Origin: Candidatus Kaiserbacteria bacterium
GTDB taxonomy: Bacteria > Patescibacteriota > Minisyncoccia > Phycocordibacterales > Phycocordibacteraceae
DNA: 47,172 nucleotides
Direction of reading: 5' to 3'
NCBI GenBank assembly: GCA_029288835.1
Contig: JARIGN010000028.1
Location: 1-47,172 of the forward strand
Shown: positions 1 to 47,172 of the stretch, piece by piece
Layout: each line of letters starts with the position of its first letter
How positions within the stretch are numbered: position 1 is the stretch's first letter
Position numbers and translations under genes: made by a program
Notes under the pieces: generated by a model
Database searches by the model: none
What the model saw: the letters and a program-made list of their open reading frames with translations, nothing else
Told to the model about the DNA's origin: nothing

Positions 1-9
1 GCCTGGTGG

Positions 10-43
10 GTCTCGTGGGCTCGGAGATGTGTATAAGAGACAG
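10..43 (+). other. Sequencing adaptor (Nextera Read 2 transposase adaptor)
   Basis: Bases 10-43 match the 34-base Nextera Read 2 adaptor, ending in the 19-base transposon mosaic end AGATGTGTATAAGAGACAG at 25-43. This is library-construction sequence left on the contig end. Bases 1-9 are probably also artefactual, and biological sequence starts at about 44. Confidence 0.97.
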
Positions 44-114
44 CAGCTTTGCTGCGCGGTTTTCTTATCTCATCACCTTCCTCATCGGAGTCTTTACGTC
101 TTTCCTAAATGGGC

Positions 115-120
115 CATACT
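115..120 (+). promoter_or_regulatory. -10 box deciding the MazG-like gene start
   Basis: CATACT lies exactly six bases before the ATG at 127, the spacing seen at many other starts here. It favours the start at 127 over the in-frame ATG at 109, which lies upstream of this box. Confidence 0.5.
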
Positions 121-126
121 AGAGGT

Positions 127-432
127 ATGGAAGACTACCAAAAAGAAGTAGATGAATGGTTTAAGGAGCAGCACTGGGACTATTGGGAGCCGCTCGCTAT
201 CACCACACGCCTTTTTGAAGAGGGCGGAGAATTCGCCCGGCTAGTGAACCACGTCTATGGCCCCAAGAAAAAGAAGCTCGACGAGCACGTGCAGGATATG
301 GAAGAGGAGATTGGAGACATTATCTATACCCTTATATGCTTCGCTAACTCGCACGGCATTAATCTCGATGCTGCTATTCGCAAGAGTTTGGATAAGGTAG
401 TGACGCGCGATAAGGATCGTTTTACGAAATAG
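127..432 (+). CDS. MazG-like nucleotide pyrophosphohydrolase
   Basis: A 101-residue all-alpha NTP pyrophosphohydrolase of the MazG/dUTPase-like superfamily. These enzymes hydrolyse (d)NTPs to NMP and pyrophosphate, often for nucleotide-pool housecleaning. Two acidic metal-binding segments are visible: EEGGEF near residues 31-36 and EEEIGD near residues 60-65, the E-x-x-E / E-x-x-D pattern of the family. It is single-domain and cytosolic, with no signal peptide. The start at 127 is preferred because a -10-like CATACT sits six bases upstream; the alternative ATG at 109 would add six residues. It lies just inside the contig end, so upstream context is lost. Substrate is unknown. Confidence 0.8.
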   Translation: MEDYQKEVDEWFKEQHWDYWEPLAITTRLFEEGGEFARLVNHVYGPKKKKLDEHVQDMEEEIGDIIYTLICFANSHGINLDAAIRKSLDKVVTRDKDRFTK

Positions 433-441
433 TGCTATAGT
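433..441 (+). promoter_or_regulatory. Extended -10 promoter of the idi leader
   Basis: TGCTATAGT is an extended -10 element (TGn plus TATAGT) directly after the MazG-like stop codon. Transcription would begin near 448, giving idi a leader of about 100 bases, unlike most genes in this window. Confidence 0.6.
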
Positions 442-451
442 AAAAAGGAAC

Positions 452-510
452 TTGGCGCGAGCCAATGAAGCACCTGATGCTCCCAGACGATTCAGTTTCT
501 CCATGAATCG
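452..510 (+). promoter_or_regulatory. Structured 5' leader of idi (three consecutive hairpins)
   Basis: Three inverted repeats follow one another. TTGGC/GCCAA (452-456 with 461-465) closes a GCGA tetraloop. AGCA/TGCT (469-472 with 478-481) closes a CCTGA loop. CGATTCA/TGAATCG (488-494 with 504-510) closes a nine-base loop. All lie between the promoter at 433-441 and the idi start at 552. No known riboswitch class was recognised. A cis-regulatory RNA is an inference from position and pairing. Confidence 0.45.
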
Positions 511-551
511 GTTATACGGGTAGCGTAAATGCCTCGGCAATAGATAAGGCT

Positions 552-1061
552 ATGAATGACGAAGTCATTGTGGTAAATCGGCAGGATGAGCCGATTGGTT
601 TTCTTGATAAATTAGAAGCGCATAAGGTGGGTGTGCTGCATCGCGCACTATCAGTATTCATATTCCATCCAGATGGCAGACTGTTGCTCCAAAGGCGTGC
701 AGCAGGCAAGTACCATTCGGGAGGGTTGTGGTCCAATACCTGCTGCACGCATCCGCAGCCAGGTGAGTCAGTGCTGCGTGCAGGTAGCCGTAGGCTGCTT
801 GAGGAAATGGGTATTAAAGCGAGGCTTTCCGAAGCACATTCCTTTATCTATAGGACAGAGCTCCCGAACGGGCTCATTGAGCATGAATTTGACCACGTGC
901 TTGTAGGTACCAGTAAGGCGCATCCTAGTCCGGATCCAGAAGAAGTCTCGGAATGGAAATGGATAGAGCCCCAGGAACTGCTTCAGGACATGCAAGAAAA
1001 GCCAGAAAAATATACGTATTGGCTCACGGTCTGCATTAATGAAGTACTGCGCTCTGGGTAA
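552..1061 (+). CDS. idi: Isopentenyl-diphosphate delta-isomerase, type I
   Basis: Interconverts isopentenyl and dimethylallyl diphosphate, the two C5 units for isoprenoid synthesis. The 169-residue length fits bacterial type I Idi, a Nudix-fold metal enzyme. The family motif NTCCTHP at 62-68 carries the catalytic cysteine. The Nudix-like helix spans about 71-88 (GES...LLEEMGI). The second catalytic acid is Glu112 in EHEFDH. No other isoprenoid-precursor pathway gene lies in the window. Two genes downstream is a two-component system, followed by an isoprenoid-synthase-like gene, so isoprenoid metabolism may be a local theme. Expression may be controlled by the structured leader at 452-510. Confidence 0.93.
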   Translation: MNDEVIVVNRQDEPIGFLDKLEAHKVGVLHRALSVFIFHPDGRLLLQRRAAGKYHSGGLWSNTCCTHPQPGESVLRAGSRRLLEEMGIKARLSEAHSFIYRTELPNGLIEHEFDHVLVGTSKAHPSPDPEEVSEWKWIEPQELLQDMQEKPEKYTYWLTVCINEVLRSG

Positions 1062-1079
1062 GGGCAAGGAATAGTAGCG

Positions 1080-1085
1080 TATACT
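1080..1085 (+). promoter_or_regulatory. -10 box of the response regulator gene (leaderless)
   Basis: TATACT lies six bases before the GTG start at 1092, predicting transcription from the first base of the start codon. It supports GTG as the genuine start. Confidence 0.65.
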
Positions 1086-1091
1086 TGAGCT

Positions 1092-1748
1092 GTGAAAATA
1101 CTCCTCCTTGAGGATGATGCTGACGTGGTCAGTGTCTTAACAAAGCGACTTCCGTCGAATGGTTTTGTCGTAGATGTGGCTGGCACCGCCGCAGAAGGAA
1201 TTAAACTCGTCCAGCTGAATACCTATGCGCTTGTTCTTTTGGATGTGCACCTACCAGACGGCAGTTGCGATGCGGTGATGCGTGAATTAAAAATGCTTCC
1301 CACCGTGCCGCCCATTATCATGCTCACATCCGCCATCGAGGTGCCATCGCGCATTCGGTATTTGCGCGCCGGTGCCGATGACTATGTTCTGAAGCCTTTT
1401 GCGTTTGATGAATTAACCGCGCGTATGCGCGCAGTGCTTCGGCGTCCTGTCCACCTGGCACCGGAGGTTTTTATCATTGGCGATCTTGAAATAGTCATAA
1501 GTACCCAAAGCGTTCGGCGAAACAATAAGAAAATATATTTAACCCGAAAGGAATTTATGCTGCTTGAGCTGCTTCTTCAGAATCGGGGAAGTATTGTCTC
1601 TAAGGCGAGCATTCACGAGCAAGTGTGGAATTCAGAAGCAGACCTTATGTCGACGACACTTGAGACACACGTTTCAAATTTATGCAGAAAGCTCCATGCT
1701 CCCGAGCTCATAGAGACCGTGCATGCGCGCGGATACGTGATTCCCTAA
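1092..1748 (+). CDS. OmpR/PhoB-family response regulator
   Basis: A two-domain DNA-binding regulator of 218 residues. The receiver domain (1-~118) has the acidic pair Asp8/Asp9, the phospho-acceptor Asp51 (LLDVHLPDG), Thr79 and Lys101 (LKPF). The C-terminal winged helix (about 125-218) shows the YLTRKEFMLLELL and ETHVSNLCRKL segments typical of OmpR/PhoB. It starts with GTG, fixed by TATACT six bases upstream. The partner is probably the histidine kinase at 1970, although 221 bases and a possible small ORF separate them. Targets are unknown; neighbouring isoprenoid genes are candidates. Confidence 0.92.
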   Translation: MKILLLEDDADVVSVLTKRLPSNGFVVDVAGTAAEGIKLVQLNTYALVLLDVHLPDGSCDAVMRELKMLPTVPPIIMLTSAIEVPSRIRYLRAGADDYVLKPFAFDELTARMRAVLRRPVHLAPEVFIIGDLEIVISTQSVRRNNKKIYLTRKEFMLLELLLQNRGSIVSKASIHEQVWNSEADLMSTTLETHVSNLCRKLHAPELIETVHARGYVIP

Positions 1749-1801
1749 AACTAGTGTATGCTTGAGACTGGTCGAGATTAGTAGTAATCATCAAAAAATA
1801 T

Positions 1802-1912
1802 ATGGCAACACTCATTGCACGTGTCCTTTGCGACAAGAGTGCCCGAAATGCAGCGACACTTTCGGCACTCATCGCGCATGCGGACCACACGATGCTCCCT
1901 TGGTGCGGATAG
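1802..1912 (+). CDS. Possible 36-residue small protein
   Basis: A short ORF with an ATG start fills part of the gap between the response regulator and the histidine kinase. The product begins MATLIARVLCDKSAR and is neither membrane-spanning nor recognised. There is no clear Shine-Dalgarno site and no -10 box at leaderless spacing, so translation is uncertain. It is listed because it occupies an otherwise unexplained 221-base gap inside a likely co-regulated pair. Confidence 0.25.
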   Translation: MATLIARVLCDKSARNAATLSALIAHADHTMLPWCG

Positions 1913-1924
1913 TGCGTATTTAGA

Positions 1925-1937
1925 GGCACCTGATGCC
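1925..1937 (+). promoter_or_regulatory. CCTGA-loop hairpin upstream of the histidine kinase
   Basis: GGCA/TGCC encloses a CCTGA loop 32 bases before the kinase start. The idi leader carries AGCA-CCTGA-TGCT, identical in the 11 inner bases and with a compensatory outer pair. It could be an RNA hairpin or a DNA inverted repeat bound by the nearby regulator. Confidence 0.35.
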
Positions 1938-1969
1938 CATACCTTCTGAACGCTGAATTCCTTTCACTC

Positions 1970-3412
1970 GTGAAAACCCTTTACCACTTTTTACAAAACC
2001 GTTTATTACCAAAATCCACCGACGAAGATAGCCGTCGCCGTGAATTTATCGTCAATATTATTCTTGCTGTTTTTATACTTTTGCTCGGCACAGCTTCTTT
2101 GCTGAATCTCTATGATTCTTTCATAGACGATGCAAAGGTATATGCACAAGACGCACTCTCACTCTGGCTTGTTATTGCAATATTCTTTGTATTTGTTGGG
2201 TTTTACGTACTCTCCCGTATGGGTCACTTTAAAATCGCCTCCTATGCCTGCATAGTCTCGGTGTATTTACTCGCGACGTATCTAACCTATCGATGGGGTG
2301 TTGATCTACCGACCGGAATTCTTTTTTATGTCCTTACGATTGTCATTGCTGGCATTTTAATTGATACCAGCTTTGCCTTTGTCATTACCACCCTTTGCGC
2401 TTTTACTATCCTACTCTTTGGTTACTTCCAATATGGGCAGCTCATGATCGTGGATCACGCGTGGAAGCAGGAGGCGTGGTCTATTGCAGATAGCATCATG
2501 ATTGTCTTAATTTATACGGTCATCGTTACCGTCTCCTGGCTTTCAAATCGGGAAATTGAGCGCTCCTTGCGACGCGCACGCCGTTCAGAAGCCGAGCTTC
2601 GCGAGGAGCGCGATCTGCTCGAGGTGCGTGTGCAGGAGCGCACGGAGGAATTGAAAAGGGCAGAGTTAGAGCGCATGAGCCAGGCATATCGCTTCGTGGA
2701 GTTTGGGAGAATTGCAGGAGGAATCTTCCACGACCTGGTTAATCCGCTTACCGCACTTTCTCTTAATATCGAAAGTATCGCTGCTTCGCATAATACCCAT
2801 GAAGCACAGCTTGGCGGAGACCTCGCCGAAGACGTTGCACGGGCACGTACTGCCACGACGCACATGCGTGGTCTCATGGAGTCAATGCGTCGCCATATTG
2901 CCCAGGAAGGGCATTCTGAAATTTTCTCGCTATCTGAAACTATCCGTGATGTTGTGCAAACTCTGAAGACGTATGCGCAAGATCATGCAGTGGTGCTTTC
3001 TGTTGAAGTAGAGGAAGGAGTTACTACCATGGGCGACCGTGTTGCGTTTACGCAGGTGCTCACTAATCTTCTTTCTAACGCCATAGAATCATTTCCTGAA
3101 GTGATGGAGTCGCGCGAACATAGCGAGCGCAATGTATATATTTCACTTACGAAAGAAGGAGAGCAGATACAAGTAACGGTGAGAGACACTGGTCCGGGGA
3201 TTTCGGAAGAGGATCAGGCGCACATCTTTGATCCGTTCTTTAGCACTAAAGGATATAGCCACGGATTAGGTATTGGTCTTTCGGTAACGAAACGCATTGT
3301 TGAAAAAGAGTTTTCAGGGACTCTTACGCTTTCAAGCGATGTTGGAAAGGGAACCACTTTTACGATATACTTTCCTCAACGAGAACCTCCTTTGAGTTCC
3401 CTTAGTCATTAG
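1970..3412 (+). CDS. Membrane sensor histidine kinase
   Basis: A 480-residue sensor kinase. About six transmembrane segments occupy residues 27-190, with short external loops and no large extracellular sensor. A charged coiled linker (195-240) leads to the HisKA domain with phospho-acceptor His254 in FHDLVNPL. The ATPase domain has the N box (LTNLLSNAIE, ~364-373), G1 (DTGPGI, ~406-411), F box (FDPFFSTK, ~420-427) and G2 (GLGIGLSV, ~432-439). GTG is the only reasonable start, because an in-frame stop lies at 1931-1933. The likely partner is the regulator at 1092. The sensed signal is unknown; the membrane domain suggests an intramembrane or lipid-borne cue. Confidence 0.9.
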   Translation: MKTLYHFLQNRLLPKSTDEDSRRREFIVNIILAVFILLLGTASLLNLYDSFIDDAKVYAQDALSLWLVIAIFFVFVGFYVLSRMGHFKIASYACIVSVYLLATYLTYRWGVDLPTGILFYVLTIVIAGILIDTSFAFVITTLCAFTILLFGYFQYGQLMIVDHAWKQEAWSIADSIMIVLIYTVIVTVSWLSNREIERSLRRARRSEAELREERDLLEVRVQERTEELKRAELERMSQAYRFVEFGRIAGGIFHDLVNPLTALSLNIESIAASHNTHEAQLGGDLAEDVARARTATTHMRGLMESMRRHIAQEGHSEIFSLSETIRDVVQTLKTYAQDHAVVLSVEVEEGVTTMGDRVAFTQVLTNLLSNAIESFPEVMESREHSERNVYISLTKEGEQIQVTVRDTGPGISEEDQAHIFDPFFSTKGYSHGLGIGLSVTKRIVEKEFSGTLTLSSDVGKGTTFTIYFPQREPPLSSLSH

Positions 3413-3421
3413 AGAACTCAT

Positions 3422-4840
3422 ATGCAACCAATCCATTTCACGCAGATGCTGCGTGCGTATACCGCAGTGCTTATTTCTGGAAATTCACTACCTGCAGAGG
3501 CAGTATCCCAAGTACTTATCATGCTCCTTACCCTTGAAGCAAAGGAAGGCGGTCCCTACACTACGGGTACCGAAGGCGAAATAGATTTTGGGATGAATCT
3601 TGCCATTGCACTCTTTCTTTCTGCACATGAAATAACCTTGCCAAACCTTAGTGCTTATATCGATGATTGTCTTAATAAAAACAGAGCTACTTCGGAATGC
3701 GTGAGCGACGAGGAATTAGCAGCCGATATTCAGGAATATAGAAGGCACGCTCCCATACGTTCAGAAAGTCTGATTGGCTCCCATAAAAGTCAGCTGCTAG
3801 CTGAACCCATGCACGCAATAGCTGACTCTCATGAGGAAAGGCTTTTTCAAAATATTTACCATACAGCTCATAATTACTTTGCTCATACCAATCCGGAATT
3901 CAATCGTGGGGCAAACTTCATGATTAGAAGAGTCCTTAACGGGAGTTTAGGGAAGCAAATTGCACTTATGTCCTTATATGTTCGGGATGCCTTAGCAGAA
4001 AGAGGAGAAAAGGTGGTAGACGAATTTGTAATCCAGCTTGGTGTTGCAAATACCTTCTTCTGGGCAGCTTCGCTTGTCTACGATGATTTTTGGGATGAGG
4101 ATGAAGGGGCAAACCCTGCATTGCTACCGGTTGCGAATGCGTTTATGCGACAGTATGTCGATCGGTTTAGTACCTTGTTACCCGAGAAGGGTCTGCGAGA
4201 GTATTTCCATTCCCTGATGGGCCAGCTTGAGAATGCAAATGCCTGGGAGATCGAGAACTGTAGAACAAAGGTAGAAGGTGAGTTGCTTGCCATACCGGTA
4301 AAGCTTCCCGAGTACGGGGACTACCGAATGAAGTTTTATCCTGCGAGTGGCCATTGCCTAGGACCGGTGGCTGTTATGCTTTCCTGTGAGTATGAAATAG
4401 AGTCGAAAGAGACGCAGGCACTCATAGGATATATGCGCGAATACCTAATTGCCATGCAGCTCAATGATGATGCGCATGACTGGAAAGAAGACCTAGAGCG
4501 CGGCCATCTTAGTACTGCAGTAGTGGAGCTTTTATCTGCATGGAAGATACAACATCCAGAATCAAATGAAATAAATCTGGTGGACGACATGCCAGAACTT
4601 GAAGAGCTATTCTGGTTTACCGTTTTAGAACCGCTTTGCGAAAAGATTCTCGCTCATTCCGCACGGTCACGAGGGAACCTTTCAAGCATAGGATTTGCGG
4701 GAAATATAGAAACTCTCGAAAAATATATAAAGAGAAATGAGAATGCAGCTCACAAAGCGCTTGCGGAGATAGAGCTCAGTAAGAGTCTTCTTAATGCTAT
4801 GAGTTATCCACAGGTGAGAGGAATTCTTTCAAAAACTTAA
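3422..4840 (+). CDS. Class I isoprenoid synthase-like protein with extra N-terminal helical domain
   Basis: A 472-residue helical protein. The C-terminal part has two aspartate-rich motifs at trans-prenyltransferase/terpene-synthase spacing: DDFWDED at 221-227 and NDDAHDWKED at 348-357. They probably bind Mg2+ and a prenyl diphosphate. The N-terminal ~130 residues contain EGGPY (42-46) followed by DFGMNLAIALFL, reminiscent of one repeat of the alpha-toroid of squalene cyclases and prenyltransferases; this is weaker evidence. It starts nine bases after the kinase stop with no promoter seen, so it is probably co-transcribed. Product chain length or cyclisation cannot be told. It could also be an inactive regulatory homologue. 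Confidence 0.7.
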   Translation: MQPIHFTQMLRAYTAVLISGNSLPAEAVSQVLIMLLTLEAKEGGPYTTGTEGEIDFGMNLAIALFLSAHEITLPNLSAYIDDCLNKNRATSECVSDEELAADIQEYRRHAPIRSESLIGSHKSQLLAEPMHAIADSHEERLFQNIYHTAHNYFAHTNPEFNRGANFMIRRVLNGSLGKQIALMSLYVRDALAERGEKVVDEFVIQLGVANTFFWAASLVYDDFWDEDEGANPALLPVANAFMRQYVDRFSTLLPEKGLREYFHSLMGQLENANAWEIENCRTKVEGELLAIPVKLPEYGDYRMKFYPASGHCLGPVAVMLSCEYEIESKETQALIGYMREYLIAMQLNDDAHDWKEDLERGHLSTAVVELLSAWKIQHPESNEINLVDDMPELEELFWFTVLEPLCEKILAHSARSRGNLSSIGFAGNIETLEKYIKRNENAAHKALAEIELSKSLLNAMSYPQVRGILSKT

Positions 4841-4875
4841 AGAATATTTAAACTCTGTTTTTGCATGATAAAGAT

Positions 4876-4888
4876 ATCCCCTGAGGAT
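4876..4888 (+). promoter_or_regulatory. CCTGA-loop hairpin / ribosome binding site of the Com-PAS gene
   Basis: ATCC/GGAT encloses CCTGA immediately before the ATG at 4894. It is a third hairpin with the same loop as at 469-481 and 1925-1937. The 3' arm includes GAGGAT, the likely Shine-Dalgarno site, so folding would mask ribosome binding. The stem is only four pairs and may be coincidental. Confidence 0.3.
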
Positions 4889-4893
4889 CTGTC

Positions 4894-5265
4894 ATGCACA
4901 CACTTCCATTTGTTGAATATCGCTGCAGCTGCGGCCGCCTGCTCTTTAAGGGGTTAGTTCTTTCGGGTCATGTGGAGGTGAAATGTAAACGATGCAGTGA
5001 AGTAGTTCTTTTTGACCAGCCTAGAGATGGTTTGGAATGTAAGGAAGAAGGTACAGAATATGCTCTTTTAGTCGGAACACACGGATATATACAAGACGCA
5101 TCCGCCTCTGCACTGGACATTCTTGGGTATAGTCGGGAATCGCTTCGTACCATGACGCTTCACGATATCCCTGCCTTGGAGAAAGACTCCTCATCGGTAA
5201 CGCATCTTACGACACCTACGCCTCTTGCTGTGCATGTATTTCGCTCGAGGAATGCACGTTCTTAA
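4894..5265 (+). CDS. Com-like zinc finger fused to a PAS-like segment
   Basis: A 123-residue protein of unknown role. Residues 9-40 resemble the phage Mu Com zinc finger: CSCGRLL, then a glycine-rich turn, then VEVKCKRC, giving a four-cysteine Zn site. Residues ~54-90 resemble the start of a PAS sensor domain (YALLVGTHGYI...ALDILGYS), but the chain ends before a full PAS core. Com proteins bind RNA or DNA, so a nucleic-acid-binding finger with a partial sensor domain is plausible. The start is fixed by GAGGAT upstream. It lies between the isoprenoid-like gene and the glycosidase. A late frameshift truncating PAS cannot be excluded. Confidence 0.6.
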   Translation: MHTLPFVEYRCSCGRLLFKGLVLSGHVEVKCKRCSEVVLFDQPRDGLECKEEGTEYALLVGTHGYIQDASASALDILGYSRESLRTMTLHDIPALEKDSSSVTHLTTPTPLAVHVFRSRNARS

Positions 5266-5273
5266 AGACACGG

Positions 5274-5279
5274 TATAGT
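5274..5279 (+). promoter_or_regulatory. -10 box deciding the glycosidase start
   Basis: TATAGT ends six bases before the ATG at 5286. The in-frame GTG codons at 5280 and 5283 lie too close to the box to be used as starts. Confidence 0.55.
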
Positions 5280-5285
5280 GTGGTG

Positions 5286-6584
5286 ATGCTCAATCGTGAA
5301 GCGCTCTGGGATATAGGAATGAAAGCAATTCAAACGCTTGAAGTTGATCGCGGCATTCTAGCGTCAGGCAAAGAAGAGCTTTATGGATGTATATTTGGAC
5401 GTGACTCATTGATAACCAGCCTTTTGCTCTTAGAGACATACAAAAAGACAAAAGATGCCTACCTGCTTTCGCTCGTGCGTAAGATTCTGCTTAATTTGGC
5501 GAAGCTTCAGGGCCGTGAAGAGCAACCGCAAAGTGGCGAGGAGCCGGGAAAAATTATTCATGAGTTTCGTCCCGATAATCATGCACATCTTACCCAAAGC
5601 CTTGAGCATCCTTGGTATGTCTATCCCGATGGAGTCATGCGTAGCTATGACACGGTTGATGCGACTCCTTTATTCCTTATGGCAGTGCATGAATACCAGA
5701 TGGTTAGCCACGATTCAGAAATTGTGCCGCTGCTTGAGGCAAATATCTATGACGCGCTCCGGTGGATACTTTCTACCCTCCAGAAAAATGAGTTTGGTCT
5801 ACTGTCATATGGAATTCATCCTGATCGAACTCATGGCGGCTTAAATGTCCAAAGCTGGATGGATAGTGGAGAGTCTGTGTTCTTTGAGGAGTCTGATAGC
5901 AAAGAAGGTCATCGAGGAAAGGAAAGTGAACGGCCGGCCTACCCGTTGGCGCCTATTGAGGTACAGGCATACGCCTATGCGGCATTATCGAAATGGGGTA
6001 CGTTTCTGCGCGATAGGTATCCTGAGTTTGCACGTCAAATGCTTGCTCGTGCCGCAGCGCTCAAGGATTCATTCGCTACTTATTTTGAAAGCAGCTTTCC
6101 GTTCGCCGTAGAAGGAAAGGGAAGACCGCTCGCCGCAGTGCGTTCAAGTATGGGTCACTGTGTGTGGGCAGGAGAGTATGATGAGGAAACAAACCAATTC
6201 ATCTCCATACTAGCGACTGAATCGGTACGAAAAGTGGTTGAGAGGCTTATAGAGCCCGATATGTTTGTTCCTGATGCAGGTATACGCACATTGAGCACGA
6301 GCTCTCCATATTTCGAGGCAAACAGCTACCATAATGGTTCAATATGGCCGCATGACACGGCGCTCATTGCGCTAGGATTTGAGCGTGCAGGATACCATGA
6401 TGAAGCGTGTAAGGTACGAGATGCGCTCTTGCGGGCATACACATACTTCGGTACACCACTGGAGCTTTTTATCTATGACCCTATATCGGGAATAGGAGAA
6501 TATAGGAGCAAAGCGGGGCAAGGTGCCTGTAGAACGCAGGCATGGAGTGCTGCGGCGCTTTTAGCAATGCTCACCCTCCCGTAA
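5286..6584 (+). CDS. Glycogen-debranching-type (amylo-alpha-1,6-glucosidase-like) glycosidase
   Basis: A 432-residue (alpha/alpha)6-barrel enzyme of the clan that includes glycogen debranching enzymes and GH63/GH15. Visible segments are GCIFGRDSLI near residue 40, PDGVMRSYDTVDATPLF near 115-130, QSWMDSGES near 190 with a likely catalytic acid, APIEVQAYAYAAL near 225, and WPHDTALIALGF near 355. These match the debranching-enzyme C-terminal catalytic domain. There is no signal peptide, so it is probably cytosolic and acts on stored or imported alpha-glucans. It has its own leaderless-type promoter. The exact linkage cut is not determined. Confidence 0.82.
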   Translation: MLNREALWDIGMKAIQTLEVDRGILASGKEELYGCIFGRDSLITSLLLLETYKKTKDAYLLSLVRKILLNLAKLQGREEQPQSGEEPGKIIHEFRPDNHAHLTQSLEHPWYVYPDGVMRSYDTVDATPLFLMAVHEYQMVSHDSEIVPLLEANIYDALRWILSTLQKNEFGLLSYGIHPDRTHGGLNVQSWMDSGESVFFEESDSKEGHRGKESERPAYPLAPIEVQAYAYAALSKWGTFLRDRYPEFARQMLARAAALKDSFATYFESSFPFAVEGKGRPLAAVRSSMGHCVWAGEYDEETNQFISILATESVRKVVERLIEPDMFVPDAGIRTLSTSSPYFEANSYHNGSIWPHDTALIALGFERAGYHDEACKVRDALLRAYTYFGTPLELFIYDPISGIGEYRSKAGQGACRTQAWSAAALLAMLTLP

Positions 6585-6668
6585 TTCTTATCCCCACACA
6601 AGATAGGTGGGGAAGTATAGACTGCTAAATACTTCGTATACTACGTATATAGTACCTTAACCATTAGT

Positions 6669-7631
6669 ATGAACACGCACACACTCCTTACGGTTCCAGA
6701 ACTGCTTTCTCGAGGATATGCACTCTATCGAAAGAACCTTTCAACACTCGTTTCGCTCGGTGCACTCATCATTGGGCTCATCTATCTTGGTGTCGCGGCC
6801 TTCATTGGCTCATTCCAGCTTCTTGCAATATATGCTGCGTATGTGGGTATATATGGATTTCTTTTGCTTACTGCTGTTGCGTTAGGAATCATAGCGTTGG
6901 TGGTATGGCTCCTTATGCGGCTCATTCTTTCGATGTTCTATACCATTCGAAACCATGACCATTTGCTCACGCTTCGCGAAGCCTTTGGCAGAAGCAGAGG
7001 GCGCGCACGAGAGTTTCTCTGGCTTTTAGTATTGTATGTGCTAATCAATACAGGCGCTGTTGTCTTCATGCTTTTCCTTGATAGTGTGGTGGTCTTTCCC
7101 TTTTGGTTTGTAAATTCAAGCTTTCTCGTGGATACCGCTGAAATGGTGGTACTCATCGCTTCATTGTTTGTTTTGCTTGCGGTTGCGTCGTGGTTAATTT
7201 TTGCGCCTTGGTTTTTTGTAGACAAAGGTGCCCGCGGCATGCATGCCGTAACCCTTTCTAAGCACCTTTCCCATCACCATTTGGGAGCTATCATGTGGAG
7301 ACTCTTCTGCATCTTAGTTGTGTATGGAATTGCAATGTTTGTCTCTGCCTACCTCCTCACCTTTGTCCTTACTGCGTTCTCACCAATTGGCGGTGCCTTA
7401 ACAGCGTTCCTTCTCACTATGGTGCTTGCCGCATTGGTGTTTAAGCCTCTTATCTACTGCACGTTTTACGTCTTCTATAAGAATGCCGACGAGACACATG
7501 TCATTGATACTGAGTCTCGTGCCCATGGCGAGCATTACGGTGTCCTTATTGCGCTTGCCACTCTCGGCTTTCTCGCTCTCTGTGCCCTCCCTTCATTCCT
7601 TAGTTTGAGCACCTCACTCACAGGAATGTAG
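6669..7631 (+). CDS. Polytopic membrane protein of unknown function
   Basis: A 320-residue protein with about six to eight hydrophobic helices, starting about residue 25 (TLVSLGALIIGLIYLGVAAF) and ending with a helix at 285-305. The N-terminal SRGYALYRKNLSTL is an amphipathic stretch of the kind preceding integral-membrane domains related to the glycerophosphodiesterase membrane domain; that link is tentative. TATACT at 6637-6642 and TATAGT at 6648-6653 could give a very short leader. It is followed after 18 bases by a second membrane protein, so the two may be co-transcribed. Confidence 0.75.
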   Translation: MNTHTLLTVPELLSRGYALYRKNLSTLVSLGALIIGLIYLGVAAFIGSFQLLAIYAAYVGIYGFLLLTAVALGIIALVVWLLMRLILSMFYTIRNHDHLLTLREAFGRSRGRAREFLWLLVLYVLINTGAVVFMLFLDSVVVFPFWFVNSSFLVDTAEMVVLIASLFVLLAVASWLIFAPWFFVDKGARGMHAVTLSKHLSHHHLGAIMWRLFCILVVYGIAMFVSAYLLTFVLTAFSPIGGALTAFLLTMVLAALVFKPLIYCTFYVFYKNADETHVIDTESRAHGEHYGVLIALATLGFLALCALPSFLSLSTSLTGM

Positions 7632-7649
7632 TGATTCGATTCGAGCATT

Positions 7650-8273
7650 ATGAATAAAAATCGTGTTGAAGCATTAAGTGATGGGGTATTTGCGATAGTA
7701 CTAACGCTCCTTATCTTTGAGGTGCGCATTCCTGAAAATACGAAAGCGCTTACCGATGCGGAAGTCTGGCAGCTTCTTGTGCATCTGCTACCGCTAATCA
7801 GCAGCTTCGCCCTTACGTTCCTCGTGGTGTCCGTTTTTTGGATTAACCATAATTTCGTCTTCCATACTTTCATGAAGCAGATTGACCGCTACCTTAATCT
7901 GATGAATTTCGTTTATCTACTCTTCCTAGTTTTTGTACCCTTTTCAGCAAGTCTATGGGGAATGTACCCCTACAATATTCCTGCGGCGCTTATCTATGGG
8001 CTTAATATCCTTGCCGTGATTATCATGTCTGCTTCAATGGTGCGGTATCTCTCACGTCACAAAGACTTACGAAATGAGGATATTTCGAAGCGGCTGGTTA
8101 AGCAGGCTCGCGTGCGCACCGCTTTAACGGAGATCTCCTATGTCTTAGGCATTATATCGAGTTTTGTCTTCATTCCACTTAGCGTATTTTTCTATCTTTT
8201 CCCGCTTATTTTTAACCTCACTCCCGGTTCCCTAAACTTTATGGAGAAGCTCTTTAAGTTTGAGCTCAGCTGA
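7650..8273 (+). CDS. TMEM175-family (DUF1211) membrane protein
   Basis: A 207-residue protein with about six transmembrane helices. The N-terminal RVEALSDGVFAIVLTLL segment is the family signature (R-x3-SDGVFAI), which lines the pore in bacterial TMEM175 potassium channels. Later helices contain the FALTFLVVSVFWINHN pattern. A role as a potassium-permeable channel is therefore likely but not shown. It ends in TGA, one of the normal UGA stops in this window, and probably shares a transcript with the membrane protein 18 bases upstream. Confidence 0.88.
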   Translation: MNKNRVEALSDGVFAIVLTLLIFEVRIPENTKALTDAEVWQLLVHLLPLISSFALTFLVVSVFWINHNFVFHTFMKQIDRYLNLMNFVYLLFLVFVPFSASLWGMYPYNIPAALIYGLNILAVIIMSASMVRYLSRHKDLRNEDISKRLVKQARVRTALTEISYVLGIISSFVFIPLSVFFYLFPLIFNLTPGSLNFMEKLFKFELS

Positions 8274-8343
8274 TTGAAAGTGAGTGGGAAATGGGGTAGT
8301 ATGCGGAATGTGAGTAGGAGGTAACGTCTTTGAATTTGCCGCT

Positions 8344-8377
8344 GTATCATTATTCTGCAAAAGCCAGAAAATGATAC
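8344..8377 (+). ncRNA. Candidate structured RNA hairpin between TMEM175 gene and tRNA-Thr
   Basis: GTATCATT/AATGATAC (8344-8351 with 8370-8377), extended inward by TTCTG/CAGAA (8353-8357 with 8365-8369) with one bulge, gives 13 pairs. A second small hairpin (GCTC/GGGC near 8382-8393) and the terminator-like stem at 8395-8429 follow. A -10-like TAGTAT lies near 8300. Together these could form a ~120-base non-coding RNA. No known family was recognised, and a long 3' UTR is an alternative. Confidence 0.35.
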
Positions 8378-8394
8378 CTCGGCTCGTTCGGGCG

Positions 8395-8429
8395 AAAATA
8401 AAACATATATTCTATATATGTTTTATTTT
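8395..8429 (+). terminator. AT-rich hairpin, probable terminator
   Basis: A perfect 15-bp inverted repeat (AAAATAAAACATATA, 8395-8409, with its complement at 8415-8429) has a five-base loop and a T-rich 3' arm. It ends ten bases before tRNA-Thr and probably stops upstream transcription. Confidence 0.6.
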
Positions 8430-8439
8430 ACCCTCACTC

Positions 8440-8511
8440 GCCGATGTAGCTCAGGGGTAGAGCAACTCCATGGTAAGGAGTAGGTCGGCAGTTCAATTCT
8501 GCCCATCGGCT
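8440..8511 (+). tRNA. tRNA-Thr (anticodon GGT)
   Basis: A full cloverleaf: acceptor GCCGATG/CATCGGC, D arm GCTC...GC, anticodon stem ACTCC/GGAGT with loop ATGGTAA (anticodon GGT), and T arm GGCAG/CTGCC with loop TTCAATT. The discriminator base is T at 8511. CCA is not encoded, unlike the threonine tRNA at 9095. Confidence 0.95.
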
Positions 8512-8599
8512 CACTTAAGTAGATATTCCATGTCTGGAATTATTATCTAAATTCAGAGATAGTTTATATTAAATTTAGAAAAATTTGATTTGCATTTTG

Positions 8600-8605
8600 T
8601 ACCAT
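8600..8605 (+). promoter_or_regulatory. -10 box deciding the HNH gene start
   Basis: TACCAT is six bases before the ATG at 8612, supporting that start over the in-frame TTG at 8585. Confidence 0.4.
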
Positions 8606-8611
8606 TTACTA

Positions 8612-9064
8612 ATGGTACAAAGAAAAAAGCAGACAATCTATTGTCTACAATGTGGAACAGAAACAGCACGCGCCATTCATAAATATTGTAGCAATGTATG
8701 CCAAATGGAATATCAGCATAGAGTTTTTATTGAAAAATGGCAGGCTGGAATAGAGACGGGAATAAATAATGTGGGAGTCGTTAAAAAGCAGATAAAAAAA
8801 TTTTTAAGAGAAAAGTTCCAAAATAAATGTTGTATTTGTGGGTGGGCAGAAATTAATCCAAAGACAGGCAAGGTTCCGCTTGTAGCTGACCATATTGATG
8901 GAAATTGGCAAAACAATACGGAAGACAATCTTCGACTCATATGTCCGAATTGTGATTCGCTTAGTCCCACTTATGGCGCTCTTAATAAAGGGCATGGAAG
9001 AAAAGATCGCGTCGTTAGCAAAAGATCTCTCGATGCGCGCGCACTACCACCGTTCAATTTATAA
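8612..9064 (+). CDS. HNH endonuclease-like protein with zinc ribbons
   Basis: A 150-residue protein. An N-terminal zinc-ribbon-like segment (CLQCGTE...YCSNVCQ, ~10-35) is followed by a basic linker (VKKQIKKFLREKF). The HNH core begins with CCICGW near residue 75, then ADHIDGNWQNNTEDN and LICPNCDSL, giving the two CxxC metal knuckles and the His-Asn-Asn type active site. It lies between two threonine tRNA genes and is AT-richer than its surroundings, which suggests arrival as a mobile, possibly homing-type nuclease. There is no intron or intein around it. Target and activity are unknown. Confidence 0.82.
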   Translation: MVQRKKQTIYCLQCGTETARAIHKYCSNVCQMEYQHRVFIEKWQAGIETGINNVGVVKKQIKKFLREKFQNKCCICGWAEINPKTGKVPLVADHIDGNWQNNTEDNLRLICPNCDSLSPTYGALNKGHGRKDRVVSKRSLDARALPPFNL

Positions 9065-9094
9065 AAAGATATGGTATATTTTTCCCAATCGTGT

Positions 9095-9170
9095 GCCGAA
9101 GTAGCTCAGTTGGTAGAGCAACCCCTTCGTAAGGGGTAGGTCGCCGGTCCGAATCCGGCCTTCGGCTCCA
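9095..9170 (+). tRNA. tRNA-Thr (anticodon CGT), CCA encoded
   Basis: Cloverleaf with acceptor GCCGAAG/CTTCGGC, anticodon stem ACCCC/GGGGT with loop TTCGTAA (anticodon CGT), and T arm GCCGG/CCGGC. The discriminator T at 9167 is followed by an encoded CCA (9168-9170). It decodes ACG and complements the GGT isoacceptor upstream. Confidence 0.95.
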
Positions 9171-9212
9171 AAATACGTTAGAAATCATTTCAAAACCGTT
9201 TCCAGCAGTGTT

Positions 9213-9221
9213 TGCTATACT
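9213..9221 (+). promoter_or_regulatory. Extended -10 of prfB (leaderless)
   Basis: TGCTATACT ends six bases before the ATG at 9228. It is one of the clearest examples of the window's leaderless promoter pattern. Confidence 0.65.
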
Positions 9222-9227
9222 TGCCGC

Positions 9228-10127
9228 ATGGAAGAGGAAACAAGCACCCCATCACGCTTGGAAGAAATCGAGGCGCTTATGGCGACGCCTGATTTTTGGA
9301 CTGATAAGGAGCAGGCACAAAAGATAGTACGGGAGTATCAGTCGCTTAAGGAAGCTGCAGAAGCTGGCGCAGAGGGTATGAGCGGGCATGATGCAGGAAG
9401 TGCGACGCTCGCCATACTTGCGGGTGCTGGGGGAGATGATGCGGAAGATTTTGCACGCATGCTTCGCCAGATGTATGAAAAATATGCCGAGCGAAAAGGA
9501 TGGAGTGCCTGGGAGCTGCATGCAAACGAAAATGACCATGGCGGGTACCGAAACGTGCTGCTCGATATCCAAGGTAAAGGCGTGTACGGCAGACTAAAGC
9601 ATGAGTCAGGAGTGCATCGACTCGTGCGCATTTCCCCTTTTAATGCAAACAGCAAGCGCCAAACCTCCTTTGCGCTCGTGGAAGTGCTTCCACGCCTTAG
9701 CGCACAAGAAAAAATAGAACTTAAGCCGGATGAGCTTGAGATAACCTTTGCGAAGTCAGGAGGCGCCGGTGGACAGAACGTGAACAAGCGCGAGACCGCC
9801 GTGCGCATCACCCACCTCCCAACCGGCGCCTCCGTACACGTCTCGAGCGAGCGCAGCCAGCTCGCCAACCGCGAAAAAGCGATGGAACTCATCCAGGCAA
9901 AGCTTTTCGCCGCAGAAGAGAAAAAGCGCGATGCCGAGGCTAAAGGCCGTTCCATAGCTGCCACCACCGCCAACGAATGGGGAAGCCAGATCCGTTCCTA
10001 TGTCCTGCATCCTTATAAGCTGGTAAAGGACCATGAAAGCGGCTATGAGTCCCATGAACCCGATAAAATTCTCGACGGCGACCTTGATAATTTCCTAGAC
10101 GGCATAGCCGCGCGTGGGGTACAATAA
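9228..10127 (+). CDS. prfB: Peptide chain release factor 2 (shortened)
   Basis: Terminates translation at UGA and UAA. Stop recognition uses the SPF motif, present at 136-138 ([10 protein letters not shown]), which marks RF2 rather than RF1. Peptidyl-tRNA hydrolysis uses GGQ at 181-183 ([10 protein letters not shown]). At 299 residues it is some 60 shorter than typical RF2, missing most of the N-terminal helical domain. No programmed frameshift site is needed, because the frame is open from a leaderless ATG. Its presence agrees with UGA being used as a stop here. Confidence 0.95.
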
Positions 10128-10167
10128 GTATCGTTAAGCCCTTGGGCATTTATTCCTTTTATTTGGC

Positions 10168-10848
10168 ATGATTTATTTCGATAACGTCTCAAAGATATAC
10201 CGTGACGGCACTCCCGCCCTGGAAGATGTGACGGTATCGATCGACCCTAAGGAATTCGTCTCCATCGTCGGCCACTCTGGCGCCGGCAAAACCACTCTCC
10301 TTAAAATGCTCCTCGCGCAGGAAAAACCAACGCGAGGTTCTGTCTTTTTTGAATCCATGAACGTGCACGAGCTGCATCCTTCTGCCGTGCCGCACTATCG
10401 CCGCAAGATCGGCATGGTGTTCCAGGACTTCCGCCTCATCCCAAATATGACGGCTTATGAAAATATTGCCTTTGCAATGGAAGCGGCAGGCCGCGCTGAT
10501 GACGAGATAGAGTCTGACGTGCCATACATCCTCGAGCTTGTCGACCTTTCTACAAAGGCAAACCATTTCCCAAGCCAGCTTTCAGGCGGCGAGCAGCAGC
10601 GCGTGGCTATTGGGCGCGCAATCATTAACCAGCCTGATGTCATCATCGCCGACGAGCCGACGGGAAACCTCGACCCTATCAACACCTACGAAGTCGTTGA
10701 AATCTTGAAGAAGATCAACGAGCTCGGCACCACCGTCCTCATCACCACCCACAACAAAGGCGTGGTGGATGCGATGGGGAAGCGTGTGATCACCATGGAC
10801 CGCGGCCGCATTATCCGTGATGACCCTCAAGGGCAATACATTTTATAA
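10168..10848 (+). CDS. ftsE: Cell division ATP-binding protein FtsE
   Basis: ABC-type ATPase that partners FtsX at the inner face of the division site and controls peptidoglycan hydrolase activation. Walker A is GHSGAGKT (35-42), the Q-loop is MVFQDFRL (~83-90), the ABC signature is LSGGEQQR (138-145), and Walker B is [13 protein letters not shown] (158-170). The 226-residue length is normal. TACAAT at the end of prfB (about 10120-10125) could serve as a -10. ftsX follows after 18 bases, so the two form an operon. Confidence 0.96.
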
Positions 10849-10866
10849 AACCTCCAGAACCTCTTT

Positions 10867-11790
10867 ATGTTTACCTCACTTCGACGTGTCATTTCAGGCG
10901 GAACAAAGAACTTCGTTCGTAGCGGTGCCGTTTCCGTTGCTACGGTCATCATCATGTCGGTGACGCTCATGATTATCGCCTTCCTCGTTTTCCTTTCCGC
11001 GCTTCTATCCTACACCCTCTCCCAGCTCCAGGATAAGGTGGATGTGAGCGTTTATTTCACTACGAGCGCTGCTGAAGGCGACATACTAAACCTTAAGGAC
11101 CAGCTCCAGCAGATGCCGAGCGTTGCTACCGTGAGCTATACCTCCAGTGATGAAGCGCTCATGCAGTTTAAGCAGCGTCATGAAAACGACCAACTTACCC
11201 TCAACGCCCTTAATGAGCTCGGCACCAACCCACTGGGAGCGTCTCTTTCCATCAAAGCAAAGGACCCGACCCAGTATCAAGACATTGTGAATTTCATCTC
11301 TAACGATACCGCGCTTCAGTCGGGCGGCACCTCCATCATTGACCACATCGACTATTACGAAAACAAGGACGTTATTGACCGTCTCACTGCAGCTATCCGT
11401 ACCACCGAGCGCGCGGGTCTTATTGTCGTGATCATTTTTGCGCTTGCTTCGACTATTATCGCCATTGCGACGGTGCGCCTCGCTATCTATAGCTCACGTG
11501 ATGAAATCGGAGTGATGCGCCTTGTGGGAGCTTCTAACGCATACATACAGGGTCCATTCATCGTGGCCGGAGTCTTTGCTGGGCTGATATCCGCCGCCGT
11601 GACGCTCCTTATCTTTACGCCGCTCACCTGGTATCTCGGCCAAAACTATACAACCTGGCTCGCTGGATTCAATATCTTCGCGTACTACACCTCACATTTC
11701 CTCGAGATATTCGGTATTGTCGTGGGCGCGGGTGTGTTGCTAGGTGGATTTGCGAGCATTCTCGCGGTGCGCCGTTATTTGCGAGTCTAA
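10867..11790 (+). CDS. ftsX: Cell division protein FtsX
   Basis: Four-helix membrane partner of FtsE. The first transmembrane helix is at ~24-50 (VATVIIMSVTLMIIAFLVFL). A ~120-residue external domain (55-175) would contact cell-wall hydrolases or their activators. Three further helices lie at ~180-205, 225-255 and 275-300, with the permease segment DEIGVMRLVGASN between them. Length 307 residues. It follows ftsE by 18 bases. The MltG and GH18 proteins further along may belong to the same wall-remodelling network, but no link is visible. Confidence 0.95.
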   Translation: MFTSLRRVISGGTKNFVRSGAVSVATVIIMSVTLMIIAFLVFLSALLSYTLSQLQDKVDVSVYFTTSAAEGDILNLKDQLQQMPSVATVSYTSSDEALMQFKQRHENDQLTLNALNELGTNPLGASLSIKAKDPTQYQDIVNFISNDTALQSGGTSIIDHIDYYENKDVIDRLTAAIRTTERAGLIVVIIFALASTIIAIATVRLAIYSSRDEIGVMRLVGASNAYIQGPFIVAGVFAGLISAAVTLLIFTPLTWYLGQNYTTWLAGFNIFAYYTSHFLEIFGIVVGAGVLLGGFASILAVRRYLRV

Positions 11791-11823
11791 GGATAAGGTA
11801 GTACTAATAGAAGGTAAGCTCGT

Positions 11824-13491
11824 ATGGCAACGGATGGACACAAATACATTTTTGTTATGGGAGGCGTCATGTCGGGCGTCGGAAAAGGCATCGCTTCATC
11901 CTCCATCGGTTTAATTCTCCAGGGACGCGGGCACAAGGTTAATTTGGTTAAGATTGATCCCTACTTAAATGTGGACGCTGGTACTATGAACCCAACGGAG
12001 CACGGCGAAGTGTTTGTCCTTCGCAGCGGTCTTGAGACCGACCAGGATATGGGAAACTATGAGCGTTTCCTCGGCCGCGATCTCACCCCGGAGGACTACA
12101 TGACGAGCGGCATGGTCTACCAAAGCGTTATTAATCGCGAGCGTGCCCTAGAGTATGGCGGCAAGACCGTGGAAGCAATTCCGCATGTACGTGATGAAAT
12201 TTTGCAACGCATCGAAGCAGCCGCTTCTCATACCGGGAGTAATATATCCGTCATTGAAGTGGGAGGCACCGTCGGTGACTTCCAAAACGCACTCTTTATT
12301 GAGGCGGCACGCGTGCTTCGCCTAAAGCACCCTCGTGACGTGCTCTATGTCATGGTTTCCTACCTTCCCACACCCGGCACGCTCGGCGAGATGAAGACAA
12401 AGCCGACACAGAGCGCAGTCCGCGAATTAAATTCCTATGGCGTCCAGCCTGATTTCATTATCGCCCGTTCCTCGAGCGTGATGGACGAAAAGAGAAAGGA
12501 AAAGCTCGCAATCTGGTGCAGCGTACCAAAGGAAAATATCATTTCAGCGCCCGATGTGGAAAGTATTTATGATGTGCCGCTAAATTTTGAGCAGGATAAC
12601 CTTGGCGAGCGTCTCCTTGAAAGCCTTTCCTTACCGCAGACTAAATCAACCGGTCTCCATGACTGGCGCAATTTTGTGCAGAAGATCAAACTTGCAAACG
12701 ATGAAGTAAAAATAGGTATCGTGGGGAAGTATTTTGATACCGGTGACTTCGTACTTTCAGACGCGTACCTTTCGGTTATTGAGGCACTTAAATTCTCTGG
12801 AGCAGCTCTGGGGGTGAAGCCAAAGATCGAATGGGTAAACGCGAAGGACTTTACGCGTGATGCTGCAAAAGACGGTAAAGAGCCAACCCCAATCGAGTCG
12901 CTTTCAAAATACGACGGCATCATCGTGCCTGGAGGTTTTGGTGAGACGGGAATCGAAGGGAAGATCATGGCCGCAAAGTTCGCCCGTGAAAACGGCATTC
13001 CATACTTCGGTCTTTGCTATGGTCTCCATATGCTTGTCATTGAATATGCGCGCAATATCCTTGGCCTTGAAGGCGCACACACGGTGGAGATTAATCCTGA
13101 GACAAAATATCCTGTCGTAGATGTGATGCCGGAGCAGGTTGCACTCATTAAGGAAGGGAAGTATGGCGGCACGATGCGCCTCGGTTCCTACCCCGCACAT
13201 CTTTCAGAGGGCTCGATTGCGCGCGAAGCCTATGGCGAAGAAGTGGTAGAGGAGCGCCATCGCCACCGCTATGAAATTAATCCTGAATATGTGCCGCAGC
13301 TCGAAGAGGCGGGTCTCATCTTCTCCGGAAGTTCTCCAGACGGTGTCCTCAAGGAAATCGCTGAGCTCCCCCGCGAAAAGCATCCTTTCTATCTCGGCTG
13401 CCAGTTCCACCCTGAGCTCCAGGCGCGTCCGCTTGCGCCGCACCCACTCTTTACGGAATTCTTGAAAGCAGCTATTAGCAAAAGAGGGTAG
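11824..13491 (+). CDS. pyrG: CTP synthase (glutamine hydrolysing)
   Basis: Converts UTP, ATP and glutamine to CTP. The N-terminal synthetase domain (1-~270) starts with the P-loop region GGVMSGVGKGI (13-23) and has the GTVGDFQ segment. The C-terminal class I glutamine amidotransferase has its nucleophile at Cys398 in FGLCYGLH and the His/Glu pair in QFHPE near residue 527. At 555 residues it is full length. It starts 33 bases after ftsX and may be read through from the ftsEX operon. A 19-bp terminator hairpin follows. With pyrE and pyrF it is one of three pyrimidine genes in the window. Confidence 0.97.
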   Translation: MATDGHKYIFVMGGVMSGVGKGIASSSIGLILQGRGHKVNLVKIDPYLNVDAGTMNPTEHGEVFVLRSGLETDQDMGNYERFLGRDLTPEDYMTSGMVYQSVINRERALEYGGKTVEAIPHVRDEILQRIEAAASHTGSNISVIEVGGTVGDFQNALFIEAARVLRLKHPRDVLYVMVSYLPTPGTLGEMKTKPTQSAVRELNSYGVQPDFIIARSSSVMDEKRKEKLAIWCSVPKENIISAPDVESIYDVPLNFEQDNLGERLLESLSLPQTKSTGLHDWRNFVQKIKLANDEVKIGIVGKYFDTGDFVLSDAYLSVIEALKFSGAALGVKPKIEWVNAKDFTRDAAKDGKEPTPIESLSKYDGIIVPGGFGETGIEGKIMAAKFARENGIPYFGLCYGLHMLVIEYARNILGLEGAHTVEINPETKYPVVDVMPEQVALIKEGKYGGTMRLGSYPAHLSEGSIAREAYGEEVVEERHRHRYEINPEYVPQLEEAGLIFSGSSPDGVLKEIAELPREKHPFYLGCQFHPELQARPLAPHPLFTEFLKAAISKRG

Positions 13492-13497
13492 ATAAAG

Positions 13498-13562
13498 AAG
13501 ATAGCTAAAAACCTTGTTAGACTTGGCCAAGCGGCCCGGAGCGCAAGGTTTTTAGCTATCTT
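13498..13562 (+). terminator. Terminator after pyrG
   Basis: A perfect 19-bp inverted repeat (13498-13516 with 13544-13562) around a 27-base loop follows the pyrG stop by six bases. The 3' arm contains TTTTT and the sequence continues TATT. The stem is unusually long and exactly repeated. Confidence 0.75.
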
Positions 13563-13641
13563 ATTTCCCAACCTTCTGTAGAGCCATCGGTAAGAATGGT
13601 AGAATAGAAACGTCATTATAGGGGGCGTAACGAGAAATCTT

Positions 13642-13995
13642 ATGACCAGTACAGGAAAAATCATTGTTGGTGCGATCGTTGCGATTATCATCATCGCCGG
13701 AGGTGCATGGTGGTGGTACAGCTCACAGGTTGCGAGCTTGAATAAGGAAGCAGCCGTCGGTACCGCTACTTCTTCGGTGCCGGTAACCATGCCAGGCATG
13801 AATATGGGGAATAGTGCTTCTGCAAATACTCCGCCATCTCCGAGTCCAGCTGCCGGAACTGCAGCCGCAGCGCTTCCTTCCGGCTCCAGCAATTCTGATG
13901 CAGCGCTTACCCAGGACACCGCAGCAATCGATGCACAAATGAGTGGTCTTGATAGTGATAATACACAAGTTACCCAGGCGCAGAGTGCGCAGTAG
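13642..13995 (+). CDS. Small membrane-anchored low-complexity protein
   Basis: A 117-residue protein with a short basic N-terminus (MTSTGK) and one hydrophobic helix at 7-26 (IIVGAIVAIIIIAGGAWWWY). A Met/Gly-rich patch (VTMPGMNMGNS) and an Ala/Ser/Pro/Gln-rich disordered tail follow. It is probably anchored with the tail outside. The MPGMNMG cluster could bind metal, for example copper, but that is a guess. TAGAAT near 13600 is a plausible -10. The next gene also encodes an exported Ala/Thr-rich protein 38 bases downstream. No family was recognised. Confidence 0.6.
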   Translation: MTSTGKIIVGAIVAIIIIAGGAWWWYSSQVASLNKEAAVGTATSSVPVTMPGMNMGNSASANTPPSPSPAAGTAAAALPSGSSNSDAALTQDTAAIDAQMSGLDSDNTQVTQAQSAQ

Positions 13996-14033
13996 AAAAA
14001 GTCTCGCGATATTCGTAATCCATTTACTCACAT

Positions 14034-14879
14034 ATGAAAAAAGAACTTATTATAGGAACTCTTGGTGCGGCACTCGCGCTCGCTCCGTTTGCTGCGTTTG
14101 CGCAGACTGCAGCTGTTACGGGTGATGCAAACGTTTCCACAAACGTCTCAACCGGTACTACGGGCACAGGTGCAACGGTCACCACAGGCGCAAAGGTTAA
14201 GGGCACTGTCTCCCTTACCAACGCCATTGCAAAAGGCGACAAGGAGATCACGGCTCGCATTACCAATTTAAATAACCTCTCAACACGCATTGGCGACATG
14301 AAGGAGCTTTCCTCGAGCGAGAAGACTTCGCTCCAGGCAACCATCTCAAGCGAGATCAGCACCCTCACGACCCTTAAGGCAAAGATTGATGCGGACACGG
14401 ATGTCGCAACCCTAAAGACTGATCTTGAATCAATCACCAAGGACTACCGCGTCTACATGCTCGTGCTTCCACAGGGACGCATTGCAGCAGCAGTTGACCG
14501 CGTGACGACCATCGTCGGCCAGATGCAAAACCTCGGCACCCTCCTTTCTGCACGCATCTCTGCAGCACAGGCAGCAGGAAAGAACGTGTCTGCAGCGCAG
14601 TCTGCCTACACGGACATGCAGGCTAAAGTAGCAGATGCAAATACCCAGGCTACCGCAGCACTCACCGAGACGCAGAATCTCCAGCCAGACCAGGGAAATG
14701 CATCGACTGAGGCTTCAAACACTGCAGCCCTTAAAGACGCTGCAGCAAAGCTTAAGGCTGCAACCGCCGACCTCAAGGCAGCTCGTGCAGATATTAAGAC
14801 CATTGAGGCTGCGGTGAAGGGCACCGGTCCTAAGGCCTCCGGAACGGTTACCGCAAGCTCCACGGCGAGCGCCCAATAG
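14034..14879 (+). CDS. Exported alanine-rich helical protein
   Basis: A 281-residue protein with a clear signal peptide: MKKE, a hydrophobic core, and AFAQ at 20-23 as the cleavage region. The mature part has a Thr/Gly-rich stretch (24-55), then long Ala/Lys/Thr helices with coiled-coil heptads at ~60-135 and 170-265. It probably forms an extended helical structure at the cell surface. No enzymatic motif is visible and no family was recognised. It may be co-transcribed with the preceding small anchored protein. A canonical terminator follows at 14907-14936. Confidence 0.7.
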   Translation: MKKELIIGTLGAALALAPFAAFAQTAAVTGDANVSTNVSTGTTGTGATVTTGAKVKGTVSLTNAIAKGDKEITARITNLNNLSTRIGDMKELSSSEKTSLQATISSEISTLTTLKAKIDADTDVATLKTDLESITKDYRVYMLVLPQGRIAAAVDRVTTIVGQMQNLGTLLSARISAAQAAGKNVSAAQSAYTDMQAKVADANTQATAALTETQNLQPDQGNASTEASNTAALKDAAAKLKAATADLKAARADIKTIEAAVKGTGPKASGTVTASSTASAQ

Positions 14880-14906
14880 CCAATAAATTTACGCCGCAAG
14901 GTCAAG

Positions 14907-14936
14907 AAAACTCCAGCTATTCTCAGCTGGAGTTTT
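14907..14936 (+). terminator. Rho-independent terminator
   Basis: AAAACTCCAGCT (14907-14918) pairs with AGCTGGAGTTTT (14925-14936) over a six-base loop, and CCCTTT follows. It ends the transcript of the exported helical protein. Confidence 0.85.
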
Positions 14937-15017
14937 CCCTTTAGATTTGATAGAATCTCCTTACTACATTCGTAGGGGCGCGCTAGAAACTACCGTCTGG
15001 CGCGTCACATAAATACT

Positions 15018-15088
15018 TGCGAGATCGTCTAATGGTAGGACACAACACTCTGGATGTTGTTATCTAGGTTCGAGTCCTAGTCTCGCAG
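15018..15088 (+). tRNA. tRNA-Gln (anticodon CTG)
   Basis: Acceptor TGCGAGA/TCTCGCA, anticodon stem CAACA/TGTTG with loop CTCTGGA (anticodon CTG), and T arm CTAGG/CCTAG with loop TTCGAGT. The discriminator is G at 15088; CCA is not fully encoded. It sits at the left edge of the probable mobile island. Confidence 0.93.
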
Positions 15089-15167
15089 CAGCCTAGTTTA
15101 GTATCGAAGGACCTAGAGGAGTCAGATTTGCTGCATACCTTCGAATTGTCGTATAATTCTCTTCACT

Positions 15168-15572
15168 ATGGGTATATACGATGGACTTAAAGATGCGGCA
15201 GGGATCTTGAAGGAGGCGGGTAAAATCGAACAATACCGTCAGATTCTTGAGGTGCAAGAAAAGCTTTTGGAAATGCAAAAGCAGATTTCTGAGTTGGAGA
15301 CGGAAAATAAGACGCTCAAAGAAAAGCTCGATACCAAGGGCCAGCTTGTGTTTGAGAACAATTCCTACTGGCTGGTGCAGGGTGGGAAGAATGACGGACC
15401 TTACTGCTCTTGTTGCTGGGACGACAATCGTAAGACGATAAGGATGCAGCCGTGCGGCAATCCTGCGTATTTCAGTTGCCCGAAGTGCGAAAACAAATCA
15501 GTAAAAATTTACGCTGATGGCCCTGGTCGAGGAGCTAACCCTGTTCATGTATACCGACCAAACTATCTGTGA
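15168..15572 (+). CDS. Coiled-coil protein with C-terminal zinc ribbon
   Basis: A 134-residue protein with an N-terminal helical coiled coil (residues ~15-65, rich in Glu/Lys/Leu/Gln) and a C-terminal zinc-ribbon-like module, CSCCWDD near 85-91 and CPKCENK near 107-113. It is probably a nucleic-acid- or protein-binding adaptor; no function is known. TATAAT at 15152-15157 is a good -10, giving a leader of only a few bases. The last bases overlap the GTG of the Abi-like gene (GTGA overlap), so the two are translationally coupled. They are the first genes after tRNA-Gln in the probable island. Confidence 0.72.
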   Translation: MGIYDGLKDAAGILKEAGKIEQYRQILEVQEKLLEMQKQISELETENKTLKEKLDTKGQLVFENNSYWLVQGGKNDGPYCSCCWDDNRKTIRMQPCGNPAYFSCPKCENKSVKIYADGPGRGANPVHVYRPNYL

Positions 15573-16426
15573 ATACCGATTTCAGAAAACGAATGGGTTT
15601 AGATCAGGCAGATGCTGCTGAAGCACGCAAGCGGTTTCTTAATCGTATCAGTGTATCTATTCTCCGGTGGCTTCAAGACAACAAAGGTCGAATCTTCTAC
15701 GACGAGAATTTTATTTGGTGGATTAGCGAAGAACTGGGTGAGCCTTGGGGAGATAGAGTGAAGGCGCGCGAATATGGTAGTGGTTACTGGTCTGATGTGA
15801 CTATGGAGACGATGACCAAGGGTGATTTCTATCAAACTCTTTCTGTTGTAGAGAAGGCTTATCAATATCTGGCTGAAGATCGACCAGGCCAAATTTATGA
15901 CCCCTATGGCTTCAATAGGTCGGAAGAATCAATCAACATTTGGAATTTTAATGAAAGGATGAACCGAATCATGCTTCTATCAGAAACCGATCTCGGTGTC
16001 TTTTGGAAGGATGGCAAGTTTTACCTCTCAGGCGCGAAAGAACTCGACGAGGCGCTGATTTCCGATACCCTTGAATGGTTATCAAACTACCCTGCAACTC
16101 AAAAGCAGTTTGCTATTGCTCTCGGTCATTACAAAAAATCCATCCAGACGTCTTCCGCGGGTAAGGATGCGATTACGAATTCGTATACAAGCGTAGAAGC
16201 TCTTGCAAAGGAAATCCTTAAAAACGATCGCTCGTTCGATAAGAACTCGGATGAGCTCGTAGAAAAGCTTGGACTGCCGAAGGAATATAAAAATATTGTT
16301 CACTACTACAAGCAGCTCGCAAATGAGTATGGTAGCCGACACGCAGGAAGCGACCCAACACACAAAGAGGTTGAGGCTTTTGTCTATTTAACTGGGTTGT
16401 TGCTCCGTCTGATGACTGGTGTCTAG
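15569..16426 (+). CDS. Abi-C-like (abortive infection) protein
   Basis: A 285-residue protein. The C-terminal third (~205-285) resembles the Abi-C domain of abortive-infection proteins: TSVEALAKEIL, then a spacer, then YGSRHAGSDPTHKEVEAFVYL with the RHAG motif. The N-terminal two thirds match nothing I recognise. The GTG start overlaps the stop of the zinc-ribbon gene by four bases, so the pair is co-expressed. The 3' end overlaps the serine recombinase tail by 39 bases on the other strand. The island position supports an anti-phage role, which remains inference. Confidence 0.6.
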   Translation: MNTDFRKRMGLDQADAAEARKRFLNRISVSILRWLQDNKGRIFYDENFIWWISEELGEPWGDRVKAREYGSGYWSDVTMETMTKGDFYQTLSVVEKAYQYLAEDRPGQIYDPYGFNRSEESINIWNFNERMNRIMLLSETDLGVFWKDGKFYLSGAKELDEALISDTLEWLSNYPATQKQFAIALGHYKKSIQTSSAGKDAITNSYTSVEALAKEILKNDRSFDKNSDELVEKLGLPKEYKNIVHYYKQLANEYGSRHAGSDPTHKEVEAFVYLTGLLLRLMTGV

Positions 16427-17740
16427 AGAGATTATTTTCTGCTCTAGTTTCAGCTTACTCTTCAAACAAGTCAGCAGATCTCTCTTCTCAAATAAATTCC
16501 CATAGCTCAGAACGTGCTTCGCGTAGTTCCTTATATCTACCTCCTTTGCGATGCACTCCTCTTCCTTCAATCCCAGAATTTTGGACTGGAATGCATTGTG
16601 ACGCTCGATCTCAACTTCAAGCTTTTTCCTGAGGCCTGACTTATCGAGATCGATTTGGTCGATGATCCCGACCAGTTGGCTGATTAGTATCTTCTCCTCA
16701 ATGTATCCCTCCTTGCAGTTAATATCCCTTGAGCGTGTGCAGCCATAGTAGGTGTATTTGGCTATGGTGCCGTCTTTCAGATTCTTATACTTATCCTGGG
16801 CCGTCACTCCTGACCCACAAGCGCCACAGAAGAGGATGCGGGTGAAGGCAAATTCCTTATACTTGCCCTTAGCCCGTATCTGGAGATGGAGCTGCTTCTG
16901 GACCTCGTCATAGAGCTCTTTTGAGATGAGTGGTGCGTGCTTTCCTTGAAACCATCTACCGCTCGCTTTCGGATACTCGAAGGTTCCATGATAGAAATGG
17001 TTCGCGAGTATCACGTATATGTTGCTCAGTGTGAGTGCCTTTCCGCTTCGTGATGTAAACCCAATCTCCTTAAGCCACCGGTATAGCTTCCTCCCGCTCC
17101 ACCCCTCATATGCTACCTTCGTGAACATCTCTTTAATAACGGGTGCTCGCTCAGGATCTATAAAGACCACACCCTTCTGATCCTTATTCTTTGAGTTTAC
17201 ATATCCTGTTGGCGCGACCGATGGCCAGAGCCCCAGTTCACACTTCGTTTTAAGTCCACGCTTTACGTTTATGCTCTTATTATCGTTCTCGAGCTTCGCC
17301 TGGCTTCCAAGGATCATGAGGAGGAACTTCTCGTTTGGGTTATTCGTGAAGCGCTGGCTGTGGGTGCGTATTTCAATAAGTTTCTTCTGGTCGAGGAGGT
17401 CGACAATGGCTCCCAGGTCTCCTGCATTTCGGGAGAGGCGATCAGGGTGCCAGACGAGTATGCCGTTAAACTTTCCTGAGCGGATATCCGTGAGGAGCTG
17501 GTTAAAGACCGGGCGCTGCCCACAGTCTTTCGCGGAGTGCGATTCCCGGTATATGTCGACAATAGTGAGTCCTTCACGCTGAGCGGTCGTTAACATCTCG
17601 TTAATTTGTGAATCTACTGAGAGCGCCTGCCGCTCCTCGCTCTCGCTTGATTTTCGGGCATAGAGGCAGTATCTGAGTGGCTCTGCTGCCTGGACTGCCG
17701 CAAACCCTACCTGAGCCCCGTATTGTGCCGTTTGGTCCAT
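16388..17740 (-). CDS. Large serine recombinase
   Basis: A 450-residue site-specific recombinase. The N-terminal resolvase domain (~20-165) starts CLYARKSSESEER, where one of the paired serines is the nucleophile, and includes LVWHPDRLSRN. A recombinase domain (~190-290: GYVNSKNK...GWSGRKLYRWL) follows. A zinc ribbon (FCGACGSG near 315, then YYGCTRSRDINC) and a C-terminal coiled coil complete it. It would catalyse integration or excision between short att sites. It converges on and overlaps the Abi-like gene and diverges from the restriction operon. Att sites were not identified. Confidence 0.92.
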   Translation of the reverse strand: MDQTAQYGAQVGFAAVQAAEPLRYCLYARKSSESEERQALSVDSQINEMLTTAQREGLTIVDIYRESHSAKDCGQRPVFNQLLTDIRSGKFNGILVWHPDRLSRNAGDLGAIVDLLDQKKLIEIRTHSQRFTNNPNEKFLLMILGSQAKLENDNKSINVKRGLKTKCELGLWPSVAPTGYVNSKNKDQKGVVFIDPERAPVIKEMFTKVAYEGWSGRKLYRWLKEIGFTSRSGKALTLSNIYVILANHFYHGTFEYPKASGRWFQGKHAPLISKELYDEVQKQLHLQIRAKGKYKEFAFTRILFCGACGSGVTAQDKYKNLKDGTIAKYTYYGCTRSRDINCKEGYIEEKILISQLVGIIDQIDLDKSGLRKKLEVEIERHNAFQSKILGLKEEECIAKEVDIRNYAKHVLSYGNLFEKRDLLTCLKSKLKLEQKIISLDTSHQTEQQPS

Positions 17741-17957
17741 ACACCATACACAAAGCCCTAGAAGGTGAGGGAAGTCTAGGAGAGGGGAGGGGATAAATCT
17801 CTTTGGGAATAACCCTTTCTTTTGGCTTTAAAATCGTATAAAGTAATGTCGAGTAGTCTTATACTTACTAAGAGACCCCAATACGGATACGCCCACCAAG
17901 TCTGGTATCAGAAGGGGATACTAGCTACAGCACGATTTCTGGTATAGGCTAGTACTA

Positions 17958-18809
17958 ATGGCAAAAAGAAAGCTGCGTGGTAGCGACTTCTTGATGCGCT
18001 GGTCTCAGGGTGCTTGGAGCGAGAACCAGCTAGTTGAAGCCGTAAATAAGACGGGGGATTTTTTCGCGCTTCCATACGGACCGAGTGGTACTGCCCCAGA
18101 TGACGACCCACAGGCCTACGAACGTTATTTTGAGAGACTCGAAGCGACAGGTCTTGGTTCGGTTAAGCGTCCCGACCTTCTTATCTTTCGTAAGGAACAA
18201 GAGCAACATGCACTCATGCTCGTAGATGAGCTTGATGGTGTTGAGGAACTACCATTCCATTCAGAGGATGAAAAACCAATACAAGATTTGCTGTCACTCG
18301 CGATTATGGCAGTTGAATGCGAGAACAGCCTATGGGTTGCTAAGCAAATGCCAATGTATAACCACACCCTCAAACCTCAAAAGCGATTGGGAGGGAAAAT
18401 GGGATTGGCGAAAAATGCTGTTCTGCCAACAATAATCGTCAAAGAGGAGGACCGTCAGCCTCTTAAGGAGTGGCAGTCGCGGAATCCGAATCTCCCGCTA
18501 CATATCTGGCACGCATTTTTTGATGAAGCGTATGGCATTGCTTTTGCAGACATGAATAGTCTTATAGACGATGGCACTATCGAGCCCTCGGTCTATGAGT
18601 TCGCAAATGCGGGCCAGGCTTCTAAGAAAAAGACCCTTTATAAAGCCCATTTCTATCTCGGATATCCATTGGCTGAATCAACAAAGCAGCCAGATCTAAA
18701 GGCTCAGACCATCGTGGATAACAATGGGCATATTTTCCCTTATGTGACATTCTCTGGTGGTTCTATGACCATAAGGGGCGAAGCCCTCGAGATTTTGAAA
18801 GGTTTGTAA
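17958..18809 (+). CDS. AccI-like type II restriction endonuclease
   Basis: A 283-residue protein resembling the AccI restriction endonuclease family, whose founding member cuts GTMKAC sites. Recognised stretches are RGSDFLMRWSQGAWSEN (7-23), RPDLLIF (~73-79), an AVECENSLW acidic segment (~114-122) that with the preceding Asp residues may form the metal site, and KPQKRLGGKMGL. The start follows a TATAGG box by nine bases. The cognate methyltransferase begins 20 bases downstream. The actual recognition sequence here is not known. Confidence 0.82.
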   Translation: MAKRKLRGSDFLMRWSQGAWSENQLVEAVNKTGDFFALPYGPSGTAPDDDPQAYERYFERLEATGLGSVKRPDLLIFRKEQEQHALMLVDELDGVEELPFHSEDEKPIQDLLSLAIMAVECENSLWVAKQMPMYNHTLKPQKRLGGKMGLAKNAVLPTIIVKEEDRQPLKEWQSRNPNLPLHIWHAFFDEAYGIAFADMNSLIDDGTIEPSVYEFANAGQASKKKTLYKAHFYLGYPLAESTKQPDLKAQTIVDNNGHIFPYVTFSGGSMTIRGEALEILKGL

Positions 18810-18828
18810 GTCAAGTTAAACTGCTTAG

Positions 18829-20298
18829 GTGAAAACCCGCGAGCAACTTAGAGAATTGGGGCAGTTTTGGACACCTGGTTGGGTAGCTGACTGCATGGTT
18901 ACTTATGCAGTTAGCAATAAATCAGATCATATCTTTGATCCTGCTCATGGAATGGGCGCTTTTTTCACAGCAGCTAAAAGACTCGAGAAGACATTAAAAA
19001 GAGAGATATCCTTATTTGGATCCGATATTGACTCAGAGCTGATTGATCAGATTAAAGAAGCAGAAATCCTTGATCCAAAAGATTTGAAGAATTTACAAAC
19101 TAAGGATTTCGTGGAGATCGCCCTAGAAAAGAAATATAAGTCTATAGTCGTAAATCCTCCGTACATACGACATCACCGTATTTCTCAGGATAAGAAACAA
19201 ACTCTTAAGTCTTTGGCTCAAAAACATCTAGGCTATGAGCTAGATGGTCGGGCAGGGCTTCATATATATTTTCTCATTCTCAGCCTTCTCTCTTTAGAAA
19301 AAGGTGGTCGTCTTTCATTTATTGTATCGTCAGATATATGCGAGGGAGTCTTTGCAAATGATCTTTGGCAATGGATTACGAAACACTATCGTATAGATGC
19401 GGTGTTAACTTTTACTGGTAACGCGACACCTTTTCCTGGTGTTGATACGAATGCCATAATTTTCTTTATCGAGAACTCAAAACCTAAAGCAACTTTCTCA
19501 TGGGCAAAATGCTTAGTGGAGGATCGCGCTGAACTACTGAAATGGGTTAGGACCAATTTTGATATTAATAAGACGAACCCTGAAAAGATGCTTTCATTCG
19601 AAAGATCGTTGAAAGAAGGACTTAAGACTGGCTTTTCTCGCTTACCACAAACAGAAGAGCATAAATACACTCTTGCTGATTTTGCTGTTGCAATGCGTGG
19701 TATAGCAACTGGTAATAATGATTTTTTCCTACTTGATTTGAAAACAGTAGAGCAGTTCAATATTCCAGAAGAATACCTAGTTCCAACTATTGGAAGGACT
19801 AGAGATCTAGTGGGAAATGTAATTGACGAGAAAACTCTTCAAGCACTTGATGCTAAAGGCAGGCCTCGATACTTACTCTATATAGACACCGATAATATTG
19901 CTGATCTGCCGCGTTCAGTACGTAATTATCTTGAACATGGTGAAGAAAAGGGTGTCAATAAAACATCTTTAGTTGCTGCACGCCGTACTTGGTTTAAAAT
20001 GGAAAAAAGAAATCCGCCACCTATTCTATTTTCATATTTGGGACGACGAAGCTCAAGATTCATCCATAATAAGGCACAGGTACTTCCTCTCAATGGTTTT
20101 CTCTGTATTTATCCAAAAAATAACAGTAAGGCGTATATAGCAAAATTAATAGAGTTGCTAAACCAAGAAGAAATACTGAAAAATCTCTTTTTGGTCGGTA
20201 AGTCATACGGATCAGATGCAGTAAAAGTTGAGCCTCGAGCTATAGAACGTCTTCCAATTCCAGAAAGGCTTGTGCAACAAGTTGGACTAATCCCATAG
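18829..20298 (+). CDS. Type II adenine-specific DNA methyltransferase
   Basis: The modification partner of the AccI-like enzyme, 489 residues. It begins with GTG. The N-terminal GQFWTP segment (12-17) and DPAHGMGAF (~38-46) form the S-adenosylmethionine site (motifs X and I). NPPYIRH near residue 108 is the N6-adenine catalytic motif IV. The C-terminal half (~280-489) is a target-recognition region. It methylates adenine in host sites to protect them from the neighbouring endonuclease. Only two bases separate its stop from xseA, implying coupled translation. Confidence 0.92.
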   Translation: MKTREQLRELGQFWTPGWVADCMVTYAVSNKSDHIFDPAHGMGAFFTAAKRLEKTLKREISLFGSDIDSELIDQIKEAEILDPKDLKNLQTKDFVEIALEKKYKSIVVNPPYIRHHRISQDKKQTLKSLAQKHLGYELDGRAGLHIYFLILSLLSLEKGGRLSFIVSSDICEGVFANDLWQWITKHYRIDAVLTFTGNATPFPGVDTNAIIFFIENSKPKATFSWAKCLVEDRAELLKWVRTNFDINKTNPEKMLSFERSLKEGLKTGFSRLPQTEEHKYTLADFAVAMRGIATGNNDFFLLDLKTVEQFNIPEEYLVPTIGRTRDLVGNVIDEKTLQALDAKGRPRYLLYIDTDNIADLPRSVRNYLEHGEEKGVNKTSLVAARRTWFKMEKRNPPPILFSYLGRRSSRFIHNKAQVLPLNGFLCIYPKNNSKAYIAKLIELLNQEEILKNLFLVGKSYGSDAVKVEPRAIERLPIPERLVQQVGLIP

Positions 20299-20300
20299 TT

Positions 20301-21617
20301 ATGCCCGAAGAAAGCTCCCCATTTTCTGTCAAAGAGTATATTGCCGAGCTGAACGCTAAGCTGTCGACAGTCTTTGGGGATGTTGTCGGTGAGGTAAGCG
20401 AAGTAAAGAAACACGGAAGCGGACATGTGTATTTTACGATCAAAGACAAGGATTCAGTGGATACATTACCCTGCGCCATTTGGCGAAGCCGGTACGCAAT
20501 GAGTAGCGTAGAGATAGAAGTTGGTATGGAGCTTCTAGTAAAAGGGAGGCCAAATTATTATGGTCCTCACGGGAAGCTCTCATTCATCGCCGATTCAGTT
20601 CAGTTGGTAGGTGAGGGAGCGCTACTTAAAGCATATGAGAAATTAAAGAAGAAACTAGAAGAAGAAGGAATTTTTGAACCTTCAAAAAAGAAACCGCTTC
20701 CTGCATATCCCCACAGGATTGGCGTAGTCACGTCAGTGCATGGCGCGGTAATACACGATTTCAACAATAATTTAAAGAAGTATGGATTTAAAGTCCGAAT
20801 TCGAGATACTCGAGTTGAGGGTCCAGAATCTGGAAAGGACATAACGCTTGCAGTGCGAGCATTTCGTGAAGAAGATATCGATGTGCTTGTGATTTTGAGG
20901 GGTGGTGGATCGATCCAGTCTCTGGCTGGTTTTGATAATGAAGCATTGGTACGAGAGATTGCTTCTTTCCCTACACCAGTCATTGCGGGTCTTGGTCACC
21001 ACCAGGATGTGCCACTCGCAGCACTAGCTGCGGATGCGATGGAATCCACACCTTCTTTAGTTGCTGAACTTCTTAATGAATCGTGGAGTACCGCTCAGTA
21101 CTCTCTACAAAAATCAGAAAGTATAATTTTAAGAAGTTATGAATACATGCTTAGTTCTGTCGCAGGAGATCTGGACAGAACGTACATACGAATAGAGAGG
21201 GCACTAGAACACATTTTTGATCTCTATACTCAAACTGAAAGAACTATCAGAGATGGTCTCACTAAAATCGGATATGCCATTGGACAGTCAAAAAGAGAAA
21301 TGGAGGGTTATTCAAAGACGATACTTTCGCGTTTTGGCGCATCGACCAAATACGCAAAATCGGAGTATTTGGTTAAGACCCCAGTTCGCCTCATAGCTCT
21401 CTTCGGTGCGCGCGTAAAAGGTTGCAGTACCTATTTACAACAAATGGAAAGACTAATTGAAACGAATAATCCTGAGAGACAACTAAAACTTGGGTATAGC
21501 CTTGCCTTCGCTGAGGGTAAGGTAATTAAGTCCAGCAAAGATCTTACTAAATGCTCGGCTCTAAGTTTGCGATTTGCTGATGGCGGCGCAGAGACGATAA
21601 TTAAAGAAATAACTTAA
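20301..21617 (+). CDS. xseA: Exodeoxyribonuclease VII large subunit
   Basis: Degrades single-stranded DNA from both ends to short oligonucleotides, in complex with XseB. The N-terminal OB-fold DNA-binding domain (~8-105) has the GEVSEVKKHGSGHVYFTIKD pattern. The catalytic core (~135-330) includes RIGVVTS, DVLVILRGGGS, PVIAGLGHH and a DAMESTPSLVAEL segment. The rest is a coiled coil. At 438 residues it is near the usual length. It begins two bases after the methyltransferase stop and is followed by xseB six bases on. Its place inside a restriction-modification operon is unusual for a housekeeping nuclease. Confidence 0.93.
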   Translation: MPEESSPFSVKEYIAELNAKLSTVFGDVVGEVSEVKKHGSGHVYFTIKDKDSVDTLPCAIWRSRYAMSSVEIEVGMELLVKGRPNYYGPHGKLSFIADSVQLVGEGALLKAYEKLKKKLEEEGIFEPSKKKPLPAYPHRIGVVTSVHGAVIHDFNNNLKKYGFKVRIRDTRVEGPESGKDITLAVRAFREEDIDVLVILRGGGSIQSLAGFDNEALVREIASFPTPVIAGLGHHQDVPLAALAADAMESTPSLVAELLNESWSTAQYSLQKSESIILRSYEYMLSSVAGDLDRTYIRIERALEHIFDLYTQTERTIRDGLTKIGYAIGQSKREMEGYSKTILSRFGASTKYAKSEYLVKTPVRLIALFGARVKGCSTYLQQMERLIETNNPERQLKLGYSLAFAEGKVIKSSKDLTKCSALSLRFADGGAETIIKEIT

Positions 21618-21622
21618 ATCTT

Positions 21623-21871
21623 ATGACTAATGAAAAAGTAAACCTAAGTGAGAATTTGACGAAGCTCTCCAAGATAGCTGATTGGTTTGATCATCAGGAG
21701 GAAATAGATGTAGAGGAGGGTCTTTCTAAGGTTAAAGAGGCTTCTGTTCTCATAAAGGATAGTCGCGCTCGCTTACAGGAAATTGAGAATGAATTTGATG
21801 AGGTTAAAAAAGAAATGGAGAGCAGTACTGAAGAGGCCTCTGACTCAAGTGAAGAAGATATGTCTTTCTAA
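21623..21871 (+). CDS. xseB: Exodeoxyribonuclease VII small subunit
   Basis: An 82-residue helical protein that would bind the coiled coil of XseA. Residues 6-45 show the XseB pattern: a short helix (LSENLTKLSKIADWF), then EEGLSKVKEASVLIKDSRARLQ. The acidic C-terminal tail (SSTEEASDSSEED) is typical. Six bases separate it from xseA, making it the last gene of the four-gene operon. It converges on the XRE regulator gene, whose stop lies 18 bases away. Confidence 0.85.
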   Translation: MTNEKVNLSENLTKLSKIADWFDHQEEIDVEEGLSKVKEASVLIKDSRARLQEIENEFDEVKKEMESSTEEASDSSEEDMSF

Positions 21872-21889
21872 TCTTCTCTCCCCAAGCTA

Positions 21890-22108
21890 TTACAAGAAGT
21901 ACTCAACTTTCTTTCCATATACTTTTGCAAGTCGGTTAAGCCAAATAGCCTCCACGCGTAATTCGCCTGCCTCTATTTTGGATACCCATGACTGTGTGCA
22001 TCCGAGCTTTTGAGCTACTTCTGCTTGGGTAAGTCCTGCTTCCAAGCGTGCTTTCTTAAGTCGGTCAACGAACGCGGAACGTTCCTTGGTATGAATAGAT
22101 TTCTTCAT
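21890..22108 (-). CDS. XRE-family helix-turn-helix regulator
   Basis: A 72-residue single-domain DNA-binding protein. The helix-turn-helix is at ~16-60: KARLEAGLTQAEVAQKLGC, then TQSWVSKIEAGELRV. The size is like phage repressors and restriction-modification controller (C) proteins. Two palindromic boxes lie just upstream of its start (22121-22137 and 22136-22152), suggesting autoregulation. Its position after a restriction-modification-exonuclease operon, in opposite orientation, allows but does not prove a C-protein role. An antitoxin or element repressor is also possible. Confidence 0.88.
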   Translation of the reverse strand: MKKSIHTKERSAFVDRLKKARLEAGLTQAEVAQKLGCTQSWVSKIEAGELRVEAIWLNRLAKVYGKKVEYFL

Positions 22109-22120
22109 ACCTATAGGCTG

Positions 22121-22152
22121 TATTCCATTATGGGATATTCCAAAATGGAATA
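22121..22152 (-). promoter_or_regulatory. Tandem palindromic operators of the XRE regulator
   Basis: Box 2 (22136-22152), TATTCCAAAATGGAATA, is a perfect palindrome with a three-base centre. Box 1 (22121-22137), TATTCCATTATGGGATA, is the same site with one mispaired position per arm. They share two bases, so their centres are 15 bp apart, and they lie 13 bases from the regulator's start codon. A repressor site array over its own promoter is the simplest reading. Confidence 0.7.
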
Positions 22153-22272
22153 TCTATGCTACGGTTAAGCTAGAGCGTCAACGAGGGGATAACTAACTAC
22201 ATTAACCCTCTGGATGAAGCTACAGTACCAACGTTCAGGCACGCACGATATTAATCTTAAAGAATACGCTGT

Positions 22273-22854
22273 ATGGAGAGTACGCATAAATCTAAGAAAC
22301 GCAGGGTTAATCCAGTGCTCTACTACCTCATACTTATAACAATAGGCTTATTTTGCATAGTTATATTCACATCAGGCAGTTCCAATACCAGTGGAAATAC
22401 CAGTACTTCAAGTAGCTCAGCGAACACATCCAATACGACCACTCCTTCAATCTCCATGTCCGAGATAGAATTTTCCAACCTGCAGTTAGGGTGTCAGCCG
22501 ATTTCGTTAGAGGGAGGAGGAATATATCCAGACTGTAATAATGGAAAATTCCAAATACTAGGGCAGGTCACTAATAACTCACCCTACGGATTCGTGGGAG
22601 TGAGTCTTACAGTAGATGCATACGATTGCCCAACTACAGTAATAAATTCCTCCTGCTCACATATTGGGCAAGATACTTTTGCTGACCTGTTAGTTAATGG
22701 AAATGCGGAAGCTCTTTTTCCGCCAGATCAAACACGCGAAGGATATGCCATGGTTAACTTGAGTGGTCTTCCACCAATCCAAGGGAATTTTGAGTGGCAA
22801 TACACCGTCACTGGATTTTGGAATGGATTCGAGGAGCTACCCGTGACCCAGTAG
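22273..22854 (+). CDS. Membrane-anchored secreted protein, possible FxLYD-like domain
   Basis: A 193-residue protein: basic N-terminus (KSKKRRVN), one transmembrane helix at ~14-34, a Ser/Thr/Asn-rich linker (35-60), and an external beta-sandwich-like domain (~65-193). That domain has paired cysteines (CQP...DCNN, DCPTTV...SSCS), suggesting disulfides. Segments such as GQVTNNSPYGFVGVSLTVDAYDC resemble FxLYD-type domains of Gram-positive cell-surface proteins. It is transcribed away from the XRE gene. Function is unknown. Confidence 0.68.
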   Translation: MESTHKSKKRRVNPVLYYLILITIGLFCIVIFTSGSSNTSGNTSTSSSSANTSNTTTPSISMSEIEFSNLQLGCQPISLEGGGIYPDCNNGKFQILGQVTNNSPYGFVGVSLTVDAYDCPTTVINSSCSHIGQDTFADLLVNGNAEALFPPDQTREGYAMVNLSGLPPIQGNFEWQYTVTGFWNGFEELPVTQ

Positions 22855-22863
22855 CCAGCATGA

Positions 22864-23256
22864 TCAAAGCCCAAACTCCTCGGGAAGCCTCCATTCAAGA
22901 TACCGCATGGCCAGATCCGGGTCTCCCATTTCTATAGCTTGATGCACGGTAGTGCGTGCTTTGAGGAGGATTGCAAGCTTAAGCACTGCAGGGACCTCGC
23001 GAAAGGAAGGATTCTTCCTTAAGAAATACTTGTACTGCCGGGCAGTGATCTCAGCGTATGCGCAGGCCTCTCTAACCGTGGCCTCGATTCGAAAAGCAGC
23101 AATAAGTTTCTCAACTTTCTGCTCATCCATCCACCACGCGTTCGCGCTATAGCAAATTGGCACTTCTTGGCCATTGGGAAGCCTTGCAGAATAAGCCATG
23201 CGCGATGGTTGCTTTGTGTATGAGCGTTTTTGGGTATGTGCGTGAGCGGTGCCCAT
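22864..23256 (-). CDS. Terminase-small-subunit-like helix-turn-helix protein
   Basis: A 130-residue protein. After a basic, disordered N-terminus, residues ~45-90 form a helix-turn-helix like phage terminase small subunits (LIAAFRIEATVREACAYAEI, then TARQYKYFLRKNPSF). The C-terminal part (AIEMGDPDLAMRYLEWRLP) is also typical of that family. A promoter is visible: TTGACA (minus strand, 23282-23287), a 16-17 base spacer, an ATGATT-like -10, then five to six bases to ATG. No other phage packaging gene is nearby, so it may be a phage relic or a regulator using the same fold. Confidence 0.6.
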   Translation of the reverse strand: MGTAHAHTQKRSYTKQPSRMAYSARLPNGQEVPICYSANAWWMDEQKVEKLIAAFRIEATVREACAYAEITARQYKYFLRKNPSFREVPAVLKLAILLKARTTVHQAIEMGDPDLAMRYLEWRLPEEFGL

Positions 23257-23572
23257 ACTTAAATCATTGATTTTTCGAACGCCTTGTCAATTGGGAAATA
23301 GGAAAATCAGCGAATAAAGGCGTAGGTAAGGGCTTTTCTTCAAAACCCATTTTTCCATGGAGGCCATATTTGGGTACAAAACTTTCTATAAATATAGACC
23401 TAAAGGGGTGCATGGCAGCGAAAAATATCCGCCAAAAAACCCTTACAACAGCTCACATAACCTGGTACCAGACCATACATCGCAGCCAATTGAATCTGGG
23501 CACGCCTCGTAGCCTTGGCTAGCGGGCGCCCCCGTGTCCCAATGGTGCGAGACTAGGAATCCAGCCTAGGAG
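23257..23572. other. 316-base intergenic region
   Basis: No gene is seen. The first ~30 bases hold the minus-strand promoter of the terminase-like gene. A GGG/CCC plus TTTT/AAAA stem lies near 23331-23349. GTACCAGA (23465-23472) with CGCAGC (23481-23486) partly resembles the repeat found at 26296. From about 23490 base composition turns visibly GC-rich and stays so to about 25800. Confidence 0.5.
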
Positions 23573-23857
23573 CTAGGGCTCTTCAGAGCGGGCTCCCGAC
23601 CTGGTCGCGAAGCTCTCAGGAAGGCCCAAGAGGGCATAGAGGTACTCTCCAAACTCGTAGAGGATGAAGCTAAATTCCTCCTGCTCCTCCTTGATCCGAT
23701 CCCAGGCATCGAAGAAGTCCCAGTACGCGACCTCCTGCTCCTCGGGACCGAGGGCATTCTGGAGAAGGTTGCGCTCCTCAAACTCCCCGCGAGCGTGTCG
23801 CTTGCGGTTACCGAGGCGGCGAAGCCACTCGACCTTTCGTTCGTCGTTGTAGGTCAT
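23573..23857 (-). CDS. Possible small acidic helical protein
   Basis: A 94-residue ORF in a GC-rich stretch. The product is basic at the N-terminus (RKVEWLRRLGNRKRHARGEF) and acidic and aromatic in the middle (EVAYWDFFDAWDRIKEEQEEF), which looks like real protein helices rather than noise. There is no clear Shine-Dalgarno site or -10 at the start. No family was recognised. Composition differs from the surrounding genome, as for the OLD-like gene that diverges from it, so both may have arrived together. Confidence 0.4.
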   Translation of the reverse strand: MTYNDERKVEWLRRLGNRKRHARGEFEERNLLQNALGPEEQEVAYWDFFDAWDRIKEEQEEFSFILYEFGEYLYALLGLPESFATRSGARSEEP

Positions 23858-23993
23858 GGTGCAGTGCGGTTGGTTGATAAGGTGCCAGTCGACCTGCTGG
23901 CCTTCCCATCCTCCCGCGGGAAGCGGGGGGGCGCACGGCTACGTCTCGTGCCAGAACCGGACTCGGCAGTTCGCGGCCCAGGCGAATTGGGCG

Positions 23994-23999
23994 TAGAAT
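23994..23999 (+). promoter_or_regulatory. -10 box of the OLD-like gene (leaderless)
   Basis: TAGAAT ends six bases before the ATG at 24006, in an otherwise GC-rich stretch. It matches the spacing used by resident genes. Confidence 0.55.
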
Positions 24000-24005
24000 A
24001 CGGGC

Positions 24006-25553
24006 ATGAAGGCTGACCTTATCCGCTTGAGCGGCGTTCGTTGCTTTGAAGACACCGGTGAGATCCCGCTCAGCCCGAGCATGAATATATTCGTTGGACA
24101 CAATAATGCGGGGAAGTCGACAATCTTAAAGTCGCTACTGAATTTACAGGGCTTCCCATTCACCCAGCGCGACCTCCGACCAGGCTCCTCAATTTCGTAT
24201 TCGGAGGTCCAACTTTCAGGTATAGCACCGAATGCGAACGTTCGCGCTCGCCCGGACGGCGAATCAAGATTGCGTGTCGTTTATGTGTACAAAGGGAGTG
24301 TGCCAAATTCAGCTCCCACGATACACACGGTGACTTTTCAAGATCAAAATCCGACCTTTTCTCAACACCGGCCTGGTAATGTAATTGTTCCATTCATTGC
24401 CAAAAGGAAGGCGGTTGCGTTCGATCAGACCGTTAATTTAGGAATCCAGGCCGAAGTCAGCGGCACTCACAGAAACTTGGTTAGCCTTATTGATGAGGTA
24501 GCCACCGCTGGTCATCCTGATCATGAGAAATTTCTTGCCGCAATGCGAGACATCGTGGGAATAGACATAACAACAAAGGCTTCAGGTGGAGGGAAGGAAG
24601 CCGGTGCTTATCTAGGTCGGCACACGTTTATAACGTTGGAGCAAATGGGTGATGGCGTCTCCGAAATGGTCTCCCTGATCGTCGCTCTCTGTGTCGAAGA
24701 GGACAAAATTTTCGTCATCGAAGAGCCTGAGACTAACCTGCACCCAACTGGACTGAAATCGCTCCTACGTCTTATGCGGGACGCGGGCAAGACCAATCAG
24801 TTTATCGTTGCAACACACTCCAACATAGTCGTTCGAGAGCTCGCCACCGAGCCTGACGCAAAACTATTTCGTGTTTCGAGGACCGCAACAGAGCTCGCTG
24901 CACCCTCAGAGGTGAGCGAAGTGCCAGAGACGCCGCAGGCCCATGTCGCTCTACTGAGAGACTTGGGATATGAATTTGCCGACTTTGGTTTGCATGAAGC
25001 TTGGCTGTTCTTGGAGGAGTCGTCTGCAGAGCGAATAATCCGGGACATACTGATCCCACAGTTCGAGCCTTCGCTTAAGAATAAACTTAGAACCTTTTCC
25101 TGTGGCGGAGTTGGGAAGGTTTCTGCTGCGGTCGCTGACTTTCAACGGCTTGTCACGTTCATACATTTACAGCCCGTCTACAAAGAGACCCTGTGGGTTC
25201 GCACTGATGGCGACACGGTAGGCAGGGACGTTGTGGCGAAGCTGGTAGAAAAGTTCCCGTTCCTAGAGGGCGACAGGTGCGCCCCATTCTCCGAGCCCGA
25301 CTTCGAACGGTTTTATCCTGGGCACTTTCGGGATGAAGTGGATCGAGTTCTTGCGATGCCAAAAGACGATAGTCGGCGAGCGGCGAAGCTCGATTTGCTA
25401 GAGGACGTTTTGAACTGGACCAGACAGAATATGAACGAAGCGCGGGCTCAGTGGGAAGCAAGCGCAAGTGAACCGATCGGACTTTTGCGGCTGATTAATC
25501 AAAGTCTGATGGCGACACCGATGGGATCGGAGTCAGCAGACGGATCGGACTAA
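24006..25553 (+). CDS. OLD-family ATPase-Toprim nuclease
   Basis: A 515-residue ABC-type ATPase fused to a Toprim-like nuclease domain, as in the OLD (overcoming lysogenisation defect) anti-phage nucleases. Walker A is GHNNAGKS (31-38). The signature region is QMGDGVSEM (~210-220), Walker B is FVIEEPETNLHP (~236-247), and the switch His is in ATHS (~264). The Toprim part has the acidic start LFLEESSAERII (~332-343) and DGDTVGRD (~400-407). No UvrD-like helicase is adjacent, so it looks like a stand-alone class 1 OLD rather than a Gabija system. GC-rich codons suggest recent transfer. Confidence 0.85.
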   Translation: MKADLIRLSGVRCFEDTGEIPLSPSMNIFVGHNNAGKSTILKSLLNLQGFPFTQRDLRPGSSISYSEVQLSGIAPNANVRARPDGESRLRVVYVYKGSVPNSAPTIHTVTFQDQNPTFSQHRPGNVIVPFIAKRKAVAFDQTVNLGIQAEVSGTHRNLVSLIDEVATAGHPDHEKFLAAMRDIVGIDITTKASGGGKEAGAYLGRHTFITLEQMGDGVSEMVSLIVALCVEEDKIFVIEEPETNLHPTGLKSLLRLMRDAGKTNQFIVATHSNIVVRELATEPDAKLFRVSRTATELAAPSEVSEVPETPQAHVALLRDLGYEFADFGLHEAWLFLEESSAERIIRDILIPQFEPSLKNKLRTFSCGGVGKVSAAVADFQRLVTFIHLQPVYKETLWVRTDGDTVGRDVVAKLVEKFPFLEGDRCAPFSEPDFERFYPGHFRDEVDRVLAMPKDDSRRAAKLDLLEDVLNWTRQNMNEARAQWEASASEPIGLLRLINQSLMATPMGSESADGSD

Positions 25554-25865
25554 CTCGCACGTTCGGCATCTGAGGGACGTGGGAGACATTGGAGACACTA
25601 TGCGGCTAGTGGCAGCTCCAGCTGCCTGTTCTGCTGCTCAATTCTTACCCACGCCTGGAGATCCTCGATCTCATGGAGGAGGAGTGCGAACGGAGGTTCG
25701 CTGAGGAGTGTCGCGAGCTTCCGCGCTAACCTCTCCGCTCGACGGAGCGCACGTGGAGGGATCAGCGACCCATCCTTCCGACGCTTCGCACCATTCGCAC
25801 GGGACGTGTGGGTTCGAACATCGTCTAGCTGCCCCAGCTCGTTATTTTCGCGCTATACTCCTTGT
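25554..25865 (+). other. GC-rich 312-base gap with possible gene remnant
   Basis: No complete gene is present. Frame 25610-25729 is open and reads like a protein C-terminus (LEILDLMEEECERRFAEEC, then a stop), preceded by an in-frame TAG and lacking a start. It may be the tail of a decayed gene brought in with the OLD-like gene. Composition returns to the genome norm near 25800, just before the HIT gene promoter. Confidence 0.3.
25854..25859 (+). promoter_or_regulatory. -10 box deciding the HIT gene start
   Basis: TATACT lies six bases before the ATG at 25866. An in-frame start at 25806 would put the promoter inside the gene, so 25866 is preferred. Confidence 0.65.
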
Positions 25866-26297
25866 ATGAACTGCGCATTCTGCACTAATCCTGATGTTAA
25901 AAAGCGAACGATCATAGAAAATGATCTTGCTTTCGCATTCCCAACCAATACACCGATCGTACCGGGCCATATTCTTATAGTACCGAAGCGTCATATCCAA
26001 TACTACGAAGCGGCGACTCCAGAAGAGAAAGTTGCAATTGAAGAGCTACGAGAAAAGATCAAAGCCGCATCACTCAAAGCCTTCGAAGCTCAAGGATTCA
26101 ACTATGCATGGAACGAAGAGGAGATAGGAGGACAGTCTGTCCCGCATTTTCATTTGCACATTGTTCCTCGTAAAAAAGGGGATGCAGGCATATATCAATA
26201 TGAGCCGAGAGAATTTCTTTACCGTCCTGGCGCGCGTGCCGCGAGCCCTGATGAAGAGCTTTTTGGTGTTATTGAATCTATCAGAGCTGCATTATAA
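25866..26297 (+). CDS. HIT-family nucleotide-binding hydrolase
   Basis: A 143-residue histidine-triad protein. The catalytic triad HFHLH is at 94-98 (His94, His96, His98) in VPHFHLHIVPR. An N-terminal zinc-knuckle-like CAFC (3-6) opens the chain, and GHILIVPKRHI (~35-45) is the family's substrate loop. Such enzymes hydrolyse nucleoside phosphoramidates, adenylylated compounds or dinucleoside polyphosphates; the precise substrate is open. The start is set by TATACT six bases upstream. The first copy of the 26-28 kb repeat begins inside its stop codon. Confidence 0.9.
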   Translation: MNCAFCTNPDVKKRTIIENDLAFAFPTNTPIVPGHILIVPKRHIQYYEAATPEEKVAIEELREKIKAASLKAFEAQGFNYAWNEEEIGGQSVPHFHLHIVPRKKGDAGIYQYEPREFLYRPGARAASPDEELFGVIESIRAAL

Positions 26298-26326
26298 AGG
26301 TTCCAACGTCGTACCAGATTCGCAGC
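26296..26326 (+). repeat. Dispersed repeat copy 1
   Basis: A 31-base element, AAAGGTTCCAACGTCG followed by TACCAGATTCGCAGC. It begins within the HIT stop codon. It aligns with copies at 26774, 27202 and 27833, all in the same orientation. Confidence 0.65.
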
Positions 26327-26344
26327 AACAAATAAAATGAAAAG

Positions 26345-26373
26345 CCCTGCAGGAGGCAAGGCTTCCTGCAGGG
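26345..26373. terminator. Bidirectional terminator
   Basis: CCCTGCAGGA (26345-26354) pairs with TCCTGCAGGG (26364-26373). TTTTGG follows on the plus strand and CTTTTCATTTT on the minus strand, so it can stop both the HIT transcript and the minus-strand gene at 26380. Confidence 0.85.
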
Positions 26374-26379
26374 TTTTGG

Positions 26380-26700
26380 TTATTCGGATTCATCAAACTC
26401 GCGTACGTCACTTCTAGGATCTCTCTTATGGCCGCGGTACACGCCAGTGGTAGTGTCCGCCGACGAATCCTGCAGGACCACATGTTCACGGTTGACCTGA
26501 AGCACACGCGTAGCACCTTTCTTGGAAAGAGCGATGCGCATGATCGGGGTGTCACTGGGCACCTTGGTCACGTGTCCGATGTCTCTCACCTCAATTCCCA
26601 TGCTTTTGAGCTTGGTGACAAGTTCATCGACAGGGGGTTGTGAGTGATGAGGATAGTTGAGGGCTTTCTTATAGCCCCTCCGAAAAGCCGCTAAGTCCAT
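26380..26700 (-). CDS. Cassette gene 1: small protein of unknown function
   Basis: A 106-residue basic protein of unknown family. The central part (~25-75) looks like a small alpha/beta fold: VDELVTKLKSMGIEVRDIGH, then IMRIALSKKGATRVLQV. The C-terminus is charged and probably disordered. It has a complete expression unit on the minus strand: TTGACA and TAAAAT spaced by 16 bases, GGGAG six bases before ATG, and a terminator seven bases after the stop. It is flanked by repeat copies 1 and 2, so it looks like one cassette of an array. It uses Shine-Dalgarno initiation, unlike many neighbours. Confidence 0.62.
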   Translation of the reverse strand: MDLAAFRRGYKKALNYPHHSQPPVDELVTKLKSMGIEVRDIGHVTKVPSDTPIMRIALSKKGATRVLQVNREHVVLQDSSADTTTGVYRGHKRDPRSDVREFDESE

Positions 26701-26730
26701 TCCTAACTCCCATTTTCCAAACCTAAAATG

Positions 26731-26758
26731 ATTTTATATATAGAAAATCTTTTGTCAA
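26731..26758 (-). promoter_or_regulatory. Promoter of cassette gene 1
   Basis: On the minus strand TTGACA (26758-26753) and TAAAAT (26736-26731) are separated by 16 bases. This is the best consensus -35/-10 pair in the window, and it lies just inside repeat copy 2. Confidence 0.75.
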
Positions 26759-26773
26759 GTAGCTACCTCGAAA

Positions 26774-26803
26774 AAAGTCCCCACATCGTACTAGACTCTC
26801 AGC
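26774..26803 (+). repeat. Dispersed repeat copy 2
   Basis: A 30-base element, AAAGTCCCCACATCG followed by TACTAGACTCTCAGC, with 23 of 30 positions identical to copy 3 by hand alignment. It separates cassette unit 1 from unit 2. Confidence 0.65.
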
Positions 26804-26822
26804 TCGCTAATTTCAATAACGC

Positions 26823-26845
26823 AAAGACCCCACCTTTCGATGGGG
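26823..26845 (-). terminator. Minus-strand terminator of cassette unit 2
   Basis: On the minus strand CCCCA and TGGGG enclose a short loop containing TCGAAAGG, and TCTTTGCGTT follows. It sits just inside repeat copy 2 and would end a minus-strand transcript starting near 27184. Confidence 0.6.
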
Positions 26846-27201
26846 CCTGGTGCAAGTGAGGATCTCACTCCTCTTCACCTCGGACAGCGCTTGCACGGTG
26901 TCCAACGACAATTGTCGTTCTGCTATCGAACCAGATATATTGGTGGCTTCTACCAGTACGCGGTCATCATAAGTTGGAGTGGAACCCAACTCATGGCAAC
27001 TCAGAGCGCGCACTACCGCTCACATACAGCAGTTAATGATCGTCATGAGAGGACGTGTGCGGATACGGTTGTAAACCTGTCCTGTATCTCATGAGAGGTC
27101 TCTCCGGTGGAAGGGGAGACACGGTCGCGGGACCCGCGTTTTTCACCAACGGAGCAAGGTCAGTTTCATGGAGACCTCCTTTCCGCTATGAGTGTAGCAT
27201 A
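26846..27201 (-). ncRNA. Cassette unit 2: structured transcript without a convincing protein
   Basis: The stretch has a minus-strand extended -10 (TGCTACACT, 27191-27199), a strong Shine-Dalgarno site (AGGAGG, 27175-27180) and an ATG at 27169. That frame encodes only MKLTLLRW before TGA. Stable stems follow: CGCGGG/CCCGCG (27126-27131 with 27133-27138) and an eight-pair stem (27098-27105 with 27113-27120). A minus-strand terminator ends it at 26823. It may be a regulatory RNA with a leader peptide, or a decayed cassette gene. On the plus strand the GC stem is followed by TTTTT, so a plus-strand RNA is also possible. Confidence 0.35.
27191..27199 (-). promoter_or_regulatory. Extended -10 of cassette unit 2
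   Basis: TGCTACACT on the minus strand directly abuts repeat copy 3. Transcription would start near 27184, giving a short leader that contains AGGAGG before the ATG at 27169. Confidence 0.5.
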
Positions 27202-27231
27202 AAAGTTCCAGCATCTTTCCAGACTATCAGC
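27202..27231 (+). repeat. Dispersed repeat copy 3
   Basis: A 30-base element, AAAGTTCCAGCATCT followed by TTCCAGACTATCAGC. It separates the minus-strand unit 2 from the plus-strand unit 3 and has the same orientation as the other copies. Confidence 0.65.
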
Positions 27232-27307
27232 AATTGACTTTTAGTAAAAAAAATTGCATATAGTACTGAGTATTCAACACAAAATGGCAGAATAAGGACT
27301 TTGGTAC

Positions 27308-27772
27308 ATGGAACGCAATCAAGAACAGTGCAACGGCCGCTTCTATGCCGGGGCATTCCTGCTGATGCAGCAATGGAATAACCTCCAAATAGTTCAGTTC
27401 GACAGGGTGCGAGATGCACACGGCTCCGCCACCTTCATCGGACACTACACGATGAACGGCGGCTCCTATCTGTATGTGGCCACGGCTGCGATGCCGATTG
27501 TGACCTTCGCCATCCTCGTTCTCTTCATGGCGCGGAGCTCCTTCGACAAAAAGGACCTTAGCTTTCTGGCCGTTGTGGCTGCGGCAGCGATCACCCTCTA
27601 TGCGTGGCCGCTCGTTCAGGGTTTCCCTAGTCTTTGGTGGGCCCTGTTCGTCTTAATCTTCCAGACCCTGCTAGTACCAACGGCCAGCGTCGTCTGGATT
27701 CTGCGCGAGCGTCTTGTCGTGTTCGCGCGCAAGCTACGTTTCCAGGCGCCTATCACGATGGCAACCGACTAG
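27308..27772 (+). CDS. Cassette gene 2: small membrane protein
   Basis: Up to 154 residues with three hydrophobic helices at ~58-76, ~85-103 and ~110-130 (YVATAAMPIVTFAILVLFMA; FLAVVAAAAITLYAWPL; WWALFVLIFQTLLVPTASVV). The first ~50 residues are polar and may not be translated; a start at a later Met, such as codon 20 or 49, is possible. The basic C-terminus (RERLVVFARKLRF) is probably cytoplasmic. The gene is GC-richer than its flanks. It is bounded by repeat copies 3 and 4 and ends in its own terminator. Function is unknown. Confidence 0.6.
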   Translation: MERNQEQCNGRFYAGAFLLMQQWNNLQIVQFDRVRDAHGSATFIGHYTMNGGSYLYVATAAMPIVTFAILVLFMARSSFDKKDLSFLAVVAAAAITLYAWPLVQGFPSLWWALFVLIFQTLLVPTASVVWILRERLVVFARKLRFQAPITMATD

Positions 27773-27793
27773 GCATCGGTGCCGCAAGGCATT

Positions 27794-27821
27794 GAGCCGC
27801 TTCCTTCACAGGGAGCGGCTC
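27794..27821 (+). terminator. Terminator of cassette gene 2
   Basis: GAGCCGCTTCC (27794-27804) pairs with GGGAGCGGCTC (27811-27821), with one G-T pair, over a six-base loop. TTCTACTT follows. Repeat copy 4 starts 11 bases later. Confidence 0.8.
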
Positions 27822-27832
27822 TTCTACTTAAC

Positions 27833-27863
27833 AAAGGCTCATACGTCCTATCAAACTCTTCAT
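27833..27863 (+). repeat. Dispersed repeat copy 4
   Basis: A 31-base element, AAAGGCTCATACGTCC followed by TATCAAACTCTTCAT. It is the most diverged copy, about 20 of the first 28 positions matching copy 1, and marks the right end of the array before the DUF427 gene. Confidence 0.5.
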
Positions 27864-27881
27864 TAGTAAAAAGCTATAAAA

Positions 27882-27890
27882 TGCTATACT
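27882..27890 (+). promoter_or_regulatory. Extended -10 of the DUF427 gene (leaderless)
   Basis: TGCTATACT ends six bases before the ATG at 27897. Confidence 0.65.
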
Positions 27891-27896
27891 TCACTC

Positions 27897-28193
27897 ATGA
27901 AAGCAGTCTGGAATGATACGATTATCGCCGAGAGCGACAAGACGATAGAGATTGAGGGTAATCAGTATTTTCCTCCTGACGCAGTGAAGCGAGAATATTT
28001 GGAGGATTCCGACTATACCACTACCTGTATTTGGAAAGGTCTCGCACACTACTACACCCTAGTGGTGGGAGGAGAGCGGAACGAGAATGCAGCCTGGTAT
28101 TATCCAGCTCCAAAAGAAGGCTCGATAGAGCGCGTGGGAAAAGACTTTACTAACTACATTGCCTTTTGGAACGGGGTAGTCGTAAGTGAATAA
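27897..28193 (+). CDS. DUF427 protein
   Basis: A 98-residue single-domain DUF427 protein, a small beta-rich fold of unknown biochemical role common in bacteria. The family pattern is visible: MKAVWNDTIIAESDKTIEIEG, then YFPPDAV near 25-31, then TTCIWKGLAHYYTLVV near 41-56, and AAWYYPAP near 64-71. It begins with a leaderless extended -10 promoter. The DUF347-type membrane protein starts 11 bases after its stop with its own TATAAC box. The gene borders the cassette-like array and looks like chromosomal backbone. Confidence 0.88.
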   Translation: MKAVWNDTIIAESDKTIEIEGNQYFPPDAVKREYLEDSDYTTTCIWKGLAHYYTLVVGGERNENAAWYYPAPKEGSIERVGKDFTNYIAFWNGVVVSE

Positions 28194-28204
28194 TATAACT
28201 TTAT

Positions 28205-29434
28205 ATGGAAGCAACCATCACCAAGACCCAAACAAACCTAAGAAACGTATTCAGCAAGGTGCCTGAAGTCACCGCACTGTTCTGGGTTATCAAGATTTTA
28301 AGCACGACTATTGGTGAAACGCTCGCAGACTTCCTGAACATAAACCTCAATCTCGGCCTTACCCTCACTTCGGTCATCATGGGAGTGTTGTTCTTCATCG
28401 CGCTCGCGATTCAGTTCAAGACAAAGAAATATACGCCGGTCGTGTACTGGCTCACGGTCGCGCTCATCAGCGTGTTTGGCACCCTCGTGACTGATAACCT
28501 GAGCGATAACCTGCATGTGCCGCTTCAGTTCAGCACCATCTTATTCTCAATTTTGCTCGCGATAACGTTTGCGGCTTGGTACACCAAAGAAAAGACGCTT
28601 TCGATCCACTCTATCTTCACCGTTCGACGTGAAGCCTTCTACTGGCTCACCATCCTTTTTGCGTTTGCGCTTGGCACTGCCTCTGGGGACCTTATGTCTG
28701 AAGCGCTAGGCCTTGGGTATGTCACGACGGGCATCATCGTTGCGGTTGCAATCGGCATATTTGCGGTAGGATGGCGCGTGGGACTCAATCCTGTTTTATC
28801 CTTTTGGTTTATATACATACTCACGAGACCACTTGGTGCCTCGCTTGGAGATCTTCTCACGCAGTCGCCGGTAAACGGTGGACTAGGATTTGGGCCGACG
28901 GCCGTTACCATCGCCTTTCTTGTGCTCATTATCATTTCCGTATCCTATTTGGCACTCAGCCATAAGGATGTCATGCGTGACCCTGTTCAAGAAGAAAAAG
29001 AAGATGACCAAAAGTCTAAAGGAGCATTCACGCAGCTGGTCGTGGTTATTGGCATCTTACTCGTCCTTTCAATAGGAGGGTATTTCTTCCGTGAGCACCA
29101 GATACAAAGCCAGGCTGCCGCAGCTGCAGCAGCCGGAAGTGCGGCGGGCCATTCGGCGCCGCTCGGTGACCTCTCGAAATTCACCTCTCTCACGGACGCT
29201 ATGCTCACGGCAGTAAATAATAATGACTGGACCATCGCAAACGCGCGCGCAAATGATATCGAAGGAGCATGGGATAACGCTCAAGCACAACTTCAGCCAA
29301 TCAATCCAACCGCTTGGACGCATGTGGATGGGGCAATAGACAAGGTGCTTCGGGAAATTCGCGCAGTGCATCCAAACCAGCAGACTGCAGTGGCCGCACT
29401 TCAGAATCTTCAAGCCGCGCTACAGAATCCTTAG
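28205..29434 (+). CDS. DUF347/COG4705-type membrane protein with periplasmic helical extension
   Basis: A 409-residue protein. Four DUF347-like repeats in the first ~265 residues each span two helices and carry the FW-x-IK-x-L-x-T-x-GE / D motif: FWVIKILSTTIGETLADFL (20-38), VYWLTVALISVFGTLVTDNL, FYWLTILFAFALGTASGDLM, FWFIYILTRPLGASLGDLL. A further helix (~278-295) leads into an Ala-rich linker and a ~95-residue external helical domain (310-409) not usual for the family. Function of the family is unknown; transport is suspected. A TATAAC box five bases before ATG suggests its own near-leaderless promoter. Confidence 0.82.
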   Translation: MEATITKTQTNLRNVFSKVPEVTALFWVIKILSTTIGETLADFLNINLNLGLTLTSVIMGVLFFIALAIQFKTKKYTPVVYWLTVALISVFGTLVTDNLSDNLHVPLQFSTILFSILLAITFAAWYTKEKTLSIHSIFTVRREAFYWLTILFAFALGTASGDLMSEALGLGYVTTGIIVAVAIGIFAVGWRVGLNPVLSFWFIYILTRPLGASLGDLLTQSPVNGGLGFGPTAVTIAFLVLIIISVSYLALSHKDVMRDPVQEEKEDDQKSKGAFTQLVVVIGILLVLSIGGYFFREHQIQSQAAAAAAAGSAAGHSAPLGDLSKFTSLTDAMLTAVNNNDWTIANARANDIEGAWDNAQAQLQPINPTAWTHVDGAIDKVLREIRAVHPNQQTAVAALQNLQAALQNP

Positions 29435-29482
29435 ATATTCTAAGGGCATAGAAAAGGCATTCGTGGTATTTTATCTATAACT

Positions 29483-29962
29483 ATGACCCAGGAAAAACTA
29501 ATGGCGTGCATACGGATTGCATTTGGGTTCGTCTGCGGAATTGATGCGTGGTTCAAGTGGCAGCCTGCGTTTCAAAATGGATTCGTTGACCAGGTGTCTG
29601 GTGCACTGGATGGACAACCTGCATTGATAGCAGCCTGGATACAGGGATGGGTCCATCTTGTTTCCATAAACCCGCACTTCTTTGCTGTTATCGTTGCGCT
29701 TAGTGAGACCGCGCTTGCGCTCGGTCTTATTTTTGGACTCTTCACCCGCGCTGCACTCGCCGGAGGCATCCTCCTCGCCCTCATTATTTGGAGCGTACCT
29801 GAAGGCTTTGGTGGTCCCTATGTAGCAGGGTCTACAGACATTGGTACTGCTATCATTTACGTCTTTGTGCTTCTCGCTTTGTGGGCAGGAAGGTCCTGGA
29901 TCGCCCTTAGTCTTGATTCCATCCTGAAGAAGGAAAAGATCCAGTATGATAAAAGTATATGA
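29483..29962 (+). CDS. DoxX-like membrane protein
   Basis: A 159-residue protein with four transmembrane helices, resembling the DoxX/DoxD family. An early helix with RIAFGFVCGIDAWFKW (11-26), then ALSETALALGLIFGLFTRAALAGGILLAL (~73-101), and a last helix at ~118-140 fit that fold. Family members are linked to thiosulfate:quinone oxidoreductase or redox functions, but most are uncharacterised. The stop overlaps the start of the VOC gene by four bases (ATGA), so the two are coupled. Confidence 0.78.
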   Translation: MTQEKLMACIRIAFGFVCGIDAWFKWQPAFQNGFVDQVSGALDGQPALIAAWIQGWVHLVSINPHFFAVIVALSETALALGLIFGLFTRAALAGGILLALIIWSVPEGFGGPYVAGSTDIGTAIIYVFVLLALWAGRSWIALSLDSILKKEKIQYDKSI

Positions 29963-30435
29963 AATCTAAAAACACTATTTGTCTCTGGTTTGAAAAAGGT
30001 GCGGAAGACGCCGCGCATTTTTATGCTGCCACGTTTCCGGATAGCAGCGTGGGAAAAATAGTGCATGCGCCTGGTTATTTTCCCAGTGGAAAGAAAGGCG
30101 ATGTACTCACCGTGGAGTTCACCGTCTACAGCATTCCGTGTTTTGGCCTTAACGGAGGACCCTATTTCAAGCCAAGCGAAGCCTTCTCTTTCCAGATAGC
30201 AACTGACTCTCAGGAGGAGACCGACAAATACTGGAACGCAATAGTGGACAATGGGGGAAAGGAAAGTGACTGTGGATGGTGCAAAGACCGGTGGGGCATA
30301 TCCTGGCAGATCACGCCACGAGCTCTCACCGAAGCGCTCAGTGCAGGAGGTGCAGAAGCAGAGCGCGCCTTCAAGGCAATGATGACGATGAAAAAGATCG
30401 ACATTGCGGCTATTGAGGCAGCACGAAAGGGCTAA
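29959..30435 (+). CDS. VOC-family PhnB-like protein
   Basis: A 158-residue member of the vicinal-oxygen-chelate/glyoxalase superfamily, of the group once annotated as 3-demethylubiquinone methyltransferase (PF06983). Typical stretches are TICLWFEKGAEDAAHFYAATF (5-25), VEFTVYSIPCFGLNGGPYF (~51-69), and CGWCKDRWGISWQITP (~103-118). The fold is paired beta-alpha-beta repeats around a metal or ligand pocket. Methyltransferase activity is not expected; function is unknown. Its ATG overlaps the DoxX stop, so it is co-translated with that membrane protein. Confidence 0.88.
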   Translation: MKSKNTICLWFEKGAEDAAHFYAATFPDSSVGKIVHAPGYFPSGKKGDVLTVEFTVYSIPCFGLNGGPYFKPSEAFSFQIATDSQEETDKYWNAIVDNGGKESDCGWCKDRWGISWQITPRALTEALSAGGAEAERAFKAMMTMKKIDIAAIEAARKG

Positions 30436-30454
30436 GTGATCGTATTTCAAGTTT

Positions 30455-30463
30455 TGCTATACT
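30455..30463 (+). promoter_or_regulatory. Extended -10 of the YdeI-like gene (leaderless)
   Basis: TGCTATACT ends six bases before the ATG at 30470. Confidence 0.65.
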
Positions 30464-30469
30464 GCATCC

Positions 30470-30715
30470 ATGAAAGTTTCTGTAGGAACCAACGTGCACC
30501 CGCTGCCTGCTGATTTAAAGAAGGCATTGTTAGCAAACCCGGCTGCGCTAAAGACCTGGGAAGCCACCACGCCACTCGCCCGCAATGAATGGATCTGCTG
30601 GGTCACTTCAGGGAAAAAAGCCGAAACGCGCCTTATCCGTATAGAAAAAGGTATTTCCAAGCTCAAAGGCGGCATGCGCCGGCCGTGCTGCTGGGAAGGG
30701 TGCTCGCATCGGTAG
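30470..30715 (+). CDS. YdeI/OmpD-associated-like protein
   Basis: An 81-residue protein matching the C-terminal module of the YdeI/OmpD-associated family. LPADLKKALLANPAALKTWEA (12-32), ARNEWICWVTSGKKAETRLIRIEK (~37-60) and the Cys-containing tail GGMRRPCCWEGCSH (~67-80) are characteristic. Family members have been tied to bacteriocin or peptide resistance in other bacteria, but the mechanism is unclear. The CC-x3-C-x-H tail may bind metal. It is transcribed from a leaderless extended -10 promoter. Confidence 0.82.
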   Translation: MKVSVGTNVHPLPADLKKALLANPAALKTWEATTPLARNEWICWVTSGKKAETRLIRIEKGISKLKGGMRRPCCWEGCSHR

Positions 30716-30758
30716 CGTCGTTGCTAACTCGGCTATTTCGCGTACACTCAGGCATGGA

Positions 30759-30795
30759 CGGGACTCATCCCGAAAGCATGCAGGGCTTTTCCTGC
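30759..30795 (+). promoter_or_regulatory. Structured leader upstream of pyrE
   Basis: Two short hairpins lie in the pyrE leader: CGGGA/TCCCG around CTCA (30759-30763 with 30768-30772), and GCAGG/CCTGC around GCTTTT (30780-30784 with 30791-30795). TACACT near 30743 is a candidate -10, giving about 70 leader bases. Pyrimidine genes are often controlled in the leader; no known motif was recognised. Confidence 0.35.
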
Positions 30796-30820
30796 GCACA
30801 TTGAAAAGGCTACATGGGCG

Positions 30821-31525
30821 ATGTATAGAACTTCGGCAGAATGGGTCCGTGAGTATGAGAAGCGCAATGGGCTCTGGATGCATGACGGCAATCCTCGACG
30901 GCCGCACGCCCTTCTTACTTCGGGGCTTCATTCCAATGGCTTCTTCAACAGCCGCAAGATTATTCCTCAAGAAAAGGAGGATACGCCTGAACAGTTCGAA
31001 GCTAAGAAGGAGCTTCTTCGAGAAGCTGCTTGCGATCTGCTAGAACGGTATGTTCAACAGGGCGGAGAACTACGGAATATCGAAGGGGTGATTGGCCCGG
31101 CAACGGGAGCGACTCTTCTTTCTAATCTCATATCCTGGCGAGTCTCTGCGCATACCCTACAAGGATGCGTATGGGCATCACCCACCAAGCAGGTGGGTGA
31201 TGATGGCGCTGATTCTATGGTTCTCACTGCTGAGGAGGCTCGGAGGATCAAGGGAAAGCACATCGCCGTATGTGAGGACGTAACTACTACGGGGAAGAGC
31301 GTTCTTCTCGCACTCAAGCCCGCAACAGACGCGGGAGCAAGATCTCTGAACGTACTTCTCACGCTAGTGAATCGTTCCGGCCAAAAGGCGATCGATCGAC
31401 TTCGCATCGTTTCACTCATCGATCGACATCTGCCTGCTTGGCCTGCACATGAGTGCCCGCTCTGTGCCCAAGGTTCTGAGGCACTTCCCGCCAAGGACAA
31501 CTGGGCACGTCTCAACGCACACTAG
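30821..31525 (+). CDS. pyrE: Orotate phosphoribosyltransferase
   Basis: Joins orotate to PRPP to give OMP, the fifth step of pyrimidine synthesis. The 234-residue chain has the phosphoribosyltransferase core with the PRPP-binding loop CEDVTTTGKSV (~150-160), the GVIGPATGATLL segment (~88-99) near the pyrophosphate loop, and an N-terminal hood with HALLTSGLHSNGFFN. A CPLC pair near the C-terminus (~212-215) may be structural. pyrF follows after 20 bases, supporting the assignment over a generic phosphoribosyltransferase. Only pyrE, pyrF and pyrG are seen, so the full pathway may be incomplete or located elsewhere. Confidence 0.88.
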   Translation: MYRTSAEWVREYEKRNGLWMHDGNPRRPHALLTSGLHSNGFFNSRKIIPQEKEDTPEQFEAKKELLREAACDLLERYVQQGGELRNIEGVIGPATGATLLSNLISWRVSAHTLQGCVWASPTKQVGDDGADSMVLTAEEARRIKGKHIAVCEDVTTTGKSVLLALKPATDAGARSLNVLLTLVNRSGQKAIDRLRIVSLIDRHLPAWPAHECPLCAQGSEALPAKDNWARLNAH

Positions 31526-31545
31526 TAACTCCAAAGGAAAGGGGT

Positions 31546-32289
31546 TTGAACATGAAGAAGCTTACAACCAACGAGCGACTCATTGTCGCAGCCGACTTTA
31601 AGCCTTCCGGGCATAATGGACGGCAATGGGTACGGAGCAAGGTGCTCAAACTCGCCGATGAACTGGCGGGTACAGGAGTATGTATCAAGGTGAACAGCAT
31701 TCTCCGCGCAGTCGGGTATGATCTTATCGACGAGCTGCATGAGCGCGAGCTCAGTGTCTTCGCCGATCTCAAGCTCTTCGACATCGGGAACACTCTTCAG
31801 ACCGATGGGTTGATGCTCGCTGAGGCTCAGCCCGAGCTCCTTACGGTGGCATGTACCACAGGTACCGCAGCGGTGGCTGCTCTGAAGGAGAAGCTTCCCG
31901 GCACGGAAGTGCTGGGAGTGACCGTGCTGACCACCTTCAAGGACCAGGATGTGGAGAGAATGTTCCTCGCCTCGATTGACGAGGCGGTCCTTCGGCTTGC
32001 GCGTATAGGAAGTGATGGTTCTCTGGATGGTTTCATCTGCTCTCCCGCAGAAGCCACTGTCTTGCGAGCGGCGTTCCCCGCCACTATGACCATCAATACT
32101 CCAAACGTTCGGCCTCTGTGGTCAGTGCTCGCTTCGGATGATCAAAACCTGGAACGGGTAATGACTCCGGCCAAGGCCATCAAGGCAGGTGTTGACCGCA
32201 TTGTGGTCGGCAGGCCAATACTCGAAGCGGCAGATCATCGCGCAGCGGTACTCCGTATTCTCGAGGAGCTGGAAGAGGCTGTCGGCTGA
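31546..32289 (+). CDS. pyrF: Orotidine 5'-phosphate decarboxylase
   Basis: Decarboxylates OMP to UMP. The 247-residue TIM barrel has the catalytic ADLKLFDIGNT (~73-83), with Asp74-x-Lys76-x-x-Asp79 forming the proton-relay array, and the C-terminal phosphate-binding GVDRIVVGRPIL (~214-225). The N-terminal ADFKP (~15-19) fits the family. AGGAAAGGGG lies about seven bases before the ATG, giving Shine-Dalgarno initiation inside the pyrE-pyrF operon. It ends in TGA and a strong terminator follows. Confidence 0.93.
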   Translation: MNMKKLTTNERLIVAADFKPSGHNGRQWVRSKVLKLADELAGTGVCIKVNSILRAVGYDLIDELHERELSVFADLKLFDIGNTLQTDGLMLAEAQPELLTVACTTGTAAVAALKEKLPGTEVLGVTVLTTFKDQDVERMFLASIDEAVLRLARIGSDGSLDGFICSPAEATVLRAAFPATMTINTPNVRPLWSVLASDDQNLERVMTPAKAIKAGVDRIVVGRPILEAADHRAAVLRILEELEEAVG

Positions 32290-32306
32290 ACCAAGCTCAT
32301 CACTAT

Positions 32307-32334
32307 GAGCCCGAACACAACCGTGTTCGGGCTC
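32307..32334 (+). terminator. Terminator of the pyrE-pyrF operon
   Basis: GAGCCCGAACAC (32307-32318) and GTGTTCGGGCTC (32323-32334) form a perfect 12-bp stem with an AACC loop, followed by TTTTCTTTC. Confidence 0.92.
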
Positions 32335-32403
32335 TTTTCTTTCATCCTCCCTTAACCTCGCGCAGCGTATAAGTAAAGGATTACTGGATGACTTTGCACG
32401 CGT

Positions 32404-34644
32404 ATGAAACAACTCACTTTGCATTTTCCTAGGTTTTTTGGTGTTTTCTCTGTCGTGGTGCTGAGCTCGTTCATACTTTCTCCTGGTTCCTTTGCGCATG
32501 CGGCATTTCAGCTGAATGGCGCCAACATCATGCCGACATCCCCGACAGATTTTGGCAGCGCGAGCATGTATCAGTCGCTGAGGAATCTTGCCGCAGACCA
32601 TGCTAATGAAGTCACGCTCGTCATCCCCCTTGGGCAAAGCAATGACTACTCCACCGACGTGAGCACGAATGGCCTTACGCCAACTGATGCCTCGCTGGTG
32701 ACGGCAATCCAGGAAGCGCATTCGCTCGGCATGAGTGTGGCCCTTAAGCCACAGATCCAGGTAGCGACGGGGGACTGGGAAGCAAATGTGAACCCTTCCG
32801 ACCGCACCACCTGGTTTACTAATTACGGAAATCTCCTCGTGCACTATGCGCAGATAGGGCAGGCGCAGCATGCTGAGGAGTTTGTGATGGGAACAGAGCT
32901 CATTCAGATGGCGTCTTCCTATGTGAACTCTACGAACACGCAAAATTGGAACGCCCTCATTGCCCGCGTGCGTGCAGTATATGGCGGACAGCTCACCTAT
33001 GCTTCGAACTGGGGCTCGGGTTCTGCGGATGAAATGGACCAGATACAGTTCTGGAATAATTTGGACGTGATGGGTGTCGACTATTACATGCCATATAACG
33101 GCGCAAGCGAAAGTGTTTCTCAAATGGAAAGCGAAGAGCAAACCTGGAACCAGCAGAACCTTGCCTGGCTTGTGCAGCAGTGGGGAAAACCAGTGCAGTT
33201 TATTGAGGCAGGATACCGCAGCGTGCAAAATGCAAACACCGCTCCTTTCGACTGGTCCATCAGTGGCCCACCCGATATGAATGACCAGGCAAACGCATAT
33301 CAAGCACTCTTTGGATACTGGAGCACGCAGCCATTTATGAAAGGCATTACCCTTTGGCGTTGGAATTCTAATCCAAACTCAGGCGGCACAAGCGACACTG
33401 ACTATACGCCGCAAGGCAAGCCGGCGGAGCAGGTCATGGCTAATTTCTTTGGCGGCACCATAACGAACCCCTCAACAAGTACGAGCTCCTCAACGAGCAG
33501 CACGACGGGGTCTGGAAGTGGATCGACAGGATCAGGCAACGGCTCGGGCAGCAGTTCCGGAAGCGGAAGTGCGAGTGGTCCCGTTTCGGCAACCGCCCTT
33601 GCCTCAGCAAGTAGTGTGGCGCCTAACACTCCGGTGACACTCACGGCAACCGTCTCCAACACGGGAAGCACCGCTGACTCTGGTCTCATCATCGACACCG
33701 AAGTGTATAGCGGCGGCACTCGCGTATACCAGAACTTTGAGGAAAACCAGAGCATTGCTGCGGGTGGCAGCACGAGTTTTGCATCGACCTGGACGCCAAC
33801 CACGGCGGGGACATATACCGTAGAAGTGGGCGTATTCACGAGCGGTTGGGCACAGGCTCTGGCATGGAATGGAAATGCTGCGAGCGTAACCGTTACGAGC
33901 GGTAGTGGTAGCACCTCTTCAACGCCCTCAGTAAATGCCCTCAGCGCAACCGCTACCTCTCTTTCAGGAAGTGTTGGCTCTCCCGCAACTATCTCAGCAA
34001 CCTTCACGAATAGCGGAAGCACGGTTTCAAACATGCTCGTCGATACGGAAGTCTATGATGCCAACGGCAACAAAGTGTTCCAAAACTTTGCAGGCAATCA
34101 AACCATTAGCGGCAGCAAACAGTATGCCTCAAGCTGGACCCCTTCGGCTTCAGGTATATTCCGTATCGCGCTCGGCATCTTCTCAAATGACTGGTCCCAC
34201 AACTACCTTTGGGTTAACCAGGCAGGCACTATAAATGTGGGTGGCTCAAGCGGCTCGACCGGGTCTACGGGCACCACCGGCTCGACCGGCAGTACCGGCT
34301 CAACAGGTGGCAGCAGTAGCACCGGAACGAGTGGAAGCACTGGAGGCAGCGGAAGTACCGGTAGTTCCGGTGGCACGACCTCAACACCACACGCCATCAT
34401 CACTCCTTCTACTGCTACCGCGCGAGCCGGCACTAGCATCGACTTCACTGGGTCAAACTTCGACCATGAGCAAACCGTCACCATAAAAGTAAATGGCACG
34501 ACACTTAGCAGTGCGCATGCTGACGGTGGTGGAAACTTCAGCACTGGTTCGCTTTCCGTGACTTCCACGCCAGGCACCTACACCTACAGCTTCACGGATA
34601 CCAGCGGCGCGAGCGCTTCGGCAACGGTGCAGGTGACGTCTTAG
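32404..34644 (+). CDS. Secreted GH113-like glycosidase with duplicated beta-sandwich domains
   Basis: A 746-residue exported protein. Signal peptide 1-33 (hydrophobic core, SFAHA). Residues ~36-360 form a TIM barrel resembling GH113 beta-mannanases, with likely acid/base Glu165 (MGTEL) and nucleophile Glu268 (QFIEAGYRS). A Ser/Gly/Thr-rich linker leads to two homologous ~100-residue CARDB/APHP-like repeats (~393-496 and ~508-611; both contain NTGS or NSGS, DTEVY and a WTPT/WTPS segment). A second Gly-Ser-Thr linker (~613-660) leads to an IPT/Ig-like domain (~661-746). It probably acts on host or environmental polysaccharide outside the cell. Substrate is unproven. Confidence 0.78.
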   Translation: MKQLTLHFPRFFGVFSVVVLSSFILSPGSFAHAAFQLNGANIMPTSPTDFGSASMYQSLRNLAADHANEVTLVIPLGQSNDYSTDVSTNGLTPTDASLVTAIQEAHSLGMSVALKPQIQVATGDWEANVNPSDRTTWFTNYGNLLVHYAQIGQAQHAEEFVMGTELIQMASSYVNSTNTQNWNALIARVRAVYGGQLTYASNWGSGSADEMDQIQFWNNLDVMGVDYYMPYNGASESVSQMESEEQTWNQQNLAWLVQQWGKPVQFIEAGYRSVQNANTAPFDWSISGPPDMNDQANAYQALFGYWSTQPFMKGITLWRWNSNPNSGGTSDTDYTPQGKPAEQVMANFFGGTITNPSTSTSSSTSSTTGSGSGSTGSGNGSGSSSGSGSASGPVSATALASASSVAPNTPVTLTATVSNTGSTADSGLIIDTEVYSGGTRVYQNFEENQSIAAGGSTSFASTWTPTTAGTYTVEVGVFTSGWAQALAWNGNAASVTVTSGSGSTSSTPSVNALSATATSLSGSVGSPATISATFTNSGSTVSNMLVDTEVYDANGNKVFQNFAGNQTISGSKQYASSWTPSASGIFRIALGIFSNDWSHNYLWVNQAGTINVGGSSGSTGSTGTTGSTGSTGSTGGSSSTGTSGSTGGSGSTGSSGGTTSTPHAIITPSTATARAGTSIDFTGSNFDHEQTVTIKVNGTTLSSAHADGGGNFSTGSLSVTSTPGTYTYSFTDTSGASASATVQVTS

Positions 34645-34662
34645 ATTATCGGCAGTATTAAA

Positions 34663-35253
34663 TTACTGATTAAAATACTCGGCTTTCTTCGGCTCAACAA
34701 GCGCAATCAATTCTTCAAGCAGCGCTAAGAGTTCTGGATGGTGGGAAAGCTTCTCTCGTTTGTTTGTGATTATCTCTTCGTAGGACACATTCATTTCTTT
34801 CCACGTGCGTCCTTCTTGCAAATAGTTTGCAAGAAACGGCTCTATCTTATCAAGCGCCTTCACAAATCTGCTTTCTGCATCCGCTTGGGACTCATATGCT
34901 TCAATGTATTCATGGACTGAAGGAAATTCGGGAAACTCAGAGGCAAGACGCTTCTGCGCCGCTTTTTCACGTACGTATTTTGTCTTACGCGCTTCTTCGT
35001 CAAATATGTAGGTATCACCGGCGTACACCTCGACGAGGTCATGTACGAGAGCATAGCGAATGGCACGCGTTGCGTCGAGTGGTAGGGTAAAGGCATCAAT
35101 CACATACCAGGCAAGCATTGGCAGGAAGTAGCTGTGCTCGACGTCATTCTCGCGATAGTCACGGCCTTTAATATGCGCTACGCGTTCAACAAGGGCAAAG
35201 GAATGGAGCAACTCTTCAAACTTTAGGATTTTCTCGGGATGAATGCGTGCCAT
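34663..35253 (-). CDS. HD-domain phosphohydrolase (YfbR-like)
   Basis: A 196-residue HD-superfamily enzyme resembling 5'-deoxynucleotidases. Metal ligands are visible: His40 in ENDVEHSYF, the His-Asp pair in YALVHDLVEVYAGD (~67-80), and an Asp in ALDKIEPFLANYL (~132-144). It probably dephosphorylates nucleotides in the cytosol, alongside MazG-type pool cleaning, but the substrate is inferred. On the minus strand TACTAT lies six bases before the ATG, preceded by TGA, an extended -10. It converges with the glycosidase gene, stops 18 bases apart. Confidence 0.87.
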   Translation of the reverse strand: MARIHPEKILKFEELLHSFALVERVAHIKGRDYRENDVEHSYFLPMLAWYVIDAFTLPLDATRAIRYALVHDLVEVYAGDTYIFDEEARKTKYVREKAAQKRLASEFPEFPSVHEYIEAYESQADAESRFVKALDKIEPFLANYLQEGRTWKEMNVSYEEIITNKREKLSHHPELLALLEELIALVEPKKAEYFNQ

Positions 35254-35259
35254 AGGATA

Positions 35260-35268
35260 ATAGTATCA
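35260..35268 (-). promoter_or_regulatory. Extended -10 of the HD phosphohydrolase gene (leaderless)
   Basis: On the minus strand TGATACTAT ends six bases before the ATG at 35253. Confidence 0.55.
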
Positions 35269-35287
35269 GGAAGCACACAAGAAAGAA

Positions 35288-35306
35288 GCCGCGTCAGGGA
35301 CGCGGC
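35288..35306 (-). terminator. Minus-strand terminator
   Basis: GCCGCGT (35288-35294) and ACGCGGC (35300-35306) pair over a five-base loop. On the minus strand TTCTTTCTTG follows. It ends the transcript of the small gene at 35324. Confidence 0.75.
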
Positions 35307-35323
35307 ATTGGGTAGGCTTGTTT

Positions 35324-35674
35324 TCACCTGCTGGTATATCTCACGTGCTCAATAACCCGAAGGCAATACGTTTTGTTGTAGCGCGACTCTAAATCTTTTT
35401 TAACTTCGGTTAATCCCAACCCGTAGCACCGCAAAAGTGAAATAGATTCACGGTGCAGGAGTTCAGTGAGAGAAATGTATTCCCTCATGACGAGTACTCT
35501 TCTTTGTGCCTGATGGTTTCCATTCGTAAAGAGCAGCTGGTCATGAGGCTTAACGTGCGAAATCAAGAGAGAGCTGCAGGGCAAGACGAGCACTGCTTTT
35601 GCGCTCTCTCGAATACGCTGCAACATTTTGTCCGAAACATAATGACTATACACGGACGCACCCTTGGTTGGCAT
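35324..35674 (-). CDS. Small protein, possibly ASCH/PUA-like
   Basis: A 116-residue protein. AVLVLPCSSLLISHVKPHDQLLFTNG (~27-52) followed by RRVLVMREYISLTELL (~58-73) resembles the beta-strand pattern of ASCH/PUA-like RNA-binding domains (a VxPGDxLLF-like turn), but similarity is weak. An AAGGAGG Shine-Dalgarno site eight bases before the ATG fixes the start, and a terminator follows the stop. It lies between the HD phosphohydrolase and the S9 peptidase genes, all on the minus strand. RNA binding is only a suggestion. Confidence 0.6.
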   Translation of the reverse strand: MPTKGASVYSHYVSDKMLQRIRESAKAVLVLPCSSLLISHVKPHDQLLFTNGNHQAQRRVLVMREYISLTELLHRESISLLRCYGLGLTEVKKDLESRYNKTYCLRVIEHVRYTSR

Positions 35675-35726
35675 ACCATCCCCTCCTTTTGTCTTGGGGA
35701 AAGATACACTAAAAATGCTTTTATAT

Positions 35727-37802
35727 CTACTGCATCACGCAGCTTTGGCTTTGCGGAAGGCCCACGAGCTCAAAGGCCTTATTGCAGATGAGGGTATAGG
35801 AGCTTGGCTTCTCAGGAATATGACTCTCGCCCTGCAGGGTGTAGTACTCCACATTTTTGTTAGCCTGGGTGAGTGCCTGGTTAAGAAGCACTGACTGCTG
35901 GTACGGCACTTCGTCATCCACATCTCCCTGCATCACGATAACCTTTTGGTTGCCAAGGTTGCCGAGATTGGAAACTATTGAAGATGCATCATAGAGTGAC
36001 TGGTTAGCAGGGTTTGGAGAGCCGCCAAAATCGAGGCTAAAGATAGAGGAAGGGATGCTGGTGAGGAGTGCTTGCCAGTCAGTCACGCCCGCGATCGAAA
36101 GCATGCCGTTAACCTGGCTTGGGTTAGAAACAAGCATCTTAAGGCCGAGGTAGCCGCCGTAGCTGTTGCCCATGAGGTAGATGTTTTTGTAGCCATGTGC
36201 CGCGGCAAAGTCCTGCACTGCTTTCATAGTTTCGGTTACGTCGGTGGTGCCGATGTCTCCTTTCACCGCAGCAGCAAACGCATTACTCTGGCCGACACTT
36301 CCCGGGTAGTCCACCTTAAGGACCGGCACACCTGCTGCACGCACCTGGTTAAGCACCCAGTCATAGCCGCCATAGCTCATGTAGGAATTGTACTCAATAG
36401 CGCTTTGTCGGTCGGGGCCACCATGAAGCCACACAAGGAGGGTAGTGGTTGCCGTCTTTGCAGGCATATACACGCTCCAGATGCCGTCGTTTTGCACTTC
36501 CTTATTGCTGCTGCCAATAATGGATTGGTTTACCGGAAGAGCAAAGCCAGAGACTGTATGCGTGAGCATGTTGTATGCCTTCACGAGGCGGCCGTTCGCG
36601 TCGGCAGTTTCAAAAAGTAAATTATTTCCAACAACCTGCATCGGCTGGTTATATGCAGCGACAAAATCAGCTATATCTGTGAGCGCATAGGTGTTGAGGT
36701 TGAGCTTGTAGAGTGACCACTGGAGCGGGTTGGTGCGGTTGGCGGTAAAGGCAATGACAGAATTGGTAAGCCACTGCATGTCTTCAATGGCATACGGCTT
36801 CGAAATTACCCGGGTACCTGCTAGCGGACTCTTCACATCCGTTTGTGCAGCAAAGGTTTCGGGCACGGACGCACCGCCGACAGGCGGCGTATCAATCATG
36901 TCATTCACGGCGCCACTCACCGTAGCGAGCTTGGTGAGGTCCACGTTATACAGTGTTTGATAACCGCTGCGGTCGTCGAGGTAGAGAAGGTGGGTGCTGT
37001 CCGGAGAGAAGGCAAAGACACGAACGCCTTCCGAAACGAGATCCCAGTAGCCAATATGCTCTTTTAAGGTATAGAGCTTGTCTGTTTGCATATCGAGCAC
37101 GCCATAGCTGCGCTCACCGGTCGAGACGACAGCAGGAACATAGTAGGCGAGGTAGCGGCCATTAGGCGAAACGGAAATCCATGCCGCGCTAGAAGGAAGG
37201 GTGCTGGTGAGGGTCTTTAAGACCCCCGTTGCCGTGTTATAGGTTTGCAGCGAGCCGTCGGTCTCCTTAAGAAGTAGGGTTCCCCCCGCAGTGGTTTGTC
37301 CATTTAAGTAAGGCCAATACACGCTAGTAATAGGGGCGTTTAACTCAGGAAGGGTAGCAATAAGGGCAGGAATGCCGTTTGAAAGAGAGTACAGCTTCTG
37401 GGTCGGCACTTGGTTGTTAGTAAACTGCACAAGCGCCATGGAGTAGTCAGGGCTCGGGAAGGCCTTTGCAAGTGCAAAATCACCTGTCGTAAGTGCACTC
37501 GGTAGGAGATTTTTTGTAGAAAGCGGGACTGGGCTGCAGTTTAGGGTAGCAAGAATACAGTCGTAGGTGGAGCTCGCCGTAAAGCCGCTGGTTTCTATGA
37601 GGGCGTCAGTAGAGGAGTAGTCGAGGAGCGAGGAATACTGCACGTCGTTCGAGGAGCCGTTTGTGGCGGCCTGTGCATGGGCAATGCCCGTTAAGGCAAT
37701 AAAGATAAGGGTAATGCCGATAATCACTGCCGCACCAAATGCCTCAAAAAGTGTTTTTAATTTCATTATCATATTTAAGAATGCTAACCATGAAGCCCGC
37801 AT
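35727..37802 (-). CDS. S9 prolyl-oligopeptidase-family serine peptidase, membrane-anchored
   Basis: A 691-residue exported hydrolase. A hydrophobic segment at ~20-43 (AAVIIGITLIFIALTGIAHAQ) is a signal peptide or anchor. Residues ~50-440 form a beta-propeller with repeated segments (APITSVYWPYL, WISVSPNGRYLAYY, FAFSPDSTHLLYL). The catalytic alpha/beta-hydrolase domain (~445-690) has the oxyanion segment WLHGGPD, Ser547 in GNSYGGYLG, Asp in QGDVDDEVPY and His in GESHIPEK. It would cleave short peptides outside the cell, probably for amino-acid scavenging. In-frame ATGs at 37772 and 37766 are alternative starts giving a more compact signal peptide. Confidence 0.9.
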   Translation of the reverse strand: MRASWLAFLNMIMKLKTLFEAFGAAVIIGITLIFIALTGIAHAQAATNGSSNDVQYSSLLDYSSTDALIETSGFTASSTYDCILATLNCSPVPLSTKNLLPSALTTGDFALAKAFPSPDYSMALVQFTNNQVPTQKLYSLSNGIPALIATLPELNAPITSVYWPYLNGQTTAGGTLLLKETDGSLQTYNTATGVLKTLTSTLPSSAAWISVSPNGRYLAYYVPAVVSTGERSYGVLDMQTDKLYTLKEHIGYWDLVSEGVRVFAFSPDSTHLLYLDDRSGYQTLYNVDLTKLATVSGAVNDMIDTPPVGGASVPETFAAQTDVKSPLAGTRVISKPYAIEDMQWLTNSVIAFTANRTNPLQWSLYKLNLNTYALTDIADFVAAYNQPMQVVGNNLLFETADANGRLVKAYNMLTHTVSGFALPVNQSIIGSSNKEVQNDGIWSVYMPAKTATTTLLVWLHGGPDRQSAIEYNSYMSYGGYDWVLNQVRAAGVPVLKVDYPGSVGQSNAFAAAVKGDIGTTDVTETMKAVQDFAAAHGYKNIYLMGNSYGGYLGLKMLVSNPSQVNGMLSIAGVTDWQALLTSIPSSIFSLDFGGSPNPANQSLYDASSIVSNLGNLGNQKVIVMQGDVDDEVPYQQSVLLNQALTQANKNVEYYTLQGESHIPEKPSSYTLICNKAFELVGLPQSQSCVMQ

Positions 37803-37863
37803 GAGCTTGTCTTTATAAACGTACGTCCCAGTTCTTTATTACGTTGCGCCGCTCTCTCCATGA

Positions 37864-37869
37864 TACGCT
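37864..37869 (+). promoter_or_regulatory. -10 box of the alpha/beta-hydrolase gene (leaderless)
   Basis: TACGCT ends six bases before the ATG at 37876. Confidence 0.45.
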
Positions 37870-37875
37870 AGAACC

Positions 37876-38505
37876 ATGAAAGTAGTGGTAATTCATGGGG
37901 GAAATACGTTCGCGACGCAAAAAGAGTTCCTCAGTGATGCCCTAAAGCATATGCCAGCGGCATTTAAAGAGTGGTTTGGTCCATCACGACCCAGAAGTTG
38001 GAAAAGAAACCTGCAGGATGATTTGGGCGATGGCTTTGAAGTAATACGGCCTGCTATGCCAAAAGCGCATAATGCGCGGTATGAGAGCTGGAAGAATACA
38101 TTTGAAGCGTTATTTGTAGCCTCTAAATCTGCACAAGAGCAAGAAAAGCTAATTCTCGTCGGACATTCGCTCGGAGGAATGTTTTTGGTCAAATATCTCG
38201 CGGAAAATGATTTTACGAGTCGCTTCTCAAAGCAAGTCGTGGGGACATTTTTAGTAGCCGCGCCATTTGATAGTGAGAATGGCAAAAAGATACCTTTTTT
38301 CGGTGTTCCGAGTGATGTGTCGCGGTTTGCCAAGCAGTCTGCTCAAATATACCTGTATCATAGTAAAGACGACCCTGTAGTGCCGTTTTCTGAGCTTGAG
38401 AAGTTTAAGGAACGTCTTCCTGAAGCGAAAATCAGAACGTTTGAGGACCGGCAGCACTTTAACCAAGAGCATTTTCCTGAATTAGTCGAAGATATCCTGT
38501 GTTAA
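37876..38505 (+). CDS. RBBP9/YdeN-like serine hydrolase
   Basis: A 209-residue alpha/beta hydrolase. The nucleophile is Ser98 in VGHSLGG, the acid is Asp in HSKDDPVVPF (~163-172), and the His is in the RQHFNQEHFPEL stretch (~192-203). An HGG oxyanion segment opens the chain (VVIHGGNTF). This matches the RBBP9/YdeN group of small intracellular hydrolases, whose substrates are mostly unknown. It is divergent from the S9 peptidase gene. The next gene begins about ten bases after its stop with its own TAATAT box. Confidence 0.87.
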   Translation: MKVVVIHGGNTFATQKEFLSDALKHMPAAFKEWFGPSRPRSWKRNLQDDLGDGFEVIRPAMPKAHNARYESWKNTFEALFVASKSAQEQEKLILVGHSLGGMFLVKYLAENDFTSRFSKQVVGTFLVAAPFDSENGKKIPFFGVPSDVSRFAKQSAQIYLYHSKDDPVVPFSELEKFKERLPEAKIRTFEDRQHFNQEHFPELVEDILC

Positions 38506-38508
38506 TAT
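38503..38508 (+). promoter_or_regulatory. -10 box of the secreted unknown gene (leaderless)
   Basis: TAATAT overlaps the stop codon of the hydrolase gene and ends six bases before the ATG at 38515. Confidence 0.45.
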
Positions 38509-38514
38509 TTAAAA

Positions 38515-39684
38515 ATGCCTGAACTTACGCCAGCGCAAAATGCAGCGAGGATAATTTTCTATGTAGTTTTTGTATTTTGTGTAGTTTTTATAGGGAGTGT
38601 AAGTTTCCTTGGGTTTACCGACCTCTTTTCCGTCCAGTACAACCGCGCGGATGCTCAGACGAGTTCCAGCTCGCCTTCGGGAACCACAGGCAATGGTTAC
38701 AACTCCTCGACCACCACGACCATCACCTATGGCCCCATGACTCCTGCGCAGATAGCTGCCTATAACGCAAAGCTCGTTTCAAACGCAAACTATCCTGCGC
38801 CAAAAGTATCGTCGACCACGGCAAGTAGTTCTAGCAGCGCTACAGCTACTTCCACCACCCATCACCTCTGGCCAGTCAAAACTACGTACCCAAATGCAGG
38901 TGCGCTACTGCCATTCCATCGCATTGTTGCGTACTATGGAAATTTCTATTCAAAGCAAATGGGTGTGCTTGGGAAATATCCGACTGCGCAGATGCTTTCA
39001 ATGCTAAATAGTACCGTAGCGCAGTGGAATGCCGCAGATCCTTCGACACCCGCGATGCCTGCCATCGACTATATTGCCGTGACGGCGCAAGGCAGCGCAG
39101 GTTCCGACGGAAAATACCGCCTTCGTATGCCTGCAGACCAAATCCAGAAGGCTATTGACCTTGCAAACCAGGAGCATGGGATAGCAATTCTCGATGTGCA
39201 GGTGGGCCTTAGTACTGTGGAAACCGAAGTGCCGCTCTTGAAGACGTATCTTTCACAGCCAAATGTCGAGCTCGCGCTTGATCCCGAATTTGCGATGCAT
39301 GGCGGCGCAAAGCCCGGCAGTGTCATTGGCTCGCTTGATGCTAGTGATATCAACTGGGCGGCAAAGTACCTAGCGCAGCTCGTGGATGCAAATAATCTGC
39401 CACCAAAGATTCTCGTCGTGCACCGCTTCACGGAAGACATGGTCACGCGATACCAGGACATTACGCCGCTCGCCGAAGTGCAGGTGGTGATGGATATGGA
39501 TGGCTGGGGCTCTCAGGCCAAGAAACTCAATACCTACCAGCAGGTGGTCGCGACGCAGCCTGTCCAGTTCACCGGCTTCAAGCTTTTCTATGTAAACGAC
39601 CTCAAGCCCCCAAGCACCGGCATGCTCACGCCTGCGCAAGTGCTCAAGCTCACGCCGCAGCCTCTTTTTATTCAGTACCAATAA
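38515..39684 (+). CDS. Membrane-anchored secreted protein of unknown function
   Basis: A 389-residue protein. A single helix at ~12-35 anchors it, followed by a Ser/Thr-rich linker (~48-115). The folded part (~125-389) starts FHRIVAYYGNFYSKQMGVLG and alternates strands and helices like a TIM barrel. Conserved-looking acidic segments include AILDVQVG, ALDPEFAMH, ILVVHRFTEDMV and VVMDMDGWG. Asp/Glu at barrel strand ends suggests a hydrolase, possibly glycosidase-like, but no family was recognised. It may act on the cell wall or exopolysaccharide. TAATAT six bases before ATG suggests its own promoter. Confidence 0.72.
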   Translation: MPELTPAQNAARIIFYVVFVFCVVFIGSVSFLGFTDLFSVQYNRADAQTSSSSPSGTTGNGYNSSTTTTITYGPMTPAQIAAYNAKLVSNANYPAPKVSSTTASSSSSATATSTTHHLWPVKTTYPNAGALLPFHRIVAYYGNFYSKQMGVLGKYPTAQMLSMLNSTVAQWNAADPSTPAMPAIDYIAVTAQGSAGSDGKYRLRMPADQIQKAIDLANQEHGIAILDVQVGLSTVETEVPLLKTYLSQPNVELALDPEFAMHGGAKPGSVIGSLDASDINWAAKYLAQLVDANNLPPKILVVHRFTEDMVTRYQDITPLAEVQVVMDMDGWGSQAKKLNTYQQVVATQPVQFTGFKLFYVNDLKPPSTGMLTPAQVLKLTPQPLFIQYQ

Positions 39685-39747
39685 CGCGCTACGCGCACGC
39701 GGCAAAGTCTTTTACAGCTCCTCCATAATAAGGTAGCTTGTATATAT

Positions 39748-41220
39748 ATGTCGCGCGATGAGACGGCCCTCCGTTTTGAGGAGGTGAGTTTTGAATATGG
39801 TCCCAATAAGCCGATCCTGGATACGGTGAGTTTTTCGCTGCGAAGGAATTCTAAAGTGGCGATCATGGGGCAGAACGGCGCCGGAAAGACCACAATCTTC
39901 GGCCTTATTACGGGCGAGAAAAAGCCTGAGTCTGGGCGCGTGCTCATCTCGCACGGCACGTCTATAGCCATTGCTTCTCAGGTGATTCCGCGCGAGCAGC
40001 TCGACCTTACCGTCCGTGAATTCTTCCAAAACTGCTTTACCGAAAAGGTTTATGATATCGATCCAAAAATCGATGCCGTGCTGAATGCGGTTCATTTAGT
40101 TTTGCCAAAAAGTGCTACGGAGAAAATATATGACCGCACGGTCCGCAGCTTTTCGGGTGGGCAGCAGGCGCGTTTGCTTCTTGCTTCTGCACTCATTAAA
40201 GACCCTGATCTCCTTTTGCTCGACGAGCCAACCAACAACCTCGACAAAGCGGGTATCGCCCACCTCACCAAATTCCTCGTGGAGTATAAAAAGACATGCC
40301 TGGTTATTTCGCACGATGCTGAATTCCTCAATGCCTTTACCGACGGAGTCTTGTACCTCGATGTTTTCACGAAAAAAGTAGAGCAGTATAACGGAAACTA
40401 CTCCGCGGTACAAAAAGACATTCTTGCACGTATCGAGCGCGAGAACCGAAAGAACGCTCAGCTCGAAAAGAAAATTCAGGAAAACAAGGACAAGGCAAAC
40501 TTCTTCTCGCACAAGGGAGGCAAGATGCGTATGGTCGCAAAGCGCATGCGTGACGAGATTGAGGAAATGGAAGATGACATTGTGGATGTTCGTAAGGAGG
40601 ATAAGACGATTCGCCCGTTTACTATTCCGGTGCCGCCAGAGCTGTATGGCGACATTCTGACGATCAATTCATACACCGTGCTGCACGGCAAGAAACCGGT
40701 GGAAAAGAAAGCGGAGATTGCGCTTCGCAAGAATCAGCACCTTTTGCTGCAAGGCCCCAATGGTATCGGCAAAAGCACGCTTCTTGAGGCGCTTGCAACG
40801 GGTAAAGCAAAAGGCGCGACGATCGCAAAGGGTACGGTCGTCGGGTACTATCGCCAAGATTTCTCCACACTTAATTTTGACCACACCGTGCGAGAAGCAC
40901 TTTTCTCGGTGATGAAAAAGCCAGAAGAAGAAGCAATGCGGAAAGTGGCCGCGGGCTTTTTGCTCACGGGTGACGTGATAAAGACAAAGATTGGTAGTCT
41001 TTCGGAAGGGCAAAAGGGTTTGGTGGCTTTTGCGCAGCTTGAGCTTCTGCGCCCCGGGCTTTTGATTCTCGACGAGCCGACCAATCACATAAACTTCCGC
41101 CACCTGCCGGTCATCGCAAAAGCCCTCGACCACTATGAAGGCGCGATGGTGCTGGTGAGTCACGTGCCAGAGTTTGTCTCCCAAATTCGCATCGATTACA
41201 CGCTCGACATGGAAAAGTAG
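39748..41220 (+). CDS. ABC-F family ATPase
   Basis: A 490-residue protein with two ABC cassettes and no membrane domain, the ABC-F layout of ribosome-associated translation factors. First cassette: Walker A GQNGAGKT (41-48), signature SFSGGQQARL (~133-142), Walker B LLLLDEPTNNLD. A charged helical linker (~220-290: RIERENRKNAQLEKKIQEN) would reach the ribosomal tRNA sites. Second cassette: GPNGIGKST (~335-343), SLSEGQKGL (a degenerate signature), LLILDEPTNH. It probably resolves stalled or drug-bound ribosomes; the subfamily is not assigned. Confidence 0.92.
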   Translation: MSRDETALRFEEVSFEYGPNKPILDTVSFSLRRNSKVAIMGQNGAGKTTIFGLITGEKKPESGRVLISHGTSIAIASQVIPREQLDLTVREFFQNCFTEKVYDIDPKIDAVLNAVHLVLPKSATEKIYDRTVRSFSGGQQARLLLASALIKDPDLLLLDEPTNNLDKAGIAHLTKFLVEYKKTCLVISHDAEFLNAFTDGVLYLDVFTKKVEQYNGNYSAVQKDILARIERENRKNAQLEKKIQENKDKANFFSHKGGKMRMVAKRMRDEIEEMEDDIVDVRKEDKTIRPFTIPVPPELYGDILTINSYTVLHGKKPVEKKAEIALRKNQHLLLQGPNGIGKSTLLEALATGKAKGATIAKGTVVGYYRQDFSTLNFDHTVREALFSVMKKPEEEAMRKVAAGFLLTGDVIKTKIGSLSEGQKGLVAFAQLELLRPGLLILDEPTNHINFRHLPVIAKALDHYEGAMVLVSHVPEFVSQIRIDYTLDMEK

Positions 41221-41255
41221 TCCACGAGCATGCCGTGCGCAGGCGAGTGAGGCGA

Positions 41256-41264
41256 TGCTATACT
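41256..41264 (+). promoter_or_regulatory. Extended -10 deciding the DUF1295 gene start
   Basis: TGCTATACT ends six bases before the ATG at 41271. An in-frame upstream start at 41235 would place this promoter inside the gene, so 41271 is preferred. Confidence 0.65.
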
Positions 41265-41270
41265 TTTTTC

Positions 41271-42095
41271 ATGATACAAATCCTTGAACTTTTTTATGCG
41301 TTTGTGCTCCTTATCATCTACATGTCTTTCGCGGCGGGGATAGCGATCTACAAAAAAGACAATACGATAGCAGACATTGCCTACGGCTGGGGGTTTGTCG
41401 TCGTTACCTTTTTTACCTTCCTCGTGAGTGGCGAGCTTGGATTTACCGCTGTGCTTGCGACGCTGCTCGTCATCATTTGGGCTGCACGACTTTCCATTCG
41501 CATTTATTTGCGCCACCGCGGGAAGCCCGAGGACTTCCGCTATAAGGCAATGCGCGAGCAGTGGGGAACCCACGCAAACCGCAACACTTTCTTTACGGTT
41601 TTTATGCTGCAAGCGGTCATTATTTTCTTTGTATCGTTGCCGGTGCTCCTGCTCAATGTGTATGGTAAAGGGTTAATTTTTTCGACTCTAGGATTCATCG
41701 GTTTTATCGGCTGGGTCATCGGCTTTTGTTTTGAAGCGATTGGCGACTATCAGCTTGGTAAGTTTATGAAAAACCCAAAGAACAAGGGCAAGATCATGGA
41801 CCAAGGCCTATGGAAATACACACGCCATCCAAATTATTTTGGTGAAAGCCTCATGTGGTGGAGTTTGGCGGTCATGGCTTTTAGCGTGCTTTTTAATGCC
41901 CAAGGTTTTTTCTTCGCCCTCCTTCCGTTTATAGGGCCGGCTCTCATAACCTTTTTACTCCTCAAGGTCTCAGGGGTGCCGCTTCTTGAGAAAAGTATGG
42001 CAGGAAAACCAGGCTGGGAAGCCTATAAGGCGAAAACGAGCGTATTTTTCCCTATCTTTCCACTGAACATAAAGGGAAGAAAGAGCCCTCAATAA
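41271..42095 (+). CDS. DUF1295 / steroid 5-alpha-reductase-like membrane protein
   Basis: A 274-residue protein with about six to seven transmembrane helices. The C-terminal segment GLWKYTRHPNYFGESLMWW (~180-198) is the signature of DUF1295 and related isoprenylcysteine-methyltransferase/steroid-reductase folds, where it binds NADPH or S-adenosylmethionine. WEAYKAKTSVFFPIFP near the end is also typical. Reaction and substrate are unknown; lipids or isoprenoids are common for this fold. It has its own leaderless promoter. Confidence 0.87.
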   Translation: MIQILELFYAFVLLIIYMSFAAGIAIYKKDNTIADIAYGWGFVVVTFFTFLVSGELGFTAVLATLLVIIWAARLSIRIYLRHRGKPEDFRYKAMREQWGTHANRNTFFTVFMLQAVIIFFVSLPVLLLNVYGKGLIFSTLGFIGFIGWVIGFCFEAIGDYQLGKFMKNPKNKGKIMDQGLWKYTRHPNYFGESLMWWSLAVMAFSVLFNAQGFFFALLPFIGPALITFLLLKVSGVPLLEKSMAGKPGWEAYKAKTSVFFPIFPLNIKGRKSPQ

Positions 42096-42170
42096 AGCGC
42101 GAGCTAGCTTTATCCACACCCTTCAGGTATTCGATAGGCCTTCTTCAGGATTTCTTGATGAGCGAGAGTG

Positions 42171-42176
42171 TACACT
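42171..42176 (+). promoter_or_regulatory. -10 box of the radC-like gene (leaderless)
   Basis: TACACT ends six bases before the ATG at 42183. Confidence 0.6.
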
Positions 42177-42182
42177 TAAGGC

Positions 42183-43025
42183 ATGACCACCAAAACCCTT
42201 CGCTCGCGCGCTACTTCTCAGGCTTCACCAGCACTCACTTCGACCGTCGTTCCGTATACGCAGCTCAATAGCGTTTATTTCATTGATGAAAAAGAGGAAT
42301 TCTGTGGGCAAAAGGGAGACGAAGGACTTTATGACTACGCGCAAAAGCCAAAACAGTATGAGCTGACCATTCACGACCTGCCAAGCGAGGAGCGCCCTCG
42401 TGAAAAGCTGGTGGAGCATGGCCCTGGGGCACTTTCGATCGACGAACTCCTGGCGGTCATTTTGGTGACGGGTACCAAAAAAGAAAATCTTCTCCAGATG
42501 ACAAACCGTATTCTTAAAGAGTATGGAGAGAAAAGTATTCTTTCAGCAACTGATGTGAAGACTCTTGCTGAAGATCTCGATATTCCTGAAGTCAAAGCAG
42601 CACAGATTATTGCGTGCGGCGAGCTTGGCAGAAGGTTTCATAAGAAGAGCAAGAATGGCGTGCCCGTGCTTCGCACTGCGGAGGATGTGTTTGCCTACAC
42701 GATCGACATGCGCAACCTCTCGAAGGAGCATTTGCGGGGCCTTTACGTAAACGCCCACTATCAGCTCGTGCATGACGAAGTGATCTCGATTGGAACGGTT
42801 GACGCAAACATTGTGCATCCGCGCGAAGTGTTTCGCCCGGCGCTTGCTTACGCTGCCGCAGCGGTGATTCTTGTGCACAACCATCCTTCGGGGAATATCC
42901 GCCCTAGTGATGCCGACCTCCAGGTTACTAAGCAGCTTAAGGAAGCGGGCCGCCTCATCGGTATAGATTTGATTGACCACGTTATCATTACGAGCGAAAC
43001 CTACACCAGCATCCATCTCTCCTAA
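42183..43025 (+). CDS. radC: RadC-family JAB metalloprotein
   Basis: A 280-residue RadC homologue. After a nonconserved ~55-residue N-terminus comes the helix-hairpin-helix UPF0758 region (EERPREKLVEHGPGALSIDELLAVIL, ~80-105). The JAB/MPN metalloprotease-like domain (~155-280) has the Zn motif HNHPSGNIRPSDAD (~236-249). The family was named for DNA repair, but that role has been questioned. JAB enzymes usually cleave isopeptide or peptide bonds, and the true function is unknown. It converges with the response regulator on the other strand. Confidence 0.9.
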   Translation: MTTKTLRSRATSQASPALTSTVVPYTQLNSVYFIDEKEEFCGQKGDEGLYDYAQKPKQYELTIHDLPSEERPREKLVEHGPGALSIDELLAVILVTGTKKENLLQMTNRILKEYGEKSILSATDVKTLAEDLDIPEVKAAQIIACGELGRRFHKKSKNGVPVLRTAEDVFAYTIDMRNLSKEHLRGLYVNAHYQLVHDEVISIGTVDANIVHPREVFRPALAYAAAAVILVHNHPSGNIRPSDADLQVTKQLKEAGRLIGIDLIDHVIITSETYTSIHLS

Positions 43026-43046
43026 GGCACCAAGTCTTTTGCACGG

Positions 43047-43718
43047 CTATTCCGGCTCGATTTTATAGCCACGGCCGGGAATAGTTTTTATATAGCGGCG
43101 CTCCTGGTTATCCTCCAGCTTCTTCCTAATGCTCATAATGTGTGACTCGATAGTATTCGAAAAGGGATCGCTTGAGGTGTCCCACACATGCTCCATTATC
43201 GTGCCGCGGGAAAGCACCGTGCCGGCATTCCGCATGAGGAGCTCAAGCATCATGAATTCTTTGCGGGTGAGATAGACGGGTCGGTCGTGAAGGAGGGTGG
43301 TGTGCTGAAGGGAATTCAAGCTGAGCTCGCCGATTTGCATAGTCTCACTTTCTATTTTGTATGGCCGGCGCAGGAGGGAATGGATACGTGCCAGCAGCTC
43401 TTCGAAGGAAAAGGGCTTGGTGAGATAGTCATCTGCTCCCGCGCGCAGTAGCGATATTTTGTAGCGCACATCGCTGACCATCGAAAGTATGAGAATGGGC
43501 ACCGTGTGGCCTGTCTTTCGTAGCTCAGCGCATACATCGGAGCCGCGCTTCTCCGGCAGCATATTATCCAAAATAATGAGGTCGTAATGGTTAGTACGCG
43601 CCATGTAGGATCCCTCTGCACCGCTTTCAGCGGTGTCCACCGCAAAGCACTCGATGCGCAGCTGTTTGCAGAGCGTTTCGCGCAGCGTGCGGTCATCTTC
43701 GACAAGCAATATTCTCAT
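43047..43718 (-). CDS. OmpR/PhoB-family response regulator (no adjacent kinase)
   Basis: A 223-residue regulator. The receiver has acidic Glu7/Asp8/Asp9, phospho-acceptor Asp51 (ILDNMLPEKRG), Ser79 and Lys101 (TKPF). The winged helix (~128-223) includes YLTRKEFMMLELLMRNAG and SIRKKLEDNQERRYIKT, then GRGYKI. No histidine kinase lies next to it, so it is an orphan in this window and its partner may be elsewhere. Its recognition region resembles the regulator at 1092 in places, so cross-talk is conceivable. A minus-strand TGCTAGAGT lies six bases before the ATG. Confidence 0.92.
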   Translation of the reverse strand: MRILLVEDDRTLRETLCKQLRIECFAVDTAESGAEGSYMARTNHYDLIILDNMLPEKRGSDVCAELRKTGHTVPILILSMVSDVRYKISLLRAGADDYLTKPFSFEELLARIHSLLRRPYKIESETMQIGELSLNSLQHTTLLHDRPVYLTRKEFMMLELLMRNAGTVLSRGTIMEHVWDTSSDPFSNTIESHIMSIRKKLEDNQERRYIKTIPGRGYKIEPE

Positions 43719-43724
43719 GTACTC

Positions 43725-43733
43725 ACTCTAGCA
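43725..43733 (-). promoter_or_regulatory. Extended -10 of the second response regulator gene (leaderless)
   Basis: On the minus strand TGCTAGAGT ends six bases before the ATG at 43718. Confidence 0.6.
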
Positions 43734-43805
43734 ATGCACGCCATGCATGCCCACGCACAAGTCGTTAAAGAAAACTTAAACTTTACAGATCCTGTCTCAG
43801 ACTCA

Positions 43806-44411
43806 TCACTCCCGACGCAAGAAAATAATGGTTCCTATGTACAAGACCGTGAGAGCAACGAGTATGCCAACGCCGAGGCTAAGCAGGCTCACTAAATTTC
43901 CCGTGAGGCTTTCTGCAACATAGCCAACGCCCATGTACAAAAGCACGCAGACTGCGTTTCCTATGATGTCGCCCGTAATAAAACGAGAAAAGGCGAGTTT
44001 CGAAAAACCTGAAAGTGTATTCACGGCAGGACTTAAAAAACCGATGAAGCGCGTCACTGCGATGGTTGCGCGCGGATGTTTCTTCAGATATTTCTCAACC
44101 TTTCGGTAGCTTGCATGCTTTGCCTCGAGCTTTTCGCGGCGCTTCTTGCTCGTAAACGCGCGTGAGACGACATAGGCGAGCGAGTCTCCCGCAACGCTTG
44201 CAAGAAACGCAACGGCGGCAGCAATGAAGAAATTGAGGTGCACCCCGCCTTCAGATATATGCGAAAGAATGCCGGCTGCGAGGAGGGTAATGTTTGAGGG
44301 AATCGGAATGTACAGCTCGCTTAAGAACATGAACCCAAAGATCGCGACGTACCCATACTGCAGAAACCACGGCAGTAATTCCTGCAAGGTGCTCATCACG
44401 CTTACTTCCAT
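43806..44411 (-). CDS. DedA-family (VTT domain) membrane protein
   Basis: A 201-residue polytopic membrane protein of the DedA/VTT family. Re-entrant and transmembrane segments include FMFLSELYIPIPSNITLLAAG (~25-45), AFLASVAGDSLAYVVSRAF (~64-82), and the conserved basic-Gly stretch TRFIGFLSPAVNTLSGFSKLAFSRF (~125-149). Family members translocate phospholipids such as undecaprenyl phosphate or phosphatidylethanolamine and help maintain envelope energetics. The ATG at 44411 is chosen because a minus-strand TATACT lies six bases upstream; an in-frame ATG at 44429 would lie upstream of the promoter. It is divergent from mltG. Confidence 0.9.
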   Translation of the reverse strand: MEVSVMSTLQELLPWFLQYGYVAIFGFMFLSELYIPIPSNITLLAAGILSHISEGGVHLNFFIAAAVAFLASVAGDSLAYVVSRAFTSKKRREKLEAKHASYRKVEKYLKKHPRATIAVTRFIGFLSPAVNTLSGFSKLAFSRFITGDIIGNAVCVLLYMGVGYVAESLTGNLVSLLSLGVGILVALTVLYIGTIIFLRRE

Positions 44412-44417
44412 AGGCGT

Positions 44418-44423
44418 AGTATA
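44418..44423 (-). promoter_or_regulatory. -10 box deciding the DedA gene start
   Basis: On the minus strand TATACT ends six bases before the ATG at 44411, ruling against the upstream in-frame ATG at 44429. Confidence 0.65.
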
Positions 44424-44447
44424 CGGCATGATACACTATGCACAGCA

Positions 44448-45428
44448 ATGATTCGGGTAAAAGGAAGTACCGTCATGGTTGGTGCTGGATTGCTGTTGCT
44501 CTTTGCGGCCGCAGGTCTGTATGCGCACTATTTTGGCCCCGCCGATCCCTATGCGGGAACGGCGCAATTTGTTGTGCAGCCGAATGAGTCCGTGGAGAAA
44601 GTTGCCGAAACACTTCGCGCTGAAGGATTCATCCGCAGCCGCACGGCATTTGCTATCGCTCTCAAGAAGGCAAATCCACACCAGCAAATCCAGCCCGGCG
44701 GCTATGAGCTTTCTGCAAGCATGGACGTATGGAGTATTGCGGGAGCTCTCTCACAGCCGCCGGCGATGGTGTTCTTTAGCTTCCCGCCAGGATGGCGCAA
44801 GGAACAAATTGCGGACAAGCTTGCGTCGGTATTAAATTGGACTCCTGCACAAAAGAGCGAATGGCTGAGTGTGGACACTAATCTTTCTCCAAGCTTTGTC
44901 GAAGGCGTCTATTTCCCTGACACCTACCTTATTCCTTCGGGAGAAACGCCTGCGGGCGTCGCAAATATGTTTGTCGCGCGTTTCCAGCAGCAGTTTGCAC
45001 CTTATGCTTCTGAAGCGCAGGCCGAAGGGCTGCAGTGGCCGGATGTCGTAACGCTCGCCTCACTCCTTGAGCGTGAGGCAGCCGGCGCACAGGACATGCC
45101 GCTCATTGCCGGTATTATGCTGAACCGCCTGCACAAGCACATGTCGCTCCAAATTGATGCAACGCTCCAGTATATAAAAGGCACGGAAGGGAATTGGTGG
45201 CCAATGCCTACCGCTGCTGATAAAAGCTTACCGTCTCCGTTTAATACCTATCTGCATGCTGGCCTTCCGCCGCATGCAATTGCCGAACCGGGGCTCGGGG
45301 CTCTCAAGGCTGTGCTTAATCCTGAAAAAACAGATTGCTTGTATTATCTCCATGACCCTTCAGGACAAATTCATTGCTCAGCAACCTACGATGGTCAGCT
45401 TCAAAATGTAAATAAATATCTGAAATAA
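44448..45428 (+). CDS. mltG: Endolytic murein transglycosylase MltG
   Basis: Cuts nascent peptidoglycan strands and so sets glycan chain length. A 326-residue single-pass protein: transmembrane helix at ~10-28, a LysM-like module (~38-100, VVQPNESVEKVAETLRAEGFI), and the catalytic YceG domain with Glu208 in SLLEREA (~204-212) and the active-site wall LQIDATLQYIKG, PFNTYLHAGLPP and YYLHDPSGQIH. The initiating ATG is close to a TATGCA box; Met10 is an alternative start. It is divergent from the DedA gene, and both act at the membrane-wall interface. Confidence 0.94.
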   Translation: MIRVKGSTVMVGAGLLLLFAAAGLYAHYFGPADPYAGTAQFVVQPNESVEKVAETLRAEGFIRSRTAFAIALKKANPHQQIQPGGYELSASMDVWSIAGALSQPPAMVFFSFPPGWRKEQIADKLASVLNWTPAQKSEWLSVDTNLSPSFVEGVYFPDTYLIPSGETPAGVANMFVARFQQQFAPYASEAQAEGLQWPDVVTLASLLEREAAGAQDMPLIAGIMLNRLHKHMSLQIDATLQYIKGTEGNWWPMPTAADKSLPSPFNTYLHAGLPPHAIAEPGLGALKAVLNPEKTDCLYYLHDPSGQIHCSATYDGQLQNVNKYLK

Positions 45429-45452
45429 GTTTTCGAGAAATACTGAATAAGG

Positions 45453-45458
45453 TATAGT
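45453..45458 (+). promoter_or_regulatory. -10 box of the GH18 gene (leaderless)
   Basis: TATAGT ends six bases before the ATG at 45465. Confidence 0.6.
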
Positions 45459-45464
45459 GAACGT

Positions 45465-46721
45465 ATGAAGGGCAAAAACTTTTCTCGTTTCATCACCGTC
45501 GCCCTGCTTGGGGCAAGTGTTTTTGGTGCAAGTACGGTAGCTGCTCCAGCGCACGCTGCAACGAGCTCTACCTTTGAAGTATCTGGCTGGCTTCCGTACT
45601 GGCGTGCCGCTACTTCAAGCAATGACGTGCTGCCGCATCTCAACCAGCTAACCGAAATTAATCCGTTTGGCTATACCGTGAAGAGCGACGGCACGCTCTA
45701 TGACGCGGCAAATCTTTCGAGTGCCACTTCGAGCTATGCTGCGGTGATAGCTGCAGCACGAGCGCAGCATGTACGCGTTATTCCCACCGTAATGTGGAGC
45801 AATACAACCGCCATTGACACTATACTTTCAAATTCGACGCTTCGTGCGCAGCATGTCGCTGCAATAGTTTCCGTCGTGGCGCAAAATAATTGGGATGGCA
45901 TTGATATCGACTATGAGGGCAAGAAGGCTTCCGATATCAACTATTTCTCAGCGTTTCTAAAACAGCTCTACACCAACCCCGCTATGAAGAAAAAGTGGGT
46001 GATGTGTACCATTGAAGCGCGCACGCCGCCACAAGACCTAAACACCAACACGCCACTTAGCCAGATTTCATACGCAAATGATCTCACGCAGATAAATAAA
46101 TACTGTGACCGCGTGCGCCTTATGACCTATGACCAGGAATCGGTTGATAAGACGCTTAATAAGGCAGCAGGAAACTCTATCTATACGCCAATCGCAGATC
46201 CGGCATGGGTTAAGGCGGCGGTGCAATTGATGGCAAAGAGTATTTCACCAAAGAAGATTGAGCTTGGTGTTGCAACCTATGGCTATGAGTATGATGTCAC
46301 ACCCTATGCCAACAACACGGGATATATGTATGACCTGCTTTGGGCCTTTAATCCTGCGTATGCGACACAAATCGCTTCTTCACTCCATATAACCCCGATG
46401 CGTAATAGCGCTGGCGAGCTCGCCTTCACCTATCCTGAGCCCGCAACTTCTGCTGCAACCACAACCCTTCCTGCGGGCACTGGTTCTGCAACACCGACGA
46501 ACCCTAACACTCTCTCAGCAAGTGCCGTTGGTGCAAACACTGCTTATGCGGCGAACACCCCGCTTCCGGGAACCATGCGCTATGTTACCTGGAGTGACTC
46601 GGTCGCTATCGCGCAGAAGATTACACTGGCAAAACAGCTCGGCCTCCATGGCATTGCGATTTTTAAACTCGACGGTGGGGAAGACCAAACGCTCTGGAAT
46701 ATCTTGCCAAGTCAGCGATAA
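45465..46721 (+). CDS. Secreted GH18-family glycosidase (YaaH-like)
   Basis: A 418-residue exported TIM-barrel enzyme. Signal peptide 1-31 (FITVALLGASVFGASTVAA, then PAHA). The GH18 motif DGIDIDYE is at 144-151, with catalytic acid Glu151. VSGWLPYWRA at the start, CTIEARTPP (~180-190), RLMTYD (~218-223) and the closing GIAIFKLDGGED (~395-410) fit the chitinase/spore-germination YaaH group, which cleaves peptidoglycan- or chitin-type beta-1,4 links. An Ala/Thr-rich insertion near 325-355 is nonconserved. With MltG it may remodel cell wall, or it may act on neighbouring cells; this is inference. Confidence 0.88.
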   Translation: MKGKNFSRFITVALLGASVFGASTVAAPAHAATSSTFEVSGWLPYWRAATSSNDVLPHLNQLTEINPFGYTVKSDGTLYDAANLSSATSSYAAVIAAARAQHVRVIPTVMWSNTTAIDTILSNSTLRAQHVAAIVSVVAQNNWDGIDIDYEGKKASDINYFSAFLKQLYTNPAMKKKWVMCTIEARTPPQDLNTNTPLSQISYANDLTQINKYCDRVRLMTYDQESVDKTLNKAAGNSIYTPIADPAWVKAAVQLMAKSISPKKIELGVATYGYEYDVTPYANNTGYMYDLLWAFNPAYATQIASSLHITPMRNSAGELAFTYPEPATSAATTTLPAGTGSATPTNPNTLSASAVGANTAYAANTPLPGTMRYVTWSDSVAIAQKITLAKQLGLHGIAIFKLDGGEDQTLWNILPSQR

Positions 46722-46840
46722 TGTTTCCTAAAGTGGTATCCACACTATACTGCTGAGCTCGCCCCATTCTTTTGCCCCAGGAGTACCATTTATGGTAGCG
46801 GAGCTGGTCGTACCGCATATATACCTCACCCTAATGACCT

Positions 46841-47107
46841 ATGAAAGTACTACATATTATCGCCTTTGTTCTGCTCGTAGTCGGTGGGCTAAACTGGGGT
46901 CTCGTAGGCCTCGGAATGTGGCTCAACGGTAATTGGAACGTTGTGCACATGATTTTTGGTGGTATGGCATGGCTTGAAGCGTTGATCTATGTGCTTGTTG
47001 GGCTTTCTGCCCTCTGGCTCGCCTTCACACACAAAAGTGCCTGCAAAATGTGCGTGGGCATGCAAAAGCATATGGCACCAGGTGCGAACTCTGGTTCCCA
47101 GATGTAA
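46841..47107 (+). CDS. DUF378 membrane protein
   Basis: An 88-residue protein with two transmembrane helices. LHIIAFVLLVVGGLNWGLVGLG (4-25) has the family signature GGLNWGLVG, and a second helix lies at ~42-62 (MAWLEALIYVLVGLSALWL). A CKMC pair follows at ~67-70. DUF378 proteins are widespread and of unknown role. The leader region contains TATACT near 46746 and a small hairpin (TACCAT/ATGGTA near 46786-46799), so this gene may have a leader of about 80 bases. A strong terminator follows. Confidence 0.85.
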   Translation: MKVLHIIAFVLLVVGGLNWGLVGLGMWLNGNWNVVHMIFGGMAWLEALIYVLVGLSALWLAFTHKSACKMCVGMQKHMAPGANSGSQM

Positions 47108-47129
47108 TCTGAATTCGGGGTACGCTCGC

Positions 47130-47168
47130 AAAAAGAAATCGCGCGCCAACGGCGCGCGATTTCTTTTT
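47130..47168 (+). terminator. Strong rho-independent terminator
   Basis: An 18-bp perfect stem (47130-47147 with 47151-47168) has a GC-rich core (GCGCGCC/GGCGCGC), an AAC loop and a CTTTTT tail. The A-run on the other side makes it usable in both directions. Confidence 0.92.
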
Positions 47169-47172
47169 GACG

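What the first reader, a model, noticed from the sequence alone, without database searches (positions are those of the whole stretch)
26296..27863. Array of promoter-ORF-terminator units separated by a four-copy degenerate direct repeat
Four ~30-base elements (26296-26326, 26774-26803, 27202-27231, 27833-27863) align by hand at roughly 70% or better in the same orientation, with consensus AAAGNTCC...TC-TAC-AGA-T--CAGC. They divide the segment into three units of about 430-630 bp. Each unit carries promoter or -10 signals and a terminator, and orientation is mixed (minus, minus, plus). The array sits between a HIT gene, whose stop codon overlaps copy 1, and a DUF427 gene. This is the layout of an integron-like or other cassette-capture system, but no tyrosine integrase is in the window and no canonical attC core was found. 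On the minus strand three copies could encode a YDVGTF-like peptide tail in some frames, so an interspersed repeat with a coding past is an alternative. Observation: repeats, promoters and terminators. Inference: cassette mobility.
Basis: partly seen in the sequence, partly recalled or inferred. Interest (0 to 1): 0.78.

Follow-up and report, generated by a model that had tools for sequence, protein, structure and literature searches.

The report
tRNA-Gln-anchored gene-cassette array in Patescibacteria
The four degenerate repeats are worn local copies of a recombination site with which tiny Patescibacteria appear to stack single-gene cassettes behind the end of a glutamine-tRNA gene, in the manner of an integron but with different sites and no integron integrase.

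Summary
The repeat is real. It belongs to a family of ~36-bp sites, consensus AnAAA[GA]GTTCCAACATCGTCCCAGACTGCCAGCAAt. The window's genome holds four copies (three clear, one weak) and a probable fifth (25811-25841). Matches occur in 31 of 93 genomes of the genus, up to 24 per genome, in same-orientation arrays of unrelated, mostly one-gene units (median 496 bp). Of 66 exact GTDB hits, all with a named organism are Patescibacteria.

The architecture is integron-like. In 17 of 20 fetched arrays the first unit follows the 3' end of tRNA-Gln or an ectopic copy of it. The repeat's right half tracks each host's own tRNA-Gln 3' end across families. An empty/occupied pair (G092/G090) places the crossover within CT[AG]CCA. 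Array sites with shared flanks carry different units in different species. Repeat conservation falls with distance from the tRNA end.

It is not an integron: no IntI, no attC core, no hairpin signal. The recombinase is unproven; three array-bearing genomes hold only the housekeeping XerA-like protein among the two recombinase families searched. The window's array looks small and decaying, with no tRNA-Gln end beside it. No published description was found in the open-access library.

The parts
25811..25841 (+). probable fifth, degenerate copy of the site, upstream of HIT
   Evidence: E 0.09; position 24 nt before the HIT start is typical of the family
25866..26297 (+). HIT-domain gene, probably a cassette gene; stop overlaps site copy 1
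   Evidence: PF01230 E 1.4e-21
26296..26329 (+). site copy 1
   Evidence: R1 29 bits; family matrix 45 bits
26341..26377 (.). terminator-like inverted repeat at the 3' end of the 106-aa ORF
   Evidence: I1: 17-nt arms, 88% complementary
26380..26700 (-). orphan 106-aa ORF, unit 1 gene
   Evidence: no Pfam or NCBIfam match; none in 78 other genomes of the genus
26773..26806 (+). site copy 2
   Evidence: R1 27 bits; family matrix 34 bits
26810..27198 (.). unit 2, no convincing ORF; small RNA or decayed gene
   Evidence: only ORFs up to 66-84 aa, none with a family match tested
27201..27235 (+). site copy 3
   Evidence: R1 27.3 bits; family matrix 38 bits
27308..27772 (+). 154-aa hydrophobic ORF, unit 3 gene
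   Evidence: no Pfam or NCBIfam match
27833..27867 (+). site copy 4, weak, probably terminal
   Evidence: R1 23.4 bits; below 14 bits with the family matrix
27897..28193 (+). DUF427 gene, probable further cassette gene
   Evidence: PF04248 E 8e-27; in 5 of 59 genomes; starts 29 nt after site copy 4

Best explanation
The window holds a small, partly decayed array of a Patescibacteria cassette-capture system that works like an integron. Each cassette is a short gene plus one ~36-bp site. The left half of the site (GGTTCCAACATCGTCCCA) is nearly constant across families; the right half resembles the host's tRNA-Gln 3' end. A cassette circle recombines at an insertion site that plays the part of attI: the T-arm and acceptor 3' end of tRNA-Gln, or an ectopic copy of it. 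The crossover lies within about 6 bp (CT[AG]CCA). New cassettes enter next to the tRNA end, so distal sites are older. Shown by sequence: the site family, its arrays, the tRNA-Gln anchor, the match of the right half to the host tRNA-Gln, different units at shared chromosomal sites, and one exact empty/occupied junction. Inferred: circular intermediates; a tyrosine recombinase, most likely the host's single XerA-like Xer (about 40%), otherwise an enzyme supplied by another element; and that the window's array arose in the same way.
For: Family and arrays in 31 of 93 genomes. tRNA-Gln end or copy upstream in 17 of 20 arrays, same strand, 0 such patterns on reversed sequence. Copy numbers of the two sites correlate, rho 0.53, p 6e-8. 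Right half follows host tRNA-Gln across families. Different units at shared sites. Empty/occupied pair G092/G090. Polarity in 13 of 14 arrays, p 0.002; left half only with last copy dropped p 0.005. Xer the only PF00589/PF00239 hit in G088, G090 and G079; the only PF00589 hit in 10 of 16 array genomes.
Against: No recombination was observed. The window's array has no tRNA-Gln end beside it, and its copies are worn. Exactness of the junction rests on one pair, which could record excision as well as insertion. G269 and G123 sites fit their tRNA-Gln poorly. L044, L053 and L058 show no insertion site in the stretch fetched. The site lacks an obvious pair of Xer arms, and no dif of the genus is known. 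Six of 16 array genomes do not have exactly one tyrosine recombinase.
Confidence: 0.85

Rival explanations
1. A true integron of the CALIN type: the repeats are attC sites recombined as folded single strands by an IntI that is missing from these genomes.
For: Same-orientation array of short unrelated genes with a repeat between them and a distinct site at the head.
Against: No GTTRRRY/RYYYAAC core pair and only 36 conserved bases; no excess folding on either strand, mean z 0.3; the Xer is far below the integron-integrase cut-off, 125-138 against 265 bits; genes abut the site, leaving no room for a 57-141-base attC.
Confidence: 0.04
2. Tandem accretion of ordinary integrative elements or satellites at tRNA-Gln, each with its own integrase that has since been lost; the single-gene units are deletion remnants.
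For: tRNA 3' ends are classic att sites; additive islands with repeated tRNA ends are described (PMC10872708).
Against: Units are regular and small, one gene each; no integrase among the 25 unit Pfam families displayed; homologous single units recur in different species with the same limits; the left half of the site is conserved across families.
Confidence: 0.12
3. The window's array is an inert relic: the family is a cassette system, but this locus has long been fixed and no longer moves.
For: Copies are degenerate, only 4-5 in the genome, no insertion site beside them, unit 2 without an ORF.
Against: Compatible with the best explanation and not an alternative to it for the family; low-copy genomes are common in the genus.
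Confidence: 0.6
4. The repeat is a regulatory element (promoter, terminator or processing site) placed between short genes, not a recombination site.
For: A -10-like hexamer follows 17 of 84 sites against 4 of 84 in a control.
Against: Genes run both ways relative to the site, 76 and 33; the right half matches the tRNA-Gln end; homology of units ends inside the site; empty/occupied junction.
Confidence: 0.03

Closest known systems
Integrons (attI, attC, IntI) and CALINs
   Same: One-gene cassettes in an array, all sites in one orientation, a distinct insertion site at the head, new units at the head, mostly unknown genes
   Different: Site is ~36 bp without attC cores or fold; insertion site is the tRNA-Gln end; several insertion sites per genome; no IntI; many cassettes run against the array
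Additive flexible genomic islands with repeated tRNA 3' ends (tRNA-Lys in Ca. Methylopumilus, PMC10872708)
   Same: Recurring copies of the end of one tRNA gene, variable content
   Different: There the repeat is the plain last 20 nt of the tRNA and islands reach 42 kb; here the repeat is a chimera with a constant non-tRNA half, and the units are mostly single genes
dif (pdif) modules of Acinetobacter plasmids (PMC6449649)
   Same: Small gene modules bounded by short sites, moved by the host Xer with no enzyme of their own
   Different: pdif sites are dif-like; published examples describe modules flanked by inversely oriented sites. Here sites are all in one orientation, not dif-like, chromosomal, and anchored at a tRNA
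Tycheposons (cargo-carrying elements at tRNA genes)
   Same: tRNA gene at the border, gene cargo
   Different: 4-200 kb with a tyrosine recombinase (PMC10872708); here cassettes of about 0.5 kb without one
Composite SCC islands (from memory, not tested)
   Same: Repeated att sites in one orientation at a gene 3' end
   Different: SCC elements are kb-sized and carry serine recombinases; here single genes, and serine recombinases are absent in several array-bearing genomes

Membership tests
Integron | Integron integrase IntI | tested here: not met
   Only Xer-type proteins in most array genomes; TIGR02249 scores of 125-138 bits against a cut-off of 265 in six Xers
Integron | attC with R''/R' cores (RYYYAAC, GTTRRRY) | tested here: not met
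   Logo of 100 sites shows no such pair
Integron | attC folds as a single strand | tested here: not met
   40 sites with flanks, both strands, mean z about +0.3
Integron | Head insertion site distinct from the cassette site | tested here: met
   17 of 20 arrays; site is a tRNA-Gln end or copy
Integron | Array of short unrelated genes with sites in one orientation | tested here: met
Integron | Cassette excision as circles | not testable with these tools
   needs reads or an assay
dif (Xer) modules | Sites resemble the host dif with two 11-bp arms | tested here: inconclusive
   No canonical dif found above the control in the genus; no clear arms by eye in the site
dif (Xer) modules | Host Xer is the recombinase | tested here: inconclusive
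   Only constant candidate by elimination; no activity test
tRNA additive islands | Repeats are copies of a tRNA 3' end | tested here: met
   In part only: right half and the head site match tRNA-Gln; the left half does not
tRNA additive islands | Element-borne integrase | tested here: inconclusive
   No recombinase among the 25 Pfam families displayed, of 50 matched, for 98 unit ORFs

The most novel reading that the evidence does not exclude
A separate kind of gene-cassette capture system restricted to Patescibacteria: the tRNA-Gln 3' end and its ectopic copies are the insertion sites, a non-hairpin ~36-bp cassette site has its right half matched to the host tRNA-Gln, and the housekeeping single Xer does the recombination in trans, so that a reduced genome has an integron-like gene bank without a dedicated enzyme.
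Probability: 0.35. Interest if true: 0.95.

Novelty: new variant of a known kind. Interest (0 to 1): 0.85.

Why it matters
How bacteria with genomes under about 1 Mb gain new genes is poorly known. This would be a recognisable and searchable route: up to dozens of cassettes in a genome, differing between sister species, mostly with genes of unknown function. Integron finders, which look for attC folds and IntI, would be expected to miss it. It would also make a question directly testable: does the single Xer of these bacteria do more than resolve chromosome dimers?

Tried and rejected
Rejected: protein-coding past of the repeat (right half is tRNA-Gln-like). Canonical attC (no cores, no fold). 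A known RNA family at the site: only tRNAs reach the Rfam threshold in the four sources searched. Serine recombinase as a required partner (absent in G088, G090, G079 and G010). Phage origin: no DNA match of the window segment in phage records, no exact site in IMG/VR. tRNAs in general: arrays are anchored by Gln; tRNA-Pro in L045/L050 only precedes an ectopic Gln-end copy. L050 was first taken for an empty site against L045, and dropped because the shared ~60 bp may be a homologous unit. The second tyrosine recombinase of G104 (L174) has no such site nearby. Led nowhere: canonical dif, ORF154 relatives in viral contigs, papers.

Full report
WHAT WAS CLAIMED AND WHETHER IT IS THERE. The four copies are at the stated places, all on the + strand. 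A sequence-only model of the four (R1) finds only them in the 802-kb genome at E <= 10. Those scores are partly circular; the next step is not. R1 matches 31 of 93 genomes of the genus at E <= 0.05, up to 24 matches in a genome, in clusters with spacings mostly of 200-800 bp. A matrix from 100 sites scores window copies 1-3 at 34-45 bits while reversed sequence never exceeds -2; copy 4 is weak, below 14 bits. A probable fifth copy lies at 25811-25841, ending 24 nt before the HIT gene, so HIT is probably a cassette gene too.

THE SITE. Aligned with flanks, 100 members show one sharp block of about 36 bp, AnAAA[GA]GTTCCAACATCGTCCCAGACTGCCAGCAAt, and almost nothing conserved outside it. Within an array the copies point the same way. 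Over 123 units the median spacing is 496 bp. Of 109 units with an ORF of at least 50 aa, 76 run with the site and 33 against it; many same-sense genes start 12-40 nt after the site and end within a few bases of the next. A -10-like hexamer follows at once in 17 of 84 sites, against 4 of 84 in a control stretch. Of 98 unit ORFs (80 aa or longer), few match Pfam: NUDIX 5, HAD 3, histidine phosphatase 2, methyltransferase 2, DUF218 2 and others; no recombinase is among the 25 families displayed, of 50 matched.

WHERE IT OCCURS. An exact degenerate pattern finds 66 stretches in a collection of one genome for each of 84,980 prokaryote species. The titles are Patescibacteria, Parcubacteria, Kaiser-, Adler-, Nomura-, Berkel- and Woesebacteria, and Elulimicrobium (a Patescibacteria genus), plus one contig titled only 'uncultured bacterium'; none is titled as another phylum. 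IMG/VR has none. A model of 100 sites (R2) finds 12 of 286 genomes of the class, in 11 genera and several families.

THE ANCHOR. Upstream of the first unit, on the same strand, 16 of 20 fetched arrays carry a match to AGGTTCGATCCCTAGTCT[GC]CCAGC, the T-arm and acceptor 3' end of tRNA-Gln; a 17th (L057) follows a real tRNA-Gln(CTG). In L043, L054 and L059 it is the real tRNA-Gln(TTG) gene. In L042 and L061 it is a copy at the stop codon of a YceG/MltG gene (PF02618), in L045 and L050 a copy right after tRNA-Pro. The pattern with up to 4 mismatches gives no hit on 462 kb of reversed sequence. Over 93 genomes the number of such ends correlates with the number of sites (rho 0.53, p 6e-8; G063 11 and 24, G115 9 and 13, G088 6 and 24); G099 has three such ends and no sites. 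In loci of other genera tRNA-Gln again lies near the sites (L112, L108, L123, L221, L226), and in G230, G347, G209, G304 and G339 sites lie downstream of tRNA-Gln on the same strand.

THE RIGHT HALF FOLLOWS THE HOST tRNA. In family f71 the left half is unchanged but the right half is not CTGCCAGC. G209 and G304 have tRNA-Gln ending CCCGAACAA and sites ending CCCGAACAAA; G347 is similar. G230 and G340 have ..CCGAGC and sites ending ..CGAGC. G230's tRNA-Gln(CTG) ends CCCCAAGCTAGTCAAA, and two of its sites end CCAAGCTAGTCAAA. G269 and G123 fit poorly. The site is thus a chimera: a constant left half and a right half that matches the host's target. The comparison covers few families and no formal test was made.

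JUNCTIONS AND TURNOVER. Array sites with shared flanking genes hold different units in different species: L042/L061, L043/L054/L059, L045/L050. In pairs of homologous units in different contexts, homology usually fades inside the site. The best case is the gap between an Exo_endo_phos gene (xthA-like, PF03372) and xer in G090 and G092, whose Xers are 97.8% identical. Empty, G092: TATACCGACCAAAGCTTCGATCCCTAGTCTACCAACTATGCACGCTTGGAATGAAACTTC. Occupied, G090: left TATACCGTTAGAGTTCGATCCCTACTCTGCCAGCTACTG, then two units, right AAAAAGGTTCCAACATCGTCCCAGACTGCCAACTATCCTCGCTTCGAATGGAACTTC. The left junction keeps T before CTGCC and has AGC after it; the right has A before and AAC after, as in the empty site. 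The exchange therefore lies within about six bases, CT[AG]CCA. This could record insertion or excision, and it is one pair.

POLARITY. Site quality falls with distance from the tRNA end in 13 of 14 arrays (sign test p 0.002). With the last copy dropped, which may be chimeric, the left half alone still declines (permutation p 0.005). L046 runs the other way. This is what insertion at the head predicts.

THE ENZYME. Most genomes of the genus have one tyrosine recombinase, in the loci read a Xer near the S15 gene and xthA. Four of six Xers tested exceed the NCBIfam XerA cut-off by a clear margin and two by about 10-18 bits; all fall far below the integron-integrase cut-off. Nearest solved relatives are XerC-like, XerA and XerD. 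Of 16 array genomes, 10 show one tyrosine recombinase, five show two or three, and one shows none. Serine recombinases are absent in G088, G090 and G079. Xer is thus the only constant candidate, by elimination among two families; other enzyme classes were not searched. Against it, no dif is known here, the site has no obvious pair of Xer arms, and the enzyme may be supplied in trans. I give Xer about 40%.

WHAT IT IS LIKE AND WHAT IT IS NOT. It works like an integron, but it fails the integron tests made here: IntI, attC cores and fold. Additive tRNA islands are the nearest described relatives: recurring last 20 nt of tRNA-Lys in Ca. Methylopumilus (PMC10872708). dif modules (PMC6449649) are the nearest host-Xer system. 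The library held no description of the present system, but it lacks most subscription papers and all bioRxiv preprints, so priority is not established.

THE WINDOW ITSELF. It holds HIT, an orphan 106-aa ORF on the minus strand, a unit without a convincing gene, a 154-aa hydrophobic ORF and DUF427, next to five sites of uneven quality. No tRNA-Gln end lies beside the array; the only one found in the window is the gene at 15018-15089. The 106-aa ORF has no homologue in 78 other genomes of the genus, and DUF427 is patchy. Mobility at this locus is inferred from the family and was not observed.

LIMITS. Loci were chosen because they had hits, so fractions such as 17 of 20 describe well-preserved arrays. 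Nearly all genomes are metagenome assemblies. Several tests were run on the same arrays without correction, and related genomes are not independent, so the p-values are optimistic.

Noticed in passing
window 17237-17665 (-): Serine recombinase (PF00239, E 1.3e-25, open frame 479 aa), 2 kb downstream of tRNA-Gln(CTG) at 15018-15089; possibly an integrative element.
   Followed up: no
window 24006-25553 (+): AAA ATPase with OLD/AbiEii-type matches (PF13175, PF13304), 515 aa, just upstream of the array; such genes often occur in defence systems.
   Followed up: no
window 26810-27198: Unit 2 has no convincing ORF although bounded by sites; a terminator-like sequence lies near 26822-26850. Small RNA or decayed gene.
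   Followed up: partly
L044 3984-9558: One array mixes two site subtypes, GTTCCCACGTCGTACCAAACCCCCAGC and GTTCGAATATCGTCCCAGACTGCCAGC, as if cassettes came from two donors.
   Followed up: no
L167 3294 (-) and L163 3476 (+): An ectopic tRNA-Gln end sits at the 3' end of the xer gene in G092 and G090.
   Followed up: partly
G099:C6:8389-8495: Two tRNA-Gln 3' ends 83 bases apart but no cassette site in this genome.
   Followed up: no
genus-wide: No canonical dif found above the control count in 93 genomes of the genus; where the single Xer acts is unknown.
   Followed up: partly
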